Shown: positions 1 through 64,000 of the stretch, piece after piece | How the letters are laid out: the number at the start of each line of letters is the position of its first letter | How positions within the stretch are numbered: position 1 is the first letter of the stretch | Notes under the pieces: model-generated | Databases searched by the model: none | What the model saw: the letters and a program-made list of their open reading frames with translations, nothing else | What the model was told of the DNA's origin: nothing | Position numbers and translations under genes: made by a program | Assembly: GCA_036703275.1 (NCBI GenBank) | Contig: DATNPK010000096.1 | Span: 62,001 to 126,000 of the forward strand | Reading direction: 5' to 3' | Source of the DNA: Coleofasciculaceae cyanobacterium | GTDB taxonomy: Bacteria; Cyanobacteriota; Cyanobacteriia; Cyanobacteriales; Xenococcaceae | Length of the DNA stretch: 64,000 nucleotides

Positions 1-127
1 GGTTGAATATCTGTACACCTAATATCAAGTGGCTTAGTCTGCTATAGCTTTTAGTCAATACTTTAGAACGGACAAAAAATAAGCTAATAAATCTAATAAA
101 TATTTAATTTAGAACAAAACATACCCT

Positions 128-2023
128 ATGAAGAACTTTTCGTGGAGAATCGTATTACTTTGGACATTACCTTTACTGGTAGTAGGCTTTTTCCTGTGGC
201 AAGGAACTTTTGCCGCGACTACTGCTAGTAATAGCCTCAGCGGCAACACAGCAAGTACCCGCATGACCTATGGTCGTTTTTTAGACTACCTCAATTCGGA
301 CAGAGTTACTTCCGTAGAATTATATGAAAATGGAAGAACTGCTATTGTTCAGGCGATCGATCCAGAATTAGACAACCGCCTACAAAAGCTAAGAGTTGAT
401 TTACCTGCTAATTCACCAGAGTTAATCGCTAAGTTGCGCGATGCTGATGTTAACTTCGACTACCATCCTGCTGGTAACGAAGGAGCGGTTTGGGGGCTTT
501 TGGGTAATCTGATTTTCCCTGTAATCTTGATTGGAGCATTATTTTTCTTGTTCCGCCGTTCTAACAATATGCCTGGTGGGCCTGGTCAAGCAATGAGCTT
601 TGGCAAATCTAAAGCCAAGTTCCAAATGGAAGCTAAAACAGGCATCATGTTCGATGATGTTGCCGGTATTGACGAAGCTAAAGAAGAACTACAGGAAGTT
701 GTAACCTTCCTCAAGCAGCCTGAAAGATTTACCGCAGTTGGAGCGAAAATTCCCAAAGGTGTATTGCTAATTGGACCTCCAGGAACAGGTAAAACTCTTT
801 TAGCTAAAGCGATCGCTGGTGAAGCTGGTGTTCCCTTTTTCAGTATTTCAGGTTCTGAATTTGTCGAAATGTTCGTTGGTGTCGGTGCATCTCGCGTCCG
901 TGATCTATTCAAAAAAGCCAAAGAAAACGCTCCTTGTCTAATCTTTATTGATGAGATTGATGCAGTAGGTCGTCAACGTGGTGCTGGTATTGGTGGCGGT
1001 AATGATGAGAGAGAACAAACTCTCAACCAATTGCTGACTGAAATGGATGGTTTTGAAGGTAATACAGGGATTATTATTATCGCTGCTACTAACCGTGCCG
1101 ATGTTTTAGACTCCGCGCTAATGCGTCCTGGTCGTTTTGACCGCCAGGTAATGGTAGATAACCCCGACATTAAAGGTCGCTTAGAAATTCTCGAAGTTCA
1201 CTCTCGCAACAAAAAAATTGCTCCTGAAGTTTCTTTAGATGCGATCGCCCGTCGTACTCCTGGGTTCTCTGGTGCAGATCTAGCTAACCTGCTCAACGAG
1301 GCAGCTATTTTGACCGCTAGAAGACGCAAAGAAGCAGTTACCATGCTAGAGATAGACGATGCGGTAGATCGTGTTGTGGCTGGGATGGAGGGTACTCCTT
1401 TAACCGACGGGAAGAGTAAGAGACTGATTGCTTATCATGAAATCGGTCATGCGATCGTTGGTACCTTAGTGAAGGATCACGATCCAGTACAGAAAGTTAC
1501 TTTAATTCCTCGCGGACAGGCTCAAGGTTTAACTTGGTTTACTCCCAATGAAGAGCAAGGCTTGATTAGCCGTTCTCAGCTAATGGCACGAATTGCTGGT
1601 GCGATGGGTGGTCGTGCAGCCGAAGAAGAAATATTTGGTAACGACGAAGTAACTACTGGTGCGGGTGGTGACTTGCAGCAGGTATCAGAAATGGCAAGAC
1701 AGATGGTTACTATTTACGGAATGAGTGACCTCGGTCCTATTGCTTTAGGGGGACAAGGTGGTCAGGTATTCCTGGGTGCAGGCTTGACCTCTCGTGCTGA
1801 ATATTCTGAAGAGGTTGCTTCGCGCATTGACGATCAGGTACGTCAAATTGCTGAACATGGTCATCAATTGGCACGTAAAATTGTTAGAGAAAACCGTGAA
1901 GTAATCGATCGCCTAGTTGACCTGCTAATTGAGAAAGAAACTATTGATGGCGAAGAATTAAAGCAGATTGTTTCTGAATATGCTGAAGTGCCAGACAAAG
2001 AAAGATTTGTGCCTCAAATCTAG
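128..2023 (+). CDS. ftsH: ATP-dependent zinc metalloprotease FtsH
   Basis: Membrane-anchored AAA+ protease that pulls out and degrades damaged membrane proteins; in cyanobacteria FtsH hexamers act in photosystem II repair in the thylakoid. The 631-residue product has an N-terminal membrane segment (about 8-26), a lumenal domain, a second membrane segment (about 122-142), Walker A GPPGTGKT (216-223), Walker B LIFIDEID (271-278), the second region of homology ending in an RPGRFDR stretch, and the zinc-protease motif HEIGH (437-441) with a likely third ligand Asp near 515. Length and domain order are normal for FtsH. The gene stands alone with its own terminator just downstream. Which FtsH paralogue it is cannot be decided from the sequence alone. 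Confidence 0.97.
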
Positions 2024-2049
2024 TTTCACTTAGTCTAACCATCTCAAGA

Positions 2050-2077
2050 GGATAGTCTATCGGCTATCCTTTTTTTT
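2050..2077 (+). terminator. Rho-independent terminator of ftsH
   Basis: A stem GGATAG/CTATCC with an 8-base loop is followed by eight T residues, 27 bases after the ftsH stop codon. It ends ftsH transcription before the convergent TPR gene. Confidence 0.85.
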
Positions 2078-2109
2078 GCTCGAAACTAAATATATTACTA
2101 AATCATTGA

Positions 2110-4050
2110 TTAATTACTAAATTCGCTTTTTGCTTGACGGTTTAGCTTCAGCTTTTGTGCTAAAGCATGATTTAATCTCTGAGATGCTTCAGGAAATTGT
2201 GGCTCTAGCTGCAACAGTCGGCTGAAGGTTTTTACAGTGTTTTCCCAGTCTTGAAGAATTTCCCACTGTTGACCTAAAATATAATAAGATTCGGCATCTT
2301 GCGGGTTATGATGAATTCCCTGTTCTAAAAACTTAATTGCTTCACGATGTTTTCCTTGACTGCTCAAAATCTCTCCAAGACGATGATACGATTGGGTAAA
2401 CTGAGGATTTAAAACAATTGCTTTGCAGTAAAAGCCAACTGCCTGTTGTTGCTGACCTCGATCGACCAAAGCATTACCCAGATAAAAGCGATCGAGTGCT
2501 GTACCAATTTTTGGTTGCAGAGCTAAAGCTAACTGCATTTCCTTGATAAATTCTTGCTGATTGCCCACCTTGAATAAAACTCTGCTTAGGTTCAAGTGTG
2601 CCTTTGCGTATTTACGATTTAGCTGAATTGATTTACGATAACAGGCGATCGCGTATTGCAATTTACCTTTTTTAGCATAAAGGTTGCCTAAATCAGTATA
2701 AATTTTCGGCGAATTAGGCTGAAGTTTTGATTGTTTATGATAGCGTTTTATTGCCTTGTCTAATTGGCTTTCCAAAGTTCTGAGTTCGGTGTGTTGGGCA
2801 TTTCCCTGAGTTGGCTTTGGCTGTTGTTGAAGCATGTTAGCTTCAACTGACTTGTTTAGATCTAATTTCTGTGGTGGAAGTACTGGTTGAGACATACTCA
2901 AGTCTAGAGCTTGACGATAATACTTTGCTGCTTTTTTCCATTGATTGAGCTGTTCTGACCGTTTCGCTACACGATAATAAGCTTCTACAGAACTATCTAT
3001 CTCAAAATTATCTATTGCCGTTAAATCTGATTCTACTTCAGTTTCACTTAATGATGTCTGCGCTGATTCCAATTTTGAGGCTTGATAAAGATTAAACTCG
3101 ACTTTTTCCGATTCACCTAACTTTTGCCATACGCCAGCTAAATTACGATATATTTCCGCACTAGGTTTAATAATAATTGCTTTTTGATAATGTTTAATTG
3201 CCTGTTGCCATTTTGCTTGTTGAGCATATATGACAGCGATTCCTGCATATACTTCCGCTAAATTAGGCTTAACTTCTACCGCTTTGGCGTAACAGGACAT
3301 AGCTTCGCTGGTTTTTCCCTTTCTTTGCAAAGCGTTGCCCCAAATTTTATATGCTTCTGCCATATCAGGCATAATTCCTGTAGCCTGTCTACAGGCGAGT
3401 GCCGACTGTTGCCATTCTTGTCGTTCCAAATGTTCTAAAGCTTTTTGAAGATATACTTGTGCTGTTTCCCCATCAATATCTTTTGCTTGAGCTGGATTAA
3501 CTATTTTAAGCCGTTGAGAAAATCCAGAAGATATATTCTTAGATTCTGATTCAACGTTGGAGAAAGACGATTGTGATGTTACTTGTGTTATGGCCGAACT
3601 GTTAGCTAAAGGCTGAAAAGAGAAAGCTGCTTCTTTCAGACTAGCAATGGGGATAGGAGGTCTTTTTGTCTGAGAAAAATTACCTCTGAGCAGTTGGTCT
3701 GTAGTATTTCCTGTCAAAGCTTTAAGATTAATTGCCTGACGATAATAGTTTGCTGCTTGTTCGACATTGCCCTGGTTTTTTAAACCTGTGGCTAACTTTT
3801 CATATGCTACGGCTAAATCTCCCTGATGCTTCAAACGTTCTGCCAAATGCTGTTTAATTTCTGGCAAGTCAGGATTTTGTTCAATTGCTAAACCGTAGAT
3901 CGCCAAAGCCTCACTTAACTTTCCTTGTTCCCAAAGAGCATTAGCCTGAGAGATTTGTGTTTGCCAATCAGCAATCTGAGATTTTGAAATAGCTGAATTG
4001 AGTTTGTTGTTAGCCTCACCAGGAAGAAGATTTTGAAATAACTTGAACAT
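2110..4050 (-). CDS. Tetratricopeptide-repeat protein
   Basis: A 646-residue protein made mostly of TPR units, in two or three blocks (about 35-115, 195-330, 355-390 and 430-630) separated by low-complexity Ser/Gln/Glu-rich linkers. Typical TPR signatures are visible, for example AEAYKIWGNALQRKGKTSEA and the repeated pattern of Tyr/Gly/Ala at helix contacts. There is no signal peptide, catalytic domain or membrane segment, so it is probably a soluble protein-protein scaffold. In cyanobacteria such proteins are often fused to glycosyltransferase or sulfotransferase domains, but none is present here. It converges on ftsH and shares no operon. The partner is unknown. Confidence 0.85.
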   Translation of the reverse strand: MFKLFQNLLPGEANNKLNSAISKSQIADWQTQISQANALWEQGKLSEALAIYGLAIEQNPDLPEIKQHLAERLKHQGDLAVAYEKLATGLKNQGNVEQAANYYRQAINLKALTGNTTDQLLRGNFSQTKRPPIPIASLKEAAFSFQPLANSSAITQVTSQSSFSNVESESKNISSGFSQRLKIVNPAQAKDIDGETAQVYLQKALEHLERQEWQQSALACRQATGIMPDMAEAYKIWGNALQRKGKTSEAMSCYAKAVEVKPNLAEVYAGIAVIYAQQAKWQQAIKHYQKAIIIKPSAEIYRNLAGVWQKLGESEKVEFNLYQASKLESAQTSLSETEVESDLTAIDNFEIDSSVEAYYRVAKRSEQLNQWKKAAKYYRQALDLSMSQPVLPPQKLDLNKSVEANMLQQQPKPTQGNAQHTELRTLESQLDKAIKRYHKQSKLQPNSPKIYTDLGNLYAKKGKLQYAIACYRKSIQLNRKYAKAHLNLSRVLFKVGNQQEFIKEMQLALALQPKIGTALDRFYLGNALVDRGQQQQAVGFYCKAIVLNPQFTQSYHRLGEILSSQGKHREAIKFLEQGIHHNPQDAESYYILGQQWEILQDWENTVKTFSRLLQLEPQFPEASQRLNHALAQKLKLNRQAKSEFSN

Positions 4051-4392
4051 TAGCCAACTAAAATAGTATATAAATATTTTTACTTAAGTTAATCTACTGA
4101 TGCTTAGAATTTACAATAGTAAACACTATTAGTCTTCAAGTTAAATACAAACTTTTAATTTAGTTATTTGACTCTACGATACGAAAAAAATCAGTAAGAA
4201 CACTGTGCTTTAAATAAATTTTAAATGCATGATCCAAAATTTTACGTAATCTTTATTTTTAGTGAGGTTTAGCTTCATAGATAATGGTCGCAATTAAATA
4301 TATTCTTTTCCGACTAAATAATGAAGTGCTTTAACCTAAAAAATTGAAATTGTGACTTTAACAAAAGCTTGGCAATACTGTATTTTAAACTT
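4051..4392. other. AT-rich intergenic stretch, no gene seen
   Basis: About 340 bases between the start of the TPR gene and the nrdB terminator. It must hold the TPR gene promoter on the minus strand, but I see no ORF with homology, no repeat and no clear RNA structure. Confidence 0.5.
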
Positions 4393-4424
4393 AAATAAAA
4401 AGATGAGATAACAAGCCCTCATCT
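4393..4424 (-). terminator. Rho-independent terminator of nrdB
   Basis: Read on the minus strand, a 7-bp stem AGATGAG/CTCATCT with a 10-base loop is followed by TTTTATTT. It lies about 100 bases past the nrdB stop codon. Confidence 0.75.
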
Positions 4425-4519
4425 CATTTATAACGTCTTAATTGTTAAACTTTGCTGACTTCTTCGTTGGAATTGATGCCAAAATAAAGAACACTTTATT
4501 CACCGATTGATCGCAGTGT

Positions 4520-5587
4520 TTATATTTCATCCCAACCACTTACTCCAGATGACATCACGTAGCTAGTAACTCCTGCTTCAAAAAAATTAGCTTTAGTGTG
4601 CCCTGCTTTTTTGGTGTCAGAAAATCTTTCTAAGTGTCTATAAGGGCTTTTTTTGTACTGCTCATCACTGTACAAAGGTTCTAAACCGATGGAGCGCAAA
4701 CGTAGATTAGCTATATACTTGGTGTAATGTTCGGTACTAGATTCAGTAATGCCTAAAACATTATTTCCTACTATATGATTTGACCAACGACATTCGTGCT
4801 TGACTGCTGTATCAAACATCTCATAAATTTGTTCCACAGAATGAGGGAATAGCTGCATCGCTTCTGGCAGTAATTTTTGATATAGTCGGACGTGACTTAA
4901 TTCGTCGCGGTTAATCATTTTAAAAATATCAGCACTACCTGGCATCAACATCCGTGAGGCTAAATTGTAAAAATAGATAAACCCATTATAAAAGTAGATT
5001 CCCTCCAATAAATAGTCTGCTAGTAGAGAAACAAAATAGTTTTCAGGAGTAGGATGATCGACATATTTTTGATAAATTGAGGCGATAAATTCACAGCGAT
5101 CTGCTAGCACTTTATCTGTGCGCCAAAATTCATACACGTTGCTGCGGCGATCGCTTGGAATGACAGTTTCGATGATATATTGATAACTTTGGTTGTGCAT
5201 CCCCTCCTGAGAAATTTGTTCTGCCATACAAACGCTTACTTCTGGTGCAGTCACACAACTTTTAATATGAGGAATGTTGCAGGTTTGGACAGAATCTAAA
5301 AAAGTTAGATAGCTTAAAATACCATCATAAGCGCGACGTTCTTCTCGAGTAAGATTCCAGTAGTCGGTTACGTCTTGAGTCAGATCGAGCTTTTGAGGAA
5401 TCCAAAAATTTTCTCGCATCTGCTGATACAAGCCAATTGCCCACGAATAACGTACGTCATTTAGCTGCATTAAATTGGTGGTGTTGCCAAACCAAATAGA
5501 GCGATTTTCTATTTTGTCATCACCGCCAGGATTAAAGATTGGGTTAGCTGGCATGATGTCTTGAGGTTGAGATAAAAATGAAGTCAT
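4520..5587 (-). CDS. nrdB: Ribonucleotide reductase, class Ia small (R2) subunit
   Basis: Radical-generating subunit of ribonucleoside-diphosphate reductase, which makes dNTPs together with NrdA (not in this window). By eye alignment with E. coli R2 the di-iron ligands are all present: Asp98 (FLDS), Glu128 and His131 (QEGMHNQSY), Glu195 (LLEGIYFY), and Glu229 and His232 (RDELSH). The radical tyrosine corresponds to Tyr135, so this is a tyrosyl-radical class Ia enzyme rather than a Tyr-less class Ic form. The length, 355 residues, fits the family. A second Met at residue 12 is a possible alternative start. The gene is monocistronic with its own terminator. Confidence 0.95.
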   Translation of the reverse strand: MTSFLSQPQDIMPANPIFNPGGDDKIENRSIWFGNTTNLMQLNDVRYSWAIGLYQQMRENFWIPQKLDLTQDVTDYWNLTREERRAYDGILSYLTFLDSVQTCNIPHIKSCVTAPEVSVCMAEQISQEGMHNQSYQYIIETVIPSDRRSNVYEFWRTDKVLADRCEFIASIYQKYVDHPTPENYFVSLLADYLLEGIYFYNGFIYFYNLASRMLMPGSADIFKMINRDELSHVRLYQKLLPEAMQLFPHSVEQIYEMFDTAVKHECRWSNHIVGNNVLGITESSTEHYTKYIANLRLRSIGLEPLYSDEQYKKSPYRHLERFSDTKKAGHTKANFFEAGVTSYVMSSGVSGWDEI

Positions 5588-5754
5588 AAAATTTTATTTT
5601 TTAATCAAGCACTATATGCGGTGTTACAGCTTAACAAATATTGCCAAAAAACACTAGTATTTAATAAACAAGGTAACCGTCAGAAAAAGAAGAGTCAAAT
5701 GAGTCAAATGAGCCAAATGTTCTAGATGATCGAAAGCACGTCTACTAAATTCTG

Positions 5755-6192
5755 GAGAGACTTTGGGAGAAACAAGTTTATTATTTGATAATTATCGTAG
5801 TAGTGCGATCGCTCAAACTAATTCTCAAGTTCTGGCATATCCAAAATCGGTTTGATTAGAATCTATCAAACAATATCCTTTGCTTATTGAAGCCATTATT
5901 GAGCTACTTTGCCAAAAAATTTATGACTGACAAAAACGTTTAGAATAACGCAATATTTCCGTTGCCAATCGTCGAGTTTTAGAATATTTAAAATACACAT
6001 TTAGATAAGTTGTCGGAAGATACAGACGGCGATCCTAACACTTTTACTTTAAATACTCCTTCACAGAAAATTGCTGCCGAATTGTATTTTGTACCTGGAA
6101 CTTTATCTAGAGCTTTTGCTAAGCTGGAGGTAAAACAAATAATTACCCGTCAAAAGAATATTACTACTTTACATGATTTTAATACTGCTTAA
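5755..6192 (+). pseudogene. Decayed Crp/Fnr-family transcription regulator
   Basis: Pieces of a Crp/Fnr protein are readable in order but interrupted by stops and frame changes. Around 5763-5853 the sequence reads LGETSLLFDNYRSSAIAQTN and onward to YPKSV, which matches the end of a cyclic-nucleotide-binding barrel. Next come a dimer-helix-like piece (IEAIIELLCQKIYD) and a VANRRVLEYLK piece. The last fragment (6010-6192) reads PSQKIAAELYFVPGTLSRAF, the helix-turn-helix expected in this family. At least three stop codons break it. The intact SDR gene follows directly. Confidence 0.8.
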
Positions 6193-6278
6193 AATTTCCG
6201 CTTCTGTTTATCGATCATGTCTACTTGAATGTTTGAAAATGAACGGAGAAAACATGACTATAAATTGTGGAAAAGATA

Positions 6279-6980
6279 ATGAGTAAACCTGTCTGTGTAA
6301 TTGTGGGAGTCGGTTCGGGGAATGGTGAATCATTTTCCCGTAAGTTTGCGGCTGAGGGTTATCACGTGGCGATGCTAGCTAGAAATATCGAATATCTACA
6401 ACAATTAACTCAAGAAATCCCCAATTCCCAAGCCTATCAGTATGATGTCACTGAAATTGAGCCAGCAGCATCAGTATTTAGCCGTATTGAGTCGGAAATG
6501 GGTACAATATCCGTCTTAGTTTATAATGCGGGTGCTAGTGCTTTTGCTAATATAGACGATGCTACTGTCGAATCTTTCCAACGGGCTTGGGAGGTTAACG
6601 CTAGGGGTTTATTTATAGTAGCCAAACAGGTTATTCCCCAGATGCGAAAGCTAGGAGGAGGTAACATTGTTGTGATTGGTGCAACAGCATCTATTAAAGG
6701 TGGTGCAAATTTTACTCCTTTTGCTGCTGCTAAAGCTGCCCAGCGCAGTTTAGCTCAATCGATGGCGCGATATTTAGACCCAGAGAAGATTCATGTTTCC
6801 TATATCATTATCGATGGTCTAATTAATTTAGAACGCACCCGCCAAGCAATGCCCGATAAATCAGACGATGATTTTATCAGTTCCGATGATCTTGCTGAGT
6901 CGGTATATTTTTTAACCAAGCAACCGCCTTCTGCTTGGACATTTGAGTTGGATTTACGCCCCTTTGGTGAAAAATGGTAG
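6279..6980 (+). CDS. Short-chain dehydrogenase/reductase-like protein lacking the catalytic Tyr
   Basis: Rossmann-fold SDR of about 233 residues. The nucleotide-binding loop is GVGSGNG instead of the classical TGxxxGxG, and a VYNAGAS stretch fills the NAG motif position. In the active-site region the sequence is FTPFAAAKAA: Lys is present, but the position of the catalytic Tyr of YxxxK holds Phe. I recall an SDR subgroup with the same change, so this looks like a family trait rather than damage; its reaction is unknown. I prefer the ATG at 6279 over a GTG at 6267 because family members begin near MSKPVCVIVG. It lies between pseudogenes of a regulator and a second SDR. Confidence 0.8.
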   Translation: MSKPVCVIVGVGSGNGESFSRKFAAEGYHVAMLARNIEYLQQLTQEIPNSQAYQYDVTEIEPAASVFSRIESEMGTISVLVYNAGASAFANIDDATVESFQRAWEVNARGLFIVAKQVIPQMRKLGGGNIVVIGATASIKGGANFTPFAAAKAAQRSLAQSMARYLDPEKIHVSYIIIDGLINLERTRQAMPDKSDDDFISSDDLAESVYFLTKQPPSAWTFELDLRPFGEKW

Positions 6981-6996
6981 CAAAGAAAACTAGAGC

Positions 6997-7460
6997 CTAA
7001 CTCATCGCTAATGCTGCTAAACCACCATCTACAGGTACAGTAGTCCTGTAATGTAAGAAGCTTGCTTAGAACACAACCAAACTACTGTTTGGGCTATTTC
7101 TTGTGGACTACCACCACGATTCATGGGAATAAAAATAGCATTGGTAGATGATTGACCGTTTCCCGATGTTAATTGATTGGCTAATAAACCAGAAAAGATC
7201 GCATTGAGCCGAATATTGTTACGGGCATATTCTAAAGCAGCAACCTGACTCATGGTATCTACTGGTGATTTGGTAGCGCGATAAATCGAACACCCAGGAG
7301 ACCATCGCTTTTAAAGTTACCAACGTTATTGACTAATCGCACCACCACCATTTTTGAGCATTTGCTCGATTTGATATCTCAAACTCCTCCACATCCGGTT
7401 AAAGTTGACATCGATGATTCCAGCTACCATCTCTTCTGGCTGTTCTGCTAAGGGAAAGCG
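6997..7460 (-). pseudogene. Decayed SDR-family oxidoreductase
   Basis: On the minus strand the remnant reads, in successive frames, EMVAGIIDVNFNRMWRSLRY and LKNGGGAI, then NNVGNF, then MSQVAALEYARNNIRLNAIF with GLLANQLTSG, then SYITG, and finally TVPVDGGLAALAMS before a TAG stop. These are the middle and C-terminal parts of a classical glucose-1-dehydrogenase-like SDR. At least two frameshifts separate them and the N-terminal third is missing. It is unrelated in detail to the intact SDR upstream. Confidence 0.8.
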
Positions 7461-7477
7461 ATCGCCTTGACAATGCC

Positions 7478-7621
7478 GTAGTTGCCAATATTCACGATCA
7501 AATTGGGCGTATTAAACAAAATTCTGACTTGATTAATCAAAAATTGTCGTCAGGTAAGCTGAAAATTGTTGGCGATAGATATGATTTAGATACAGGTGAA
7601 GTAAAGCTAATCGAAATATAA
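7478..7621 (+). pseudogene. C-terminal remnant of a beta-carbonic anhydrase
   Basis: An open stretch of about 47 codons reads ANIHDQIGRIKQNSDLINQK followed by LSSGKLKIVGDRYDLDTGEV, ending in TAA. This is the characteristic last part of a bacterial beta-class carbonic anhydrase (the GxLKIVGxxYDLxTGxV segment). The zinc-binding domain is absent: the sequence upstream belongs to the SDR pseudogene, so the N-terminal part has been deleted. Confidence 0.75.
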
Positions 7622-7720
7622 AAATTTTTCTTAGTTGCTATACAAGTATTATTATCTTGTTAAAAGCTGAGAGCTAGTAGCTTTTTCCCCGCCAACTTAT
7701 TTAATTATTTAGTCAAACAG

Positions 7721-8449
7721 ATGAAAACTTTCAAACCTTCTATGTCTTTTTGGCAACAGCTATTGTTGTGGGGCGCTGGCAGCATTAATTTAATAATGAT
7801 ACTTATTATTTTAAGTATTTGGCGTACAGGCGATCGCGCCTTTAATTTTATCGGCAACTTATTTAATATTCAGCCAGCTCAACCTAAAATTGAGACCTTT
7901 ACGCCGATTGTACAGCGGATTAAAAACATTCAAGAGTTGTCTACAACAGTACAGACAATCGAAACAATTGTTCCAGCTTCAGCAGAGCGTAAATTAGGAA
8001 ATATGTCTTTAGCTACTACTCGTTTACTTTATATTGCGCGAGGAGAAATTAGGGCTGGAGTTGATTTAAATGAACTGAAAGATACAGATATTAAAATTAG
8101 CAATAACCACATTGAAATTGATTTGCCATCAGCCAAAATATTAGATAGCAAAATTGATGTCAATCATTCTCGCGTTTATGACTATGACCGTGGATTTTTT
8201 AATTTAGGGCCTGATGTTGCCCCGCAACTGCAAACTTTAGCTCAGAAAAAAACTTTAATTGAAATTGTTAATACTGCCTGTAATCAAGGCATTTTAAATA
8301 GTGCAAATTTAAAGGCACAAGAAACTATAACTCAGCTTTTGACTAATATTGGTTATCAAGTAAAAGTTAACATTGCTCAATCTGATTCATGCGAAGTTGC
8401 TCAACAAAATAATACTAATAATTTTTCTAAGATGGTGCGATCGCACTAA
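7721..8449 (+). CDS. DUF4230 family membrane-anchored protein
   Basis: A 242-residue protein with one N-terminal membrane helix (about residues 12-33), then a segment with ETIVPASAERK and an ARGEIRAGVDLNEL stretch that mark the DUF4230 family. The bulk of the protein is predicted outside the cytoplasm. The function of the family is not known. The gene has a HIP1 octamer near its 5' end and another overlapping its 3' end, and stands alone. Confidence 0.75.
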   Translation: MKTFKPSMSFWQQLLLWGAGSINLIMILIILSIWRTGDRAFNFIGNLFNIQPAQPKIETFTPIVQRIKNIQELSTTVQTIETIVPASAERKLGNMSLATTRLLYIARGEIRAGVDLNELKDTDIKISNNHIEIDLPSAKILDSKIDVNHSRVYDYDRGFFNLGPDVAPQLQTLAQKKTLIEIVNTACNQGILNSANLKAQETITQLLTNIGYQVKVNIAQSDSCEVAQQNNTNNFSKMVRSH

Positions 8450-8610
8450 TTTGCATTTCAGTAAATTTATCTATGAACAAATACTTAATTAATCTATTCA
8501 AAATGAAATTATCATTTTATTTAATTAAAATTTAAGTGGTTTTACTATTTACTATTTAAGATTTTATCAACAATAATAAGTTAAAAGTATCTACTTATTA
8601 TTATCTAAAA

Positions 8611-8832
8611 ATGTCAGCAAATATAGCTGGTTGGTATTGGACAATTTCTTTAATGGTTTTTATTTATTGGTTTATGCTTTTTTATCTAGATAGCAGCACA
8701 CCTAAAACCGATCTTATATCCTGGGGTTTTCTTTTAATCGCTCCTTTATTATGGCCGATTGTTTTGCCTATATCTAGCTGGGAATTAAGTCGTAATAGGC
8801 TTAAAAACATTTTTTTTAATCTAAGCAATTAG
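8611..8832 (+). CDS. Small membrane protein, unknown function
   Basis: A 73-residue hydrophobic protein with two predicted membrane helices (about 7-27 and 36-55) and a basic C-terminal tail. I do not recognise the family. No strong ribosome binding site is visible. It ends 5 bases from the convergent small gene at 8838-9044. Confidence 0.5.
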   Translation: MSANIAGWYWTISLMVFIYWFMLFYLDSSTPKTDLISWGFLLIAPLLWPIVLPISSWELSRNRLKNIFFNLSN

Positions 8833-8837
8833 TATAA

Positions 8838-9044
8838 CTATAGCTGAGGTTCAATTCTATCTTGAGGAATTTCTGGAGCTATATTTCCTCGATTATTTTT
8901 GGGTTGCAGTTGTGAAGATATTTCTATCTGATAACCCATTTTTTTAAACTGCTCGACAAACTCAGTTTGGTTATATTTTTGAACCGATTTTGCGGTATCT
9001 TTGGTTTGCTGTCGGCTTTTTTTTAGCTTTGCTTTTCTACCCAT
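8838..9044 (-). CDS. Small basic conserved cyanobacterial protein
   Basis: A 68-residue hydrophilic protein starting MGRKAKLKKSRQQTKD, very rich in Lys/Arg/Gln, with a short motif FVEQFKKMGYQ in the middle and a Pro/Asn-rich tail. Such short KLKKxR proteins are widespread in cyanobacteria; the role is unknown. There is no signal peptide or membrane helix. Confidence 0.6.
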   Translation of the reverse strand: MGRKAKLKKSRQQTKDTAKSVQKYNQTEFVEQFKKMGYQIEISSQLQPKNNRGNIAPEIPQDRIEPQL

Positions 9045-9141
9045 AGCTATTTATATTTAGCTGCATATTTAATTTTAATAGTAGTTCAAAACTTGATTAA
9101 TTAGTTTAACGAGTCGAAAACGGTTGACCGCTTTTAAAGCT

Positions 9142-9181
9142 TAAAAATAAAACACCCCGCCTAACTTTAGTAGGGAGGTGT
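9142..9181 (-). terminator. Terminator of gap2
   Basis: On the minus strand a GC-rich hairpin (ACACCTCCC pairing imperfectly with GCGGGGTGT) is followed by TTTTATTTTTAA. It lies about 55 bases after the GAPDH stop. Confidence 0.75.
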
Positions 9182-9235
9182 CTGCAACAAAATCTAATTA
9201 TATTAACTCAATAGCTCAACTAAACTAATTTAGCT

Positions 9236-10249
9236 TTACATACCTTGAGCAACAAGCTGTGCTAAATCAACAACGCGCTGAGAATAACCCCACTCGTTGT
9301 CGTACCAAGCAATGACTTTAACCATGTCACCATCCAAAACTAAAGTTAGCTGACCGTCAACAGTGGAGGAAACATCAGTACCCTTGAAGTCGGAAGATAC
9401 TAGAGGTAAGTCGGTGTAGCCCAAAATGCCTTTGAGTTCGCCTTCAGAAGCTTTTTTCAGTACTTCGTTAACTTCTTCAGCGATGGTTTTCTTCTCAACC
9501 TGAGCGACTAAATCGACAACAGAAACGTTAGGAGTAGGTACACGTAAGGCGATACCATTCAACTTACCTTTCACTTCAGGATAAACCAAAGCTACGGCTT
9601 TAGCTGCGCCAGTGGAGGTCGGTACAATGTTTTCTGCTGCTGCTCTGGCTCTTCTAAGATCTCGGTGACTGGCATCTAAAATACGCTGATCTCCAGTGTA
9701 ACTGTGAGTGGTGGTCATCGCACCTTTAATAATACCGAATTGTTCGTTAATGACTTTAACAATAGGGGCTAGACAGTTAGTCGTACAGCTAGCATTACTA
9801 ACAATATCAAATTCACCAGGAGTATATTTCTCTTGGTTAACGCCCATAACGTAAGTTCCAATATTAGGACCACTTCCAGGGGCAGTAATAACTACTTTCT
9901 TAGCACCAGCTTGAAGATGTTTTCCTGCACCCTCAGCGTCGCGAAAAACACCAGTAGCTTCAATAACAATATCAACATCCCATTCTTTCCAAGGCAAGTT
10001 CAAAGGATTGCGATCGGAGACGCATTTAATTGTTTTGCCGTTGACGATCAGAGAATTGGTATCATAACCAATTTCTGCATTTAAAACACCTAGCATCGTG
10101 TCATACTTCAATAAGTGAGAATTAGTCTTAGGATCGGAGGTATCATTAAGACCCACCAATTCTAAGTTAGTGTTTTCTCCCCTAGTTAGTAAGCATCTGA
10201 CAAAATTACGTCCAATACGCCCAAAACCGTTAATTGCTACTCTAACCAC
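9236..10249 (-). CDS. gap2: Glyceraldehyde-3-phosphate dehydrogenase, cyanobacterial Gap2 type
   Basis: Type I GAPDH of 337 residues. It interconverts 1,3-bisphosphoglycerate and glyceraldehyde 3-phosphate; the Gap2 form works with NADPH or NADH in the Calvin cycle and gluconeogenesis. Visible are the Rossmann start [14 protein letters not shown], the catalytic Cys155 in [12 protein letters not shown] and His182 in [10 protein letters not shown]. The cofactor loop reads [10 protein letters not shown] near residues 35-43, as in chloroplast-like dual-specificity enzymes. Assignment to Gap2 rather than Gap1 rests on that loop and on general similarity. The gene has its own terminator and a long upstream space. 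Confidence 0.93.
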
Positions 10250-10565
10250 TATTTTCTTGCCCTCTATATTTATTAGGTTAATAGATTAAAACATTCTTAA
10301 TAAGACTCATCATATCGTAAAGTAGGCACAATTCAAGACCTTACCCTGAATCAATTTGAACATTAATCAGAGTAATATTCTGAAGCCAATAGTTAGGTCT
10401 GATTGAAAATATTACGAAAATCTTACGGTGTTGCCTTATTAGCAATTAAACAGTAGATTTTTCAGCTATATTTCCAAAATATATAAATCTTAAACACAAG
10501 TTTAATTGGTTACCAGTCTTTCTTTTATACCTAAGTTAAAAAAATTCTTGTTATCATAGCCCGTA

Positions 10566-10728
10566 TTGTTTAGAGCAAGGGGAATATCTAGAATGCTTCA
10601 CGAAGTCACAGATTACTCCGCCGTAAAACGACGGAGCCTGCTGTGACCGTTAGTGAATCTAAGCTCTGTCTGTCTTAGTGCGCGCTCTTAAACGGGTTTA
10701 TGCAGTCATGAAGCCGCGCCGTTTTTTT
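10566..10728 (+). other. Structured region upstream of murC, possible RNA or leader
   Basis: Nested complementary arms surround a palindromic element: AGAGC (10572-10576) with GCTCT (10663-10667), TTCAC (10597-10601) with GTGAA (10653-10657), and GTCACAG (10605-10611) with CTGTGAC (10641-10647). After these, AAACGG can pair with CCGTTT (10719-10724) ahead of a run of seven T. The whole could be a short structured transcript ending at a terminator, or a murC leader. The core is a dispersed repeat, so part of the structure may be incidental. No known RNA family was recognised. Confidence 0.3.
10602..10651. repeat. Simple copy of a GTCACAG-ended palindromic element
   Basis: A 50-bp unit GAAGTCACAG...CTGTGACCGTT whose interior carries CTCCGCCG and CGACGGAG arms around TAAAA. 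The same ends and the same inner arms are found, in inverse orientation and expanded by extra inserts, at 24645-24835. Confidence 0.8.
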
Positions 10729-10811
10729 AGACAAAGTGCTGTTCACATCAAAACAAGGTAGTATTCTGTGACCCCTGGTCAAGATGTTTGTGCTATGCAG
10801 GAGACAAAAAA

Positions 10812-12290
10812 GTGGTAAAAGTAGATTTAAATGGTAGACCATTTCACTTTATCGGTATCGGCGGAATTGGGATGTCGGCTTTAGCCCAGATTATTGCTCA
10901 ACGACAACTACCAGTATCTGGTTCGGATTTGCATTCTAGCCATATTACTGAACGCTTAGAAGCATTGGGAGTCAGGATTTTTCGCGGACATGAAGCAAAT
11001 AATTTAGAATGCTCGATTCTATTCCCTAGTAGAGAGCCTAAAGCGTTGTCAGTAAAAGCAGGAGGACAATCGGACACTTTGGAAGAAGTTAAAACTTTGG
11101 GCAGTCAAGTTGATTTCCTGCCACAGGTTATTTGTTCTACCGCGATCGCGCCTACTAATCTGGAATACCAAACAGCAGTTAAACTTGGTTGTCCTATTTT
11201 CCATCGTTCAGATCTTTTAGCTGCCTTAATCGAACAGTATCAGGGAATAGCAGTATCAGGAACCCACGGTAAAACCACTACCAGCAGCCTAATTGGCTAT
11301 ATATTGCTCAAAAGCGATCTCGATCCCACAATCATTGTTGGTGGAGAAGTGGATGACTGGAATGGTAATGCCAGGAGTGGACAAGGAGAATATCTGGTAG
11401 CCGAAGCAGACGAATCTGATGGTTCTTTGGTTAAACATCATCCTAGCATCGGCGTAATCACTAACATTGAACTAGATCATCCAGATCGCTATCACGATAT
11501 TCAAGAAGTAATTAATATTTTCCAGACCTTTGCAGGGCAGTGTAATACTTTAATTGGCTGTATTGACGATCCGATTATCCGCGATGAGTTAGCATTAACT
11601 ATTAGTTACAGTCTCGATCCAGCTACAGGAGCAGACTATACTGCTAAAAATATTACTTATCATTCCCAAGGCAGTAACTCACAAATCTGGGAAAGAGGCG
11701 TGTGTTTAGGAAAATTACAGCTACCATTATTAGGAGAACATAACCTAAGTAATGCCATGGCTGCGATCGCTGTTGGACGACAGATAGGTTTAGAATTTGC
11801 AACTATTGCTCAGGCTTTAGCCACCTTTGGCGGGACAAAAAGACGATTTGAGCATCGAGGAGAAGCCAATGGAATTACCTTTATCGATGACTATGCTCAT
11901 CATCCCAGCGAGATTAATGTGACTTTGGCTGCTGCCAGATTAAGTGTAGATGGTAATGATTCTCTAAAAAGAGTGGTAGCAATTTTTCAACCCCATCGCT
12001 ATAGTCGCACCAAAACTTTTTTGCAGGAATTTGCTAATGCTTTAAACAATGCAGACGTAGTAGTGATTACCGACATTTATAGTGCAGGAGAAACCAATAC
12101 ATTTAATCTTAGTGGCGCAGATTTAGTTCAGGCGATCGCGCTTAAGCATCATCACGTTTACTATCATGCTGACGTAAATTCTCTTGCCGATTTTATCAAG
12201 CAAGAAATATTGCAGCCAGGAGATCTAGCTCTGTTTCTGGGTGCAGGTAATCTCAATCAAGCCATCCCTAAAACTATCTCATTATATTAA
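10812..12290 (+). CDS. murC: UDP-N-acetylmuramate--L-alanine ligase
   Basis: Cytoplasmic Mur ligase that adds L-Ala to UDP-MurNAc in peptidoglycan synthesis. The N-terminal nucleotide-binding part starts FHFIGIGGIGMSALAQ; the ATP-binding loop is SGTHGKTTTSSL; the central domain has EADESDGS and HHP; the C-terminal domain carries FIDDYAHHPSEI and FQPHRYSRT. I chose the GTG at 10812 because AGGAGA lies 7 bases upstream; an in-frame TTG at 10788 would add 8 residues. The product is about 492 residues. A loop of roughly 30 residues before LPQVICSTAI seems longer than usual. murB follows on the same strand, so the two may be co-transcribed. Confidence 0.95.
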   Translation: MVKVDLNGRPFHFIGIGGIGMSALAQIIAQRQLPVSGSDLHSSHITERLEALGVRIFRGHEANNLECSILFPSREPKALSVKAGGQSDTLEEVKTLGSQVDFLPQVICSTAIAPTNLEYQTAVKLGCPIFHRSDLLAALIEQYQGIAVSGTHGKTTTSSLIGYILLKSDLDPTIIVGGEVDDWNGNARSGQGEYLVAEADESDGSLVKHHPSIGVITNIELDHPDRYHDIQEVINIFQTFAGQCNTLIGCIDDPIIRDELALTISYSLDPATGADYTAKNITYHSQGSNSQIWERGVCLGKLQLPLLGEHNLSNAMAAIAVGRQIGLEFATIAQALATFGGTKRRFEHRGEANGITFIDDYAHHPSEINVTLAAARLSVDGNDSLKRVVAIFQPHRYSRTKTFLQEFANALNNADVVVITDIYSAGETNTFNLSGADLVQAIALKHHHVYYHADVNSLADFIKQEILQPGDLALFLGAGNLNQAIPKTISLY

Positions 12291-12452
12291 TTGGGATTAA
12301 TTATTTAATCAGCTATTAGTAATTTTTTGAGTCTCAATCGGGAAATATTTAAATCAAAGTCAAAAGCGTTAAAAAACTCGCCAAAATGCGTTCGAGAAGA
12401 TATCATCAACCAACCTGAATCAATAATTGTTAACGGCTCAATTATTAATTAA

Positions 12453-13346
12453 ATGAATAGCGATAATAGCGATAATTTAATCCAGACTGGTGTATCTTTA
12501 GCGAGCCAAACCTCTTATAAAGTTGGTGGTGCTGCTCAATGGTATGCTGCACCAAGAAACTGGGATGAACTCGAAGCAAGTTTTGCCTGGTATCAAAAAC
12601 AAGATGTTCCTCTAACCTTGCTGGGTGCTGGTTCAAATTTATTAATTAGCGATCGCGGTTTGCCTGGATTGGTGCTTTCGACGCGATATTTTCGTAGTTA
12701 TGAATTCAATCCTGAGACAGGTATTTTAGTGGCTGATGCGGGGGAGGCGATCGCTAAACTGGCTTGGAAAGCTGCTAAACGAGGCTTGAAGGGACTGGAA
12801 TGGGCAGTAGGTATACCTGGTACGGTTGGCGGTGGCGTGGTGATGAATGCGGGCGCGCATAGCTCCTGCATGGCAGATATTTTGGTCAGCGTTACTGTTT
12901 TATCGACCGATGGTACAGTTTCTCAATTAAAGCCTGAAGATTTAGCCTATAGCTATCGTACATCCAATTTACAGGGAGGCGATCGCATGGTAGTCAGAGC
13001 TACAATGCAGCTTGAGCCTGGCTATACCAAAGCTGAAATTATGGAACTTGCCAATCAAAATTGGACGCAGCGCAAGACGACTCAACCTTATCATCTTCCC
13101 AGTTGTGGTAGTGTTTTCCGCAATCCGCAACCCCAGGCAGCAGCCACGTTAATCGAACAGTTGGGTTTAAAAGGACACAGGATAGGCGATGCTGAAATAG
13201 CTCATCGTCACGCTAACTTTATTCTTAACTGCGGTACGGCTACCGCCAAAGATATATTTGAATTAATTCGCTATGCTCAAGAAAAAGTAGAATATCATTG
13301 GTCAGTATCTCTAGAGCCAGAAGTTAAGCTGCTCGGAGAATTCTAA
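12453..13346 (+). CDS. murB: UDP-N-acetylenolpyruvoylglucosamine reductase
   Basis: FAD-dependent enzyme that reduces the enolpyruvyl group to give UDP-MurNAc, the substrate of MurC. The 297-residue protein shows the FAD-binding pieces TSYKVGGAAQW and LGAGSNLLISDRGL, the phosphate-binding GIPGTVGGGVVMNAGAH, the YRTS segment, the catalytic Ser in PSCGSVFRNP and the final Glu in LEPEVKLLG. Its place 160 bases after murC on the same strand fits a mur cluster, although the gap leaves room for its own promoter. Confidence 0.95.
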   Translation: MNSDNSDNLIQTGVSLASQTSYKVGGAAQWYAAPRNWDELEASFAWYQKQDVPLTLLGAGSNLLISDRGLPGLVLSTRYFRSYEFNPETGILVADAGEAIAKLAWKAAKRGLKGLEWAVGIPGTVGGGVVMNAGAHSSCMADILVSVTVLSTDGTVSQLKPEDLAYSYRTSNLQGGDRMVVRATMQLEPGYTKAEIMELANQNWTQRKTTQPYHLPSCGSVFRNPQPQAAATLIEQLGLKGHRIGDAEIAHRHANFILNCGTATAKDIFELIRYAQEKVEYHWSVSLEPEVKLLGEF

Positions 13347-13421
13347 ATAACCGCTCTCTAGGTTATGCTAATTATTCTCATGGATTTCGCAATCACTAAT
13401 CACAAAACTAACTAAACAGAT

Positions 13422-13760
13422 ATGGCAGGAAGAGGATTTGGTCCACTAGGTAAAATGAAAGAGCTTGCTGATGCTTTTAAAAAAGCTCAGGAAGTACAGG
13501 CAGGAGCGCAACAACTCCAAAATGAATTGGAGCAGATGGAAATTGAAGGAACTAGCGAAGACGGATTAGTAAAAGTAGTCATGAGTGGCAACCAAGAACC
13601 CCGTCGTGTAGAAATTTCACCCGATGCAATGTCTCAAGGAGCAGAAGCTCTTTCTGCATCTGTCTCAGCAGCAATGCAGTCTGCTTATGAGCAGTCTACA
13701 GACTTGATGCGTGGCCGCATGGAAGAACTTACCAGTGGTTTGAATCTTCCTGGAATGTAG
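13422..13760 (+). CDS. YbaB/EbfC family nucleoid-associated protein
   Basis: A 112-residue member of the YbaB/EbfC DNA-binding family. It starts with a Gly-rich segment [20 protein letters not shown], continues with a coiled-coil-like Gln/Glu helix, then the family core [19 protein letters not shown] and a C-terminal helix with [11 protein letters not shown]. Family members bind DNA as dimers. It follows murB by 75 bases and is ended by a terminator. Confidence 0.9.
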
Positions 13761-13809
13761 GTTTTAGTAATCGCTCCGCTCAAGCAGAATAATATTAATA
13801 GTTAGCAAT

Positions 13810-13839
13810 GGGGGTTTTTATTAATACCCCTATTTTTTT
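13810..13839 (+). terminator. Rho-independent terminator after ybaB
   Basis: A GGGG/CCCC stem with a T-rich loop is followed by TATTTTTTT, about 50 bases after the ybaB stop. It probably closes the murC-murB-ybaB group. Confidence 0.75.
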
Positions 13840-14092
13840 AGGGCAATTTCATTAGCTTTAGAGGCGATTTGCCCCTAGATTCTATTGCGGGCGTTGTATT
13901 AAAGCGGTTGAATCGCAGTTTGTTCTGTAACCTGTTCGGCTCTAATAGTTCAAGTGCAAAGATTTATACTGAATAAATAGTAATCAATAATGATTGGGTG
14001 AAGAAAATCGCGTCATGATACTAAATCCGATTGATAAAGTACTCTTGACTTAAAGTAGCTATAACTCTTCTGATGTTAACCCCTTGTGCGAC

Positions 14093-14310
14093 TTCTGACT
14101 TTATGCCCGTGCATGATTTGCGAAGCGGCTTGCCCTAAAGGACTAACTTCGTGTCGCACTTATCGCATTGAGTGTACCCGATATCGGCTGACTTGTTGAT
14201 GCAGTCGCTGCGCGGGCGAATAGCCCGCCAGTCGTCGAAGACGACGATCTGAGGCTTCGCCTCTGCGGGGAAACCCCCAAGACCGCGCTGCATCGCTTCT
14301 GACTTACCTA
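14093..14310. repeat. Mosaic of tiny palindromes, copy 1
   Basis: A non-coding stretch containing a chain of short hairpins: GCGGGC/GCCCGC (14212-14228), GTCGTC-gaa-GACGAC (14231-14245), GAGGC-ttc-GCCTC (14251-14263) and GGGG-aaa-CCCC (14267-14277). Bases 14226-14287 recur exactly, inverted, at 24663-24724. The motif TATGCCCGTGCATGATT (14102-14118) recurs inverted at 56906-56922. A CCCTAAAGGAC motif near 14132 is also shared with the other copies. No protein is encoded. Confidence 0.9.
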
Positions 14311-14343
14311 ACCTTAAAGTGTTCTATCCAAACAAGATTTAGT

Positions 14344-14970
14344 ATGACTCAAGCTTTACTCAAATTAGTAGAATTTGAAGAATTTTTAGCTTGGAAACCA
14401 GAAAGTAGAAGTTATGAACTTCATGAAAGGTTAGTAGTAGAGATGCAGCAGACAGGAAAGCATGAAGAAATTGCTCGTCTTCTGGCTACTGAATTTGTTT
14501 TAGAGTACAAAAGATTGAACTTGCCCTACTTTATACCTAAAACTCCTTTGATCAAACCTACAGGTAAGCAATCTGGCTATTCTTCTGACATTCTAGTTTT
14601 AAATCGTTCAGTTTTAAGCCAAGAAGAATTGTGGTCAAAATATTCTCTGCAACTAGCAGAATCTATTCCTTTGATTGTTGAAGTAGTCCTAAAGGATACC
14701 GCTTCGCATATTAGTACCAACTAGCGCGATGATTATTTAACTAAACTAAGAGATTACGAAGAAATTGGTATCCAAGAATATTGGATTATCGATTATCTAG
14801 CTTTGGGCGGTAGACGTTATATTGGTAATCCTAAACAGCCTACTATTTCTATTTATCAATTAGTTGATCGAGAATATCAGGTTAGTCAATTTAGAAATAG
14901 CGATCGCATTTCCTCTATATTTTCCGAACTAAACCTGACTCTACAACAAATTTTCCCAGCATCAGATTAA
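14344..14970 (+). pseudogene. Uma2-family (DUF820) nuclease gene, interrupted
   Basis: Reading frame 1 from 14344 encodes a Uma2-family protein of the restriction-endonuclease-like fold: LKLVEFEEFLAWKPESRSYE at the start, IPKTPLIKPTGKQSGYSSDI in the middle and PLIVEVV. A 24-base insert (14689-14712) adds LKDTASHI, and a TAG at 14722 stands where relatives have Trp in STNWRDD. The same frame then stays open to TAA at 14970, reading DDYLTKLRDYEEIGIQEYWI and YLALGGRRYIGNP. A single G-to-A change plus the short insert would account for the damage. Confidence 0.85.
14689..14712 (+). repeat. 24-bp dispersed micro-repeat inside the Uma2 gene
   Basis: The insert CTAAAGGATACCGCTTCGCA plus TATT keeps the reading frame and resembles the sequence at 56831-56854 (CCTAAAGGATAAGCTTCGCA) and the CCTAAAGG pieces near 14132 and 24779. 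Very small dispersed repeats of 21-27 bases have been described in cyanobacteria; this fits that size class. Confidence 0.65.
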
Positions 14971-14987
14971 TTAATTTTATTTTTGGC

Positions 14988-15503
14988 TTAATCTCGACAA
15001 CCTAAACTATATCTAGTTTCTACTCCCGTAGTAGGGTTTATGCCTTCAGCTCTTTTGCACATTTGAAAAATTTGATAACGATCTAAAATAGCACCCGTAA
15101 AGTCAGCATTCGTGATCGTCGCTCCTGCAAAATTAGTGCTGGTGGCAACAGCATTCTGAAAAATCGCGTTAGTTAAATCGGAGTCTTCAAAAGATACTCG
15201 ATCCATCAATGACCTAGTAAAGTTAGCGTCTTTAAGGTTAGTTTGAACAAAAATTCCCTTAGTCAAAATCGAATTACTAACGTCAGATCCTTCAAAATTT
15301 GCCCCTCTAGCATCCGCAGCAGCAAATACACCGCCGACTAAATTCTTATGAGAAAAATCTTGTCTGCGTATTTCGCTGTAGGTATAGTTAACTGCGCTGT
15401 CTTGGGCAATGGCGGGTGTAGCATCTAATAAAATCCAAGCTATAGCGATCGCTATAATTAATAATAAGCTGAGCAAACGCTGTTTAAGTTGAGACAAGAA
15501 CAT
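14988..15503 (-). CDS. Secreted or lumenal pentapeptide-repeat protein
   Basis: A 171-residue protein with a signal peptide (hydrophobic residues about 10-30 ending ATPAIAQ) followed by A(D/N)LxX-type pentapeptide repeats such as ADARGANFEGSDVSNSIL and NLKDANFTRSLMDRV, which fold into a right-handed beta-helix. The C-terminus has two Cys (in CKRAEGINP and SLGCRD) that may form a disulfide. Related thylakoid-lumen pentapeptide proteins exist in cyanobacteria and plants; the function is unknown. It ends 28 bases before the next minus-strand gene's coordinates begin, so the two may share a transcript with the LCP gene first. Confidence 0.85.
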   Translation of the reverse strand: MFLSQLKQRLLSLLLIIAIAIAWILLDATPAIAQDSAVNYTYSEIRRQDFSHKNLVGGVFAAADARGANFEGSDVSNSILTKGIFVQTNLKDANFTRSLMDRVSFEDSDLTNAIFQNAVATSTNFAGATITNADFTGAILDRYQIFQMCKRAEGINPTTGVETRYSLGCRD

Positions 15504-15530
15504 AAAAAAAATGTATTGTAAGTTTTACTG

Positions 15531-16883
15531 TCAGTTGAATGAACGATAGTTGGTTGGTAAATAAAGCGCATCTTTACCAATTTGAAGAGTTAATTCTCTT
15601 GGTCGCAAATCAGATTTTGTCTCTAAATTACCAAATCCTAAAATCTCTTGCAGATAGTGAGCTGGTTTTACCTGGCTACGATGAGCCACAATTCTAGTCT
15701 TATTTAATTTTAGCGGGATGTGTTCGACTAGATAAACATCTCGAAAATTTCGATGTCTTAAGTAGGCTATAACCTGCATTGCTAATTGAGGATTATTAGT
15801 CGTATTTTGTACCGCGACTGGATTATCTTGAAGATGACTTTTGGCGGCAAAAATATTTGAATGAGAAAATTTAGCCTTTTGCTGGGTTGAGGGGAATTTA
15901 TCGAGTTGATGACTATCGGCTATCGTTTTGCCAGGGGTATATCCTGGTAACAAATTGACGCTAATGCTATCAGCCTCTAGCTCTTCAACAAAATTTGCCA
16001 AAGAGATTATTTCTGGCACAGATATATTAGTATCCAAATTAGACTCGGCTTCAACTATTGCCGTTTTAAAGCTTGCCATATAATTCGGAATATTGAGATG
16101 TTGACGAATAGCCTCGAAGGTATTACTTTGTCTGACAATCTGTTCCAAATTATCTGAACAGTCTCTAATTCTGGGATCGCAATCTTGAAAAGTTATTTTG
16201 CCACTAGCAATCAATTGCCGAAAAGTTTCTGGAGTAGCGCGTATATAGCGATCGATAGTTAAGTCATTCATCAACTGACTAACTACTTTAGACAATAAAT
16301 TAGTACCACCTAGTTCATAAGCAAGCGCGATCGTTCCTGCGCCAAATCCAGGAATTTCGGTGCTACTGTCGAGAGGAAGATTAATTACCTGTGCTAACTC
16401 AAGCTGAGGCTCAAACCTGAGTAACAAAATAGTTTTGCTGTTACCAATAAAAGTATCAGGAAACTCAATCATTTCATTAGTATCAAATGTATCTTCAATT
16501 AATAAAACATTAATCGGGCGGTTGAGAATTGGTCGATCTATTGCTGATTCGGGGGCAGAATTTGCCTCGATTTTTTGAGCAATAGTCCGTTCAATTGCGT
16601 CAATTTTGGTCAGAGCAGCTCCACACAAAGCCGAAGAGACTGCCGTCAAACTGATTATTCCTCCCCAAAAAAGACCACGACTAAAGTGTGACCAAGATTC
16701 ATGCTGTGACCAAAACCACCAAGGCTGATGCAATAGCTTTAATTCGTTAGTAGCAGGTGTCTGCTCGACAGTTTTTACTTTTAACAAATCAGTTGGCTTA
16801 AGCTGATTTTCAGCTCTGGTCATGGCGTTATTTTCAAATTGCCATGAAGGTTTGTCTCGATTGCGCGATCGCTCATGATTCAT
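15531..16883 (-). CDS. LytR-CpsA-Psr (LCP)-like protein with LytR_C domain
   Basis: A 450-residue membrane-anchored protein: cytoplasmic tail (1-68), one membrane helix (about 70-91), an LCP-like domain (about 122-290) and a C-terminal LytR_C-like domain (about 365-440). LCP enzymes transfer glycopolymers to the cell wall. The fold markers NVLLIEDT, GAGTIALAYELGGTNLL and DRYIRATPETF are present. However, the usual IPRDT is NLPLDSS (Leu171 for the conserved Arg) and the usual SDT is SKT (Lys150 for Asp). These substitutions make normal transferase activity doubtful. The pentapeptide gene follows directly on the same strand. Confidence 0.75.
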   Translation of the reverse strand: MNHERSRNRDKPSWQFENNAMTRAENQLKPTDLLKVKTVEQTPATNELKLLHQPWWFWSQHESWSHFSRGLFWGGIISLTAVSSALCGAALTKIDAIERTIAQKIEANSAPESAIDRPILNRPINVLLIEDTFDTNEMIEFPDTFIGNSKTILLLRFEPQLELAQVINLPLDSSTEIPGFGAGTIALAYELGGTNLLSKVVSQLMNDLTIDRYIRATPETFRQLIASGKITFQDCDPRIRDCSDNLEQIVRQSNTFEAIRQHLNIPNYMASFKTAIVEAESNLDTNISVPEIISLANFVEELEADSISVNLLPGYTPGKTIADSHQLDKFPSTQQKAKFSHSNIFAAKSHLQDNPVAVQNTTNNPQLAMQVIAYLRHRNFRDVYLVEHIPLKLNKTRIVAHRSQVKPAHYLQEILGFGNLETKSDLRPRELTLQIGKDALYLPTNYRSFN

Positions 16884-17258
16884 ACAAATTATCTTTATTG
16901 TTTATGCTATGAGTTTTAATTCAAGATTAGTTAATACGTATCTTCGGTTTGATGATGCTCAAATTTAAATTTTTATAAATAGAAAAAAAGCCAGACAAAA
17001 AGGGTATTCTAACTTCAAAGAAATATACTTAAGTAAACCTAAGCTCTATGCTTCGGCTTTATGTTATGTCTTTAAACTCTTGACTATTGGTAAAAACGAC
17101 GGGTTATTTTAGAGTGGACAAATTCGTCAGTTATATAGTATCACCGTAAACTGTGACCATTGCTCAAGCAAAATTGATTGACCAACACAGTTTCTGAGAA
17201 ATTTTAATAAATTAGTCGGCCGATATCATCTTTAATGTCCTGCACAATGGAAAAGTAA
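16884..17258. other. Divergent intergenic region, no gene seen
   Basis: An AT-rich stretch of 375 bases between two divergently transcribed genes. It should hold promoters for both. I found no convincing ORF, repeat or RNA structure. Confidence 0.5.
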
Positions 17259-18329
17259 ATGGAAACTAAATTAATCCCAATTATTCTCGCTGGCGGTAAA
17301 GGTGAGCGTTTTTGGCCAGTAAGCCGTCTGAAAAGACCTAAGCAATTTTTGTGCCTGGATGGTAGTGGAAAAAGTTTATTACAATCTACGGCCAATCGCC
17401 TACTAAATTTAGCAGGAGGCTGGAATAATCTTTGGGTGATTACTTCAGAAATTATTGCTGATGGAGTTAAAGAACAGCTACCAAATCTACCTGAGTCTAA
17501 TATTTTAGTTGAACCCCAAGGAAAAGATACTGGACCTGCGGTAGCATGGGCAACTTTAGAGGTAGCAAAAAAATATGGCAATGATGCCATTGTGGGATTT
17601 TTCCCCGCCGATCATTGGATCGGCGATACAGTAGCTTATGAAAAAACTCTCCAAGCAGCAGTGCAACAAGCAGTTTCCGAACCATCGATCGTCACTTTAG
17701 GTATTACTCCAGATCAACCTGCCACAGGCTATGGCTATATTGAGCAGGGTGCTAAAAAAGGCGACTTTAATCATTTGCCTGTGTATCGTGTGACTCGCTT
17801 TACCGAAAAACCAGATGAAACTACCGCTCAATCTTTTATTGATACAGGTAAATTTAGCTGGAATAGTGGGATGTTTATCTTTAGAGCTGGAGTGGTACTG
17901 GACGAATTAGCCAAATACGCGCCTAAGCTGCTACAAGCTTTAGCCTTAAAAGGTCGTGATGCCTATGCCGAATTGGAGAAAGAAAGCATCGATTACGCGC
18001 TGATGGAAAAAACTCAGCTAGCCTGTGTTTTACCTGCTAACTTTGGCTGGGACGATCTAGGTGATTGGAATGGGGTCGAACGATTGCTCAAAGGCGATCG
18101 AGATAATGTGGAATTAGGTACTCACATTAGCCAAAATACTCAAGATACAATTATTTACGCTGGTGACCACAATGAAGTGATTGTCACTATTGGTTTGAAA
18201 GACGTTGTGATCGTTCGTGATGGCAATGTAACTTTGGTGGTCGATAAAAACCATACTCAAGACATTAAACAAGTCGTTAAGTCTCTGCAAAATGAACCAA
18301 AGTATAAGCATCTTAAGCATCTATTATAG
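17259..18329 (+). CDS. manC: Mannose-1-phosphate guanylyltransferase
   Basis: Makes GDP-mannose from mannose 1-phosphate and GTP for surface polysaccharides. The 356-residue protein opens with the nucleotidyltransferase signature LAGGKGERFWPVSR followed by RPKQFLCL, has the metal-site motif FFPADHWI (near residue 115), FTEKPDE for the sugar-binding side and WNSGMFIF. It lacks the C-terminal phosphomannose isomerase domain found in bifunctional ManC/AlgA proteins. It may be followed in the same transcript by the ABC permease 70 bases downstream. Confidence 0.9.
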   Translation: METKLIPIILAGGKGERFWPVSRLKRPKQFLCLDGSGKSLLQSTANRLLNLAGGWNNLWVITSEIIADGVKEQLPNLPESNILVEPQGKDTGPAVAWATLEVAKKYGNDAIVGFFPADHWIGDTVAYEKTLQAAVQQAVSEPSIVTLGITPDQPATGYGYIEQGAKKGDFNHLPVYRVTRFTEKPDETTAQSFIDTGKFSWNSGMFIFRAGVVLDELAKYAPKLLQALALKGRDAYAELEKESIDYALMEKTQLACVLPANFGWDDLGDWNGVERLLKGDRDNVELGTHISQNTQDTIIYAGDHNEVIVTIGLKDVVIVRDGNVTLVVDKNHTQDIKQVVKSLQNEPKYKHLKHLL

Positions 18330-18400
18330 AGTTAGAAACTTATAAGATAAATAACAAGTTAAGACTAGGAACGGCTTAAAGGAGAAAGGGAAAAGCTTCT

Positions 18401-19186
18401 ATGTTAAATCTAAGAAAGGCAAGAACTATTCTTATGTCTCATTATGCTCATATGCTGGAGTATCGAGCCGAGATTTTTCTTTGGGCATTATCTAACTCCC
18501 TGCCAATTATCTTGATGGGGGTATGGATACAAGCATCTGAAGATGGTAATTTTGATTTTACTCCTCAAGAGTTTGCACGCTACTTTTTCAGCGTATTTTT
18601 GGTGCGCCAACTTACGACTATTTGGGTCATTTGGGAATTTGAGCGAGAAATACTTGAAGGCAAACTATCGCTGCGTCTCTTACAACCCCTTGACCCTGTT
18701 TGGCATCATGTCGCTAGGCACGTGGCAGAAAAAATGACTCGCATACCTTTGATAGCTATTTTTTGCGGTTTATTTGTTATTCTCTATCCTGATGCTGCTT
18801 GGATTCCGCAGCTAAAAAATATCTTCTTAGGGTTAGTTGCGATCGCCTTGGCTTTTATTCTGCGTTTCGCGATTCAATATACCTTTGCGATGCTGGCTTT
18901 TTGGACAGAGAGAGCCAGCGCGATTCAGCAATTTTGGTTTCTATTTTATCTTTTTCTTTCAGGCTCGATCGCACCATTAGAGGTCTTTCCTGATACCGTT
19001 AGGCGAATCGTCGAATGGACACCTTTTCCCTACATGATGCACTTTCCTGCCGTTTTGTTAATGGGACTACCTGTCGACTTTGGCAGCAGTGTTCTAATCA
19101 TGATTGGCTGGACAACAGCATTTATTGTGCTTAACCGCTGGCTTTGGCGCCAAGGTTTAAAGCAATATTCGGGCATGGGGGCATAA
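18401..19186 (+). CDS. ABC-2 type transporter permease (DUF990-like)
   Basis: A 261-residue membrane protein with about six membrane helices. The N-terminal MLNLRKARTILMSHYAHMLE followed by YRAEIFLWAL is typical of the ABC-2 family permeases that occur in pairs with a second permease and an ATPase. Neither partner is in the window, so the subunits must be encoded elsewhere. The substrate is unknown. An AGGAGAAAGGG ribosome site lies before the ATG (18380-18390 area). Confidence 0.85.
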   Translation: MLNLRKARTILMSHYAHMLEYRAEIFLWALSNSLPIILMGVWIQASEDGNFDFTPQEFARYFFSVFLVRQLTTIWVIWEFEREILEGKLSLRLLQPLDPVWHHVARHVAEKMTRIPLIAIFCGLFVILYPDAAWIPQLKNIFLGLVAIALAFILRFAIQYTFAMLAFWTERASAIQQFWFLFYLFLSGSIAPLEVFPDTVRRIVEWTPFPYMMHFPAVLLMGLPVDFGSSVLIMIGWTTAFIVLNRWLWRQGLKQYSGMGA

Positions 19187-19241
19187 TTTACGCTGTTTTT
19201 GATTAAAAAGACATATATTTCCGGCTTTATCGTCAAAAATC

Positions 19242-19319
19242 AAGAGTATTTTACTGCCTAATACTCTTATTAACGAGGAGCAAAGAACTAAGCCTAATCT
19301 ACAGCTTTTCTTGCTCCTC
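19242..19319. terminator. Two hairpins between convergent genes
   Basis: AAGAGTATT (19242-19250) pairs with AATACTCTT (19260-19268), and GAGGAGCAA (19275-19283) pairs with TTGCTCCTC (19311-19319). Lying between two convergent genes they probably act as a bidirectional stop, although neither is followed by a long T run. Confidence 0.5.
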
Positions 19320-19343
19320 ATGAATTAATCTCTAATCACTTAC

Positions 19344-19667
19344 TTAACTTGCTGCTGCTGATTTTTCTGTCGAAGATTTGGAGCTAGAACCAACAACGGT
19401 TCGGCGACTAAAACGTTCTTCTTCCATAGGTTCAAACTCGATTCTATTGAGCAGAGTTGTGACAAAGGCAAATAACAAAAAAGGCAAGGATAGTACTAAA
19501 ACAATACCTACGGTAGCTAAAGCATAAATCTGCCTAGTGCTGCTCCACAATGCCAAAGTAGTAGCTAAGCTAACAAAGATTACAATCAACCAAATTATGA
19601 TCTGACCATAAATATCACCAAATTTCAAAGTACAAATCATCTTATATTTGTGCAGTTCGTTATCCAT
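19344..19667 (-). CDS. Small two-helix membrane protein, conserved in cyanobacteria
   Basis: A 107-residue protein with two membrane helices (about 21-41 and 49-72) and a Ser/Arg-rich tail ending SSSKSSTEKSAAAS. The short cytoplasmic motif NRIEFEPMEEE follows the second helix. I do not know the function. It is monocistronic and converges with the ABC permease. Confidence 0.65.
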   Translation of the reverse strand: MDNELHKYKMICTLKFGDIYGQIIIWLIVIFVSLATTLALWSSTRQIYALATVGIVLVLSLPFLLFAFVTTLLNRIEFEPMEEERFSRRTVVGSSSKSSTEKSAAAS

Positions 19668-19943
19668 TGAAAATCTCCTAAAAGTTTGTCTGTTAATCTC
19701 TAGATTATTTAGATTATCGCGGAGGTTTTCAGAATCAGAAGAATATTCAAATATTTTTCCAACGGTTGCAATATCTGTTTACAATTAAAGGATTTTGACA
19801 AGTATAAATACTTAATCTGTTTTTTAGCTGTTTTTAACCATGGTATTAAACAAATCTGTGGAAATTTTTGATTTTTGGCACTAGAGTTCAAGCTTGTAAT
19901 AGGCTAAATGAAGAAAACTCGAATCAAAAGAATTTGTGACATC

Positions 19944-20564
19944 ATGGCAGAAAGCTCTCTCGTCGAAGATCGCGACTACACCTTAATCATCGACAAAAGC
20001 GGAAGTATGTCGATTAACGATCGCCCAGGCGGAAAAACTCGCTGGGAATCTGCTCAAGAATCTACCTTAGCTTTAGCTAAAGAATGTGAAAAAATCGACC
20101 CCGATGGGATTACGGTTTATCTATTTTCTGGTCGTTTTCGTCGCTACGATAATATTACTGCCGATAAGGTAAATAAAATTTATACCGAAAATGAGCCGAT
20201 GGGACGCACCGATTTAGCCAGCGTCTTAGCCGATGCCGTTAATAACTACTTTGACCGCAAAGCGGCAGGAGACGCTAAAGCCAATGGAGAAACTATTATA
20301 GTTGTTACTGATGGTGAACCTGACGACTACAAAGCTGTAATGCGAGTAATTATTGAAGCTTCCCGTCAGATAGATCGCGATGAAGAATTAGCTATTTCTC
20401 TGATTCAAGTAGGCAAAGATCGCAAAGCAACTCAATTTCTCAAGGCATTAGACGATCAGTTGCAATCTGCTGGAGCAAAATTTGACATTGTTGATACCAT
20501 CACTATTGATGATATGCAAGGTTTAACTCTGGCAGAGGTTTTACTAACCGCTATTACAGATTGA
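19944..20564 (+). CDS. von Willebrand factor A domain protein
   Basis: A single vWA domain of about 206 residues with a complete MIDAS metal site: DKSGSMS (Asp17, Ser19, Ser21), a Thr in GRTDLASVL and Asp in VTDGEPDD. It has no signal peptide or membrane helix and is therefore cytoplasmic. Such stand-alone vWA proteins resemble TerY-type proteins. An upstream in-frame ATG at 19908 would add 12 basic residues; I prefer 19944 because relatives begin close to MAESSLVEDRDYTLIID. The partner is unknown. Confidence 0.85.
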   Translation: MAESSLVEDRDYTLIIDKSGSMSINDRPGGKTRWESAQESTLALAKECEKIDPDGITVYLFSGRFRRYDNITADKVNKIYTENEPMGRTDLASVLADAVNNYFDRKAAGDAKANGETIIVVTDGEPDDYKAVMRVIIEASRQIDRDEELAISLIQVGKDRKATQFLKALDDQLQSAGAKFDIVDTITIDDMQGLTLAEVLLTAITD

Positions 20565-20680
20565 GTTTATTATAGTATTTTAAACTGCAAACATCTTTCA
20601 AAAATTATGTAGAGTAACTAGGATTGTTAATCGGATAAAAATCCTAACACTAATGATTGACAAACTATTAGGATGTAAGA

Positions 20681-21826
20681 GTGATGCAATCTTACCCCTT
20701 ACATTCATTAATTGAAGGTAGCTGGTTCAAGTTAATTTGTGGAGCTAGCTATCAACATCTTCCTGCGGTTCGCAGTTTAGCTTTAGCCTATAGCTTAGCT
20801 GGCGCTGACTGTATAGACGTGGCTGCTGACCCAGCTGTGATTGCTGCGGCAAGAGAGGGTATCAACGCAGCTCAAAAATTAAAATTACTCAAGTCAACCG
20901 AACCAAGTACGTCACGGAGCGTACAAGCCCCGCCCTTCGAGGGCGGGGACAGCTCCTTACCTTGGTTAATGGTAAGTATTAACGATGGAGAAGATCCTCA
21001 TTTTCGTAAAGCCAAGTTCGATGTAACCCAATGTCCAACTGATTGTCCACAACCTTGTGTCAGGGTATGTCCTGCGGAGGCAATAAATCTTAGTTTTGGG
21101 GGAGTTTTAGATAGCCTTTGTTATGGCTGTGGTCGCTGCGTACCGATTTGTCCTCAGGAATTAATCGTTACTCGTTCATATCTATCGAGCCTGGAGCAAA
21201 TTGTACCCTGGATCGAATCAATGGCGGTGGATGCAATTGAAATTCATACTCAAGTGGGTCATTATCATGATTTCAAGCGCGTGTGGAAAAATATTTTTCC
21301 CGTAGTCGGTCAACTTAAGCTGCTGGCAATTAGCTGCACCGATGGAGAAAATGTTATAGATTATTTGCGATCGCTCTATGAGTTAATTAGTCCTCTGCCT
21401 TGTCCTCTAATTTGGCAAACTGATGGACGTTCGATGAGTGGAGATATTGGCAAGGGAACTACCCATGCTGCGATCGCTTTTGCTCAAAAAGTTTTGCAGG
21501 CACAACTACCAGGATATATCCAGTTAGCAGGAGGAACTAACGACTATACGGTAGACAAATTAAAACAGGCGAAAATGCTAGGGCGACAAGACTTAACTTC
21601 AACGTTTAAATTAGTTTCTGGACTGGCTTATGGAAGCTATGCACGCGCAATTTTATCATCGACAATAGCCAAGTTAGAAACAACTGAACTGCCAGAAAAA
21701 CCAGCTAATTTTAAAAGTCAACCCATGAATCAGCTTAATTTAAAGTTAGAACAAAATCGAGAGCTACTACAAGAAGCTGTAGGCACTGCCAAAAAGCTAG
21801 TCAGTCAAATTAAAAACAGCCATTAG
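20681..21826 (+). CDS. ldpA: LdpA, iron-sulfur protein of the circadian input pathway
   Basis: LdpA senses redox state and adjusts the circadian period in cyanobacteria. The 381-residue product has an N-terminal domain, a ferredoxin-like double cluster (TQCPTDCPQPCVRVCPAEAI with CYGCGRCVPICPQE, about residues 117-165) and a C-terminal LdpA domain. A palindromic repeat (20916-20956) lies in frame inside the gene and encodes roughly residues 77-93 (SRSVQAPPFEGGDSS), between QKLKLLKS and LPWLMVSINDGEDP. From memory, family members have only a short linker there. The rest of the frame is undisturbed, so the protein is probably functional. Confidence 0.9.
   Translation: MMQSYPLHSLIEGSWFKLICGASYQHLPAVRSLALAYSLAGADCIDVAADPAVIAAAREGINAAQKLKLLKSTEPSTSRSVQAPPFEGGDSSLPWLMVSINDGEDPHFRKAKFDVTQCPTDCPQPCVRVCPAEAINLSFGGVLDSLCYGCGRCVPICPQELIVTRSYLSSLEQIVPWIESMAVDAIEIHTQVGHYHDFKRVWKNIFPVVGQLKLLAISCTDGENVIDYLRSLYELISPLPCPLIWQTDGRSMSGDIGKGTTHAAIAFAQKVLQAQLPGYIQLAGGTNDYTVDKLKQAKMLGRQDLTSTFKLVSGLAYGSYARAILSSTIAKLETTELPEKPANFKSQPMNQLNLKLEQNRELLQEAVGTAKKLVSQIKNSH
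20916..20956. repeat. Palindromic repeat read in frame inside ldpA
   Basis: A 9-bp stem CCCCGCCCT-tcg-AGGGCGGGG (20928-20948) is bracketed by GGAGC (20916-20920) and GCTCC (20952-20956). It is very GC-rich against the surrounding gene and looks like the subterminal hairpin of IS200/IS605-type elements. It contains no stop in the ldpA frame. Confidence 0.8.
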
Positions 21827-21888
21827 CTACCAGTTTTTGTTCAATTGTTCGCCCAATTTTTATTTTATTAACCAAATATATTTTTGAA

Positions 21889-23643
21889 ATGCAGTCAGAT
21901 ATAGCTTCTCATCGGATGCAAGTGACCGATAATTTAGATAAGTTACTTACTATTTTTCCTGAATCAATTCGCTCCAAGTTAGACGAACATCTTCAGCCAG
22001 ACAGTGATAACTTAATTGAACTAGTTTTAGATTTGGGTAGACTACCAGAAGCTCGTTTTAGCGATCGCGTTACTTATATTCGCCAAGAACCCGTAACCAA
22101 AGAAGAAATACAGCACTGTATTGAACGAGTAGGAATGTTTAGCAGCGACAACCGCGCTGGGATAGAACGGACGCTACATCGAATTAGTGCTATTCGGAAT
22201 CGTACTGGAGATATTATCGGCCTGACCTGTCGTATTGGTCGAGCTATTTTCGGTACAATCGTAATGATTCGTGACCTAGTAGAAACAGGGCAATCAATTC
22301 TGCTTCTGGGTCGTCCCGGGGTGGGTAAAACTACGGCTTTGAGAGAAATTGCCCGAGTTTTAGCCGATGATTTAGGAAAACGAGTTGTGATTATTGATAC
22401 TTCCAATGAAATTGCCGGAGATGGGGACGTTCCTCATCCTGCCATTGGTCGCGCCCGTCGAATGCAGGTAGCCCGTCCTGAACTACAGCATCAGGTAATG
22501 ATTGAGGCGGTAGAAAACCATACGCCTGAAGTAATTGTCATCGATGAAATCGGTACAGAGCTCGAAGCATTAGCAGCCAGAACTATTGCTGAGCGTGGAG
22601 TGCAGTTAGTAGGTACGGCTCATGGTAATACTGTGGAAAACTTAATCAAAAACCCGACCTTGTCCGATTTAGTCGGCGGGATTCAAAGCGTTACTTTAGG
22701 AGACGACGAAGCTCGACGCAGAAGGACACAGAAGACCGTCTTAGAAAGAAAAGCACCTCCAACCTTTGCGATCGCTGTAGAGATGCTAGAACGGCAACGC
22801 TGGGTCGTACACGACGATGTATCAGCTACGATTGATACTCTATTGCGAGGTATTGAGCCACCCGCCCAAGTGCGAACCGTAGACGATAGCGGTGAAGTTT
22901 CAATTATTCATGAAGAATCTTCCTCGCCTTTTAAGCCGTTACCTGCGAGAAATACCAACGGGGTTATGCCTTTATATTCTCAAGGTTTAAAAGCCTCGGG
23001 AAAAATGGCCCCTGTGTCACTAAGCGGAGGTAAATCAAAACGAGATAGTTCTGACTTTGGCACGATGTTAGAACGTTCTTGGCAGACGAAAGAACCCAAC
23101 AGTCAAAAACTACGTACTCCTGGTCCTAATGGAGAAGATTGGCCGGTTTATATCTATGCCTATGGTATTGGTCGCTCTCAAATCGATCAGGTGATTGAGG
23201 TATTAGATCTGCCGATCGTGTTGACCAAAGATCTAGATGAGGCAGATGCGGTGATAGCATTGCGATCGCAAATCAAGCATCATTCTAAATTACGTAACAT
23301 TGCCAAAGATCGCCATGTTCCCATTTACACGGTCAAATCTAATACAATTCCCCAGGTTACTCGCATCTTTCGCCAAATTCTTAATCTAGACGATCCTAAT
23401 ATTCCTGAACCAACGGATCTACGTTTGTTTACCAAAGCTGGTAACGATGACGAGATCGAGGCTTTGGAAGAAGCAAGATTAGCCGTAGAGCAAATCGTAA
23501 TTCCTCAAGGCCAACCTGTAGAGTTACTACCGCGATCGGCAAAAGTAAGAAAAATGCAGCATGAATTGATCGAACATTACCGTTTACAGTCTGATAGCTT
23601 TGGAGACGAACCAAACCGTCGTCTCCGAATTTATCCAGCCTAA
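21889..23643 (+). CDS. Ycf45-like R3H-domain AAA ATPase
   Basis: A 584-residue protein related to chloroplast Ycf45 and distantly to SpoIIIAA. The ATPase domain (about 60-310) has Walker A GRPGVGKTT (141-149), Walker B VIVIDEIGTE, and the AERGVQLVGTAHGN segment. A linker follows, then a domain beginning YIYAYGIGRSQIDQVI, and finally an R3H single-strand nucleic-acid-binding domain (about 515-570). The exact role is not established; binding to RNA or ssDNA is a family inference. ldpA lies 62 bases upstream on the same strand, so co-transcription is possible. Confidence 0.88.
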   Translation: MQSDIASHRMQVTDNLDKLLTIFPESIRSKLDEHLQPDSDNLIELVLDLGRLPEARFSDRVTYIRQEPVTKEEIQHCIERVGMFSSDNRAGIERTLHRISAIRNRTGDIIGLTCRIGRAIFGTIVMIRDLVETGQSILLLGRPGVGKTTALREIARVLADDLGKRVVIIDTSNEIAGDGDVPHPAIGRARRMQVARPELQHQVMIEAVENHTPEVIVIDEIGTELEALAARTIAERGVQLVGTAHGNTVENLIKNPTLSDLVGGIQSVTLGDDEARRRRTQKTVLERKAPPTFAIAVEMLERQRWVVHDDVSATIDTLLRGIEPPAQVRTVDDSGEVSIIHEESSSPFKPLPARNTNGVMPLYSQGLKASGKMAPVSLSGGKSKRDSSDFGTMLERSWQTKEPNSQKLRTPGPNGEDWPVYIYAYGIGRSQIDQVIEVLDLPIVLTKDLDEADAVIALRSQIKHHSKLRNIAKDRHVPIYTVKSNTIPQVTRIFRQILNLDDPNIPEPTDLRLFTKAGNDDEIEALEEARLAVEQIVIPQGQPVELLPRSAKVRKMQHELIEHYRLQSDSFGDEPNRRLRIYPA

Positions 23644-23701
23644 AAGCTTTAAAGATTATAAAGACGGTTTGATTGTTAATCTTAAATTAATGGTGCATCG
23701 A

Positions 23702-23755
23702 GTACTTAATGATAAATTGGCGCCCTGCCATCTTGGCTGATTTATCATTAAGTAC
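23702..23755. repeat. Perfect 16-bp inverted repeat, MITE-like
   Basis: GTACTTAATGATAAAT (23702-23717) is exactly complementary to ATTTATCATTAAGTAC (23740-23755), with a 22-base GC-rich spacer. There is no T tract after it, so it does not look like an ordinary terminator. It may be a miniature element end or a protein-binding site. The 295-base space around it holds no credible gene. Confidence 0.8.
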
Positions 23756-23938
23756 AGCATTTAGATCAAAGGCTATGGCACAAAAAAAAATGATGCAGCC
23801 TGCCCTTGTCCGATAATCTACAAATTCGGCGATCGTACTAAAGTGTACCCGATCGGGGTCTAGAAGCATTGAAATACTCAGCTTATATTAACAGTGTACA
23901 TCTGATATGGCGAAGTCTATCACTGACACATCGCCAAA

Positions 23939-24394
23939 ATGCTTAAGTTTAGAAAAAAAATGAGACAAGATGCAATCTTTGGACCATTCTTTGCCACAAT
24001 CTTTCTGACATTAGTGGTTTGGGTATATATGTACATCCGTCGGATAAGTTTTATTAGCAGTAAAAAGATTCACTCACAAGACTTGAGCGCAAGTAAACTA
24101 GCACAAATTTCTCCCCCAAACGTATCCAATCCATCCGATAATCTGAAAAACCTGTTCGAGATTCCGATACTTTTCTATGCACTCGTACTGTATCTCTTTG
24201 TTACAAAGCAGGTGGATACAGTATATGTGAATGCTGCATGGATTTTCGTGGTATTTCGCGTATTGCACAGTGCTGTCCATTGTACATTCAATCTCGTCAT
24301 GCTTCGATTCTACCTATACCTATTCGCAACCCTGGCTATGTGGTTCATCGCCATTCGCGCAGCTTTTTTTCATTTCGGCTGGTGGATGCTTTAA
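23939..24394 (+). CDS. MAPEG family membrane protein
   Basis: A 151-residue protein with four predicted membrane helices. It carries the MAPEG pattern: NLKNLFEIPILFYAL, then AWIFVVFRVLHSAVHCTFN. MAPEG proteins of eukaryotes act on glutathione and eicosanoids; bacterial members are mostly uncharacterised. A second Met at residue 8 could be the start. The stop codon overlaps the end of a decayed gene on the other strand. Confidence 0.8.
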   Translation: MLKFRKKMRQDAIFGPFFATIFLTLVVWVYMYIRRISFISSKKIHSQDLSASKLAQISPPNVSNPSDNLKNLFEIPILFYALVLYLFVTKQVDTVYVNAAWIFVVFRVLHSAVHCTFNLVMLRFYLYLFATLAMWFIAIRAAFFHFGWWML

Positions 24395-24632
24395 GTAAGA
24401 TTTTTCTTACTCCTTGAATAAATACATTAAAACTAGGCGATTTATTGTTTTCTAAATTTAAATGTTGAGATATAGCTCTAGAACCACTAATTTTTTGATA
24501 GTCTGTGGCAATCTTTTTAAATTCTTGTTTTGGATTTAAAATTTGGTAAGGAATTATTTTAGGTAATAAATTTTCAAGTGTCTCTTTCATAGAAGGTTCT
24601 TCTAATAAAAAAACTAGCTCATAATTATTCAT
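24345..24632 (-). pseudogene. DUF4276 gene with internal deletion
   Basis: The N-terminal piece YELVFLLEEPSMKETLENLL followed by PKIIP is joined directly to a C-terminal piece QEFKKIATDYQKISGSRAIS followed by NNKSPSFNVFIQGVRK. In DUF4276 proteins (about 200 residues) these parts are separated by roughly 100 residues, so the catalytic centre is gone. The ORF then runs into the end of the convergent MAPEG gene. An AAA ATPase remnant lies just upstream, so this was once a two-gene unit. Confidence 0.75.
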
Positions 24633-24644
24633 TATTGACCAACG

Positions 24645-24835
24645 GTCACAGCAGCGCGACAACGCGGTCTTGGGGGTTTCCCCGCAGAGGCGAAGCCTCA
24701 GATCGTCGTCTTCGACGACTGGCGACGCTACTGCGTCGCGCAGCGATTGTCGTAAGAAGGCTCCGTCGTTTTATATGCCCTAAAGGACGACGCGAAGCTA
24801 GTCCTTTAGGACGGCGGAGTAATCTGTGACTTCCC
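24645..24835. repeat. Mosaic palindromic element, expanded copy 2
   Basis: The unit begins ACGGTCACAGCAG and ends CGGCGGAGTAATCTGTGACTT, the same ends as the 50-bp element at 10602-10651. Two inserts expand it: the 62-bp hairpin chain (24663-24724, identical to 14226-14287 inverted) and a CCTAAAGGAC...GTCCTTTAGG palindrome (24779-24810). It separates the AAA and DUF4276 remnants. Short open frames within it are artefacts of GC-rich repeats. Confidence 0.88.
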
Positions 24836-25036
24836 CAAATAATTCCTGTTTCCAAAGATAACCAGGCTTGTCTCGTTTAACCAAATTTTTTAATAATTTA
24901 TTATCACAAGCACAATAAATTTGAGTCATTCCTTCTTTTTTTTCTAACCAATAAATATTTTCTAGCTCGACTGCATTAAGAAAATCAGGAGAATGAGTAG
25001 TTACAAATACTTGCCCTTCTTGCTCAGTAAGCTCAA
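24836..25036 (-). pseudogene. C-terminal remnant of an AAA/ABC-type ATPase
   Basis: On the minus strand the sequence reads ELTEQEGQVFVTTHSPDFLN, then AVELENIYWLEKKEGMTQIY, then KLLKNLVKRDKPGYLWKQEL. This is the Walker-B-distal His switch region (TTHSPDFL) and C-terminus of an SMC/RecF-like AAA ATPase of the kind often paired with DUF4276. Repeats flank it on both sides and the ATP-binding front is missing. Confidence 0.8.
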
Positions 25037-25068
25037 CGGGGTAGAACCCCGCAACGCTTCTTCGCGCT
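25034..25068. repeat. Short GC-rich palindrome
   Basis: GGGGT-aga-ACCCC (25038-25050) is followed by GCTTCTTCGCGCTTC. It lies at the broken edge of the ATPase remnant, in the same style as the other mosaic repeats. Confidence 0.5.
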
Positions 25069-25230
25069 TCTTTTGTATATGATGCGAATTTTTCACTTCA
25101 AAAGGTAAAATCTCAATTAATTCACACACAATCTAATCAGATATTATAAGCTTTTAGTTTTCGATCGTGTTCAAAGATGGATAAAATTTGATAGCCTAAG
25201 CTAATAAGCTTTGGGAACGAATCAAGCAGC

Positions 25231-26394
25231 GTGGAAATATCAATTGGTCGCGGAAAACAGGCTCGTAGAGCCTATGGATTTGACGAAATAGCACTTTCTC
25301 CTGGAGTGCGTACTTTAGACCCTAGTCTGGCAAATACTACCTGGCAAATTGGCGGAATCGACCGCGAAATACCGATCCTAGCTAGTGCAATGGATGGCGT
25401 GGTTGATGTCAAAATGGCAGTTTTACTATCACAGTTGGGTTCGATTGGCGTATTGAACCTAGAAGGGATACAAACTCGATATGAAGACCCCGAACCAATT
25501 TTAAGTAAAATTGAGTCGGTGGGAAATGATGATTTTGTTGGATTGATGCAGCAACTTTATGCAGAGTCAATAAAACCAGAACTAATAACGAAAAGAATTC
25601 AAGAAATCAAAAGCCAAGATGCGATCGCCGCAGTCAGCTTAACTCCTGCAGGAGCAAGTAAGTACGGCAAAATAGTCGCAGAAGCAGGAGCAGATCTTCT
25701 CTTTATTCAAGCTACGGTAGTGTCTAGCGATCATTTATCTCCGGAGGCGATCGCGCCTCTAGATTTAGCTGCTTTTTGCCAGGAAATGCCAATGCCTGTA
25801 GTATTAGGCAACTGCGTAACCTACGAAGTCGCTCTCAAGCTAATGAAAGCTGGTGCTGCGGCAGTATTAGTGGGAATTGGGCCTGGTGCTGCCTGTACTT
25901 CTCGTGGAGTTTTGGGGGTAGGTGTTCCTCAGGCGACTGCTACTGCTGACTGTAGTGCTGCGCGAGATGATTATTATGCTGAAACGGGTAAATATGTGCC
26001 GGTGATTTCTGATGGCGGTATTGTTACTGGAGGAGATATTTGTAAATGTTTAGCCTGTGGTGCTGATGCCGTGATGATTGGCTCACCGATCGCCCGTGCT
26101 GCTGAAGCCCCTGGAGGAGATTTTCACTGGGGAATGGCAACTCCTAGCCCTGTATTGCCCCGTGGGACTCGGATTAAGGTAGGAACGACAGGAACTATCA
26201 AAGAGATCTTAGTCGGCCCTGCCAAACTCGACGACGGGACACATAACCTGCTTGGTGCAATCAAAACCAGCATGGGAACTTTGGGAGCAAAAGACCTCAA
26301 GGAAATGCAGCAGGTAGATGTAGTCATTGCCCCTTCGCTGTTAACAGAGGGGAAAGTTTACCAAAAAGCCCAACAGCTAGGGATGGGCAAGTAA
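25231..26394 (+). CDS. guaB3: GuaB3-family IMP dehydrogenase
   Basis: A 387-residue TIM-barrel protein of the IMPDH-related GuaB3 group, found in cyanobacteria and actinobacteria. It lacks the CBS (Bateman) domain of normal GuaB. The catalytic loop GIGPGAACTSRG contains Cys222, the nucleophile position of IMPDH, and the VISDGGIVTGGDI and CGADAVMIGSP phosphate-binding segments are in place. A cyanobacterial member has been reported to be an active IMP dehydrogenase, making XMP for guanine nucleotides. The start is a GTG at 25231. Confidence 0.9.
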   Translation: MEISIGRGKQARRAYGFDEIALSPGVRTLDPSLANTTWQIGGIDREIPILASAMDGVVDVKMAVLLSQLGSIGVLNLEGIQTRYEDPEPILSKIESVGNDDFVGLMQQLYAESIKPELITKRIQEIKSQDAIAAVSLTPAGASKYGKIVAEAGADLLFIQATVVSSDHLSPEAIAPLDLAAFCQEMPMPVVLGNCVTYEVALKLMKAGAAAVLVGIGPGAACTSRGVLGVGVPQATATADCSAARDDYYAETGKYVPVISDGGIVTGGDICKCLACGADAVMIGSPIARAAEAPGGDFHWGMATPSPVLPRGTRIKVGTTGTIKEILVGPAKLDDGTHNLLGAIKTSMGTLGAKDLKEMQQVDVVIAPSLLTEGKVYQKAQQLGMGK

Positions 26395-26470
26395 CAAAGA
26401 GATGAGTAAAAAAGGAAAAGCGATCGCGCCGCAATTTTCTTCTTTACTAGGGAACAAAACCGTCTACGAA

Positions 26471-26845
26471 CTATTGAGCGTAGGCGGGAATTTGCAGATC
26501 GATCTGAGTTTGAGGAGTCACCTCAATTAAAGGACTGGTCAAGCCAGTATTATTAACGTCGCCCCCGCCAACATAATAATCACTTTGGTTAATCTGCTGT
26601 TGGGGGTCTGAACCTACTCCAACTTGAGTTGTAGTGCCGACTGCTGCATTACCCAAACAATTACCATCACTAGCTGTATTGACTGTGTTTTGCTGATTGG
26701 CGGGAATGGCTGAACTATGTAGAGCCACCTGAGTCGTGGCATCAACTATTGCACAAGCACCAGCGCCAGGAGTTGCGGTAGGTAATAAGGGTAGCAGCGC
26801 AGCTAAGGAAAACAAACTTAAGGCAGATAATTTAATTTTTTTCAT
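26471..26845 (-). CDS. Secreted protein of unknown function
   Basis: A 124-residue protein with a clear signal peptide (MKKIKLSALSLFSLAALLPL...GAGA). The mature part has two Cys (ACAI and GNCLG) that could form a disulfide and is rich in Thr, Gln, Asn and Gly. No known domain was recognised. It converges with guaB3 and is monocistronic. Confidence 0.65.
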   Translation of the reverse strand: MKKIKLSALSLFSLAALLPLLPTATPGAGACAIVDATTQVALHSSAIPANQQNTVNTASDGNCLGNAAVGTTTQVGVGSDPQQQINQSDYYVGGGDVNNTGLTSPLIEVTPQTQIDLQIPAYAQ

Positions 26846-26982
26846 TTTGACATCAGGACGTTTAATAGATTTTTGGTTCTAATGATTATTTTTCCCTTAA
26901 ACGTCTTAATACGTAAGCTGTAGTCTTTATATGCAGTTTTGTACAGCGACTTTAGCTAAAAACGCTTCTGGCATTCCCATCT

Positions 26983-28581
26983 TTATTTACCAAACTTTTG
27001 TTTAATTCTACTGGTCAACATATTTAATTCAGGCAATCTTAGCTGTGTGGCAATCAAACCAAAAATGGCGATCGCTACTGCACTAGAAATACTTAATTTA
27101 ATCAGTATCAGTAACAAATTGTCATTGCCGATTGTTTTTTCTAAGCCTTGACTTACACCATAACTAGCTAACCCAGCGACAGCAGTAGCTACAAATAAAC
27201 CCGTAAGATCTTGACTCCATTGCACTAAAGGCAAACCATTTAAGCGTCGGTTCAAGATCCAGACAAAGAGGATTACGGAAATAATATTTACTCCCACAGT
27301 TGCCATAATCAACCCTGGCGCACCAAAAGTTTCAATCAACAAGTAATCCAGGATGGCATTGATCAAAATATTGATGATGCTGATTTTAAAAGGTGTTGTG
27401 CCGTCGCCCAAGGCATAAAATACTCTCAATAAAACATCTCTGCTCATATAAAAAAACATTCCGAAGCCATAAACTACTAGCAAAGAAGCCACAAATTGAG
27501 AATTTTCAAAGCTGAATTGACCACGCTCGAAAGCCAGTCGAACAATAGGTAAAGCCAGGGACATAAAAATTGCCGTAAAGGGCAACATAGTCAGCGCACT
27601 GAGAAATATTCCTTGACGTATTCTTAGTTTTAATTCTGGCCAATTTTCAGGTGCAGTTAATCGAGAAAATACTGGATAAAAGGGAACTAAAATAGCATTG
27701 GAAATAATCCCCAAAGGAGTAATAAAAATAAAGGTGGCATTTTGAATGGCAGCAGCAGCACCAGCTATACCTGAAACAAAAAACTGGTCAACGTTTAAAT
27801 TTACATATAGCATCCCCGATGAAAGTGTGGCAGGAATCATGACGCTAAATATTTCCCTAACTCCTGGGGTATTCCAGTTGAACCTTAGCTTGAGTGTTCC
27901 CATCCCTGCTCGCCACTGCACAATCAATTGAGCCAGCCACTGGAGGATTGCTCCCCCTAAGGTTGCCCCTGCCAAAACAATTGCACCGAGCTGAAAATAT
28001 GGAGGGGTATTTAACTGCTCGCCAAATTTGCCTAAAACTACTGCTATCCCTGTAGTAATTACTACACTAGAAAATAAAGGACTGATACTAGGTAGTAAAT
28101 AACTATCTGCTGCATTGAGAGTACCAAACCCAATGCCAATTAATCCTGCCAGTAGCGTCATAGGAGCCATAATTCGTAGCTGTATAATGGCAATTCTTTT
28201 GACTTCTGGAGCTAATTCTGGTCCTAATATGCCGATTAAATTGCTGGCAAAAATCATAATCAGTATTGTGGCCAATAGCAGCAAAATACTGGTCAAAGTA
28301 GAAACCGTTTCGACAATTACTGGTGCTTCCGACTTATCTTTTTTGGCTAATATACTAACTAAAGCACTATGAAAAGGACCGTTGATGCCACCTATTAAAA
28401 CAAACAAAAAGCCAGGTATAGTATAAGCATAGGCGTAGGCGTTTTTTACTGGACCAAGCCCAAAAGCTGCCGAAACTACTAATTCACGAGCAAATCCAAA
28501 CAGTTTACTGACTAAAGTGGCGATCGCCACTAATTTAGCGATACTGCCGACAGAAGGAGATGATTTTTTATTTACAGTCAC
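26983..28581 (-). CDS. murJ: Lipid II flippase MurJ (MviN)
   Basis: A 532-residue polytopic membrane protein of the MOP superfamily with about 14 helices. It moves lipid-linked peptidoglycan precursors across the membrane. Recognisable segments are KLFGFARELVVSAAFGLG, where the early Arg of the central cavity lies, PGFLFVLIGGINGPFH, and ERGQFSFENS in the second half. Length and pattern are normal for cyanobacterial MurJ. It is transcribed away from the TPR gene at 28662. Confidence 0.93.
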   Translation of the reverse strand: MTVNKKSSPSVGSIAKLVAIATLVSKLFGFARELVVSAAFGLGPVKNAYAYAYTIPGFLFVLIGGINGPFHSALVSILAKKDKSEAPVIVETVSTLTSILLLLATILIMIFASNLIGILGPELAPEVKRIAIIQLRIMAPMTLLAGLIGIGFGTLNAADSYLLPSISPLFSSVVITTGIAVVLGKFGEQLNTPPYFQLGAIVLAGATLGGAILQWLAQLIVQWRAGMGTLKLRFNWNTPGVREIFSVMIPATLSSGMLYVNLNVDQFFVSGIAGAAAAIQNATFIFITPLGIISNAILVPFYPVFSRLTAPENWPELKLRIRQGIFLSALTMLPFTAIFMSLALPIVRLAFERGQFSFENSQFVASLLVVYGFGMFFYMSRDVLLRVFYALGDGTTPFKISIINILINAILDYLLIETFGAPGLIMATVGVNIISVILFVWILNRRLNGLPLVQWSQDLTGLFVATAVAGLASYGVSQGLEKTIGNDNLLLILIKLSISSAVAIAIFGLIATQLRLPELNMLTSRIKQKFGK

Positions 28582-28661
28582 AGTATACAGATATTAGGAA
28601 TGGAGTCCGATATATTATACGGTTGTCAGATAAAGCCGATCTTAATTAGTCTTGATTTCCC

Positions 28662-29957
28662 ATGAGCAAATTAGAACGTCCTTACCTCAAACTAATCGAT
28701 ATTTTACTCAGCAATCCTCAAGAGCAAGAAGTAAACATTTTGAATGCTCATCCTGAGTTAGTCAATCAGGAGTTTATTAGCTGTTTGATGTCCGTGGGAG
28801 AAAATTTAAGACGCTCAGGGGATATTGGTGCTGCCGAACGTTTAATTAATTTGGCAGGTAAGTTACTCCAGTCAGACAAAACCCATACTTTTCCTAATCG
28901 TCGCCAAGAGTATTTTGAGTTTTTAATGATTTTGCTGCAAAAAATATCGGATCGCCTTCAACCAGACAAAGTGTATGCTCTAATTCGCGAAAATCAAGAT
29001 AAGCTCGATCACAATACCACTAAAATTCTTAAATACTGGGCAAACGAGACTATTTTGTCGGTAGAGCCGAACCAGGGAAAAGCGATCGCCAATGATTTAA
29101 TCAATTTCGGTAATGTAATCAGTGCCTATCCCGCAGGAGATAAATCTAATAACGTTGAATTGGCAATTGTGGCATATGAAGCAGCTTTAAAAGCCTATCC
29201 GCCAACTGCCTTTCCCCAAGATTGGGCGATGATTCAGTCTAATTTGGGTAATGCTTGGCGCGATCGCGTTTTAGGTAGTCGTCAAGAAAACATCGAACAG
29301 GCAATTGCTACCTATCAGCTATCATTAGAGGTAATTACTCAGGAGAAATATCCTTATATCTGGGGCAACACTCAGCGCAACTTAGGTATTGCTTACACTT
29401 ATCAAGTTAAAGGCGATCGCGCCAGGAATATCGAACGGGCGATCGCTTGTTACAACCGAGCCTTATCAGTTCACAATCTAGAAGATTATCCTCAAGATTG
29501 GGCAGCCTCCCACAACAATTTAGGAGACATCTATCCTAACCGCATAGTAGGAGATAAAGCTGAGAATATCGAAACTGCAATTAATCATTTAGAACAGGCT
29601 TTGACAATCTATACCCTTGTCGATAATCCTCATCGTTGGGCAATGTTGCAGAATAATTTAGGCAATGCTTTTCAATCCCGCATTAAGGGAAATAAAAACA
29701 ACAACATCGAACGCTCGATCTCTCATTACGAAAACGCCCTCTCAATTCATACTCTAGAGAAATTTCCCTACAACTGGGCAATGTTGAATAATAATCTGGG
29801 CGGTGCTTATTGTCATCGGGTAAAAGACGACGCAGAAGAGAATAAACAACGGGCGATCGCATTTCTCAATAAAGCCTTACTCGTCTACACTCAAGATCGC
29901 TTTCCCCGCCAATGGGCAGAAATTCAGCATAATATTCAAAACATTATTAAGAATTAG
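28662..29957 (+). CDS. Tetratricopeptide-repeat protein of the W-A-x-x-x-N-N-L-G type
   Basis: A 431-residue protein with an all-helical N-terminal half and at least five large TPR units from about residue 165 on. Each unit carries a pattern such as FPQDWAMIQSNLGNAWRDRV then NIEQAIATYQLSLEV. These 46-50-residue repeats are typical of cyanobacterial TPR proteins that often end in a CHAT protease domain. No CHAT domain is present here, so it may act only as a scaffold. Confidence 0.85.
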   Translation: MSKLERPYLKLIDILLSNPQEQEVNILNAHPELVNQEFISCLMSVGENLRRSGDIGAAERLINLAGKLLQSDKTHTFPNRRQEYFEFLMILLQKISDRLQPDKVYALIRENQDKLDHNTTKILKYWANETILSVEPNQGKAIANDLINFGNVISAYPAGDKSNNVELAIVAYEAALKAYPPTAFPQDWAMIQSNLGNAWRDRVLGSRQENIEQAIATYQLSLEVITQEKYPYIWGNTQRNLGIAYTYQVKGDRARNIERAIACYNRALSVHNLEDYPQDWAASHNNLGDIYPNRIVGDKAENIETAINHLEQALTIYTLVDNPHRWAMLQNNLGNAFQSRIKGNKNNNIERSISHYENALSIHTLEKFPYNWAMLNNNLGGAYCHRVKDDAEENKQRAIAFLNKALLVYTQDRFPRQWAEIQHNIQNIIKN

Positions 29958-30131
29958 AATCTAGCTTATAATCTAGCTCTTTAATTTTGCTAAACAATAG
30001 CCATAATTACTCTTTCGGTAATAAAAATAATTATCGAGGAAATTTTGCTGATTAACTTTGGCAACTAAAAGTAACTTAATTCAGTCAATAACTGGGTTAA
30101 AACATTTAGTTAAATCGCCAACAATTGGAAA

Positions 30132-30851
30132 ATGAATCGTTCTATATCTTATCAACGTTTGGGAATTGCTTTATCTATCTTTAGCCTTGTAGGTTTTATT
30201 TTGACTAAACCAGCTATGAGTGCAGAAGAATTGTTATCAACCTTGCAAGTCACTGGACAAGGAAGCAAAAAAATTCCCACAACCTTAACGCAAATAGAAC
30301 TAGGAGTCGAAGTTACTGGAAAAACAGCAATAGAAGTACAGGAACAAATTGCTCAAAGGACATCATCCGTAGTGGATTTTCTTAACTCTCGCAATGTTGA
30401 ACAATTGCAAACCACTGGCGTTCAGCTACAGGCAACTTATGACTATAGTAATAATCAAAACAATATATCAGGTTATATTGGCACGAATACAGTAAGTTTT
30501 CGCCTCGAAACAGATCGAGTGGGCGATATATTGGATCAAACAGTGAAAGCTGGAGCAACTCGGATTAATGGGGTGAGTTTTACTGCCACTGATGCAGCTA
30601 TTTCTGCCGCACAAAAGGAATCGCTGCAACAAGCAACTTTAGATGCCCAGGCTTTAGCAAATACTGTCTTGAAAACCCTCAACCTTACTGCAAAAGAGAT
30701 TGTTAATATTCAAATTAATCAAGCTAGTATTCCTCAACCGATGTTTATTCAAGCCGAGCTAGCTAATAAAGCGAGTGCCGACGTTAGCACGCCAATTATA
30801 GGTGGAGATCAGACTGTCGATGCTTCCGTTACTCTGCAAATTAGCTATTAA
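30132..30851 (+). CDS. SIMPL-domain (DUF541) periplasmic protein
   Basis: A 239-residue exported protein: signal peptide about residues 1-30 (IALSIFSLVGFILTKPAMSA), then a SIMPL domain beginning LQVTGQGSKKIPTTLTQIEL. It has the typical GYIGTNTVSFRLE and AVKAGATRINGVSF segments. Relatives (E. coli YggE and others) are periplasmic and oligomeric, with an unclear role in stress. The gene stands alone. Confidence 0.85.
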   Translation: MNRSISYQRLGIALSIFSLVGFILTKPAMSAEELLSTLQVTGQGSKKIPTTLTQIELGVEVTGKTAIEVQEQIAQRTSSVVDFLNSRNVEQLQTTGVQLQATYDYSNNQNNISGYIGTNTVSFRLETDRVGDILDQTVKAGATRINGVSFTATDAAISAAQKESLQQATLDAQALANTVLKTLNLTAKEIVNIQINQASIPQPMFIQAELANKASADVSTPIIGGDQTVDASVTLQISY

Positions 30852-30896
30852 TTTGAATTATAGCGTTACGTTTTTAGGTTATGACATCAGTTTTAT

Positions 30897-30924
30897 GTAG
30901 GGGCGAGCAATTGTTCGCCCTTAC
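30897..30924. repeat. 28-bp palindrome of a common cyanobacterial type
   Basis: GTAGGGGCGAGCAATTGTTC followed by GCCCTTAC is almost perfectly self-complementary. Repeats of this GTAGGGGCGA...TCGCCC form are frequent between cyanobacterial genes. No T run follows. Confidence 0.7.
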
Positions 30925-31170
30925 AATCGTAGTTTTAATAGCAGCAACCAAATTTAATGTTTAGTTAAACAAAGTTGTATAAACAAACGTTTCTTTTATG
31001 AGCGTATAGTAACAAAGGTCAGATATTATTAATTACATAAATTAAAAGCCTATTAAAAGCTGTATTTTGTAAATAACACTCGATCCCCAAGTGCTTTTTG
31101 TAATTTTGCTGGTTTTTAATTTAGGTTGTTGTCTATAGCTACCATTGTAAAACTCAGAAAAATAAAGACT

Positions 31171-31272
31171 ATGAAAGCTTCTTCAGATTTAGGACAATCA
31201 ATTACACTAGCAGTACTTTTAGCTATAAGCAGCATAGGTGTCATCTTATTGATGTCATTTGTAGGTGGTTAG
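31171..31272 (+). CDS. Possible 33-residue single-helix membrane protein
   Basis: An ATG-started frame encodes MKASSDLGQSITLAVLLAIS and then a further hydrophobic stretch to GG. It would form one membrane helix, like the small subunits of photosystems, cytochrome b6f or NDH-1, but it does not match PsbX, PetM, PetN, Psb30 or NdhQ as I recall them. A terminator hairpin lies 75 bases downstream. It is the only candidate gene in the 650-base space 30852-31504. Confidence 0.4.
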   Translation: MKASSDLGQSITLAVLLAISSIGVILLMSFVGG

Positions 31273-31347
31273 ATAGATAGAGATTTGAACACTATTCTAT
31301 TTAAAATGAGTCAAATCCAGAAAAAATCTCAGTTTGTTTTGTTTTGT

Positions 31348-31381
31348 AGCTAAAGTTTTGGAAAAAAGGCTTTAGCTTTTA
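31348..31381 (+). terminator. Terminator after the small ORF
   Basis: AGCTAAAG (31348-31355) pairs with CTTTAGCT (31370-31377) and is followed by TTT. It suggests that a short plus-strand transcript ends here, supporting the small gene at 31171. Confidence 0.55.
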
Positions 31382-31504
31382 CTACGTTAATTAATAAATT
31401 TAATCTTGATAAAAGCTCGGGAAAACTTTATTAACTATTAACATTAATTAGGTTAACAATTACATAGCCAAACTCACAGACTTTTATTTTTCGCCCCTGA
31501 AAGT

Positions 31505-32746
31505 TTATTCTTGCAGAACTGTTTTAGAAACTAGGCGAGTTTTTTTACGATCGCCTTGGGATAAGTCTTTACCAATTTGCAGACGAGTAGCATTGGTTTG
31601 TAATATCGTTGCGCCTTGCTTATCTCCAAGCTTTAGAGCAGTTTTAGCAGCGGTTTGCAACATATTGGCTGCGCCAGTGCGATCGCCATTTTTTAATTTA
31701 GTCTCAGCAATTTGGGTTTGACGATATTTAGCCAAGGTTAAAATATGATTTTGGACGCGATCGCTAAGTTTTGCCTGATATAAATTCTGAGCTTCTAGTT
31801 CAATTGCCAGAACATGCGAATGCAGGTTTTCCTGATTTGTTCCAGGATCGTCATAGCGTAGTTGAGCAGCAGCAATTTTGTGTTTGCCTGGGGACAATTG
31901 ATTAATATATAAATTAATTAAAATCACTCGTGGTCGATCTATCATTAAATCTCCCAAACGAACGCTAAAGTAGTTACCCTCTAACTGAATTGGTAATTCA
32001 ATAGTTTCAGGACCAACTTGAGCCACGGGCTTTAATTCTGCGAGGCGGACTTTGGGCATTAACTCTACAGTAAGTGTGCTATTAGTCAAACCCACGGACT
32101 GAGCGCGAGCCAAAAGCCGCACAAACTCCGATAGTGCTTGCTCAGGCTGTTCTATATATGCCAGAGTTCCTTGTGCCGCATCAGAAATCTGCTCTAAAAC
32201 ATCCTGATTCCAGTGTTCCCCAAAACCTAAAGTATCAATAGTGACGTTATATTCCGCAGCCAATTCTGCTATCTTGAGACAGCGATGATTATCACCGTGT
32301 TCATTTTCCCCATCGGTCAGTAAAAAAATGCGAGATACACAGTGTTGATTGTTGGCAGCAACTTCTTTGAGCCCCAAACGCAATCCTTCATCAATTGCAG
32401 TTCCACCTTCAGCAACCATCAGCCTAATTTTTTGCTTGATTGGCTTAATATTGGTAACTGCCTGATTTGGCACAATTACACTAGCTCGATGATCGAAAGC
32501 AACCACGCTAATGCGATCGCCTGGCTTAAGCTTTTCAATAATGCTAATTGCTGCTTCTTTCACCATCTCTAAGGGTTGTTCTGACATAGAGCCACTGCGA
32601 TCTAAAATCAGACAGAGATTTAAGGGCAACTCCCTAACTCGGTCATCGGGAACGGCCAATATCGCCAAGGATAGTTGACGTTGACTGTTATTTATTTGAG
32701 CATCAACATTAGTATCGCTTAGGTCAAACTGTAAACCAACTCTCAT
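31505..32746 (-). CDS. von Willebrand factor A domain protein
   Basis: A 413-residue cytoplasmic protein. The vWA domain (about 40-215) has a complete MIDAS: DRSGSMS (Asp49, Ser51, Ser53), the Thr in EGGTAIDEG, and TDGENEHGD. The remaining C-terminal half is beta-rich followed by a helical segment (KLKNGDRTGAANMLQTAAKT), as in other bacterial vWA proteins related to inter-alpha-trypsin inhibitor type domains. The function is unknown. It lies downstream of the histidine kinase on the opposite side and is possibly monocistronic. Confidence 0.85.
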   Translation of the reverse strand: MRVGLQFDLSDTNVDAQINNSQRQLSLAILAVPDDRVRELPLNLCLILDRSGSMSEQPLEMVKEAAISIIEKLKPGDRISVVAFDHRASVIVPNQAVTNIKPIKQKIRLMVAEGGTAIDEGLRLGLKEVAANNQHCVSRIFLLTDGENEHGDNHRCLKIAELAAEYNVTIDTLGFGEHWNQDVLEQISDAAQGTLAYIEQPEQALSEFVRLLARAQSVGLTNSTLTVELMPKVRLAELKPVAQVGPETIELPIQLEGNYFSVRLGDLMIDRPRVILINLYINQLSPGKHKIAAAQLRYDDPGTNQENLHSHVLAIELEAQNLYQAKLSDRVQNHILTLAKYRQTQIAETKLKNGDRTGAANMLQTAAKTALKLGDKQGATILQTNATRLQIGKDLSQGDRKKTRLVSKTVLQE

Positions 32747-32862
32747 AGCTGTTAGGAAATATAAAACTTATAACTCTATGATATTGGTTCTATTTGCTTT
32801 GGGTGTCTGTTGTATATCTTATGTAATAGCTATTGGTTATTTAATATTTAAGAACAATGGAG

Positions 32863-35205
32863 TTAACTGCTCTGTTTGAGCCAGGTAAAACAGAAAGTTG
32901 CACCATCCCCTAACTTGGAATCGATCGTAATTTGACCCCCCTGATTTTCCACTGCTTTTTTGACTATTGCTAAACCAATTCCCGTATTTTCTTTGGTATC
33001 TCTAGATTCTAAAGTCTGAAACATTGTAAAAATTCTGTCGTGGTATTTAGGATCGATACCTTTTCCGTTATCGGCTACGACAAACTGATAATGATCTGCT
33101 CGTTCTATTGCAGAGATGGTAATTTTACCAGCAAGAGAATTGCTGTGTTTAATGGCGTTAGTGATCAAATTATTAAACACTTGCTGTAAAGGGACTGCAT
33201 CGGTAATAAAAGTGGGCATTTCTTCCTGAATTTCAACTTGAAAATGTTCGGGAAGATCCAGTAAATCCATAATGTCCGTCAGCATTTTACCGACTGACAC
33301 CTCTTGCAAATCAGATTTTAGTCTGCCAACGCGAGAATAAGCCAGCAGAGCGTTGATGAGGTTTTCGAGGCGATGAACTCTACCCCGCAACAGGTTCATG
33401 TTGTACTTGGTTTCTTGCTCCATCTTATCTGCTAAATCTTCTTCAATCCATTGGGAAAGATTAGCGATCGCCCTAAGCGGGGCTTTAAGATCGTGAGAAG
33501 TAACGTAGGCAAACTGATCTAACTCTTGGTTGCGTTGTTCTAGCTGGGCGGTACGCTGTTTAACCCTGGCTTCTAATTCTTGGTTTAGTCTGGCAACTTC
33601 CTGTTCAGCTTTCTTTCTTTCGGTAATATCTTGTACTGCCACCACCGCACCTAATTTAACTCCGTTACCGTCAATAATTGGGCTGCCGTTGGTGCTAAGA
33701 ATACGGGGTTTACCTTGTTGGGGAATTACCATTAGTTCGACATTAGTAAATGATTCTCCTGAAAAGGCTCTAGACAAAGGAATATCTTCCTGCTTAAGAT
33801 GATGCTTGCCTTCAACGTCATAAAGGTTATAGTGTTGCGCCCACTTATCCGCAAGTATAGCTGGCTGAGGAAATCCGTAAAGCTTAATCATAGCTTGATT
33901 GAATAATACCAAATTGCCATCGCGATCGCAGGCAACAATACCATCGGAAAGATTATTAAGTAAGGTTTTGATAAATACTCTTTCTCGATCTAATTCTGCT
34001 TCTGCCTCTTTACGTTCAGTAATGTCTCTCATCGCCACAATTGCCCCCATGTTTTCGCCCTGACGATCGATAATTGGATTGCCGTTAGCGAGTAAGGTAC
34101 GGGGTTTGCCTTTTTTGGGGATAATCTTCATTTCGACATCGCGAACAAATTCTCCTGTCAAAGCCCGAAATAGGGGAATATCTTCTTGAGACATTTTGGT
34201 TTGACCATCAGGCAAATAGAGATTGTAGTATTCTGCCCACTCTGACGCAGGTATAGCTGACTCAGGCAGTCCATGGAACTCTCTAGTAGCTCGATTAAAC
34301 AGGGTTATTACTCCATGGCGATCGCACGATACAATGCCATCAGATAGGTTATCTAGTAATGCCTGTAAAAATTGCTTGTCTCGATCTAATTCTATTTCCG
34401 CTTGTTTGCGAGCGTTAATATTAAGACTAGTACCGATTAAGCGAGATATATGTCCTGCTTCATCTTTAATCGGATTGAGATTAGTCAACCACCAGGTATC
34501 TCGATCCTGAAAAGGCAGACATTCTTCATAGGTAATAGCTGTTGCTGCCTGAAGACATTCTGTATAACGTCGCTCAACTGCTGCTGTGGCTTCAGGAGAC
34601 ATAACTTGTGCGGGGGTTTTCCCTACTACATCGCTTATTCCTGTTAACTCGATCGCCGCAGGATTAAACCCTTGATAGCAAAACGTGCCATCCAATTCGA
34701 CTTTAATCACGAAAATCGCTTCTTGAACACTATCGTAGATGGTGCGCAGAAATTCTTCTTGTTGGCGAATAATGGCTTTTTGCTGTTCTAGTTCAGCAAT
34801 TTTGGCTTTTAGCTGTTGATTAATATTATTTACTTGGGTTGGTGAAGGTAAGGTAAGAATTTCGGGGATTTTGATCGTTAAAGCGAGCGCTGTTGCACAG
34901 GAAACTAACGCCGTCAATAATTTGATCCAACTTGATAGCCAGTAGTTTGGATGCCACAGCGTCCAAATATCAATAGTATGACCAGTACCACAAAATAAGA
35001 TAAACGCAGCAAATAACCAAAATATGCCGTTAAAAGGAATATCCTCACGTTTACGTAGTATGTAAATTAAAGTTATCGGAATAGAAAAATAGGCTAAAGC
35101 AATTGCCCCATTGCTCACTAAATGTAAACCGACTAACCAGGGTTTCCATAAATAGCACATTCCATGAGGCATAAAAGAAAAAATTGCCATTCCAACTATC
35201 ACCAA
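32863..35205 (-). CDS. Ethylene-receptor-like PAS histidine kinase
   Basis: A 780-residue sensor kinase. The N-terminus (about 22-112) has three membrane helices resembling the ethylene-binding domain of plant ETR1 and cyanobacterial Etr1: IALAYFSIP and FCGTGH. The copper ligands correspond to Cys72 and His76, and Tyr39, Pro43 and Ile69 match ETR1 positions. ETR1 Asp25, needed for ethylene binding, is Asn32 here. Three PAS domains follow (about 150-268, 278-398, 408-528), then a coiled coil, the phospho-acceptor His571 in SHDLKAPLRAI, and an ATPase domain with NNLITNAIKHSN, DNGKGI and GIGLAIV. A NarL-type regulator is divergently encoded 278 bases away and may be its partner. Confidence 0.88.
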   Translation of the reverse strand: MVIVGMAIFSFMPHGMCYLWKPWLVGLHLVSNGAIALAYFSIPITLIYILRKREDIPFNGIFWLFAAFILFCGTGHTIDIWTLWHPNYWLSSWIKLLTALVSCATALALTIKIPEILTLPSPTQVNNINQQLKAKIAELEQQKAIIRQQEEFLRTIYDSVQEAIFVIKVELDGTFCYQGFNPAAIELTGISDVVGKTPAQVMSPEATAAVERRYTECLQAATAITYEECLPFQDRDTWWLTNLNPIKDEAGHISRLIGTSLNINARKQAEIELDRDKQFLQALLDNLSDGIVSCDRHGVITLFNRATREFHGLPESAIPASEWAEYYNLYLPDGQTKMSQEDIPLFRALTGEFVRDVEMKIIPKKGKPRTLLANGNPIIDRQGENMGAIVAMRDITERKEAEAELDRERVFIKTLLNNLSDGIVACDRDGNLVLFNQAMIKLYGFPQPAILADKWAQHYNLYDVEGKHHLKQEDIPLSRAFSGESFTNVELMVIPQQGKPRILSTNGSPIIDGNGVKLGAVVAVQDITERKKAEQEVARLNQELEARVKQRTAQLEQRNQELDQFAYVTSHDLKAPLRAIANLSQWIEEDLADKMEQETKYNMNLLRGRVHRLENLINALLAYSRVGRLKSDLQEVSVGKMLTDIMDLLDLPEHFQVEIQEEMPTFITDAVPLQQVFNNLITNAIKHSNSLAGKITISAIERADHYQFVVADNGKGIDPKYHDRIFTMFQTLESRDTKENTGIGLAIVKKAVENQGGQITIDSKLGDGATFCFTWLKQSS

Positions 35206-35483
35206 AATATTGCTTAATTATCCCTCGGTTGAAAATATTGTTTAATAATATGTATTTTCAGACATACAATTGTAACCAATGAAATTATTAGCAGTAATCT
35301 ATCTTAAGGTAGATGATTATAATAGATTTAACTCAACAATTGGCAAAAAATGATTCGAGTTGATTTTCGGCTTGCATTAAGATATACATCTCGCGAATGA
35401 TGGAATGAATAATCAAATGTAAGTAAAGTCTTAAAAGATAGATAATTATTTAGATAAACTATAGAGAATTTATCTTTAAAATA

Positions 35484-36233
35484 ATGAGCAAAATCAACGT
35501 CGTTTTAATTGAAGATCACGATCTAAGCCGAATTGGTCTATGTGCTGCACTAAAGCAATATCAGGACATAGAGATTGTGGATAACGCTGCCAATGGGAAC
35601 GATGGATTGAAAAAAATTAAAACTCATCAGCCAGATGTTGCCCTGGTTGATATTGGTTTACCTGATATTGACGGCATTGAGGTTACTCAGAAATTAAGGA
35701 GCTATCAGCTAGAAAATCCTGGTTTTGAGACTAAGGTTTTGATGCTTACCATGCACGATAGCGAAGATTCGGTAATTGCTGCTTTTGCTGCCGGAGCCGA
35801 TTCTTATAGTCTCAAGGACGTTAGTATGGATAATCTGGTTCAGGCAATTCGTAACACCCATGAAGGGAATGCCTGGATCGATCCAGCGATCGCGCGTATT
35901 GTTCTCAAACAGGCTCAAAACACCAAAGCGGTTGCTGCGGCAAGTAGGTCGGATGTTGCAGCTACTGCTCAGCAAAATGAAGAAGATACTCAAGCAATTA
36001 CTGCCGTAGCAGGTGAATATCAGCAGTTGATTGAAACTTACCCGTTAACCGACCGAGAACTTGAAGTTTTAGAGTTAATTGTGGCTGGCTGTAGTAATGC
36101 AGAAATAGCTAAAAAGCTTTATATAACTGTAGGAACTGTTAAAACTCACGTTTGCCATATTTTGAATAAATTATGTGCCGATGATCGCACTCAAGCTGCG
36201 GTCAGAGCCTTGAGAGCAGGATTAGTCAAATAA
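35484..36233 (+). CDS. NarL/FixJ-family response regulator
   Basis: A 249-residue two-domain regulator. The receiver domain has the acidic pocket Glu10, Asp11 and Asp13, the phosphorylated Asp56 in VALVDIGLPDIDG, and Lys in YSLKDVS. A flexible Ala/Thr/Gln-rich linker (about 145-175) leads to a LuxR-type helix-turn-helix (LTDRELEVLELIVAGCSNAE to TVGTVKTHVCHILNKL). It binds DNA as a dimer when phosphorylated. The divergent histidine kinase is the likely but unproven partner. Confidence 0.9.
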   Translation: MSKINVVLIEDHDLSRIGLCAALKQYQDIEIVDNAANGNDGLKKIKTHQPDVALVDIGLPDIDGIEVTQKLRSYQLENPGFETKVLMLTMHDSEDSVIAAFAAGADSYSLKDVSMDNLVQAIRNTHEGNAWIDPAIARIVLKQAQNTKAVAAASRSDVAATAQQNEEDTQAITAVAGEYQQLIETYPLTDRELEVLELIVAGCSNAEIAKKLYITVGTVKTHVCHILNKLCADDRTQAAVRALRAGLVK

Positions 36234-36316
36234 GCCAATTTTGCTAAACGTAGGCAAGTTTTGACTCTTAAGTAAAGTTTTGTAAATTGCTAAGATAAAT
36301 AGCTCAAAAAAATAAT

Positions 36317-36988
36317 TTGACGATTACTGTCCACCATTTGAACGATTCTCGCTCTGGGCGCATACTTTGGCTGTTGGAGGAACTTGGTTTAGAATACCAA
36401 GTCAAGCGTTACGAACGTGATCGAGAAACCCTGTTAGCACCTGCGTCATTGCGCGAGGTTCATGCATTGGGTAAATCTCCCGTTATTACCGACGAAGAAC
36501 TGACCCTAGCCGAATCTGGTGCGATCGTAGAATATTTAGTCGATCGCTATGGCAATGGACGGCTAGCCCCTGTAGCAGGAACTTCAGAGCGGTTGCGCTA
36601 TACTTACTGGCTGCACTATGCAGAAGGATCGGCAATGCCACCATTAGTAATGCAGCTAATTTTTAATCAAATTGAGCAAAAAATAACGCCTTTTCTCTTA
36701 CAACCAATTGTTAAACTCATCACAGGACGAGTCAAAAGTACGTTTATCGAGCCGCAAATTGCCCAACACCTGGATTATTTGGCAGCGGAACTTGAAAAGA
36801 ACACCTGGTTTGTTGGCAACGAATTCACCGCAGCCGATATTCAACTGAGCTTTCCCTTAGAAGCCGCTGTTTCTTACGCCAATTTAGATGCGAGTCGTCC
36901 GCAACTCATGGCTTTTTTGGAGCGCATCCACGCACGCTCGGCTTACCAACGAGCCTTAGAACGTGGCGGTGCTTATAATCTTAGCTAG
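36317..36988 (+). CDS. Glutathione S-transferase family protein
   Basis: A 223-residue GST. The thioredoxin-like N-terminal domain has the catalytic-region motif LNDSRSGRILWLLEELGLEY and the glutathione-binding cis-Pro/ESGAI segment (GKSPVITDEELTLAESGAIV). The C-terminal all-helical domain carries FTAADIQLSFPLEA. The first codon appears to be TTG at 36317, giving MTITVHHLNDSR. It is similar to GSTs used for general detoxification or peroxide reduction; the substrate is unknown. It precedes the DUF2656 gene on the same strand. Confidence 0.88.
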   Translation: MTITVHHLNDSRSGRILWLLEELGLEYQVKRYERDRETLLAPASLREVHALGKSPVITDEELTLAESGAIVEYLVDRYGNGRLAPVAGTSERLRYTYWLHYAEGSAMPPLVMQLIFNQIEQKITPFLLQPIVKLITGRVKSTFIEPQIAQHLDYLAAELEKNTWFVGNEFTAADIQLSFPLEAAVSYANLDASRPQLMAFLERIHARSAYQRALERGGAYNLS

Positions 36989-37068
36989 GACTAATAGTTA
37001 GATAGAGATTATGTTCCAGGCTCTGATATGTTTATAAATAGACTTTCATCTGGAAAAAATTTAATCCT

Positions 37069-37545
37069 GTGAGCGATAAATCTACGGGGAGAATGTTACT
37101 CTCACACAACTTTAATTTACGAAATAATGAGCTTCCTGCGCTGGAGCGTGAAAAATTTGCTCAGGTATTTATCGATGGACTTAAAGAACAAGGCAACATT
37201 AAATGTAGCTATATCAAAAATCCTCATTGGGTAGTAGAGATTATTTTTCCCACAGCTGAATTTGAGCCTCAAGAAATTGGTCAGATGTGCGGCGATATTT
37301 TAATCGAGCGCCGAAAAAGTCAACAACCTGAATCTAAGTTAGCGACAGATACTTTGATTTTAGGCGGTAGAAAAACCACTCCCGCCACTACTATGTCGCC
37401 AACGTCTCTACAAATAGGAGAATGGGGAGTAGATATAGTAGAAACGCTGCAAGCCGACGTTTTTCTTAAGGAAATAGCTTGGGAAAAAATGTCCGGCGAC
37501 AAACGCAGCGACGGCATTTTTAAAATTGAATTTTATCAAGATTAA
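37069..37545 (+). CDS. DUF2656 family protein
   Basis: A 158-residue soluble cyanobacterial protein starting with GTG. It carries MLLSHNFNLRNNELPALERE near the N-terminus and WGVDIVETLQADVFLKEI near the C-terminus, which I associate with DUF2656. That family is found near phycobilisome genes, and here it lies 3 kb before the phycoerythrin cluster. The function is unknown; a part in phycobilisome assembly is only an inference from context. Confidence 0.7.
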   Translation: MSDKSTGRMLLSHNFNLRNNELPALEREKFAQVFIDGLKEQGNIKCSYIKNPHWVVEIIFPTAEFEPQEIGQMCGDILIERRKSQQPESKLATDTLILGGRKTTPATTMSPTSLQIGEWGVDIVETLQADVFLKEIAWEKMSGDKRSDGIFKIEFYQD

Positions 37546-37640
37546 AAGCTAAAGGCTTAATATTGTCTGATAATTTTTGCTTACAATATATCCTACTTTT
37601 TATGCTACTATTTTAGAGATAAGATAATCAGCTGTTTAAA

Positions 37641-37886
37641 ATGGCAAAGATATCGATTTATATAGATGATGAACTGCTTGAAGAATTAGATAGTTTGGTA
37701 GAGAGCAGTGAATACATAATCAAGCGTAATCGAAGTGCATTATGTAGTTATTTAATTGAGCAAGAAGCTATCAGACAAAAACGGCAAAAAATGTTAGAAG
37801 CTGCTCAAGCAGTAGATGAATTGGGTTTGGGCTGGAGTAAGGAGGAGCAAAATTGCGCGATTGTCGATGCGGAAGTATCTAGTTAG
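37641..37886 (+). CDS. Ribbon-helix-helix antitoxin
   Basis: An 81-residue protein with an N-terminal ribbon-helix-helix fold (MAKISIYIDDELLEELDSLV) that would bind DNA and autoregulate, and a C-terminal part ending LGLGWSKEEQ to bind the toxin. It overlaps the broken MazF-type toxin gene, the usual arrangement of a toxin-antitoxin operon. It is intact although the toxin is not. Confidence 0.8.
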   Translation: MAKISIYIDDELLEELDSLVESSEYIIKRNRSALCSYLIEQEAIRQKRQKMLEAAQAVDELGLGWSKEEQNCAIVDAEVSS

Positions 37887-38214
37887 TCAATTTTGAACCC
37901 TCGGTTGGTACTGAAATTAAAAAAACTAGACCTGCTTTAATTATATCTTCTACAGACTTTAATCAAGTTAGAGCTAAAGTTACTTTGCTGCCTATATCCT
38001 CTACAGTTATAAGAAACAAGAAAATTGCTCCCGTAGTTGTTAGAGCGATCGCTACTTTAGAAAATGGATTAAATAATGAAAGTACGATCATCGCTATCGA
38101 ACCCAGCACCTTTGATAAGCGGAGATTAATTAAATACTTGGGTCAGTTAGAAAGCAGCTATTTTAAAAAGGTTAAATCAATACTCAAGTTCTATCTGGTT
38201 GACGCTCTCTGCTC
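37853..38214 (+). pseudogene. MazF/PemK-type toxin, broken
   Basis: From a TTG at 37853, 6 bases after AAGGAGGAG, the frame reads MRDCRCGSI, then TAG at 37880, then LVNFEPSVGTEIKKTRPALI and VKSILKFYLVD. MazF proteins have RRGEIWLVNF, so the TAG replaces the conserved Trp codon TGG. The N-terminal residues are also degraded (for instance the RRG turn). An IS200/IS605 element sits at the 3' end. An mRNA-cleaving toxin would not be made. Confidence 0.8.
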
Positions 38215-39518
38215 TAAAGAAACAGAGATTCTTTTACAGCACTGCTAAGATTAGAGGACTTACACCAAAATCTCAACCGCCTGGGCATCGTCAAAACGCC
38301 TCTAGCAAAACCACGAGGATCGAAATCGAACTCGTATTGCTTTGCGACTTTTCTTGCTATTCCAATACTTGCGTTAATATCAGCATTAAACTCAATTCCT
38401 AAAGCAGAACGGTATAGACCTCGTTTTACTCTACGACCTGACGGTTTCCATCCAACGGGTTTTTCACCGAATACGGGAATGGTGTCTAAGTCTAAGCTTG
38501 AAGCTTTCGAGGTATAACTTTCCTCCGTTTCAATATACCGAATACCATGCACATTACATAGTTGTTCAATTCTGATTTTAACCCTGGCTGTGGGAACTTG
38601 AACAAATTTTTGATTGTTCTTTTTACCCATATTAGAGTTTTGTTTTTGTCCTTTGTTCCACCCCATAACAACGGTTCCAATATTGTTATCTAGACAGTGC
38701 CCGATGACGAGCTTGGCAGCTTTGCTTACTGCATCGCGCATCTGTCGATTACGTTTAGTGGTTACTCTGTCTAAAAGAGCGCACCAAAAATCTTGAGACT
38801 TACCTTTTTTGATTGCGCTTACCCGCTTGTTATACCATTGGTTTACAGATTTAAGATGCTTGCCATCAACAATAAAACTAGTGTTGACATTAGATATACA
38901 ACTCAACCAGTTATCCAGACCGTGATCGATTGAAAGTACATTATCTCGATCAAGTTTCTGTATTTTGACTGACTCAGACTTAGTTACCCAAACGGCATCA
39001 AAATAACCAGCACGAGGTACTATTGATAGTTCCTTGACTGCGTTCCAATCTAAGTTAGATGGGAACGGAACAAACGTCTCGGACAATCCAAACCAAGCCT
39101 TACAAGTTTTACCTAAAGGCACTCTAACGCCTTTATCCGTTAATTTGAGCCATCTCTTAGGGTAGCTAATTTGAAACAATCCACGCTTGCGATATTTTGG
39201 TAATTTTGGTTTGTTAGACAATTCTCCTTGGCGATACAATCCTAGCAACTCACGGTAACCTTTAAACGCTTCTCCCACAGAAATACAGGTTTGCTGTGCA
39301 GCAGAAGTATACAAGGCTTTCATATGCGGGTTGGCTTTCATTTGACTAGCAAGCCAAAATTTATTGGCATACTTACCAGTTTTAAAGTAAATCTGTCTAG
39401 CTAGATAAGTCGTACAATTATACAGCTTGTTTGACTCGCTACATAAATACTGTAATACTGCCGACAACTCATTATTATCAGGCAATCTGTTAACTTGTGC
39501 ATTGTATAATTTAGCCAT
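38214..39518 (-). CDS. tnpB: TnpB, RNA-guided nuclease of IS605 type, zinc finger absent
   Basis: A 434-residue TnpB. The RuvC-like acidic residues are visible: Asp198 in LSIDHGLDNWLS, Glu333 in TEESYTSKAS and Asp380 in FNADINASIGIA. TnpB proteins use these with an omega-RNA made from the element's end to cut DNA. Most have a four-Cys zinc finger between the last two motifs. Here that space reads ASSLDLDTIPVFGEKPVGW, then SGRRVKRGLYRS, with no Cys. I recall the SGRRVKRGLYR form in other cyanobacterial TnpBs, so this looks like a natural subgroup. The frame is complete and starts 14 bases from tnpA. Confidence 0.9.
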   Translation of the reverse strand: MAKLYNAQVNRLPDNNELSAVLQYLCSESNKLYNCTTYLARQIYFKTGKYANKFWLASQMKANPHMKALYTSAAQQTCISVGEAFKGYRELLGLYRQGELSNKPKLPKYRKRGLFQISYPKRWLKLTDKGVRVPLGKTCKAWFGLSETFVPFPSNLDWNAVKELSIVPRAGYFDAVWVTKSESVKIQKLDRDNVLSIDHGLDNWLSCISNVNTSFIVDGKHLKSVNQWYNKRVSAIKKGKSQDFWCALLDRVTTKRNRQMRDAVSKAAKLVIGHCLDNNIGTVVMGWNKGQKQNSNMGKKNNQKFVQVPTARVKIRIEQLCNVHGIRYIETEESYTSKASSLDLDTIPVFGEKPVGWKPSGRRVKRGLYRSALGIEFNADINASIGIARKVAKQYEFDFDPRGFARGVLTMPRRLRFWCKSSNLSSAVKESLFL

Positions 39519-39532
39519 AAAGTAATGATATC

Positions 39533-39967
39533 ATGATTGTTGATAAACAAATAGCCATCAACATGAGAAAAAAGTCTTTGGGTTATCGTCATGATAGTCA
39601 CAGATTAGGACTTGCTACAGTTCATTTAGTCTGGATACCTAAGCGAAGAAAAAAGGTATTAACAGGAAATATAAGATTACGTTTAGCTGAAATTTTTCAG
39701 TCGGTAGCATCAGATAAAAAATGGTTTATCCGCTCATTAGAGATTGCGCCAGATCATTTGCATCTTTTGGTTGAGTATGACGCTACCCACTCAATTGCTG
39801 AAGTTGCCAGAGCATTCAAAGGTAGATCCAGTAGACTCTTACGACAAGAATTTTCAAGTCTTTTAAAATTACCTTCTTTATGGAGCAAGTCTTATTTCTA
39901 TGAAACAACGGGTAAAATAAGTACAGCCAAGATCAAAGCTTATATTGACGACCCACATCACTGGTGA
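39533..39967 (+). CDS. tnpA: TnpA, Y1 HUH transposase of IS200/IS605
   Basis: A 144-residue single-strand DNA transposase. The HUH motif is His75 and His77 in APDHLHLLVEYD, and the catalytic Tyr is probably Tyr137 in KIKAYIDD. Start at 39533 or at the Met at residue 11 (39563), which fits the usual family start MRKKS. Length and motifs look normal, so it may be active. It is divergent from tnpB. Confidence 0.88.
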   Translation: MIVDKQIAINMRKKSLGYRHDSHRLGLATVHLVWIPKRRKKVLTGNIRLRLAEIFQSVASDKKWFIRSLEIAPDHLHLLVEYDATHSIAEVARAFKGRSSRLLRQEFSSLLKLPSLWSKSYFYETTGKISTAKIKAYIDDPHHW

Positions 39968-40010
39968 GTATATTTCACTCTCCGGCTAAAGCCATGTTTC
40001 GGTTTTTCCG

Positions 40011-40032
40011 CCCCGTCGCTTTTAGCGCGGGG
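40011..40032. repeat. Subterminal hairpin of the IS200/IS605 element
   Basis: CCCCG-T-CGCT pairs with AGCG-CGGGG around a three-base loop, with one bulged T. Such imperfect hairpins near the ends are recognised by TnpA. It lies 44 bases after tnpA. Confidence 0.7.
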
Positions 40033-40099
40033 TTACCAAATTACGTACTTCATATGTAACACATTTAATAAATTGATTTTATACAGAGTTAGGGGAATT

Positions 40100-40657
40100 A
40101 TGAACACTTCCGTATTTGAACAATTTTTTCAAGACTGCGTTGGTAATTGGCAATCCGATCGCACTTATCATTATTTGACTTACAAAGAAATAGAGCGATC
40201 GCAAACTACTTTTGAAGTTCAACCTCTAACTAGCCAACAAAAAGCTAAAGTATTATCTGATAATGCTTACAACCAGCTAGATAACCTAGATCGTCTACCT
40301 GGATTTAATTTGGGTTTTTATACTATTTCTGAAAAAGGAGAAGAGGTTAGACAAAATCTGAATCTAATGTTTGTGCCTGAGTCTGAAAATGATTCAATCT
40401 TAGAAGGCGACTATTTACGCGATCGCGCTTACGAAGAAGCCAGACCAATTGTTTCCCACTTTCGCTTTGACTCCAATACTAGAGAATTATTGATGACGAC
40501 GAACTATACCCGCATAGTTTCGGTTGACTCAATTACATTGACAAATCCGACTTTACGGATTCGTCAAATTTTAAACTATGAAAAACCGCCTGCTGGACAA
40601 CCGCTACAAAATGTTCTCTTAGCAGGATTTGGGGTAGAACAAAAAGTATTAGGTTAA
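40100..40657 (+). CDS. CpcS/CpeS-family phycobiliprotein lyase
   Basis: A 185-residue member of the CpcS/CpeS bilin lyase family (lipocalin-like beta-barrel) that attaches bilins to Cys of phycobiliproteins. The N-terminus MNTSVFEQFFQDCVGNWQSD and the core YDYLRDRA-like GDYLRDRAYEEARPIVSHF are characteristic. I chose the ATG at 40100 because AGGGGA lies directly before it; an upstream TTG would add nine residues. It belongs to a different subgroup from the cpeS gene at 44384. It is 626 bases before cpeC, on the same strand. Confidence 0.85.
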   Translation: MNTSVFEQFFQDCVGNWQSDRTYHYLTYKEIERSQTTFEVQPLTSQQKAKVLSDNAYNQLDNLDRLPGFNLGFYTISEKGEEVRQNLNLMFVPESENDSILEGDYLRDRAYEEARPIVSHFRFDSNTRELLMTTNYTRIVSVDSITLTNPTLRIRQILNYEKPPAGQPLQNVLLAGFGVEQKVLG

Positions 40658-41283
40658 TCTGCGATCGCTGTAACTTAACAATCATTTACATAATTCTCAT
40701 TAAGTTTTACAAAAGTTGATAGTAACGGTTCAAGCAGCATTGTATAAATAGACTGTAAATGACTGTCTTATTCTTAATTAGGTAAGGCTTGGTTTCATTT
40801 ATTATGGGTGTTACGTAAGATCGATTTATATTTCGTCTAACTTAAGACCAGACTGGATCGAACACCTTTTTAACAAACTGCACTGTTATATTTTTAATAA
40901 ATAGTGCATTGATATAAGGGTTGTAACGATTTCTATCAACAGAAATTAACCCGCAAGATTAATTAAACATTGGCTGAGAGGAGTTTTTAATCTGGAGTAT
41001 TTGTTGGGCAGTAAAATTTCAAAGTACTGAATCTCTTACTGCATGGCATTTACTTTGATTTTAAAATTTTCCACCGTGGCAAGCGATCGCCTTGAGTAAT
41101 ATTTTTACTCTAGTTCAATGTTGCTTGTCTAGTTTGTCTATTTACATAAAACTCAGCTGTCAAATAATGTTTGGAGTAATGCAGGTGGTAATCTGAAGAG
41201 TTTTCTCTAAGATTGGCTAAATCCGCATATTTTCACGCCATACATAAAAGATGAAAATTTTATTTCTCAAGGGAGATTATTAA
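40658..41283 (+). promoter_or_regulatory. Long structured leader/promoter region of the cpe cluster
   Basis: 626 non-coding bases. Two hairpins are visible: TGCACT (40879-40884) with AGTGCA (40903-40908), and GGGTT with AACCC enclosing ATTTCT/AGAAAT (about 40918-40953). An AAGGGAG ribosome site precedes cpeC (about 41269). The direct-repeat L-box TTGCACA-N4-TTGCACA of the Fremyella light-colour response is not present. Promoter and transcription start are not determined. Confidence 0.55.
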
Positions 41284-42195
41284 ATGGCTTTTGGCTCATT
41301 TGGTCCAGCATCACAATTGGGTGTTGCCCTATATGAAGATACTCCTCCAATTGAATACGTACCAGGGTGTTCAGAAGAAGAGTTACAAACAATTATTCGT
41401 GCTGTATACAAGCAGGTTTTGGGTAATGCTTACATCATGGAAAGTGAGAGAGCAGAGATACCAGAATCTCAATTTAAACAGGGAAACTTAAGCGTACGTG
41501 AATTTGTCCGTGCCATTGGTAAATCTGACTTATATCGTTCACGCTTTTTTGATACCTGCCCTCGCTATCGTTATACAGAGCTAAACTTCAAGCATTTCTT
41601 AGGTCGCGCTCCTAACGATTACGATGATATGAAAGCTCATAGTGCGATTTTAGACGAAGAAGGTTTTGAAGCTGATATTGATTCCTATCTTGATAGCGAT
41701 GAATATCAAAATGCTTATGGCGACTACTTTGTACCTTATCATCGTGGATATAAGAGTCAGCCTGGTCAAACGATGGTGGAATTTACTCATATGTTTGCCC
41801 TAATGCCTGGTGCTGCGGGAAGCGATCTCAAAGGTAGTTTGTCAGGTAAAAAGCCTGTATTGAACAAAAACGTTATTTTAGAGACTCCGATATCTGTAGT
41901 TGCTCCTTCTGGGGGAACTGCTGGTGATGGTTGGTCTTTCCAAGAGCCTGCTTTGTCGGCTCGTACCCGTCAAGGTGCTGGTGCTGGTGAAAACGGCAAG
42001 GTTTATCGTATTGAAGTAACTGGTTATCAGGCAGCGGGAGTAAGAGATAGAGTTGGCAGATTTCCTGCTAATAGTTTCTCCAAATTCCGTCGCAGCAATA
42101 AAGTATATCTAGTACCTTACGAGCAGCTATCTCAAGAATATCAGCGAATTCATAAGCAAGGTGGAAAAATAGCTAGTATTACCCCAGTTAATTAA
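41284..42195 (+). CDS. cpeC: Phycoerythrin-associated rod linker CpeC
   Basis: A 303-residue rod linker that places phycoerythrin hexamers in phycobilisome rods. The N-terminal linker domain (about 25-160) has IRAVYKQVLGNAYIMESERA and NFKHFLGRAPNDY, and the C-terminal CpcD domain (about 245-300) reads VYRIEVTGYQAAGVRDRVGR to GGKIASITPVN. The linker of about 50 residues between the domains is longer than in CpeD. It is the first gene of the cluster, followed by cpeD after 104 bases. CpeC rather than CpcC is inferred from the CpeS/T/R neighbours. Confidence 0.9.
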   Translation: MAFGSFGPASQLGVALYEDTPPIEYVPGCSEEELQTIIRAVYKQVLGNAYIMESERAEIPESQFKQGNLSVREFVRAIGKSDLYRSRFFDTCPRYRYTELNFKHFLGRAPNDYDDMKAHSAILDEEGFEADIDSYLDSDEYQNAYGDYFVPYHRGYKSQPGQTMVEFTHMFALMPGAAGSDLKGSLSGKKPVLNKNVILETPISVVAPSGGTAGDGWSFQEPALSARTRQGAGAGENGKVYRIEVTGYQAAGVRDRVGRFPANSFSKFRRSNKVYLVPYEQLSQEYQRIHKQGGKIASITPVN

Positions 42196-42299
42196 AACTA
42201 GCTCGCCATAGCAAAATTTGGGGGCAGGAAACCCAGAGGATTTTCTGTTCTCAATCCGTAATCTCAAATAATAAATAAATACTGATTCAAGAGAAAGTC

Positions 42300-43061
42300 A
42301 TGACCGCTTTATTAGATACACCAGTGGAAGTTCGTTTGAATGGCACTGCTGATGATAAAGCGCTCACAATTCGGGCAGTATACAAGCAAGTACTCGGCAA
42401 TCCTCACATCATGGAAAGTGAGCATTTAGTTAGTGCCGAATCTCAATTTTGTAATGGTAGCTTGAGCTTGAGAGAGTTTGTCCGCGCCGTCGCTAAATCT
42501 AAATTTTATCGCGATCGCTATTTTGAAACCTGTGCGCCCTATCGCTTTGTCGAGCTAAATTTCAAGCACCTTTTGGGACGCGCGCCTCTAGATCAGGCAG
42601 AACTGTCAGAGGATATTCGCCGTTGCATTGAAGAAGGTTACGACGCTGAAATTGATTCTTATGTCGATAGCGTTGAATATTCCGAAAAATTTGGGGAAAA
42701 TATTGTTCCTTTTTATACTGCAGCAACTAGCCAAGTTGGTCAAAAACAAGTTAACTATAATCGCACTTTAACTTTACTTAAGGGTGTAGCTGGAGTTGAT
42801 AGCGCTACTAAACAATCCCGTTTAGTCGATAGCGTTGCGACTAATAGTGCTACTGCTGCCAAGTCTCCTTCTACCAGCGGACGCATTTCTCCTCAAGACG
42901 CTACTGCCAAACGGTTTAAAATTGTCGTCAAAGGGGTAAAATTCGACAGTCCTCGCCGAGTCAGCACCAGTGAGTATATTGTTCTTAGCAAGCGCATGAG
43001 TCCTCAGATTCAGCGAATTCAGCGCAGAGGAAAAATTGTCAGTATTAGCGAACTCACCTAA
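42300..43061 (+). CDS. cpeD: Phycoerythrin-associated rod linker CpeD
   Basis: A 253-residue rod linker: PBS linker domain (about 10-150; IRAVYKQVLGNPHIMESE, NFKHLLGRAPLDQAEL) and C-terminal CpcD domain (about 205-253; FKIVVKGVKFDSPRRV to GKIVSISELT). Together with CpeC and CpeE it sets the order of phycoerythrin discs in a rod. It lies between cpeC and cpeE with short gaps, in an evident operon. Confidence 0.9.
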   Translation: MTALLDTPVEVRLNGTADDKALTIRAVYKQVLGNPHIMESEHLVSAESQFCNGSLSLREFVRAVAKSKFYRDRYFETCAPYRFVELNFKHLLGRAPLDQAELSEDIRRCIEEGYDAEIDSYVDSVEYSEKFGENIVPFYTAATSQVGQKQVNYNRTLTLLKGVAGVDSATKQSRLVDSVATNSATAAKSPSTSGRISPQDATAKRFKIVVKGVKFDSPRRVSTSEYIVLSKRMSPQIQRIQRRGKIVSISELT

Positions 43062-43103
43062 TTTCAATAACTCAAATTAATTTAAATTCAGGAGAAATTG
43101 ATT

Positions 43104-43867
43104 ATGTCACTATGGATAACAGACTTGCAGCCGACTGAGCTGAGAGAACGCAAAGCAGACGAGGATTTTAATCTTATCATTCGTACCGCCTATAAAAAGT
43201 TTTAGGGAATGCTTATTTATTAGACTGCGATCGCCTAGAAACTGCTGAATCTCTATTTAGAAATGGCGATCTTACCGTACGCGGTTTTGTCCGTGCGATC
43301 GGTCAATCTGAACTATATCGTTCGCTATTTTTTGAGAATTTTTCTCAATACCGCTTTATCGAAATGAACTGTAAGCACTTTTTGGGACGCGCGCCTCTAG
43401 ATCAGGCAGAAATCTCCCAGCACGTGCAAATCTATAACAACCTTGGTTACGAAGCTGAGATTGACTCATATATTGATAGCGAAGAGTACAACAATGCTTT
43501 TGGGGAAAATATTGTTCCTTGTCCCCGTACCGAAAGCAATCAGCGCACCTTGATGAATGTAGGCTTTAATCGTACCTACGCTCTGTATCGTGGTTACGCT
43601 AGCAGCGATACTACTACCAATAAAGCCAAGCTAATCTCAGATTTAGCAGCTAATAAACCTACTCCCATTGTTTTTCCTAGCAAAAGCTCTGGTAGAACTC
43701 CAGGTGTTAACAACAAGCGTTTCCGCATTAAGGCAACTAAAGCCAGCATTGGTTCTTTAAATCGTTTTAGCAACCAAACTTACAATGTTGACTACGAACA
43801 GCTAAACGCCAAAATCAAGAATCTACAGCGTACGGGAGCGAAGATACTCAGTATCACTGAGCTCTAA
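43104..43867 (+). pseudogene. cpeE: cpeE rod linker with apparent one-base frameshift
   Basis: The gene starts at ATG 43104 with AGGAGAAA upstream, and reads MSLWITDLQPTELRERKADE, then FNLIIRTAYKKF and TAG at 43203. Relatives have RAVYKKVLGN, and the -1 frame continues VLGNAYLLDCDRLETAESLF, with NCKHFLGRAPLDQAEI and a CpcD domain to 43867. Adding one base in AAAAAG at 43194-43199 restores a full 250-odd-residue CpeE. It may be a true mutation, an assembly error in a short A run, or slippage. No AAAAAAG-type heptamer in the right phase was seen. Confidence 0.85.
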
Positions 43868-43939
43868 GTTAACAGCTCAATCAAATATCTTGGAGGCGAA
43901 TTTATCCTCGCCTTCTATCTAAAATTTGGAGGATATAAT

Positions 43940-44206
43940 ATGACAGGAATGATTAATACTGGAGATAACAATATTAGCGGGTACGGTAGTCGTACTGTTG
44001 CTATTGAAGTTACAGGAGTGTGTCGTCAAGAATTAACGCGTACTAGTAACTATACAGTTAAAGTTCCCTACAGTCGGATGTCTCAAACCATCCAAAATAT
44101 TAACCGCCTGGGAGGAAAAGTAGCTAATATTTCCTTAAATAAAACTACTCTTGTCGCTTCCACTGAAGATCCTGAACAAGAAGTACCTAAGCGTTCTAAT
44201 GGCTAA
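43940..44206 (+). CDS. Small CpcD-type rod-capping linker
   Basis: An 88-residue protein consisting almost only of a CpcD domain (TVAIEVTGVCRQELTRTSNY, VPYSRMSQTIQNINRLGGKV). Such small linkers cap phycobilisome rods. It sits between cpeE and cpeS, where many cpe operons have nothing, and has a strong GGAGG ribosome site. A small hairpin AGGCGA/TCGCCT lies just upstream (about 43894-43914). Confidence 0.88.
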   Translation: MTGMINTGDNNISGYGSRTVAIEVTGVCRQELTRTSNYTVKVPYSRMSQTIQNINRLGGKVANISLNKTTLVASTEDPEQEVPKRSNG

Positions 44207-44272
44207 AAAAATCGCAGTCGCAAATGATTTGAATTAAATAAGCGGTTTAATCAGCAGATTGAGGATTACTAT

Positions 44273-44298
44273 CTAGCAGCGGATAACCTAGCTGCTAG
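44273..44298 (+). promoter_or_regulatory. Intra-operon hairpin before cpeS
   Basis: CTAGCAGC (44273-44280) is perfectly complementary to GCTGCTAG (44291-44298). No T tract follows, so it is more likely an RNA processing or stability element or partial attenuator than a terminator. It separates structural linker genes from the lyase genes. Confidence 0.55.
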
Positions 44299-44383
44299 GA
44301 TTTAAAAAACTCATGCTTAACATTTAGCCGTTAGGTAATAAAATAATCTAAACTTTTTTATAGACATTTTGACCTCAAAATTC

Positions 44384-44920
44384 ATGAATATTGATGAATT
44401 TGTCGAACGTTCTTTGGGTAAATGGCGATCGCAGCGCAGCGCACACCATTTAGCTTTTCATCACTTTGAAGAAGTAACTTCTCAGATTGAAATCCTCCCT
44501 TTAGAAAATAATGACGAAAGGGTAATCGCACTTTGCAAAGCCAATCAGGTAGATCCTCATTTGGTTACTAGTCCTTTTTATATGACTTGGTTAGGAGAAT
44601 CAGATTGGGACGAAGATGAGGTGCTTTCGGGTTCAACGGTGTTAGTTCCTTTACCAGATCTAGACAACCCAGCTTTAGGGCAACTATTGAGAGAACAGGG
44701 ATATGCTGAAACTGTTCCTGCGGTTGGTCAGTATCAGCTAGTAGAAGACGGTTCGTTTATTCTGAATACTAAGTACGAAAGAGCAACAGCAGAGGAAAAA
44801 ATTTGGTTTGCCACAGAAAACTTGCGTTTTCGTGTTTCTTTAATTAAAACAGGAGACGGAAAGGGAGTTACTACGGCTTCGTTTTCTTCGGAGATTCGAT
44901 CGCTTAATTTAAATGAATAA
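44384..44920 (+). CDS. cpeS: Phycoerythrin lyase CpeS
   Basis: A 178-residue CpcS/CpeS-family bilin lyase starting MNIDEFVERSLGKWRSQRSA. It has the family core EVLSGSTVLVPLPD, LREQGYAETVPAVGQYQL and EEKIWFATENLRFRVSLIKT. CpeS attaches phycoerythrobilin to a Cys of the phycoerythrin subunits. The ATG at 44384 is preferred to a TTG at 44369. Its place between the linkers and cpeT matches the cpeCDESTR operon of Calothrix/Fremyella. Confidence 0.88.
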   Translation: MNIDEFVERSLGKWRSQRSAHHLAFHHFEEVTSQIEILPLENNDERVIALCKANQVDPHLVTSPFYMTWLGESDWDEDEVLSGSTVLVPLPDLDNPALGQLLREQGYAETVPAVGQYQLVEDGSFILNTKYERATAEEKIWFATENLRFRVSLIKTGDGKGVTTASFSSEIRSLNLNE

Positions 44921-44944
44921 ATTAACAGTTGTCTAATATATTTT

Positions 44945-44980
44945 TAGTAAACAACTTAGTAAACAGCGTAGTAAACAGCG
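44945..44980. repeat. Three tandem 12-bp repeats
   Basis: TAGTAAACAACT, TAGTAAACAGCG and TAGTAAACAGCG follow each other directly after cpeS and run into ATCGC. They could be a protein-binding site for a cpeT promoter or simple slippage repeats. Confidence 0.75.
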
Positions 44981-45044
44981 ATCGCTTAGATTTAAAAGTT
45001 TAACGTGTCAACTTTTTGTCTAACCTAAATAACTGTCTTCAAGT

Positions 45045-45079
45045 AATGCACCACATCGCTTTTGTGGGGGTAAAGCATT
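45045..45079 (+). promoter_or_regulatory. Nested hairpin upstream of cpeT
   Basis: AATGC (45045-45049) pairs with GCATT (45075-45079) around a CCACA/TGTGG stem. The 313-base space 44921-45233 contains this, the triple repeat and otherwise no gene. It may be a leader or regulatory site for cpeT. Confidence 0.45.
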
Positions 45080-45233
45080 TATCTGATTGCTCTTGAAAAA
45101 TTAAGCCCTCAATAAAATTAATAAAATTAGCGATATTCCTCATGCTTTCTTGATTAATTTTAAGCAGGATGACGCTTGAAAAAACCTGGCATAATTATTT
45201 CCTTTTTTAAAAAAAATTTATCAATACGAGACA

Positions 45234-45845
45234 ATGTTGACTCAAGAACATTATTCAGCACAAGATAATAACCTTCTTAATGAGCTAGCCAGACTGATGG
45301 CAGGAGATTTTTCTAATCGTCAACAGTCTGATGCCGATCCCAAAAACTATGCCCATATTCGGATTTTTTTTCGCCCCTTACCTTGGGAATTTTTCTCAGG
45401 TATTGGCTTTTATTCTGAACAAGTTTATGACTACGATCTTTGGACACCTTATCGTCAAGGGGTTCATCGTCTAATAGATCGAGGCGATCGCATTTATATT
45501 GAAAACTATAGTCTTAAAGAGGCTGAGAACTATGCGGGTTCTGGTCATAATCGCGATATTTTACTGACAATTCCCTCAGATGGTATTGAACGTCGTTACA
45601 ACTGTTCTATGGTGTTTCGCAAAGAAGGCAATATGTTTCACGGTAGCGTTGAGCCTGGCAACAAATGCTTAATCCATCGCAAAGGGGTTCAAACCTATTT
45701 AGTAAGCAATGTAGAGCTGAACGAAACCACCTGGATTAGCTGGGATAGAGGCATGGATTTAAATAATCACCAGCAAATTTGGGGATCGGCAGTAGGACCA
45801 CTAAAATTTGCTAAAAGAGCCAGTTTTGCTGAGGAATTACCTTAA
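45234..45845 (+). CDS. cpeT: CpcT/CpeT-family bilin lyase, CpeT
   Basis: A 203-residue lyase of the CpcT/CpeT family, which attach a bilin to a specific Cys of the beta subunit. Typical segments are HIRIFFRPLPWEFFSGIGFY then SEQVYDYDLWTPYRQGVHRL, and YNCSMVFRKEGNMFHGSVEP. CpeT acts on beta-phycoerythrin, CpcT on phycocyanin. CpeT is chosen because of the cpeS and cpeR neighbours. It follows cpeS after 313 bases. Confidence 0.9.
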   Translation: MLTQEHYSAQDNNLLNELARLMAGDFSNRQQSDADPKNYAHIRIFFRPLPWEFFSGIGFYSEQVYDYDLWTPYRQGVHRLIDRGDRIYIENYSLKEAENYAGSGHNRDILLTIPSDGIERRYNCSMVFRKEGNMFHGSVEPGNKCLIHRKGVQTYLVSNVELNETTWISWDRGMDLNNHQQIWGSAVGPLKFAKRASFAEELP

Positions 45846-45957
45846 ATGAATTGATTCAACTCTAAGCTGATAACCAAATCTCAATTCAAGCACCTTTGCT
45901 AAGTTAAGCCTTTACCTGGTTAGCTTGTTGTAATAAATATAAATTAAACCAATAAAA

Positions 45958-46299
45958 ATGATTAATACGTCGGAGCTAACAGCTAAAAGTATGTTACCAC
46001 CAGCGGCTCGCAGAAAAATGCAGGCCTGGATTAGAAGCCGTCATCTGATTTGTTCAGGTCACTTTTTCATTTTTGAAACGTTAGAATATTCTACGATTGA
46101 AAGCTTTGAAGAATGCGTCAAAGGGTTAGGTGGAAGTTTTATTTCTGTTGAACCAATACGCAAAGTGTGGATCGGAAATCATCGCCAAGTAATTTTATAT
46201 CAAGCCAAAGCTAGTTTACTCACTCCTCATCATGAACTAAAACAATACTGGATTAAATACGGTGGCTTCTATACTAGGTTTGATGAACGATCTTGTTGA
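45958..46299 (+). CDS. cpeR: Phycoerythrin operon activator CpeR
   Basis: A 113-residue protein matching CpeR: MLPPAARRKMQAWIRSRHLI, then FIFETLEYSTIESFEECVKG and EPIRKVWIGNHRQVILYQAK. In Fremyella CpeR is needed for expression of cpeBA. It is the last gene of the cluster, 112 bases after cpeT. The target genes cpeBA are outside the window. Confidence 0.9.
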   Translation: MINTSELTAKSMLPPAARRKMQAWIRSRHLICSGHFFIFETLEYSTIESFEECVKGLGGSFISVEPIRKVWIGNHRQVILYQAKASLLTPHHELKQYWIKYGGFYTRFDERSC

Positions 46300-46522
46300 G
46301 ATAGTTAAAGAATTTACTACAGCTTTATTCAGCTAATTAAAAATATTATTAATTAATTGTTTACTGGTTTTTGACTCTCATTTGCCTTGCTTTTTTCGCT
46401 CTCCAAGCATTACCTTTTTTCAACTGTTCCCACTTCATGTTTTGAACATCAATAGCCAACAGTTAATTAAACCACAAATATTTATACCTACAATATTTAT
46501 ATTGAAAAGATCGATAAAAACA

Positions 46523-47119
46523 TTAAACACTTTGCCAGTTAATATAAGGCAATTTGCTGGCTGTGGCTTTAATACTTTCCTCGTTGCTAATCAACTCTCC
46601 ACAATTGTCCCAAGTTCCCTCAACAAACATCTGTCTCGGACCTTCGTTCATCTGAACTGGTATAGATAAGCGATCGCTTTTCAAGGACATCGCTTCTAAA
46701 TCCACAGTTAGATCTACTTCGGAATTTTCGTTAATTAAAGCCTGTATCTGTTCAATTTCTTCTGGAGAGGCAATGACACAGGGAACACCAATTGCCACAC
46801 AGTTGCCAAAAAAGATCTCCGCAAAACTTTGACCGACAATCGCCTTAATGCCCCATTTAGATAAGGCTTGAGGAGCGTGTTCGCGAGATGAACCACAGCC
46901 AAAATTATTATTGACTACCAGAATATTTGCACCCTGATATTGAGGTTGATCGAAAGGATGTTGCCCAGCAGTTTGTGCGCGATCGTCTTCAAAAGCGTGT
47001 TCTCCTAATCCATCAAAGGTAACGCAACGAAGAAAGCGGGCGGGAATAATGCGATCTGTATCAATATCATCTCCCACAACTGCGATCGCTTTACCCGATA
47101 TTTTTCTAACTTCACTCAT
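46523..47119 (-). CDS. leuD: 3-isopropylmalate dehydratase small subunit
   Basis: A 198-residue swivelling domain of isopropylmalate isomerase for leucine synthesis. It has DIDTDRIIPARFLRCVTFDG, the substrate-binding loop FGCGSSREHAPQAL and GQSFAEIFFGNCVAIGVPCV. It works with LeuC, which is not in this window. The gene is convergent with cpeR. Confidence 0.92.
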   Translation of the reverse strand: MSEVRKISGKAIAVVGDDIDTDRIIPARFLRCVTFDGLGEHAFEDDRAQTAGQHPFDQPQYQGANILVVNNNFGCGSSREHAPQALSKWGIKAIVGQSFAEIFFGNCVAIGVPCVIASPEEIEQIQALINENSEVDLTVDLEAMSLKSDRLSIPVQMNEGPRQMFVEGTWDNCGELISNEESIKATASKLPYINWQSV

Positions 47120-47190
47120 AACTAAAATTTTTTTAAACCTACTTTAGTTTACAATTTACAGTTGTTTTTTAGTAAGCTCTTAGCTTTTAG

Positions 47191-48507
47191 CTATGAACCT
47201 GATTCTAATCTTTGTTGCCAATCGCGATCGATTTTATCGGCATTTTTAATATTTTGATCCAAAAGGTCATCTTCTGTAGTGTAAGTAATATCGCCCTCGC
47301 TAATTACTTTTTGTTGAGCAAACTGGCTAGCATAGGCAATTTTCTGGCGTAAAGATGGATCGGATTGATGAAGTGCGATCGCTCTTTGTTCGCGAGACTG
47401 ATTGCGCTTGACTATCTTCGGATTGCGCCCTTGAATCCAAAAATAACGGATTAAAGGGATCAAAAGATAGAAAACACCGTAGCCCAGTAATAGCCATTGA
47501 ATTGAGGCGGCAAACAGCACTATGTCTCTACCCCACTCAACAGCTGAAATTGCTCCGCTTCGTAACATAGAATTTAAAACAAAAGCCAAAATAATATTAA
47601 CTGCCCCCAAACCAGCAGCCAAAGTAATTTGACCACTAGTAGCTTGACTAAAACGCCATAGTTTTTCTTGAAGATAGCCTGCGGAAGTTACTGGTTCTAG
47701 TTGTCTACTGCTTGCCATTACCTGAAGTTCGGGAAAATAGTAAATAATTTCTCCTTGGGGAGAAACTTCGGGATAGCCATTAAAACGACTCAAAACAGGC
47801 AGCATATAATCTTCATCGCGATCCATCTCATCTACATAAGGCGCAATTTGTTCTCCTACCACTGCCCCTTTATGGCTGCGAATTACCGATCCGATACTTT
47901 GCCAGCGATATTCTTCGAGATTCGCATTGGGATTACCATCGCCAAATAAGAAAGAAAAGACTGACTCTAAAAAATTCATCTGGTAGCTGCCAGTTGCCTG
48001 TCTTCTACGCTGACGACGGCGACGATTATAGCCAGGATCGAACCATAAAAAGATATCTCCCAGCCAAAATCGGGGTATAAAGTAGAAGAAGCCACCGCCT
48101 CCGCCATAGCCACGATTGTTACCGCCTTCTCTCTCATTACTACTAGAGTTCATGGCAATATAAATTGCGATGATGGCTACTACCATCAACAGGATCGAAG
48201 CAATTAAAATGATGCCAAAAGAAATCCGAATTAAATAAAATAAAACTCGCCAGACTTTCTCCCAGGTTTTTTGCCAGCGTAGTTGCCAATACTTATTACG
48301 CAGAATCGAACGAAAGTTTTTCGGAAACAGATAAACTACGTCTCCCGACTCTGCCACCTGAAGATGCCCCCCAGCCTCACTTGCTAGGGCTAATAACCCC
48401 TGCTGGGCAAAGTTTAGTTCTAGTCCTGCTTGCGCTGCCACATCACCTACGGTAACGCGATAATCTAGCTTTTCAACTGACTTAACAATTTTAGGATTAG
48501 GGGTCAT
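47191..48507 (-). CDS. Conserved membrane protein, plastid At5g03900-like
   Basis: A 438-residue protein with a duplicated N-terminal helix-turn-helix-like module (VTVGDVAAQAGLELNFAQQG and YLFPKNFRSILR), two groups of membrane helices (about 88-115 and 298-360), and a low-complexity Gly/Arg segment (NNRGYGGGGGFFYFIP, RRRRQRRRQ) between them. It resembles a family shared by cyanobacteria and plastids, including the uncharacterised Arabidopsis At5g03900. The function is unknown. It lies upstream of leuD on the same strand, with a 71-base gap. Confidence 0.75.
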   Translation of the reverse strand: MTPNPKIVKSVEKLDYRVTVGDVAAQAGLELNFAQQGLLALASEAGGHLQVAESGDVVYLFPKNFRSILRNKYWQLRWQKTWEKVWRVLFYLIRISFGIILIASILLMVVAIIAIYIAMNSSSNEREGGNNRGYGGGGGFFYFIPRFWLGDIFLWFDPGYNRRRRQRRRQATGSYQMNFLESVFSFLFGDGNPNANLEEYRWQSIGSVIRSHKGAVVGEQIAPYVDEMDRDEDYMLPVLSRFNGYPEVSPQGEIIYYFPELQVMASSRQLEPVTSAGYLQEKLWRFSQATSGQITLAAGLGAVNIILAFVLNSMLRSGAISAVEWGRDIVLFAASIQWLLLGYGVFYLLIPLIRYFWIQGRNPKIVKRNQSREQRAIALHQSDPSLRQKIAYASQFAQQKVISEGDITYTTEDDLLDQNIKNADKIDRDWQQRLESGS

Positions 48508-48654
48508 TCTCGATCGCAGTGATAAATAATAGTAATACTGAACTTATTTCATATTTTATCGTTTTCCTCTTGATAACAGAGCGATAACAATTTTAGACTC
48601 CAGTTTTTGATCTAAGATGAATTTTGATGAGATTTTACGATCAGGATTTTTATT

Positions 48655-49236
48655 ATGGTAAAAACTGCCTCTACTATGCTGCCTTTAGGTACTGCTGCGC
48701 CTGAATTTCAACTCCCTGATGTAGTATCTGGCGAGACTATTTCTTTAGCAACTTTTGCCGATAGTAAAGCTTTACTGTTGATGTTTATCTGTCAGCACTG
48801 TCCTTTTGTAAAGCACGTTCAATTAGAACTGGCTAAAATCGGTCATGACTATAGTCAAAAACCTTTAGGAATTGTGGCAATCAGCGCCAATGACGTGGCA
48901 AACTATCCCGATGACTCCCCCGAAAAGCTGAAGCAGATGGCACAGAAGCTCAATTTTAACTTTTCCGTATGTTACGACGAAAGCCAAGAGGTAAGTAAAT
49001 CTTATACTGCTGCCTGTACGCCAGATTTCTTTTTGTTTGATGCAGATGGTAAATTAGCTTATCGTGGTCAACTAGATGATAGTCGCCCTAGTAATGATGT
49101 TCCTGTAACGGGCAAAGATTTGCGTCAGGCGATCGATGCTATATTACAAGATCAGAAAATTGACTTTGAGCAAAAACCTAGTATTGGCTGCAATATCAAG
49201 TGGAAACCAGGAAATGAACCTCAATACTTTGGTTAA
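48655..49236 (+). CDS. Thioredoxin-fold (peroxiredoxin-like) protein
   Basis: A 193-residue soluble AhpC/TSA-redoxin family protein. The active-site region is FICQHCPFVKHVQLEL, a CxxC motif followed by Pro, as in cyanobacterial redoxin proteins. Another Cys lies in YTAACTPDFFLFD, the position of the resolving/cis-Pro segment, and a C-terminal SIGCNIKWKPGNEP tail is typical of this subfamily. It could reduce disulfides or peroxides. The substrate is unknown. Confidence 0.85.
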   Translation: MVKTASTMLPLGTAAPEFQLPDVVSGETISLATFADSKALLLMFICQHCPFVKHVQLELAKIGHDYSQKPLGIVAISANDVANYPDDSPEKLKQMAQKLNFNFSVCYDESQEVSKSYTAACTPDFFLFDADGKLAYRGQLDDSRPSNDVPVTGKDLRQAIDAILQDQKIDFEQKPSIGCNIKWKPGNEPQYFG

Positions 49237-49337
49237 ACCATAACTTGGCTAATAATCTGTGTAATTGACCAACGGATGTATGGGAAGGGTATTGTTAAGA
49301 CATTACCTATTCACCAACGCCATAAATTCTCTTGCTC

Positions 49338-50276
49338 TCAATTAGTTAAGTTTAATCTTCGCAGTAGTTCAAAAATACAGATGATGAGCAAAGCTGCAAC
49401 CAAAGGAAGTAAAAAACGAATTGAACGGTAAACTAATAGTGAACCTAAAATATTTGGTGTAAGAATACTTTTGGGTAATAAAAATACGATCGAAGTCTCA
49501 AATACGCCAATGCCTCCTGGAATATTGCTCACAATCGAAGCTGTCATGCTAAGCAAATAGATGCTGAAGAAGCAAATATATGTTTGATCGGGATAGGCAG
49601 GAACCAGGCTATATAATACTGCTGCTGCAAATCCCCAATCTAAAGAAAAAACAGCAATTTGCCAGACAGAAGTGCTGGGTTTGGGAAAATAAATAATTCT
49701 GTCTTTAATTTTGAAACGTTTTCTACACCAACAAAAATAGAGATAAGTTCCGACTAATATTAGGGCAATAATTCCCAGATAACGGACAACAGATATTTGA
49801 ATACCCAAAGAACTGGGTAACTCCAGAGGATTAATCACAAAAGTAATTCCACTGAGAGTAAGTAATCCTAACCAAAAGGTAAGATTACCCATTGCAGTTA
49901 TCTTGGCAATGATTCTCGTAGGTACACCCCACAAGGAATAAAAACGATAACGAATTCCGCCACCAATTAGTAAAGTAAAACCCGTGGTGTTGCTAACAGC
50001 ATAAGTAACAAAAGTAGCAAAAATAATGCGTTTGCGGTCTAGATAATGATTGAGATGACGAAAGGCAACCAGATCGTAGCTACTAATTACTAGGTAGTCC
50101 AAGAAAGTAAAACCCAAGGCGTAAGATAGCTGACGATCGCCGATCAAAGATAGGCTATGTAAAATATCATTTAGCTTGTAGCGACCTAATTCTTGGTGCA
50201 GTAGATAAAGTGAAAAACCCAGCAGCAGAAATCCCACTGTAAAATATAGCCAGCGGAGCGAGCGAGCGCGATTCAT
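49338..50276 (-). CDS. LPG-synthase TM domain (UPF0104, YbhN-like) membrane protein
   Basis: A 312-residue protein with about eight membrane helices, related to the flippase domain of lysylphosphatidylglycerol synthases (YbhN/UPF0104). It has YAVSNTTGFTLLIGGGIRYR and SNIPGGIGVFETSIVFLLP, both hallmark segments. It lacks the aminoacyltransferase domain of MprF. A role in lipid transport is a family inference. The GDPD gene ends three bases before its start, so the two are surely co-transcribed. Confidence 0.85.
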   Translation of the reverse strand: MNRARSLRWLYFTVGFLLLGFSLYLLHQELGRYKLNDILHSLSLIGDRQLSYALGFTFLDYLVISSYDLVAFRHLNHYLDRKRIIFATFVTYAVSNTTGFTLLIGGGIRYRFYSLWGVPTRIIAKITAMGNLTFWLGLLTLSGITFVINPLELPSSLGIQISVVRYLGIIALILVGTYLYFCWCRKRFKIKDRIIYFPKPSTSVWQIAVFSLDWGFAAAVLYSLVPAYPDQTYICFFSIYLLSMTASIVSNIPGGIGVFETSIVFLLPKSILTPNILGSLLVYRSIRFLLPLVAALLIICIFELLRRLNLTN

Positions 50277-50279
50277 TAA

Positions 50280-50966
50280 TTAGTTATAGTTGGAGATAAT
50301 TCTTTCAGGGTAATTAGTAAATATAGCATCTACCTGCAATGCTTTCAGACGCTCGATGTCATGAGGCTGATTAACGGTATATACCCACACTAGTAAATTG
50401 TGCTGATGCACCGAGTCAATCAGTTCGCAAGTGACAAAATCTAAACTAGAAATAACAATATCTGCCTGTAGTTTTTGGGCTGTAGCCAAATATTCCCAAG
50501 GTAATCCATAGATTAGCATCCCAGTTTTAATCTGGTCACAAATTGGTTTAACCTGACGTAACTCATAATGATTAAAAGAAGAAACCACAAAATCTTGATA
50601 AGCCCATCCTTGTTTAAGATATGTTTGAATTAATTCAACAACTAACTTGGCGGTATTGCTGCCCTTTAATTCAATATTAACTATGGCTTGACGGTTTACC
50701 GTCTCAATAACTTCTGCTAAGGTGGGAATTTGTTCTCCTTTACCAGCATCAAGCGATCGCAAATAGGCAAAGCTTCGTTCTTCAATGTAGCCAGTACCAT
50801 TAGTAGTTCGAGATAAATCGCGATCGTGAATGACTACTAAATTATTTTCGACGTTATAAACATCAATTTCGATCGCATCAACACCCAAAGTTAGTGCCTT
50901 TCTAACCGACAACAAAGTATTTTCTGGTTCATGTCCCATCGCTCCTCGATGTCCAATACACAGCAT
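50280..50966 (-). CDS. Glycerophosphodiester phosphodiesterase
   Basis: A GDPD TIM-barrel enzyme that splits glycerophosphodiesters into alcohol and glycerol 3-phosphate. It opens CIGHRGAMGHEPENTL (catalytic His-Arg and Glu), then EIDVYNVENNLVVIHDRDLS (second catalytic His), then VNIELKG and WVYTVNQP. I start at 50966, since MLCIGHRG is the usual beginning; an upstream frame to 51053 would add an unrelated 29 residues. It overlaps nothing but abuts the YbhN-like gene downstream. Confidence 0.88.
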   Translation of the reverse strand: MLCIGHRGAMGHEPENTLLSVRKALTLGVDAIEIDVYNVENNLVVIHDRDLSRTTNGTGYIEERSFAYLRSLDAGKGEQIPTLAEVIETVNRQAIVNIELKGSNTAKLVVELIQTYLKQGWAYQDFVVSSFNHYELRQVKPICDQIKTGMLIYGLPWEYLATAQKLQADIVISSLDFVTCELIDSVHQHNLLVWVYTVNQPHDIERLKALQVDAIFTNYPERIISNYN

Positions 50967-51076
50967 AATTAAGACGTTGGTAATTTTTGGTAGAAAGTTG
51001 ATAATAATATTATTCCTAGCTATTAGCTTTTGATTCGATCGACCATTAAGCAAAATAAACTATAAAAGTCGGATAA

Positions 51077-53002
51077 ATGAGCATTTTAACTCTACAAAAT
51101 ATTAAAAAAGATTTTGGCATTAAAGAAATTCTTCGTGATGCTAGCTTTAGCATTGAGCCGAATGACAAGGTAGGGTTAATTGGAGTCAACGGCTCTGGTA
51201 AGTCTACCTTGCTCAAGATGATTGCGGGAATTGAACCTACAGATGGTGGTCAACGCTTGGTAAAGAGTGGAGCGAAAATTATCTATTTACCCCAACAGCC
51301 AGTAATAGATGAAAACCTAACCGTAATCGATCAGGTGTTTGCCGATAGTGGGGAGCAAATGAAGTTGGTGCGAGAGTATGAAGACTTATCCCACAAAATA
51401 GCTCAAGCCAAGGGAGATAATTTAGCTGTTCTGATGTCTCGTTTGGCAACGGTGACAGAGAAAATGGAGTTAGTTGGCGCCTGGGACTTAGAAACCAAAG
51501 CCAAGATTATTCTCACTAAATTGGGTATTGAAGACTTTGATGCCATGGTAAAAGACCTTTCTGGAGGATATCGCAAGCGGATCGCTTTGGCTTCTGCCTT
51601 GCTTAATGAACCAGATTTATTGATGATGGATGAACCGACTAACCACCTCGATGCAGAGTCGGTAGAGTGGTTGCAGGAGTATCTCGATCGCTTTGGGGGT
51701 GCGATTTTACTGATTACTCACGATCGCTATTTCTTAGATAACGTGACTAATCGAATTTTAGAAATCGATCGCGCCGACCTCTATACTTATGCTGGTAACT
51801 ACTCCTATTATTTAGAGAAAAAAGCCCTACAGGAAGAGTCGGCTGTCAGCAGTCAACGCAAACATCAAGGGGTATTGAGGCGAGAGCTAGAATGGCTCAA
51901 GCGAGGTCCTAAAGCCCGTAGCACCAAGCAAAAAGCGCGCATCGATCGCATTGGTGATATGCGGGACAAAGAGTTTAAACAGGCGCAAGGAAAGGTCGAT
52001 ATTGATACTCCAGGTAGGCGGATCGGCAAAAAGGTAATTGAACTAGAAAACATTACCAAATCTTATGACGGACAGACTCTTTTTAAAAATTTCAGCTATG
52101 AATTTACGCCTCGCGATCGCATTGGCATTATTGGTGGAAACGGTGCAGGTAAATCAACTCTGATGAATATCATCACGGGGCGCATCGAACCAGATGAGGG
52201 TCAAGTAAATATTGGCAAGACAATTCATCTTGGTTATTTCGATCAGCATTCAGATAATATTTTAGAGGCCCTAGACGAAAATCAACGAGTCATTGAATAT
52301 ATCAAAGAAGTAGCCGAAGTTGTCACCACTGCTGATGGCAACAAAATTACTGCTTCTCAAATGTTAGAGAAATTTCTCTTTCCGCCCGAACAGCAGTATG
52401 CGCCGATACATAAGCTGTCTGGGGGTGAAAAGCGTCGTCTGTTTTTGTTGCAGGTATTGATGGAAGCTCCTAACGTTCTGATTTTAGATGAGCCGACTAA
52501 CGATTTAGACGTACAAACTTTAGCAATTTTAGAAGACTATTTAGAGAACTTTAACGGCTGCGTCATCGTAGTTTCTCACGATCGCTATTTTCTAGATCGC
52601 GCTGTTGAGTTTATTTTGGCGATCGAGCCTGAAGGTGAAGTGCGTCTATATCCTGGTAACTATTCTGTTTATCTCGAACATAAAAAGAAAGCCGACAAAG
52701 AAGCCAAAATCGAACAGATTCAGTCAAAATCCCCACAAAGCAAATCTCAAAGTACTAGCACTAGTAAATCTAATGATAAAACCAATAAACCCTTGTCTAA
52801 TTTTGAAAAACGAGAATATGAAAAGCTAGAAACCAAAATTGCTCAGTTGGAAACTGATAAAGAGAAATTAGAAACCGATTTGGCAATTAACTGTAGCGAC
52901 TTCAATTTGGTGCAAGAACTCTCCGAAAAATTAGCCACGTTAAACGACGAGATTGATACTAATACCGAACGTTGGCTGGAATTAGCCGAAAGAGAAATGT
53001 AA
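51077..53002 (+). CDS. ABC-F family ATPase (Uup-like)
   Basis: A 641-residue soluble protein with two ABC ATPase domains and no membrane part. The first domain has Walker A GVNGSGKST (36-44) and LSGGYRKRIALASALLNEPD; the second has GGNGAGKSTL and LSGGEKRRLFLLQVL with DEPTNDLD. The interdomain linker (about 240-300) is the P-site tRNA-interaction motif region. The C-terminal coiled coil (about 570-640) matches the Uup type, which acts on the ribosome or on branched DNA. It runs divergently from the GDPD gene. Confidence 0.92.
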   Translation: MSILTLQNIKKDFGIKEILRDASFSIEPNDKVGLIGVNGSGKSTLLKMIAGIEPTDGGQRLVKSGAKIIYLPQQPVIDENLTVIDQVFADSGEQMKLVREYEDLSHKIAQAKGDNLAVLMSRLATVTEKMELVGAWDLETKAKIILTKLGIEDFDAMVKDLSGGYRKRIALASALLNEPDLLMMDEPTNHLDAESVEWLQEYLDRFGGAILLITHDRYFLDNVTNRILEIDRADLYTYAGNYSYYLEKKALQEESAVSSQRKHQGVLRRELEWLKRGPKARSTKQKARIDRIGDMRDKEFKQAQGKVDIDTPGRRIGKKVIELENITKSYDGQTLFKNFSYEFTPRDRIGIIGGNGAGKSTLMNIITGRIEPDEGQVNIGKTIHLGYFDQHSDNILEALDENQRVIEYIKEVAEVVTTADGNKITASQMLEKFLFPPEQQYAPIHKLSGGEKRRLFLLQVLMEAPNVLILDEPTNDLDVQTLAILEDYLENFNGCVIVVSHDRYFLDRAVEFILAIEPEGEVRLYPGNYSVYLEHKKKADKEAKIEQIQSKSPQSKSQSTSTSKSNDKTNKPLSNFEKREYEKLETKIAQLETDKEKLETDLAINCSDFNLVQELSEKLATLNDEIDTNTERWLELAEREM

Positions 53003-53091
53003 ATTTAATAACGGCAAAGTCCCGTCAAGTGGAATGCCTAAGACTATGCTTACGCAATCGAAATAATCTGTGACTATGAAAATTAATTGGA

Positions 53092-53517
53092 GTGAGTATA
53101 CAAACCATTTCACGGTATATATTAGATTATGTTATTACTCTGATCAAACCCATGCCTCAGCTTGACCAATCTGCCCTCAAAGCTCGAAATAAATTGCTTG
53201 CTATGTTTTTGGTGCATATTGTCTTAGATGCTATGCTCGTGGCTATTTCCAGAGATCTATGGGCTATTGGTCGCATTTTAGTCACCATTGTAATAATGTA
53301 CTTTGTTTTACAAGGGCGCAAATGGGCTAAATGGACTCTAATAGGGATCTTGAGTTTTCTGGTTGTTGCTTTAATAGCATTGGTTGTTGTCCTCTATTCA
53401 AAGCTCTCCACCGTTGTTGTTGTTGGAAGCTCGGTCTTGACCGTTCTTAGTGCGATTATTGCCATTTATATCGTCTATAGCAAAGATTTAAATCGTTATT
53501 TCTCCTATAAAAAATAA
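53092..53517 (+). CDS. Small polytopic membrane protein, unknown
   Basis: A 141-residue protein with four predicted membrane helices (about 34-50, 54-73, 80-101 and 106-130). The start appears to be GTG at 53092; an ATG 60 bases on (MPQLDQSALKARNKLL) is a good alternative. I know of no function. It follows ABC-F by 90 bases. Confidence 0.55.
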   Translation: MSIQTISRYILDYVITLIKPMPQLDQSALKARNKLLAMFLVHIVLDAMLVAISRDLWAIGRILVTIVIMYFVLQGRKWAKWTLIGILSFLVVALIALVVVLYSKLSTVVVVGSSVLTVLSAIIAIYIVYSKDLNRYFSYKK

Positions 53518-53705
53518 GCTTCTTTTTGATAGCAACCTGATTAAGAGATACATCAAATAGGGTTCAATCTAGATTATCCCCTATTAGAGTTCCCAGCTTA
53601 TCTCTCCCTTTAAGCGATCGCTATTAGCGTGGCACAGCTAATCTTCTGCAAGCAATTCTGTACATTCTTCCATTGTTTTGTTTAATAATAGTTAACATAA
53701 TTGGC

Positions 53706-53729
53706 AAAAAAAAGGCTTGGCATTGCCAA
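53706..53729 (-). terminator. Terminator of the fbp-tal-zwf-opcA operon
   Basis: On the minus strand TTGGC-aat-GCCAA is followed by GCC and eight T residues. It lies 45 bases after the opcA stop. Confidence 0.75.
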
Positions 53730-53773
53730 AACCCAATTCAAACTTAATCGAAGATATTTTGTTTTTATTTAAC

Positions 53774-55126
53774 TTATTCAGCCAGCTTGAGAATTTGAGC
53801 CGTAATTACCATGCTTTCTTCATACAGCATTTCTCGACCCCATCGCTGTAGTTGTTGACCGAGCAAATCTTCACTTTTTTGATCGAACAAAGGGGTTACT
53901 TGTTCAATATAACAAGACTGCGCTCCGCCACCAGCTTCCATGCGCATACAGCCTGTGGTACTAGAACAAAGAACTGTACAGCAGTCGGCATCTAGGTTAG
54001 TTGAAGTCAACCGCAAGCTGACTAAATCACCTGGAATGTCTCCCCAGTCGGCGGTAGGAATACCCGCTAATTCAGCTTCAATACTGCGTTGTTTTTCATC
54101 GGTAAAATTGACCCTACGAATATCGTAATCTCCTCCTTCAAGTTTATATTCAACGGGAGTCCATTTAAGACGACTAGCTAACCAACCCAAAAACATCAAA
54201 GCTTGAGACTGATTGCCCTGCTCATAATCAATCGTGACCCGATCTACTTCAAAAATTGCCGCTCGCCTTTGGGGGGGATCGAAAGCAGCAGCAGCTAGTT
54301 CTTGCCAAGGTGCAAGTCGGCGCCAGTTGAGATCGGCTAAAGCAGTATCTTGTGTTAGTAATTCAGCCAGGGATTTTAGATCGGTTTCGGGTTCAATAAA
54401 GCTACTCGAATCGAAAATAACCGTATCGCTGGAGGATACCAGGCGTTGAAACAAAGGATGTTCGGGAGTGGGTGTGGCTTTCCACCAAACAAATTTGGGT
54501 AAATCCGCGATCGCCAATTCAACAATAATGCCGCCAATTCTCTCTAAAGCTTCAGCAGTACCGCTCAAAGTAATGTATTCACAGCAAACCAGAGTATTTT
54601 TGGTCTGTTTGTTGATCGGACAATAGGCTGATACTTGGGCAGTCACTCCTGTATCCTCGACCAAAATAGGACACAGGGTTATTATACGACAAGGATTGGA
54701 AGCTGCGATCGCATCTGCTATTGCTCCTTCGGAATCGGGGCTATAACTAATTGCTGGCGTTTTGTTTTCGGGGGTTAGCCTATCTTTTGCCTTAGCTTGG
54801 ACAAACTCTGTATGTAATCTATTCAGTAAGGCTGCATTAGATTTGCCCGTCAATTCGAGATCGTAGGCTTTTTGAGCGGCTTTGATTGCCGCTTTAATTC
54901 TTGGCCCGACAATACCGTCAATTGGCCCAGTGTAAAATCCTAAAGAAGCCAGTAACTGCTGGGTATCATCTGGTTCGTAGACAATTAAGCTAAAGGTTGC
55001 TGCTCTGGTAACGGCTGTAGCATCTTCGTCTGAACCTTGTGTTTGCCAAAGCGAGCGTAATTCGGCTTCAATTTCGTCGATGGATACGTCTTTGGGTGCT
55101 TGTAGCGATACTATTGGTGAAACCAT
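53774..55126 (-). CDS. opcA: OpcA, glucose-6-phosphate dehydrogenase assembly protein
   Basis: A 450-residue protein that activates G6PDH and links it to redox control in cyanobacteria. The OpcA core has ILVEDTGVTAQVSAYCPINK, LPKFVWWKATPTPEHPLFQR and LNWRRLAPWQELAAAAFDPP. Residues about 54-105 (LLASLGFYTGPIDGIVGPRI) form a peptidoglycan-binding-type repeat, curious for a cytoplasmic protein. It is the last gene of the minus-strand operon after zwf. Confidence 0.9.
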   Translation of the reverse strand: MVSPIVSLQAPKDVSIDEIEAELRSLWQTQGSDEDATAVTRAATFSLIVYEPDDTQQLLASLGFYTGPIDGIVGPRIKAAIKAAQKAYDLELTGKSNAALLNRLHTEFVQAKAKDRLTPENKTPAISYSPDSEGAIADAIAASNPCRIITLCPILVEDTGVTAQVSAYCPINKQTKNTLVCCEYITLSGTAEALERIGGIIVELAIADLPKFVWWKATPTPEHPLFQRLVSSSDTVIFDSSSFIEPETDLKSLAELLTQDTALADLNWRRLAPWQELAAAAFDPPQRRAAIFEVDRVTIDYEQGNQSQALMFLGWLASRLKWTPVEYKLEGGDYDIRRVNFTDEKQRSIEAELAGIPTADWGDIPGDLVSLRLTSTNLDADCCTVLCSSTTGCMRMEAGGGAQSCYIEQVTPLFDQKSEDLLGQQLQRWGREMLYEESMVITAQILKLAE

Positions 55127-55226
55127 AATCTTTTACCATTAAGCATTAAACATTTATTATTTAACATCTATCAGATATGAGGATGAAAAATTGTTCATTC
55201 CTTGGAAATTATTATCCTTCGTTTTT

Positions 55227-56756
55227 TTAAAGTCTACGCCAGCGACGGCGATCGCGCTCAACCATCATTTCGGCTTCTGGTGGCTGCCAAGTTCCCGCTT
55301 CATACTGGGGCATTTGGCTAGGATCATTGGGAGCTTCCCAGGCATTAATTAAAGGCATCACAATATTCCAGGCCGCCTCTACTTCATCAGCACGGGTAAA
55401 TAGAGTTTGGTCGCCTAGCATACAGTCGAGCAACAGACGGTGGTAAGCATCCGCAGTGGCCATACCAAAGGATGAACCATAGCTAAAGTCCATATTAACG
55501 GTTCTAGTTCTCAAATCGGGCCCAAGCGTTTTGGCTTCAAATTTGAGAGATATACCCTCATTAGGCTGAATCCGCATTGTTAAAACGTTAGGACTAGTTT
55601 GTTGTGCTGCCGATTGAAAAATTAATAAAGGAACTTCGCGGAAATGAATCGAAATCTCACTTACTTTCTTAGGCATCCGTTTTCCAGTACGAAGATAAAA
55701 TGGTACTCCTTTCCATCGCCAGTTATCTATTTCTAGCTTCAACGCTACAAAAGTTGGCGTGATAGATTCAGGATTGACTCCCTCTTCTTGGCGATAACCT
55801 TTAACAGGTTGACCTTTCATCCATCCTTCAGAATATTGCGCTCTTACTGCCGACTGTTCTAGGTTATTAGAGTCGGCGATATGAGTAGCCTGAAGTACCT
55901 TGGTTTTTTCGTTGCGAATGCTATCAGCATCTAAGGCATTAGGAGGTTCCATGGCGGTAATAGCAAATAGCTGCATCAGGTGATTCTGCAACATATCCCG
56001 CAGTGCGCCTGAGGTTTCATAATATCCAGCGCGTTCTTCTACCCCAACGGTTTCGGCCACGGTAATTTGCACATGATCGACAAACTGCCGATTCCAGAGG
56101 GGTTCAAAGATGGCATTACCAAAGCGGAATACCAAAATGTTTTGGACGGTTTCTTTACCTAGGTAATGATCGATGCGATATACCTGTTCTTCCCGGCAAA
56201 CTTTTTGTACTGCGCGGTTAAGAGATTTGGCTGAACTTAAATCTTTGCCGAAGGGTTTTTCAATTACAACCCGACTTTTAGCCGCATCATTAAGCATTCC
56301 CGCAGCACCAAGTTGTTTTAAGGCTGGTTTGAAGAATTTAGGAGATACCGCCAGATAAAAAATACGATTGCCCCTAGTTCCCCTTTTGCCGTCTAATTCA
56401 GCGAGAAAGCTGTTTAATTTCTCATAGCTTTCGGCTTCATCCATATTACCCGAACAATAGAAAATGCCTTGGGCAAATTCATTCCATAGTTCTTCGCTGC
56501 CTACCCCACCACTAAACTCTTCCATCCCATCTTTAAGATGTTGACGAAAATAGTCATGACTCCAATCTCTTCTAGCAACTCCCACAATGGTCATTTCTGA
56601 AGGAAGACGACGCTCTCTTCTGATTTGGTAGATAGCAGGGATCAGCTTTCTTTGGGTTAAATCTCCTGATGCCCCAAAAATAACAACAATAGCAGGATCG
56701 GCGGTGCGTTCCTGCTGCAAACCTATTCGTAAGGGATTTTCTAATATTGCAACCAT
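55227..56756 (-). CDS. zwf: Glucose-6-phosphate 1-dehydrogenase
   Basis: A 509-residue G6PDH, first step of the oxidative pentose phosphate pathway, making NADPH in the dark. The nucleotide-binding loop is [12 protein letters not shown] (27-38), the substrate-binding signature RIDHYLGKE (194-202), and EKPFG lies at 166-170. The cyanobacterial N-terminus is short. It is followed by opcA after 100 bases; the upstream gap of 299 bases to tal holds a repeat. Confidence 0.95.
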
Positions 56757-56819
56757 AATTTTAATTATTGGTTTTCATTTAAAAGTTACTGGTTTTGATA
56801 TATATCTTGAAAAAGCTAA

Positions 56820-57000
56820 TAGCGCAGCTAGTCCTAAAGGATAAGCTTCGCAAATGCTAAAGCATACCGCTTCGAGACCGAAGGGCGGAGTGCGGTTTAT
56901 CCGTGAATCATGCACGGGCATATCCTTTAGGGCATATGGGCGTAATCGAATTGCGCTCCTTATAAGCTGCGTCGTCGTAAGACGACGCAGCATTGCCTTG
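56820..57000. repeat. Mosaic palindromic repeat between tal and zwf
   Basis: The stretch holds AGTCCTAAAGGATAAGCTTC (near 56828), ATGCT-aa-AGCAT, CTTCG/CGAAG, AATCATGCACGGGCATA (56906-56922, inverted copy of 14102-14118), TATCCTTTAGGG, and a perfect 11-bp hairpin GCTGCGTCGTC-gtaa-GACGACGCAGC (56966-56991). It looks like several small elements fused end to end. It contains no gene. Confidence 0.85.
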
Positions 57001-57055
57001 CTTTGCCCAGCTATTAGCTACGAATTTTCCATCCTTATATCCCCGATCTTTTTAA

Positions 57056-58204
57056 TTAGACTGCTGCTAATTGCTTGACTTTGGTTTCTAGGGAAGACAT
57101 CAACGATTCAAAGGGTTTGATAAATTTATCAATACCTTCTTGGAGTAATTCGTCCATTACGACATCAAGATCGATATCAACGGCTTCATCTTTTAAGCCT
57201 TCAATAACTTGATGTGCTGCATCTAAATCGGTTTCGATCCGATTAGCGGGATCGCAATGGTCTACACAAGCATCAATAGTATCAGGAGGCAGAGTGTTTA
57301 CCGTATCTACTCCCACAAGCCCATCAACGTACATTACGTCGCTGTACTCAGGATTTTTAGTTCCAGTACTTGCCCAAAGAAGTCTTTGTACCTTTGCGCC
57401 TTTAGCTACCAGGGCTGACCATCTGTCGCCACTGAAGATTTCTTGGTATTTTTGGTAGGCAATTTTAGCATTAGCGATCGCTACTTTACCTTTAATCGCC
57501 TTGAGTTTGGCTTTAGCTGCTTCATCGGCAGACTCTAATTTGCGATCGAGGCGCTCGTCGATCATTACATCAATTCGACTCAGGAAGAAACTGGCAACAG
57601 AAGCCACTTTACTAATATCTTTCCCTGCCGCTGCTCGTTTTTCTAAACCTTTAAGATAAGCTTCAGCGGTATCAATGTAGCTTTGCACCGAAAATAGCAG
57701 AGTTACATTAATGCTCATGCCTTCGGAGATCGCCTGTTCTACCGCAGATAAACCTTCTGGAGTTCCAGGAATTTTAATCATTAAGTTGGGGCGATCGATA
57801 ACTTGATAATAGCGACGAGCTTCTTCAATAGTGCTATCATCGGTACTCTTAGCTAGACTTGGCGGGACTTCGATACTGACATAGCCATCTAAACCATCAC
57901 TCTCTTCATATATGGGCAGGAAAATATCACAGGCGTTGCGAATATCACTAAAAATTAGATCTTCGTAGATTTCTTGAACTGATTTATTCGCTTTGATTCC
58001 AGCTTCAATTGCCGCATCGTAGATTTTGTTTCCAGCGATCGCTTTTTCAAAAATAGCAGGGTTGGAAGTTATGCCTCGAATACCTTTATCGGCGATAAAT
58101 TGTTTTAATTCTCCAGATTCGATAATGTCCCGGCTAAGATTATCCATCCAGATACTTTGACCGTATTGGTTTTCAATCTCTAAAATCGGGTTTTGGGTAG
58201 ACAT
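57056..58204 (-). CDS. tal: Transaldolase
   Basis: A 382-residue transaldolase of the long form found in cyanobacteria and actinobacteria. It shows SRDIIESGELKQFIADKGIR with GITSNPAIFEKAI, the Schiff-base Lys in NLMIKIPGT, and VLWASTGTKNP-like RLLWASTGTKNP. I start at 58204 (MSTQNPILEIENQYG), where AGGAGAAAG precedes the ATG by 8 bases; a longer frame would add 16 residues. The gene follows fbp by 44 bases and belongs to the fbp-tal-zwf-opcA operon. Confidence 0.93.
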   Translation of the reverse strand: MSTQNPILEIENQYGQSIWMDNLSRDIIESGELKQFIADKGIRGITSNPAIFEKAIAGNKIYDAAIEAGIKANKSVQEIYEDLIFSDIRNACDIFLPIYEESDGLDGYVSIEVPPSLAKSTDDSTIEEARRYYQVIDRPNLMIKIPGTPEGLSAVEQAISEGMSINVTLLFSVQSYIDTAEAYLKGLEKRAAAGKDISKVASVASFFLSRIDVMIDERLDRKLESADEAAKAKLKAIKGKVAIANAKIAYQKYQEIFSGDRWSALVAKGAKVQRLLWASTGTKNPEYSDVMYVDGLVGVDTVNTLPPDTIDACVDHCDPANRIETDLDAAHQVIEGLKDEAVDIDLDVVMDELLQEGIDKFIKPFESLMSSLETKVKQLAAV

Positions 58205-58248
58205 AATTAATCTTTCTCCTGGTAATATTTCCTGATTAAAATTAGTCA

Positions 58249-59310
58249 TCAAACTAAACTTTTCTCTTCCGAATCACGACGCGCTCGATCTTGGATAAAA
58301 GACTCGACTAGTTCTACATCTTCGGTACTGCCAATTACTAAAGGAGTTCGCTGGTGTAGTTCTTCTGGTACTACGCTCAAAATCCTTGCCATACCAGTAC
58401 TGGCACTGCCTCCGGCTTGTTCTGCCAAGAAAGCCAACGGTGCAGATTCGTATAATAATCTCAGCTTGCCTTCTGGTTTTTTGACTGTTCCTGGATAGAG
58501 AAAGACACCACCCTGCAACAAGATACGGTGAAAATCTCCTACCAGCGCACCGCTATAGCGAGAGGTATAGCGATTGTTACGATGAACATAGCGGATGTAC
58601 TCGCGAATTGATTCATCCCATTGCCAGTAGTTACCTTCGTTGACGCTATAAACTGGGCCATGTTGGGGAATGGTAATATTTTCTTCTGCTAAAATAAATT
58701 CCCCTAAGCTGGGGTCAAGAATAAACGAGTGAACACCTTTGCCTATAGTGTAAACCAATACTGTAGAAGGACCGTACAGAACATAACCTGCGCCAATTTG
58801 GCGATCGCCATTTTGTAATAAATCTTGGGCTTTGCCATCGAGATCCTCGCCTTCCTGCTGGCGCAGAGAGAAGATCGAACCAACATTTAAGTTGATATCT
58901 ACATTGGAAGAGCCGTCTATCGGATCATATAAAAGTGTATAGCGTCCTATAGGGCAATTTTCGGGGATGTAATATGGTTTCTCCATTTCTTCTGATGCCA
59001 AGCGGCAAACTAAACCACTTTGCTTAAAGACGGAGATAAAAACATCATTGGCATAGATGTCCATTTTCTTAACTGATTCTCCCTGAACATTAGTTTCTCC
59101 CGTAAAACCTAATGATCCAGCCATTAAGCCTGCCCGACTTAAACGGCGACTTACAAGTTTGGCTGCTAAAGCAATGCGATTCATGATCGCGCTGACGTCT
59201 TGTGCTTGAGCGTTAAAGTCAGCAAACTGCTGTAGCACGTGCCTAGACAGAGTTTGGCAATCTCTATCTAGGCTATATTCTGGAATGACAGCTTGGTCAA
59301 AATTTTCCAT
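58249..59310 (-). CDS. fbp: Fructose-1,6-bisphosphatase, class I
   Basis: A 353-residue class I FBPase for gluconeogenesis and the Calvin cycle. The metal site is clear: SEEMEKP (Glu107, Glu108) and [13 protein letters not shown] (Asp129, Asp132). Substrate-binding [20 protein letters not shown] and [17 protein letters not shown] are present. It is the first gene of the fbp-tal-zwf-opcA unit on the minus strand. Confidence 0.94.
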
Positions 59311-59602
59311 GGGATTATTAATCTTTTTAAGCCTGTATCTTTTGCTTTCCTCTGACCAATGGTCACAAATAGAGTAAAGTTGTTTTTAAGGAAGTCTCAG
59401 TAACGCTTATCGCTAGTTCAAGTGTCAGAAAAACTACAGAGTATTACTTTAAATTTACTAGACTCCATAATATTCATCTTAGAAAGAGATTTTTAACTTC
59501 TATCATAAGCTTAAGACTAGCTTTAGGTTATCGAGTTGTTTTGCTGCTTGTGATACACATTTTTCAAGCTTGAAGCTGCAAACTATGAGCTAGTGACATA
59601 CT

Positions 59603-59710
59603 CCCAACGCCAACGCCTTGGGGAGGACGCGATGTTTGAGGTTTCCTCAAACATTTCAGCCGTCCGTCGCGACTACGTAGTCTTGAATCGTCCTCGCTTT
59701 ATGGCGTGGG
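59603..59710. repeat. Compound hairpin element upstream of fbp
   Basis: Outer arms CCCAACGCC (59603-59611) and GGCGTGGG (59703-59710) enclose AGGACG/CGTCCT, a perfect ATGTTTGAGG-ttt-CCTCAAACAT hairpin, and the 12-bp palindrome GACTACGTAGTC. The edge GTGACATACTCCC is reminiscent of IS200/IS605 ends. No ORF is present. The region 59311-59740 holds nothing else I can identify. Confidence 0.75.
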
Positions 59711-59740
59711 ACTTATCCACCCCCCAACCCCCTTAGTTAA

Positions 59741-59950
59741 CTAATCAATATCAATTGACTGAGGGCGATCGCGATTATGGGGAGTTGTAGAATTGTTATT
59801 GACCGAACTGTATCCCTGTTTCTCTAACCATTGAGATAAAGGCTCTTCGTTTAAGTTGAGATGCAAAACACCACTAGCAAAACCGCTAGCAAAAGCAACT
59901 GGCTGTTGAATAAATTTTTGGAAGGCAGGTGCTAATTCGCTTAAAAACAT
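59741..59950 (-). CDS. Small conserved cyanobacterial protein
   Basis: A protein of about 69 residues starting MFLSELAPAFQKFIQQPVAF, with GFASGVLHLNLNEEPLSQWL, a pattern I recall in small cyanobacterial proteins of unknown role. I start at the Met at 59950; a frame 21 bases longer exists. The tail is Asn/Ser/Thr-rich. Confidence 0.6.
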   Translation of the reverse strand: MFLSELAPAFQKFIQQPVAFASGFASGVLHLNLNEEPLSQWLEKQGYSSVNNNSTTPHNRDRPQSIDID

Positions 59951-60120
59951 AACTTGAACACTCTTGAACACTATTAAGGTTATTTAAAAAAATTCTAGCG
60001 CGTCTATCTTGGTAAAGCTAAAAGCCAGTAAATCTAAGCCAAGCTAATTTAGATGAGGCGTATTATAGTATCTTGAATTTTGGCACAGAAATATCTGGAA
60101 CTAGCAGCACAAAACCGAAG

Positions 60121-61515
60121 ATGAACAACTATCGTACCGAAAAAGACTCGATGGGGTCGAAAGAAATACCTGCTAATGTTTATTATGGGATTCAGACTTT
60201 AAGAGCGACAGAAAACTTTGGCATCAGTGGGATCAAACCTTTGGCAACTTATGTTGATGCCTGTATTTTAATTAAAAAAGCTACAGCGATCGCCAACGGA
60301 GAATTAGGCTGTATAGACCGTAAAATTAGTCAAGCAATAGTTCAAGCTGCCGATGAAATCTTAAACGGTGGATTACGCGAGCAGTTTGTAGTTGATGTTT
60401 ATCAAGCAGGGGCTGGCACATCCCATCATATGAACGTCAATGAAGTATTAGCCAATCGAGCTTTAGAAATTTTAGGCGATGAAAAAGGCAATTATAGCCA
60501 AGTCAATCCAAACGATCATGTTAACTATGGTCAGTCCACTAATGATGTAATTCCTACTGCTATTCGAGTTGGAGCATTATTAGCCTTGGATCGAACTCTC
60601 AATCCAGCTTTGTCAAACGCGATCGCCGCCATGGAGCAAAAAGCCAATGAGTTCCAAGCTATTGTTAAATCTGGTCGTACCCATATGCAAGATGCTGTAC
60701 CCGTGCGTTTAGGAGCAGGATTTGAAGCTTGGGAGCAAATTTTACGAGATCATCAACGAAGAATTGAGACCGCTGCCAGAGACCTGTATCACTTGGGTTT
60801 GGGGGGGAGTGCCACAGGAACAGGATTAAATACTCATCCACAATATCGTCATCGGGCTGCTGAATTATTAGCCGAGTTTATTGGCAAGCCTTTACAACCA
60901 GCACCACAATTAATGGCAGCGATGCAGAGCATGAGTCCTTTTGTTAACGTTTCGGGTAGCTTACGCAACTTGGCGCAGGATTTGGTCAAAATTTCTCATG
61001 ATTTGCGCCTCATGGATTCTGGCCCTCAAACAGGATTTAAAGAAATACAGCTACCCGCAGTCCAGCCAGGGTCATCAATTATGCCAGGGAAATATAACCC
61101 CGTAATGGCAGAAATGACGTCAATGGTTTGCTTTCAAGTGATGGGATACGATACGGCGATCGCCTTGGCTGCTCAAGCAGGACAATTAGAGTTAAACGTA
61201 ATGATGCCTCTAATTGCCTACGATTTAATTCATAGCATCGAAATATTGGGCAATACTATTGATAGTCTCAGTAAGCGTTGTTTAACGGGAATTACTGCTC
61301 GTCGCGATCGCTGTTTGGCATATGCCGAAGGCAGTTTGGCTTTGGTAACCGCTCTCAATACCCATGTAGGCTATCTCAAAGCAGCAGATGTGGCCAAGAA
61401 GTCGCTCGAAACAGGTAAATCGATTCGGGAGATCGTTTTAGAAGAAGATTTAATGAGTGAAGCACAATTAGCAGAAGTTTTAGACTTAGAAAAAATGAGT
61501 CAGCTACCTAAATAG
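60121..61515 (+). CDS. aspA: Aspartate ammonia-lyase
   Basis: Member of the aspartase/fumarase superfamily, about 464 residues, splitting aspartate into fumarate and ammonia. It opens YRTEKDSMGSKEIPANVYYG, typical of aspartase, and carries GSSIMPGKYNPVMAEM, the family signature with the catalytic Ser. The Tyr in GKYN is an unusual change from GKVN. A class II fumarase is possible but the start and SGRTHMQDA favour AspA. A TTG at 60073 would add 16 residues; the ATG at 60121 is preferred. Confidence 0.85.
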   Translation: MNNYRTEKDSMGSKEIPANVYYGIQTLRATENFGISGIKPLATYVDACILIKKATAIANGELGCIDRKISQAIVQAADEILNGGLREQFVVDVYQAGAGTSHHMNVNEVLANRALEILGDEKGNYSQVNPNDHVNYGQSTNDVIPTAIRVGALLALDRTLNPALSNAIAAMEQKANEFQAIVKSGRTHMQDAVPVRLGAGFEAWEQILRDHQRRIETAARDLYHLGLGGSATGTGLNTHPQYRHRAAELLAEFIGKPLQPAPQLMAAMQSMSPFVNVSGSLRNLAQDLVKISHDLRLMDSGPQTGFKEIQLPAVQPGSSIMPGKYNPVMAEMTSMVCFQVMGYDTAIALAAQAGQLELNVMMPLIAYDLIHSIEILGNTIDSLSKRCLTGITARRDRCLAYAEGSLALVTALNTHVGYLKAADVAKKSLETGKSIREIVLEEDLMSEAQLAEVLDLEKMSQLPK

Positions 61516-61580
61516 CTCTACGATCCTCGACGCAATTGTGCAGAGTTATAATTTGTTTTAAATGATACAAGAAGAAAATA

Positions 61581-61808
61581 ATGCCACAAATGTCACAAAT
61601 AACTATATGGGTAAATGAACAAATCGATCCAGGTGGTCTAATTTATGCCTGTATTGCCTGTCTAGATGAAGATGCAGCCAACGCCTGTCATCAAAATTGG
61701 CAAAATAGCCTTTCTCAACAACAAAAGCAAAATGGCTGGGTGGCTAGTCTGCGCACCGTAACTTCCTGGGACGAAGTTCCCGTTAATGCTCTCAAGCTAA
61801 GTTGGTAA
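61581..61808 (+). CDS. Small conserved protein of unknown function
   Basis: A 75-residue soluble protein with WVNEQIDPGGLIYACIACLD and GWVASLRTVTSWDEVPVNAL. Three Cys (YACIACLDEDAANAC) might bind a metal. It follows aspA by 65 bases and may be in the same transcript. No known family was recognised. Confidence 0.5.
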   Translation: MPQMSQITIWVNEQIDPGGLIYACIACLDEDAANACHQNWQNSLSQQQKQNGWVASLRTVTSWDEVPVNALKLSW

Positions 61809-61973
61809 AATGTTTGAGAATGGCTGGGAAAAATTTTGCTTGTCTTGGTTATAAAGTAGACAGCTATAATAACAAAACCGCAGTCGTCATGAGTTTATTT
61901 AAATGCAAAACCAAAAACCCGATCGCTGTTGTACTGGCAAGAAACTGAAACTACCTTGCCTCTAATCGACTGT

Positions 61974-62672
61974 TTACTGTTCGCCAATATCAGATGACCC
62001 AACTTCTTTTTTAGAAAATCCCCAGGTAAAAAATACCGCTACCACAGCTACCGTGACCCATTCGGGGATTAGGTAATCTGGTAGCCAAACTTTAAGCAAC
62101 AGACGTAATCCCACAAAGCCGACAGTAATAAATCCAGCATCTTCTAGGTAGGTATATTCTTGAAGCCAACGAATAAATAATCCAGCTAGAAAGCGTAAAA
62201 TAACTATTCCAAAAGTACCGCCAGCAATAATTAACCAGGTATCTTCAGTAATAGCGATCGCCGAAGTGACGCTATCAAGCGAAAAAGCTAAATCAGTAAT
62301 GGCGATCGTCGGAATTACTTGCCAAATAGACTTGAAGCGAAGACTTCGGTGTCCTTCTGGCTCATTATCGGTAAAGAAAAAATAATTGAAAACTAGCCAT
62401 AGTAAATATAATGCTCCCAAAAGCTCAAATTGCCAATATTTGATTACCCAGGTAGCAGCAAGAATTAGTGCAATTCTAAGTATATATGCGCCAATAAGCC
62501 CTATATTAAGAGCCTGTCGCTGGGATTTGGGATCTTTTACGCTTTTAGCAATTGCAGCCAAGGCGATCGCATTATCTGCCGATAAAACAGCCTCTAAAAC
62601 TACTAAAATCAGCAGTATGAGATAAACTTCGACCCCAGCGTCAGTAAAATAATCAACTATGTTTTCTATCAT
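61974..62672 (-). CDS. TerC-family membrane protein
   Basis: A 232-residue protein with seven membrane helices. LEAVLSADNAIALAAIA and TDLAFSLDSVTSAIAI, with charged Asp within membrane segments, mark the TerC family. In plants and bacteria such proteins are linked to metal-ion efflux (Mn, Ca) and membrane-protein insertion. It lies opposite to psaM, with divergent promoters between. Confidence 0.88.
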   Translation of the reverse strand: MIENIVDYFTDAGVEVYLILLILVVLEAVLSADNAIALAAIAKSVKDPKSQRQALNIGLIGAYILRIALILAATWVIKYWQFELLGALYLLWLVFNYFFFTDNEPEGHRSLRFKSIWQVIPTIAITDLAFSLDSVTSAIAITEDTWLIIAGGTFGIVILRFLAGLFIRWLQEYTYLEDAGFITVGFVGLRLLLKVWLPDYLIPEWVTVAVVAVFFTWGFSKKEVGSSDIGEQ

Positions 62673-62926
62673 TCAGGATATATATTTTTAAATTAAATCA
62701 GATGAAAATTTGGAACCAGTAATTTGAAACTAGGATTAGTTGCCAGCAAAAAATGATTCTTGGTAGAATTTGTTATTTTTCCTTAGTTTAAATCAGGGTT
62801 TCCTTAAGTTTCCTTCTTAATTATGTTGCATCTTGTTACAAGATGTTTCTCTTGGGGTCGATTATGACGCAAATTAAGGATGGAATATGTTGTGATTTGA
62901 ATCAAAACGTAAGGAGTAAAATTACT

Positions 62927-63022
62927 ATGCCTCTATCAGATACTCAGGTATTTATCGCTCTTGTAGTTGCTTTAATTCCTGGAATTATGGCGATTCGCTT
63001 GTCTACAGAATTGTACAAATAA
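62927..63022 (+). CDS. psaM: Photosystem I subunit XII (PsaM)
   Basis: A 31-residue single-helix membrane subunit of photosystem I. It reads [20 protein letters not shown] followed by [11 protein letters not shown], almost the same as known PsaM proteins. AAGGAG lies 11 bases upstream of the ATG. A CATCTTG-tta-CAAGATG hairpin lies in the upstream region at 62830-62846. Confidence 0.95.
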
Positions 63023-63135
63023 ATTCAGTAGATATCACTCTAAACGTTTAGGGTGCTAATACCAGGATTTCAGATTGGCGATTATGATTAAAGTTGTTAA
63101 TCTGGAGTCCTTATTAGTTAGGTGCAATTCAAACT

Positions 63136-63513
63136 ATGAATTTTGGCAGACAAACACCTAAACCAGTCCGACGCAATTCTCGTAAACGCCACAATAAAAA
63201 TCGAGGCATAACTGCGGAAATTAGTCTCAAGCTGATCTTAAGTTGGGCAATTGCTATCAGTGCGATCGCTTCTTTGTTTAAACTCTTGCCCTATCATCTT
63301 ACTCAGCAGGCAAAGTTAAAAGAGTTACGGATTCAGGTACAGGAAACTGATGCTAGGGTTAGCAAATTGAGGGAACAACTCAATCATAATTTTGATCCTC
63401 AACAAACTCAAAGTCTGATAGAGCAATATAGTTCTTTAACTGCGCCCAATCAAAGTCGCATCTATTGGCTACCAGAAGACAGTACCGTCAAGCAGGACCG
63501 AGATAATCAGTAA
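63136..63513 (+). CDS. Membrane-anchored coiled-coil protein
   Basis: A 125-residue protein: basic N-terminus (RRNSRKRHNKNR), one membrane helix (about 30-50), then a coiled coil (LRIQVQETDARVSKLREQLN). The C-terminal part ends IYWLPEDSTVKQDRDNQ. It resembles conserved cyanobacterial membrane proteins of unknown role. It overlaps the 3' end of the convergent TPR gene by 26 bases. Confidence 0.65.
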   Translation: MNFGRQTPKPVRRNSRKRHNKNRGITAEISLKLILSWAIAISAIASLFKLLPYHLTQQAKLKELRIQVQETDARVSKLREQLNHNFDPQQTQSLIEQYSSLTAPNQSRIYWLPEDSTVKQDRDNQ

Positions 63514-64000
63514 TTATGACGGGACTAAGTAATCGATCTAACCAAGCTTGAACTTTTTGTCTTAAATTAGTTAGATCTGGTCGAGCTGCTAGAATTTTTA
63601 AAGCTGTTTGATAGTCGGCAACGGCGCAGTTCCAGTCTCCCTGTAAATAATTAGTTCTGCCTCGCTCTGCATAAATTCGTTCTTGAAGTGAATCCCCGAT
63701 TATTAGCGTAATATCGAAGTTTTCAATTGCCAGATCGTACATTTCCAACTCCCGAAAAGCAATTCCCTGGTTGATCCAAGCACGAAGATTTGCTGGATTT
63801 AAATCGAGGGCAGTATCGTAATCGGCGATCGCTTCTGCTAATTCACCCCGAGCAGCATAGCAATTAGCTCGGTTATTATAGGCACTATCGAGATGAGGAT
63901 TGATTTTTAAAGCCTGAGATAAATCACACAGAGCCTCAACAATTTGATTATTACGAAAGTGCATCAACCCTCGATTATTATAATCGACTGCATTATCGGG
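63488..64000 (-). CDS. TPR-repeat protein, 5' end beyond the window
   Basis: Partial gene: the minus-strand frame is open to the window edge, continuing upstream of a Met at 63967 with PDNAVDYNNRGLMHFRNNQ. It encodes at least four TPR units (YNNRANCYAARGELAEAIAD; AWINQGIAFRELEMYDLAIE), followed by a C-terminal helical tail ending SPVIITDYLGPA. The true start is outside the window. Function unknown. Confidence 0.85.
   Translation of the reverse strand, partial: PDNAVDYNNRGLMHFRNNQIVEALCDLSQALKINPHLDSAYNNRANCYAARGELAEAIADYDTALDLNPANLRAWINQGIAFRELEMYDLAIENFDITLIIGDSLQERIYAERGRTNYLQGDWNCAVADYQTALKILAARPDLTNLRQKVQAWLDRLLSPVIITDYLGPA

Follow-up and report, generated by a model that had tools for sequence, protein, structure and literature searches.

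The window, a 64,000-nucleotide stretch of a contig from a Coleofasciculaceae cyanobacterium, contains two related palindromic units. These are a simple (48-bp) and an expanded (191-bp) copy of one dispersed element, and their parts are arranged as follows.

10605 to 10652, plus strand: simple copy, 48 nt (left arm, 19 nt; loop, 5 nt; right arm, 19 nt; tail, 5 nt); absent from the relative G012 (L213)
10653 to 10657, plus strand: target GTGAA of the simple copy; the uninterrupted sequence is identical in L213
14202 to 14287, plus strand: copy of the slot B interior (92% identity) between different, likewise complementary arms, GATGCAG and CTGCATC
24635 to 24639, plus strand: target of the long copy, reading GTCAA on the minus strand
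24640 to 24830, minus strand: expanded copy, 191 nt (48 + 38 + 105); in G020 (L201), 7 bases separate the flanking blocks
24653 to 24757, minus strand: slot B (right-arm bulge) insert, 105 nt; both ends resemble the 51-nt unit at slot B in L141
24774 to 24811, minus strand: slot A (loop) insert, 38 nt, a CCTAAAGGAC palindrome module
24812 to 24830, minus strand: left arm GTCACAGATTACTCCGCCG of the expanded copy

The consensus of the element is GTCA[C/G]AG-ATTA-CTCCGCCG-loop-CGACGGAG-CCTG-CT[G/C]TGAC with the tail CGTTG, and it sits directly before GTCAA-like targets; the short unit of the window reads GTCACAG...GACCGTTA. A sequence-only reading had proposed that the 10.6-kb and 24.65-kb units share their ends and inner arms, and re-reading of both copies confirmed this. 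The shared end 'CTGTGACCGTT' was correctly recognized, but the bases that follow it (GTCAA and GTGAA) are target and lie outside the element. Two expansions had also been described inside the 24.65-kb copy; these are the 38 nt in the loop and the 105 nt in the right arm, and the "hairpin chain" lies within the latter.

Folding of positions 10603 to 10650 as DNA gave z scores of -4.8 (plus strand) and -5.8 (minus strand), and none of 200 shuffles folded equally well on either strand. The pattern GTCACAGATTACTCCGCC, with at most two mismatches, matched the genome 40 times, compared with 0 matches for the reversed pattern. The foot tail CGTTG was present in 60 of 62 simple copies. The arms of the element are able to change with pairing kept. 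At position 5, the 62 simple copies have G-C in 42 cases, C-G in 14, and an unpaired position in 6, and the families GTCAGG..CCTGAC and GTCACCCG..CGGGTGAC have the tail and target in common. Family F2, which a hairpin scan with strictly symmetric pairing misses, is 44 nt long and so is not a multiple of three.

Copies were counted under a strict right-end rule, which left 8 of 140 left ends without a right end. Nine left-end matches with an inverted tail ahead were skipped, as they represent the same unit read on the opposite strand. Under this rule L124, L141, and L178 no longer count as simple, and the ends of L120 and L173 are doubtful. The comparison of slot A and slot B inserts and the 60% null for reading frames come from an earlier, looser parse, whose counts are given in parentheses below.

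Comparison with relatives revealed uninterrupted sites for five of six SU3 copies and for 7 of 22 copies in a further set. The site matching the short copy of the window is exact (L213), and that matching the long copy is less so. Of 34 other copies in the window's own genome, 16 of which were comprised in one relative-site query, 11 aligned over the junction with an uninterrupted site, and the target's four bases were identical in 6. Relative to the uninterrupted site, the gain is 48 nt, or more if the copy is expanded, with zero target bases duplicated. Target duplications, which the sequence-only reading had proposed to look for, were seen neither at these sites nor by a scan of 770 combinations of offset and length, where there was no clear excess and the largest signal was a 2-base match (17 seen versus 8 expected). 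The element makes a clean insertion, without target duplication, beside a GTCAA-like target.

The 48-nt element corresponds to 16 codons and is stop-free in three of six frames, approximately the chance expectation for 16 codons. Thirty-two copies have an empty site that falls within an open frame, and 30 of these use one of the three stop-free frames (29 of 31), compared with 60% expected; the P value of 2e-5 is too small, since the copies are related. The frame is still open in 27 of the 32 and closed in 5. Pfam analysis of 20 of the 27 host frames gave a match in 17, and in 8 the insert falls within the domain matched; in-frame insertion into unrelated coding genes is thus observed. In the commonest frame, the GTCAA target forms a codon pair with Gln last. 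This frame compatibility and the location inside genes, both missed by the sequence-only reading, are more important than the nesting. Since the element appears to hop around cyanobacterial genomes, can lie in genes with the frame intact, and collects smaller repeats, it may be a natural route for adding short protein segments.

The lengths of the expanded copies bear on the same question. In the main type, the added length is divisible by three in 35 of the 45 distinct expanded sequences (34 of 44); here too the P value (1e-9) is too small, because the inserts share kinship. Copies of the main type longer than 200 nt add a multiple of three in 3 of 7 cases, the ACGG-ended subtype does so in 7 of 18, with no excess, and the 191-nt long copy of the window is not a multiple of three. 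It is quite possible, although a little short of an even call, that in-frame copies are merely tolerated passengers and that the length rule arises from module sizes (18, 21, 24, 48, and 51 nt) and common descent, with no coding selection. Consistent with this, inserts are common to several copies, and neither the ACGG subtype nor the longest copies follow the rule. Against it, the rule also holds for most main-type copies between genes (27 of 37), and short expansions nearly all fit (22 of 24 distinct sequences with a net length of up to 110, not all independent). More tentatively, the element might belong to a hairpin-transposon lineage of free-living cyanobacteria evolved for life inside protein-coding genes, with 16 codons, three open frames, GTCAA-aimed insertion, and modules whose own lengths are held divisible by three; nested transposition would then generate new protein loops.

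Taken as a whole, the data are best explained if the unit is a very small nonautonomous mobile element, a hairpin moved in trans and later invaded by modules, and we consider this the probable account. By analogy, our best guess for the mover is a single-strand (HUH-type) transposase. An enzyme supplied in trans would recognize the single-stranded hairpin and tail and join both beside the target. Joining would take place on the bottom strand, 3' of TTGAC, and the CAAC of the tail could pair with the target; the enzyme would act as HUH/Y1 enzymes do in IS200/IS605 and REP/RAYT systems. Selection would remove most insertions in genes, and landings in an open frame would survive. Smaller modules would next invade the loop and bulge of existing copies, giving a nested mosaic in which the 24.65-kb copy is a product of module invasion and the 10.6-kb copy the unexpanded form.

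Movement via an RNA copy, in which a small hairpin RNA is reverse transcribed or reverse spliced, is a route reportedly suggested for small dispersed repeats in Nostoc. The strong hairpin, the entry of modules at the unpaired loop and bulge, and the absence of target duplication would all suit such a route, but the fixed target beside one end is equally explained by a DNA enzyme, and we regard the RNA route as unlikely. Less likely still is a MITE, a DDE insertion sequence that has lost part of its interior, bears inverted repeats at its termini, and duplicates a fixed 4-bp target, GTCA. The element does have inverted repeats, and 97 of 132 copies have GTCA straight after the tail, so that it stands at both ends. 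However, in four cases in which the target in the relative is GTGA (L096 and the short copy of the window), GTAA (L018), or GTTA (L138), the left end of the element still reads GTCA. Because GTCA stays at these targets and pairs with the right arm, the left GTCA is the element's own rather than a duplicate. Moreover, the CGTTG tail is one-sided, and no parent element was found within approximately 1.5 kb behind the listed right ends.

Returning to the trans-moved hairpin, the inserts occupy two fixed unpaired positions, the loop (slot A) and the right-arm bulge (slot B), and several are 18 to 24 nt long. The proposal that small repeats are nested in other small repeats was borne out: a single join is interrupted at the identical slot by differing inserts in different copies, and the slot B insert also stands alone in the window's own genome (G000:C57:292-399, 96% identical). 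An insert catalogue built from exact 20-mers was discarded, as tandem repeats swamp its signal. Because none of the sites compared held an orthologous copy that differs between species, simple in one and expanded in the other, we infer the nesting order from the boundaries. The simple form, taken by the sequence-only reading as the possible ancestral unit, is the best candidate for that role; it is the majority form elsewhere (61 of the 96 copies parsed from other genomes; 65 of 98) but accounts for only 5 of 36 copies in the window's own genome, where 30 of 36 are expanded. Within that genome, this comes close to what the sequence-only reading named as reversing the order, a usual long form with the short form a deletion. 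The opposite history, in which simple copies arose from an ancestral long form by deletion between repeats, is very improbable, since the expanded majority at home is set against the simple majority elsewhere, the one join broken by different inserts, and the free-standing slot B unit.

A search for the mobilizing enzyme by co-distribution with the element, covering Y1 transposases and two RAYT-like proteins, did not find it. Y1 transposases were rejected because G012 has 16 element matches and only two weak RAYT-like matches, whereas G015 has one element match and 43 Y1 matches. RAYT-like proteins do exist, and the two from G012 occur in 7 and 36 of 60 genomes, with no co-distribution. Neither a longer or autonomous relative with the same ends nor a Y1 gene flanked by them was found up to approximately 1.5 kb upstream, the former behind 19 listed right ends (of which L227 and L294 are one site). 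The one left-end match, a weak one at 531 bases upstream, was in L308; the right end of L308 is part of the expanded copy L042. No match to the element was obtained in viral contigs and phages; plasmids gave a single partial match, in Stanieria. Two matches outside cyanobacteria (L118 and L127) were dropped, as the hairpin is absent. Rfam analysis of the window returned nothing at gathering scores.

To our knowledge, mobile DNA that inserts in frame within genes is best known from Rickettsia, a difficult group for experiments. The counterpart described here is found in free-living cyanobacteria, and 48 bp is very small for a mobile element. With its defined target, uninterrupted sites in relatives, and many nested inserts, it makes two questions testable: the identity of the enzyme that moves such hairpins, and whether tiny palindromes, by transposing, steadily supply proteins with new segments.

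IS200/IS605 elements are not known to duplicate their target, use a short fixed target on one side, and are recognized through hairpins. The present element likewise inserts beside a fixed short target without duplication; unlike them, it has one hairpin rather than left and right subterminal hairpins. In Nostoc punctiforme, the small dispersed repeats (SDR) attributed to Elhai et al. in 2008 are reported to be 21 to 27 nt long, to sit inside one another and inside minitransposons, and to show paired changes. Several of the 18- to 24-nt slot A and slot B inserts fit this description, whereas the outer unit differs in being 48 nt long and frame compatible. SDR5 is located in HIP1 sites, according to PMC4390886. 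REP sequences and REPINs are described in PMC3116915 as hairpins dispersed in many copies and thought to be moved in trans by RAYT. In contrast, the element is a single hairpin with many copies in genes, its foot bears the tail CGTTG without a GTAG or CGTC tag, and the two RAYT-like proteins do not track it. The element resembles the protein-coding palindromes of Rickettsia (RPE), which PMC3733652 and PMC10969869 present as small palindromic repeats lying in frame within open reading frames of unrelated genes. It too is a dispersed palindromic repeat found in frame in unrelated genes, but its simple form is 48 bp, compared with approximately 150 bp for RPE as reviewed (PMC3733652/PMC10969869). 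The cyanobacterial element differs further in having a fixed GTCAA-like target, families with paired arms, modules nested inside it, and relatives in which its site is uninterrupted.

In its simple form the element is 48 nt long, a hairpin with the tail CGTTG included in that length, and is placed directly before a GTCAA-like target. Expanded copies carry inserts in the loop (slot A), in a right-arm bulge (slot B) or in both. The window (G000:C96:62001-126000) has two copies, as follows:

10605-10652 (+), short copy, 48 nt
24640-24830 (-), long copy, 191 nt

Uninterrupted sites, in which a relative has the same flanks without the element, were found for five of the six SU3 copies (all but L087) in a comparison with two relatives.

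SU3 copies and the relatives' loci in which the site is uninterrupted
L096: L180, L182
L102, in Uma2 (Pfam): L184
L099: L187
L103: L190
L097, in DUF4131 (Pfam), host gene presumably comEC: L193, L185

The short window copy is absent from G012, a genome of the window's genus, where the locus (L213) runs unbroken through AGTGAATC. For the long copy, the flanking blocks are 7 bases apart in G020 (L201), with a poorly aligned junction. Judging from translations, this copy probably interrupts the 3'-terminal codons of a putative AAA-ATPase remnant, immediately upstream of a DUF4276-like gene. The remnant has a second apparent in-frame insertion at window ~25023-25074, EARRSVAGFYPVELTE with a GGGGTAGAACCCC hairpin, which L201 lacks and which is possibly another in-frame micro-element.

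In the window's own genome, 11 of 34 copies align across the junction with relatives (element, 52 to 267 nt; identity, 71 to 87%; one query behind this comparison took in 16 of the 34), and 6 of these 11 match the relative at all four target bases. A further set of 22 gave nine spanning alignments, seven to an uninterrupted relative and two to themselves alone. At four sites both species carry another target (GTGA twice, GTAA once and GTTA once), and the element nonetheless begins with GTCA; the left GTCA is therefore not a duplicate of the target. Of 132 copies, 116 are preceded by an A, and in 97 the tail is followed directly by GTCA.

The copy set comprised 134 loci (L009 to L046 and L082 to L179, leaving out L118 and L127) with 140 left ends, the right end being present for 132. 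In the 5.62-Mb own genome, the left end GTCACAGATTACTCCGCC has 40 matches (at most 2 mismatches) versus none for the reversed pattern. GTCASAGATTACTCCGCCG (at most 1 mismatch) is present in all 12 same-genus genomes and in 10 of 14 same-family genomes, whereas the 33 genomes compared from the order's other families all lack it (23 of 60 with the own genome counted). Matches that agree in position or spacing between L152 and G004 and between L131 and G012 point to Pleurocapsales cyanobacterium LEGE 10410 as G004 and Myxosarcina sp. GA_180221 as G012, both from the window's genus, which would make the host a pleurocapsalean cyanobacterium. In named genomes, 98 stretches matched; among the 80 matches listed, 78 are cyanobacterial. 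Most of these come from Pleurocapsales, but Lyngbya aestuarii and Cyanothece BG0011 are also among the carriers. The other two were rejected, as they lack the hairpin. A Stanieria cyanosphaera PCC 7437 plasmid, typed as conjugative, has a partial match (NC_019765.1:165770-165809; 87.5% over 40 nt). Among the matches listed from the open-licence full-text literature, no title or abstract describes this element.

Hairpin structure was compared across the 62 simple copies (39 distinct sequences) that measure exactly 52 nt when the target is included. They conserve the outer seven pairs and most inner pairs; position 5 has a G-C pair in 42, a C-G pair in 14 and no pair in 6. The bulge is ATTA/CCTG in 48 and of the ACGG form in 6, with pairing at those four positions in the remaining eight, and a single inner C-A mismatch is almost invariant (60 of 62). 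Families with different arms (GTCAGG...CCTGAC and GTCACCCG...CGGGTGAC) have the tail CGTTG and the target in common. The arms thus seem to be kept by pairing more than by letters, and tail and target are conserved as sequence. A sister family, GTCAGGATCCCCGCCG...CCTGAC (L235, L246, L247 and L309), has the same tail, target and insert slots and a simple form of 44 nt, not a multiple of three. Folded as DNA, the short window copy gives -12.3 kcal/mol on the plus strand (z, -4.8) and -14.5 kcal/mol on the minus strand (z, -5.8); the RNA fold of the long copy has a z of -4.0.

Most copies in other genomes (61 of 96) have the simple form, with a net length of 48 nt; the 36 own-genome copies comprise 30 expanded (including a few with poor right ends, e.g., L012 and L044), 5 simple and 1 shorter. 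Inserts occupy two positions, slot A before TAAAACG and slot B after GGAGCCT, both unpaired in the hairpin, and the same join is interrupted by different inserts; these slots could be read in all but 13 of the 134 copies. The long window copy holds 38 nt in slot A and 105 nt in slot B. Slot B of L141 (Xenococcaceae MO_167.B52) holds a related 51-nt insert, whose start the slot B inserts of L124 and L120 resemble. The window's slot B unit also stands alone at C57:292-399 of the own genome (96% identity), with partial copies on contig C76 and at window 14202-14287. These stand-alone and related units indicate that the outer element came first, that the slot B unit entered it next and that the inserts within the slot B unit were added last. 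At window 14202-14287, the slot B interior lies between other complementary arms (GATGCAG/CTGCATC), which suggests that arms can be swapped independently of the interior they enclose. On the own-genome contigs C96 and C111 (695 kb), about 30 of the 40 listed repeat clusters contain mosaics of modules such as CCTAAAGGAT, CCCTTCGGTC, CATGCACGGGC and GACGCGAAGC.

About 70% of GT[C/G]AA sites on C96 and C111 fall within ORFs of at least 200 codons, so element copies within genes are depleted: 32 of 132 sites lie within an open frame once the element is removed (at least 40 codons open on each side). The frame remains open through the element in 27 of these and is closed by it in five (L018, L025, L041, L106 and L175). 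The element is read as QRLLRR.. in 15, DQRSEQ.. (reverse) in 11, SEITPP.. in 4 and one closed frame in 2. The three stop-free frames thus hold 30 of 32 copies versus 60% expected (P = 2e-5) from GT[C/G]AA sites in those ORFs, a null drawn from a single genome, whereas the copies are related and come from many. Of 27 host frames listed, 20 were scanned against Pfam; 17 had a match, and in eight the insert lies within the matched domain.

Inserts within a Pfam domain
L031 (own genome): aconitase family
L097: DUF4131
L102: Uma2
L137: ATP-grasp of a PurK-like protein
L036 (own genome): DUF6208
L145: AMP-binding
L116: cNMP-binding
L168: DUF1517

A relative has the same gene without the insert for L097, L102, L036 and L116. 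Other inserts are in linkers or near the N terminus, where the upstream open frame may be untranslated.

Length is a multiple of three in 35 of 45 distinct expanded main-type sequences (22/24 up to 110 nt, 10/14 to 200 nt and 3/7 above) and in only 7 of 18 of the ACGG subtype. Intergenic main-type copies keep to multiples of three in 27 of 37 cases; the long window copy, at 191 nt, does not. The pattern suggests, short of proof, that donor copies pass through genes.

A search within ~1.5 kb revealed no larger element sharing these ends, and the distribution of Y1 genes does not track the element among the genomes compared. Two G012 proteins, which we take to be RAYT-like, likewise do not codistribute with it; homologs of the second are absent, at the threshold used, from the carriers G006, G007 and G021. 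A RAYT-like protein of G012 (L289:1219-1758, minus strand) has an in-frame near-repeat, NASILLANSS/NASIMLADS. HUH/Y1 enzymes recognize hairpins, leave the target unduplicated and insert with one end next to a fixed target. A mobilizer of this class would fit the absent duplication, the one-sided fixed target and the hairpin of the element.
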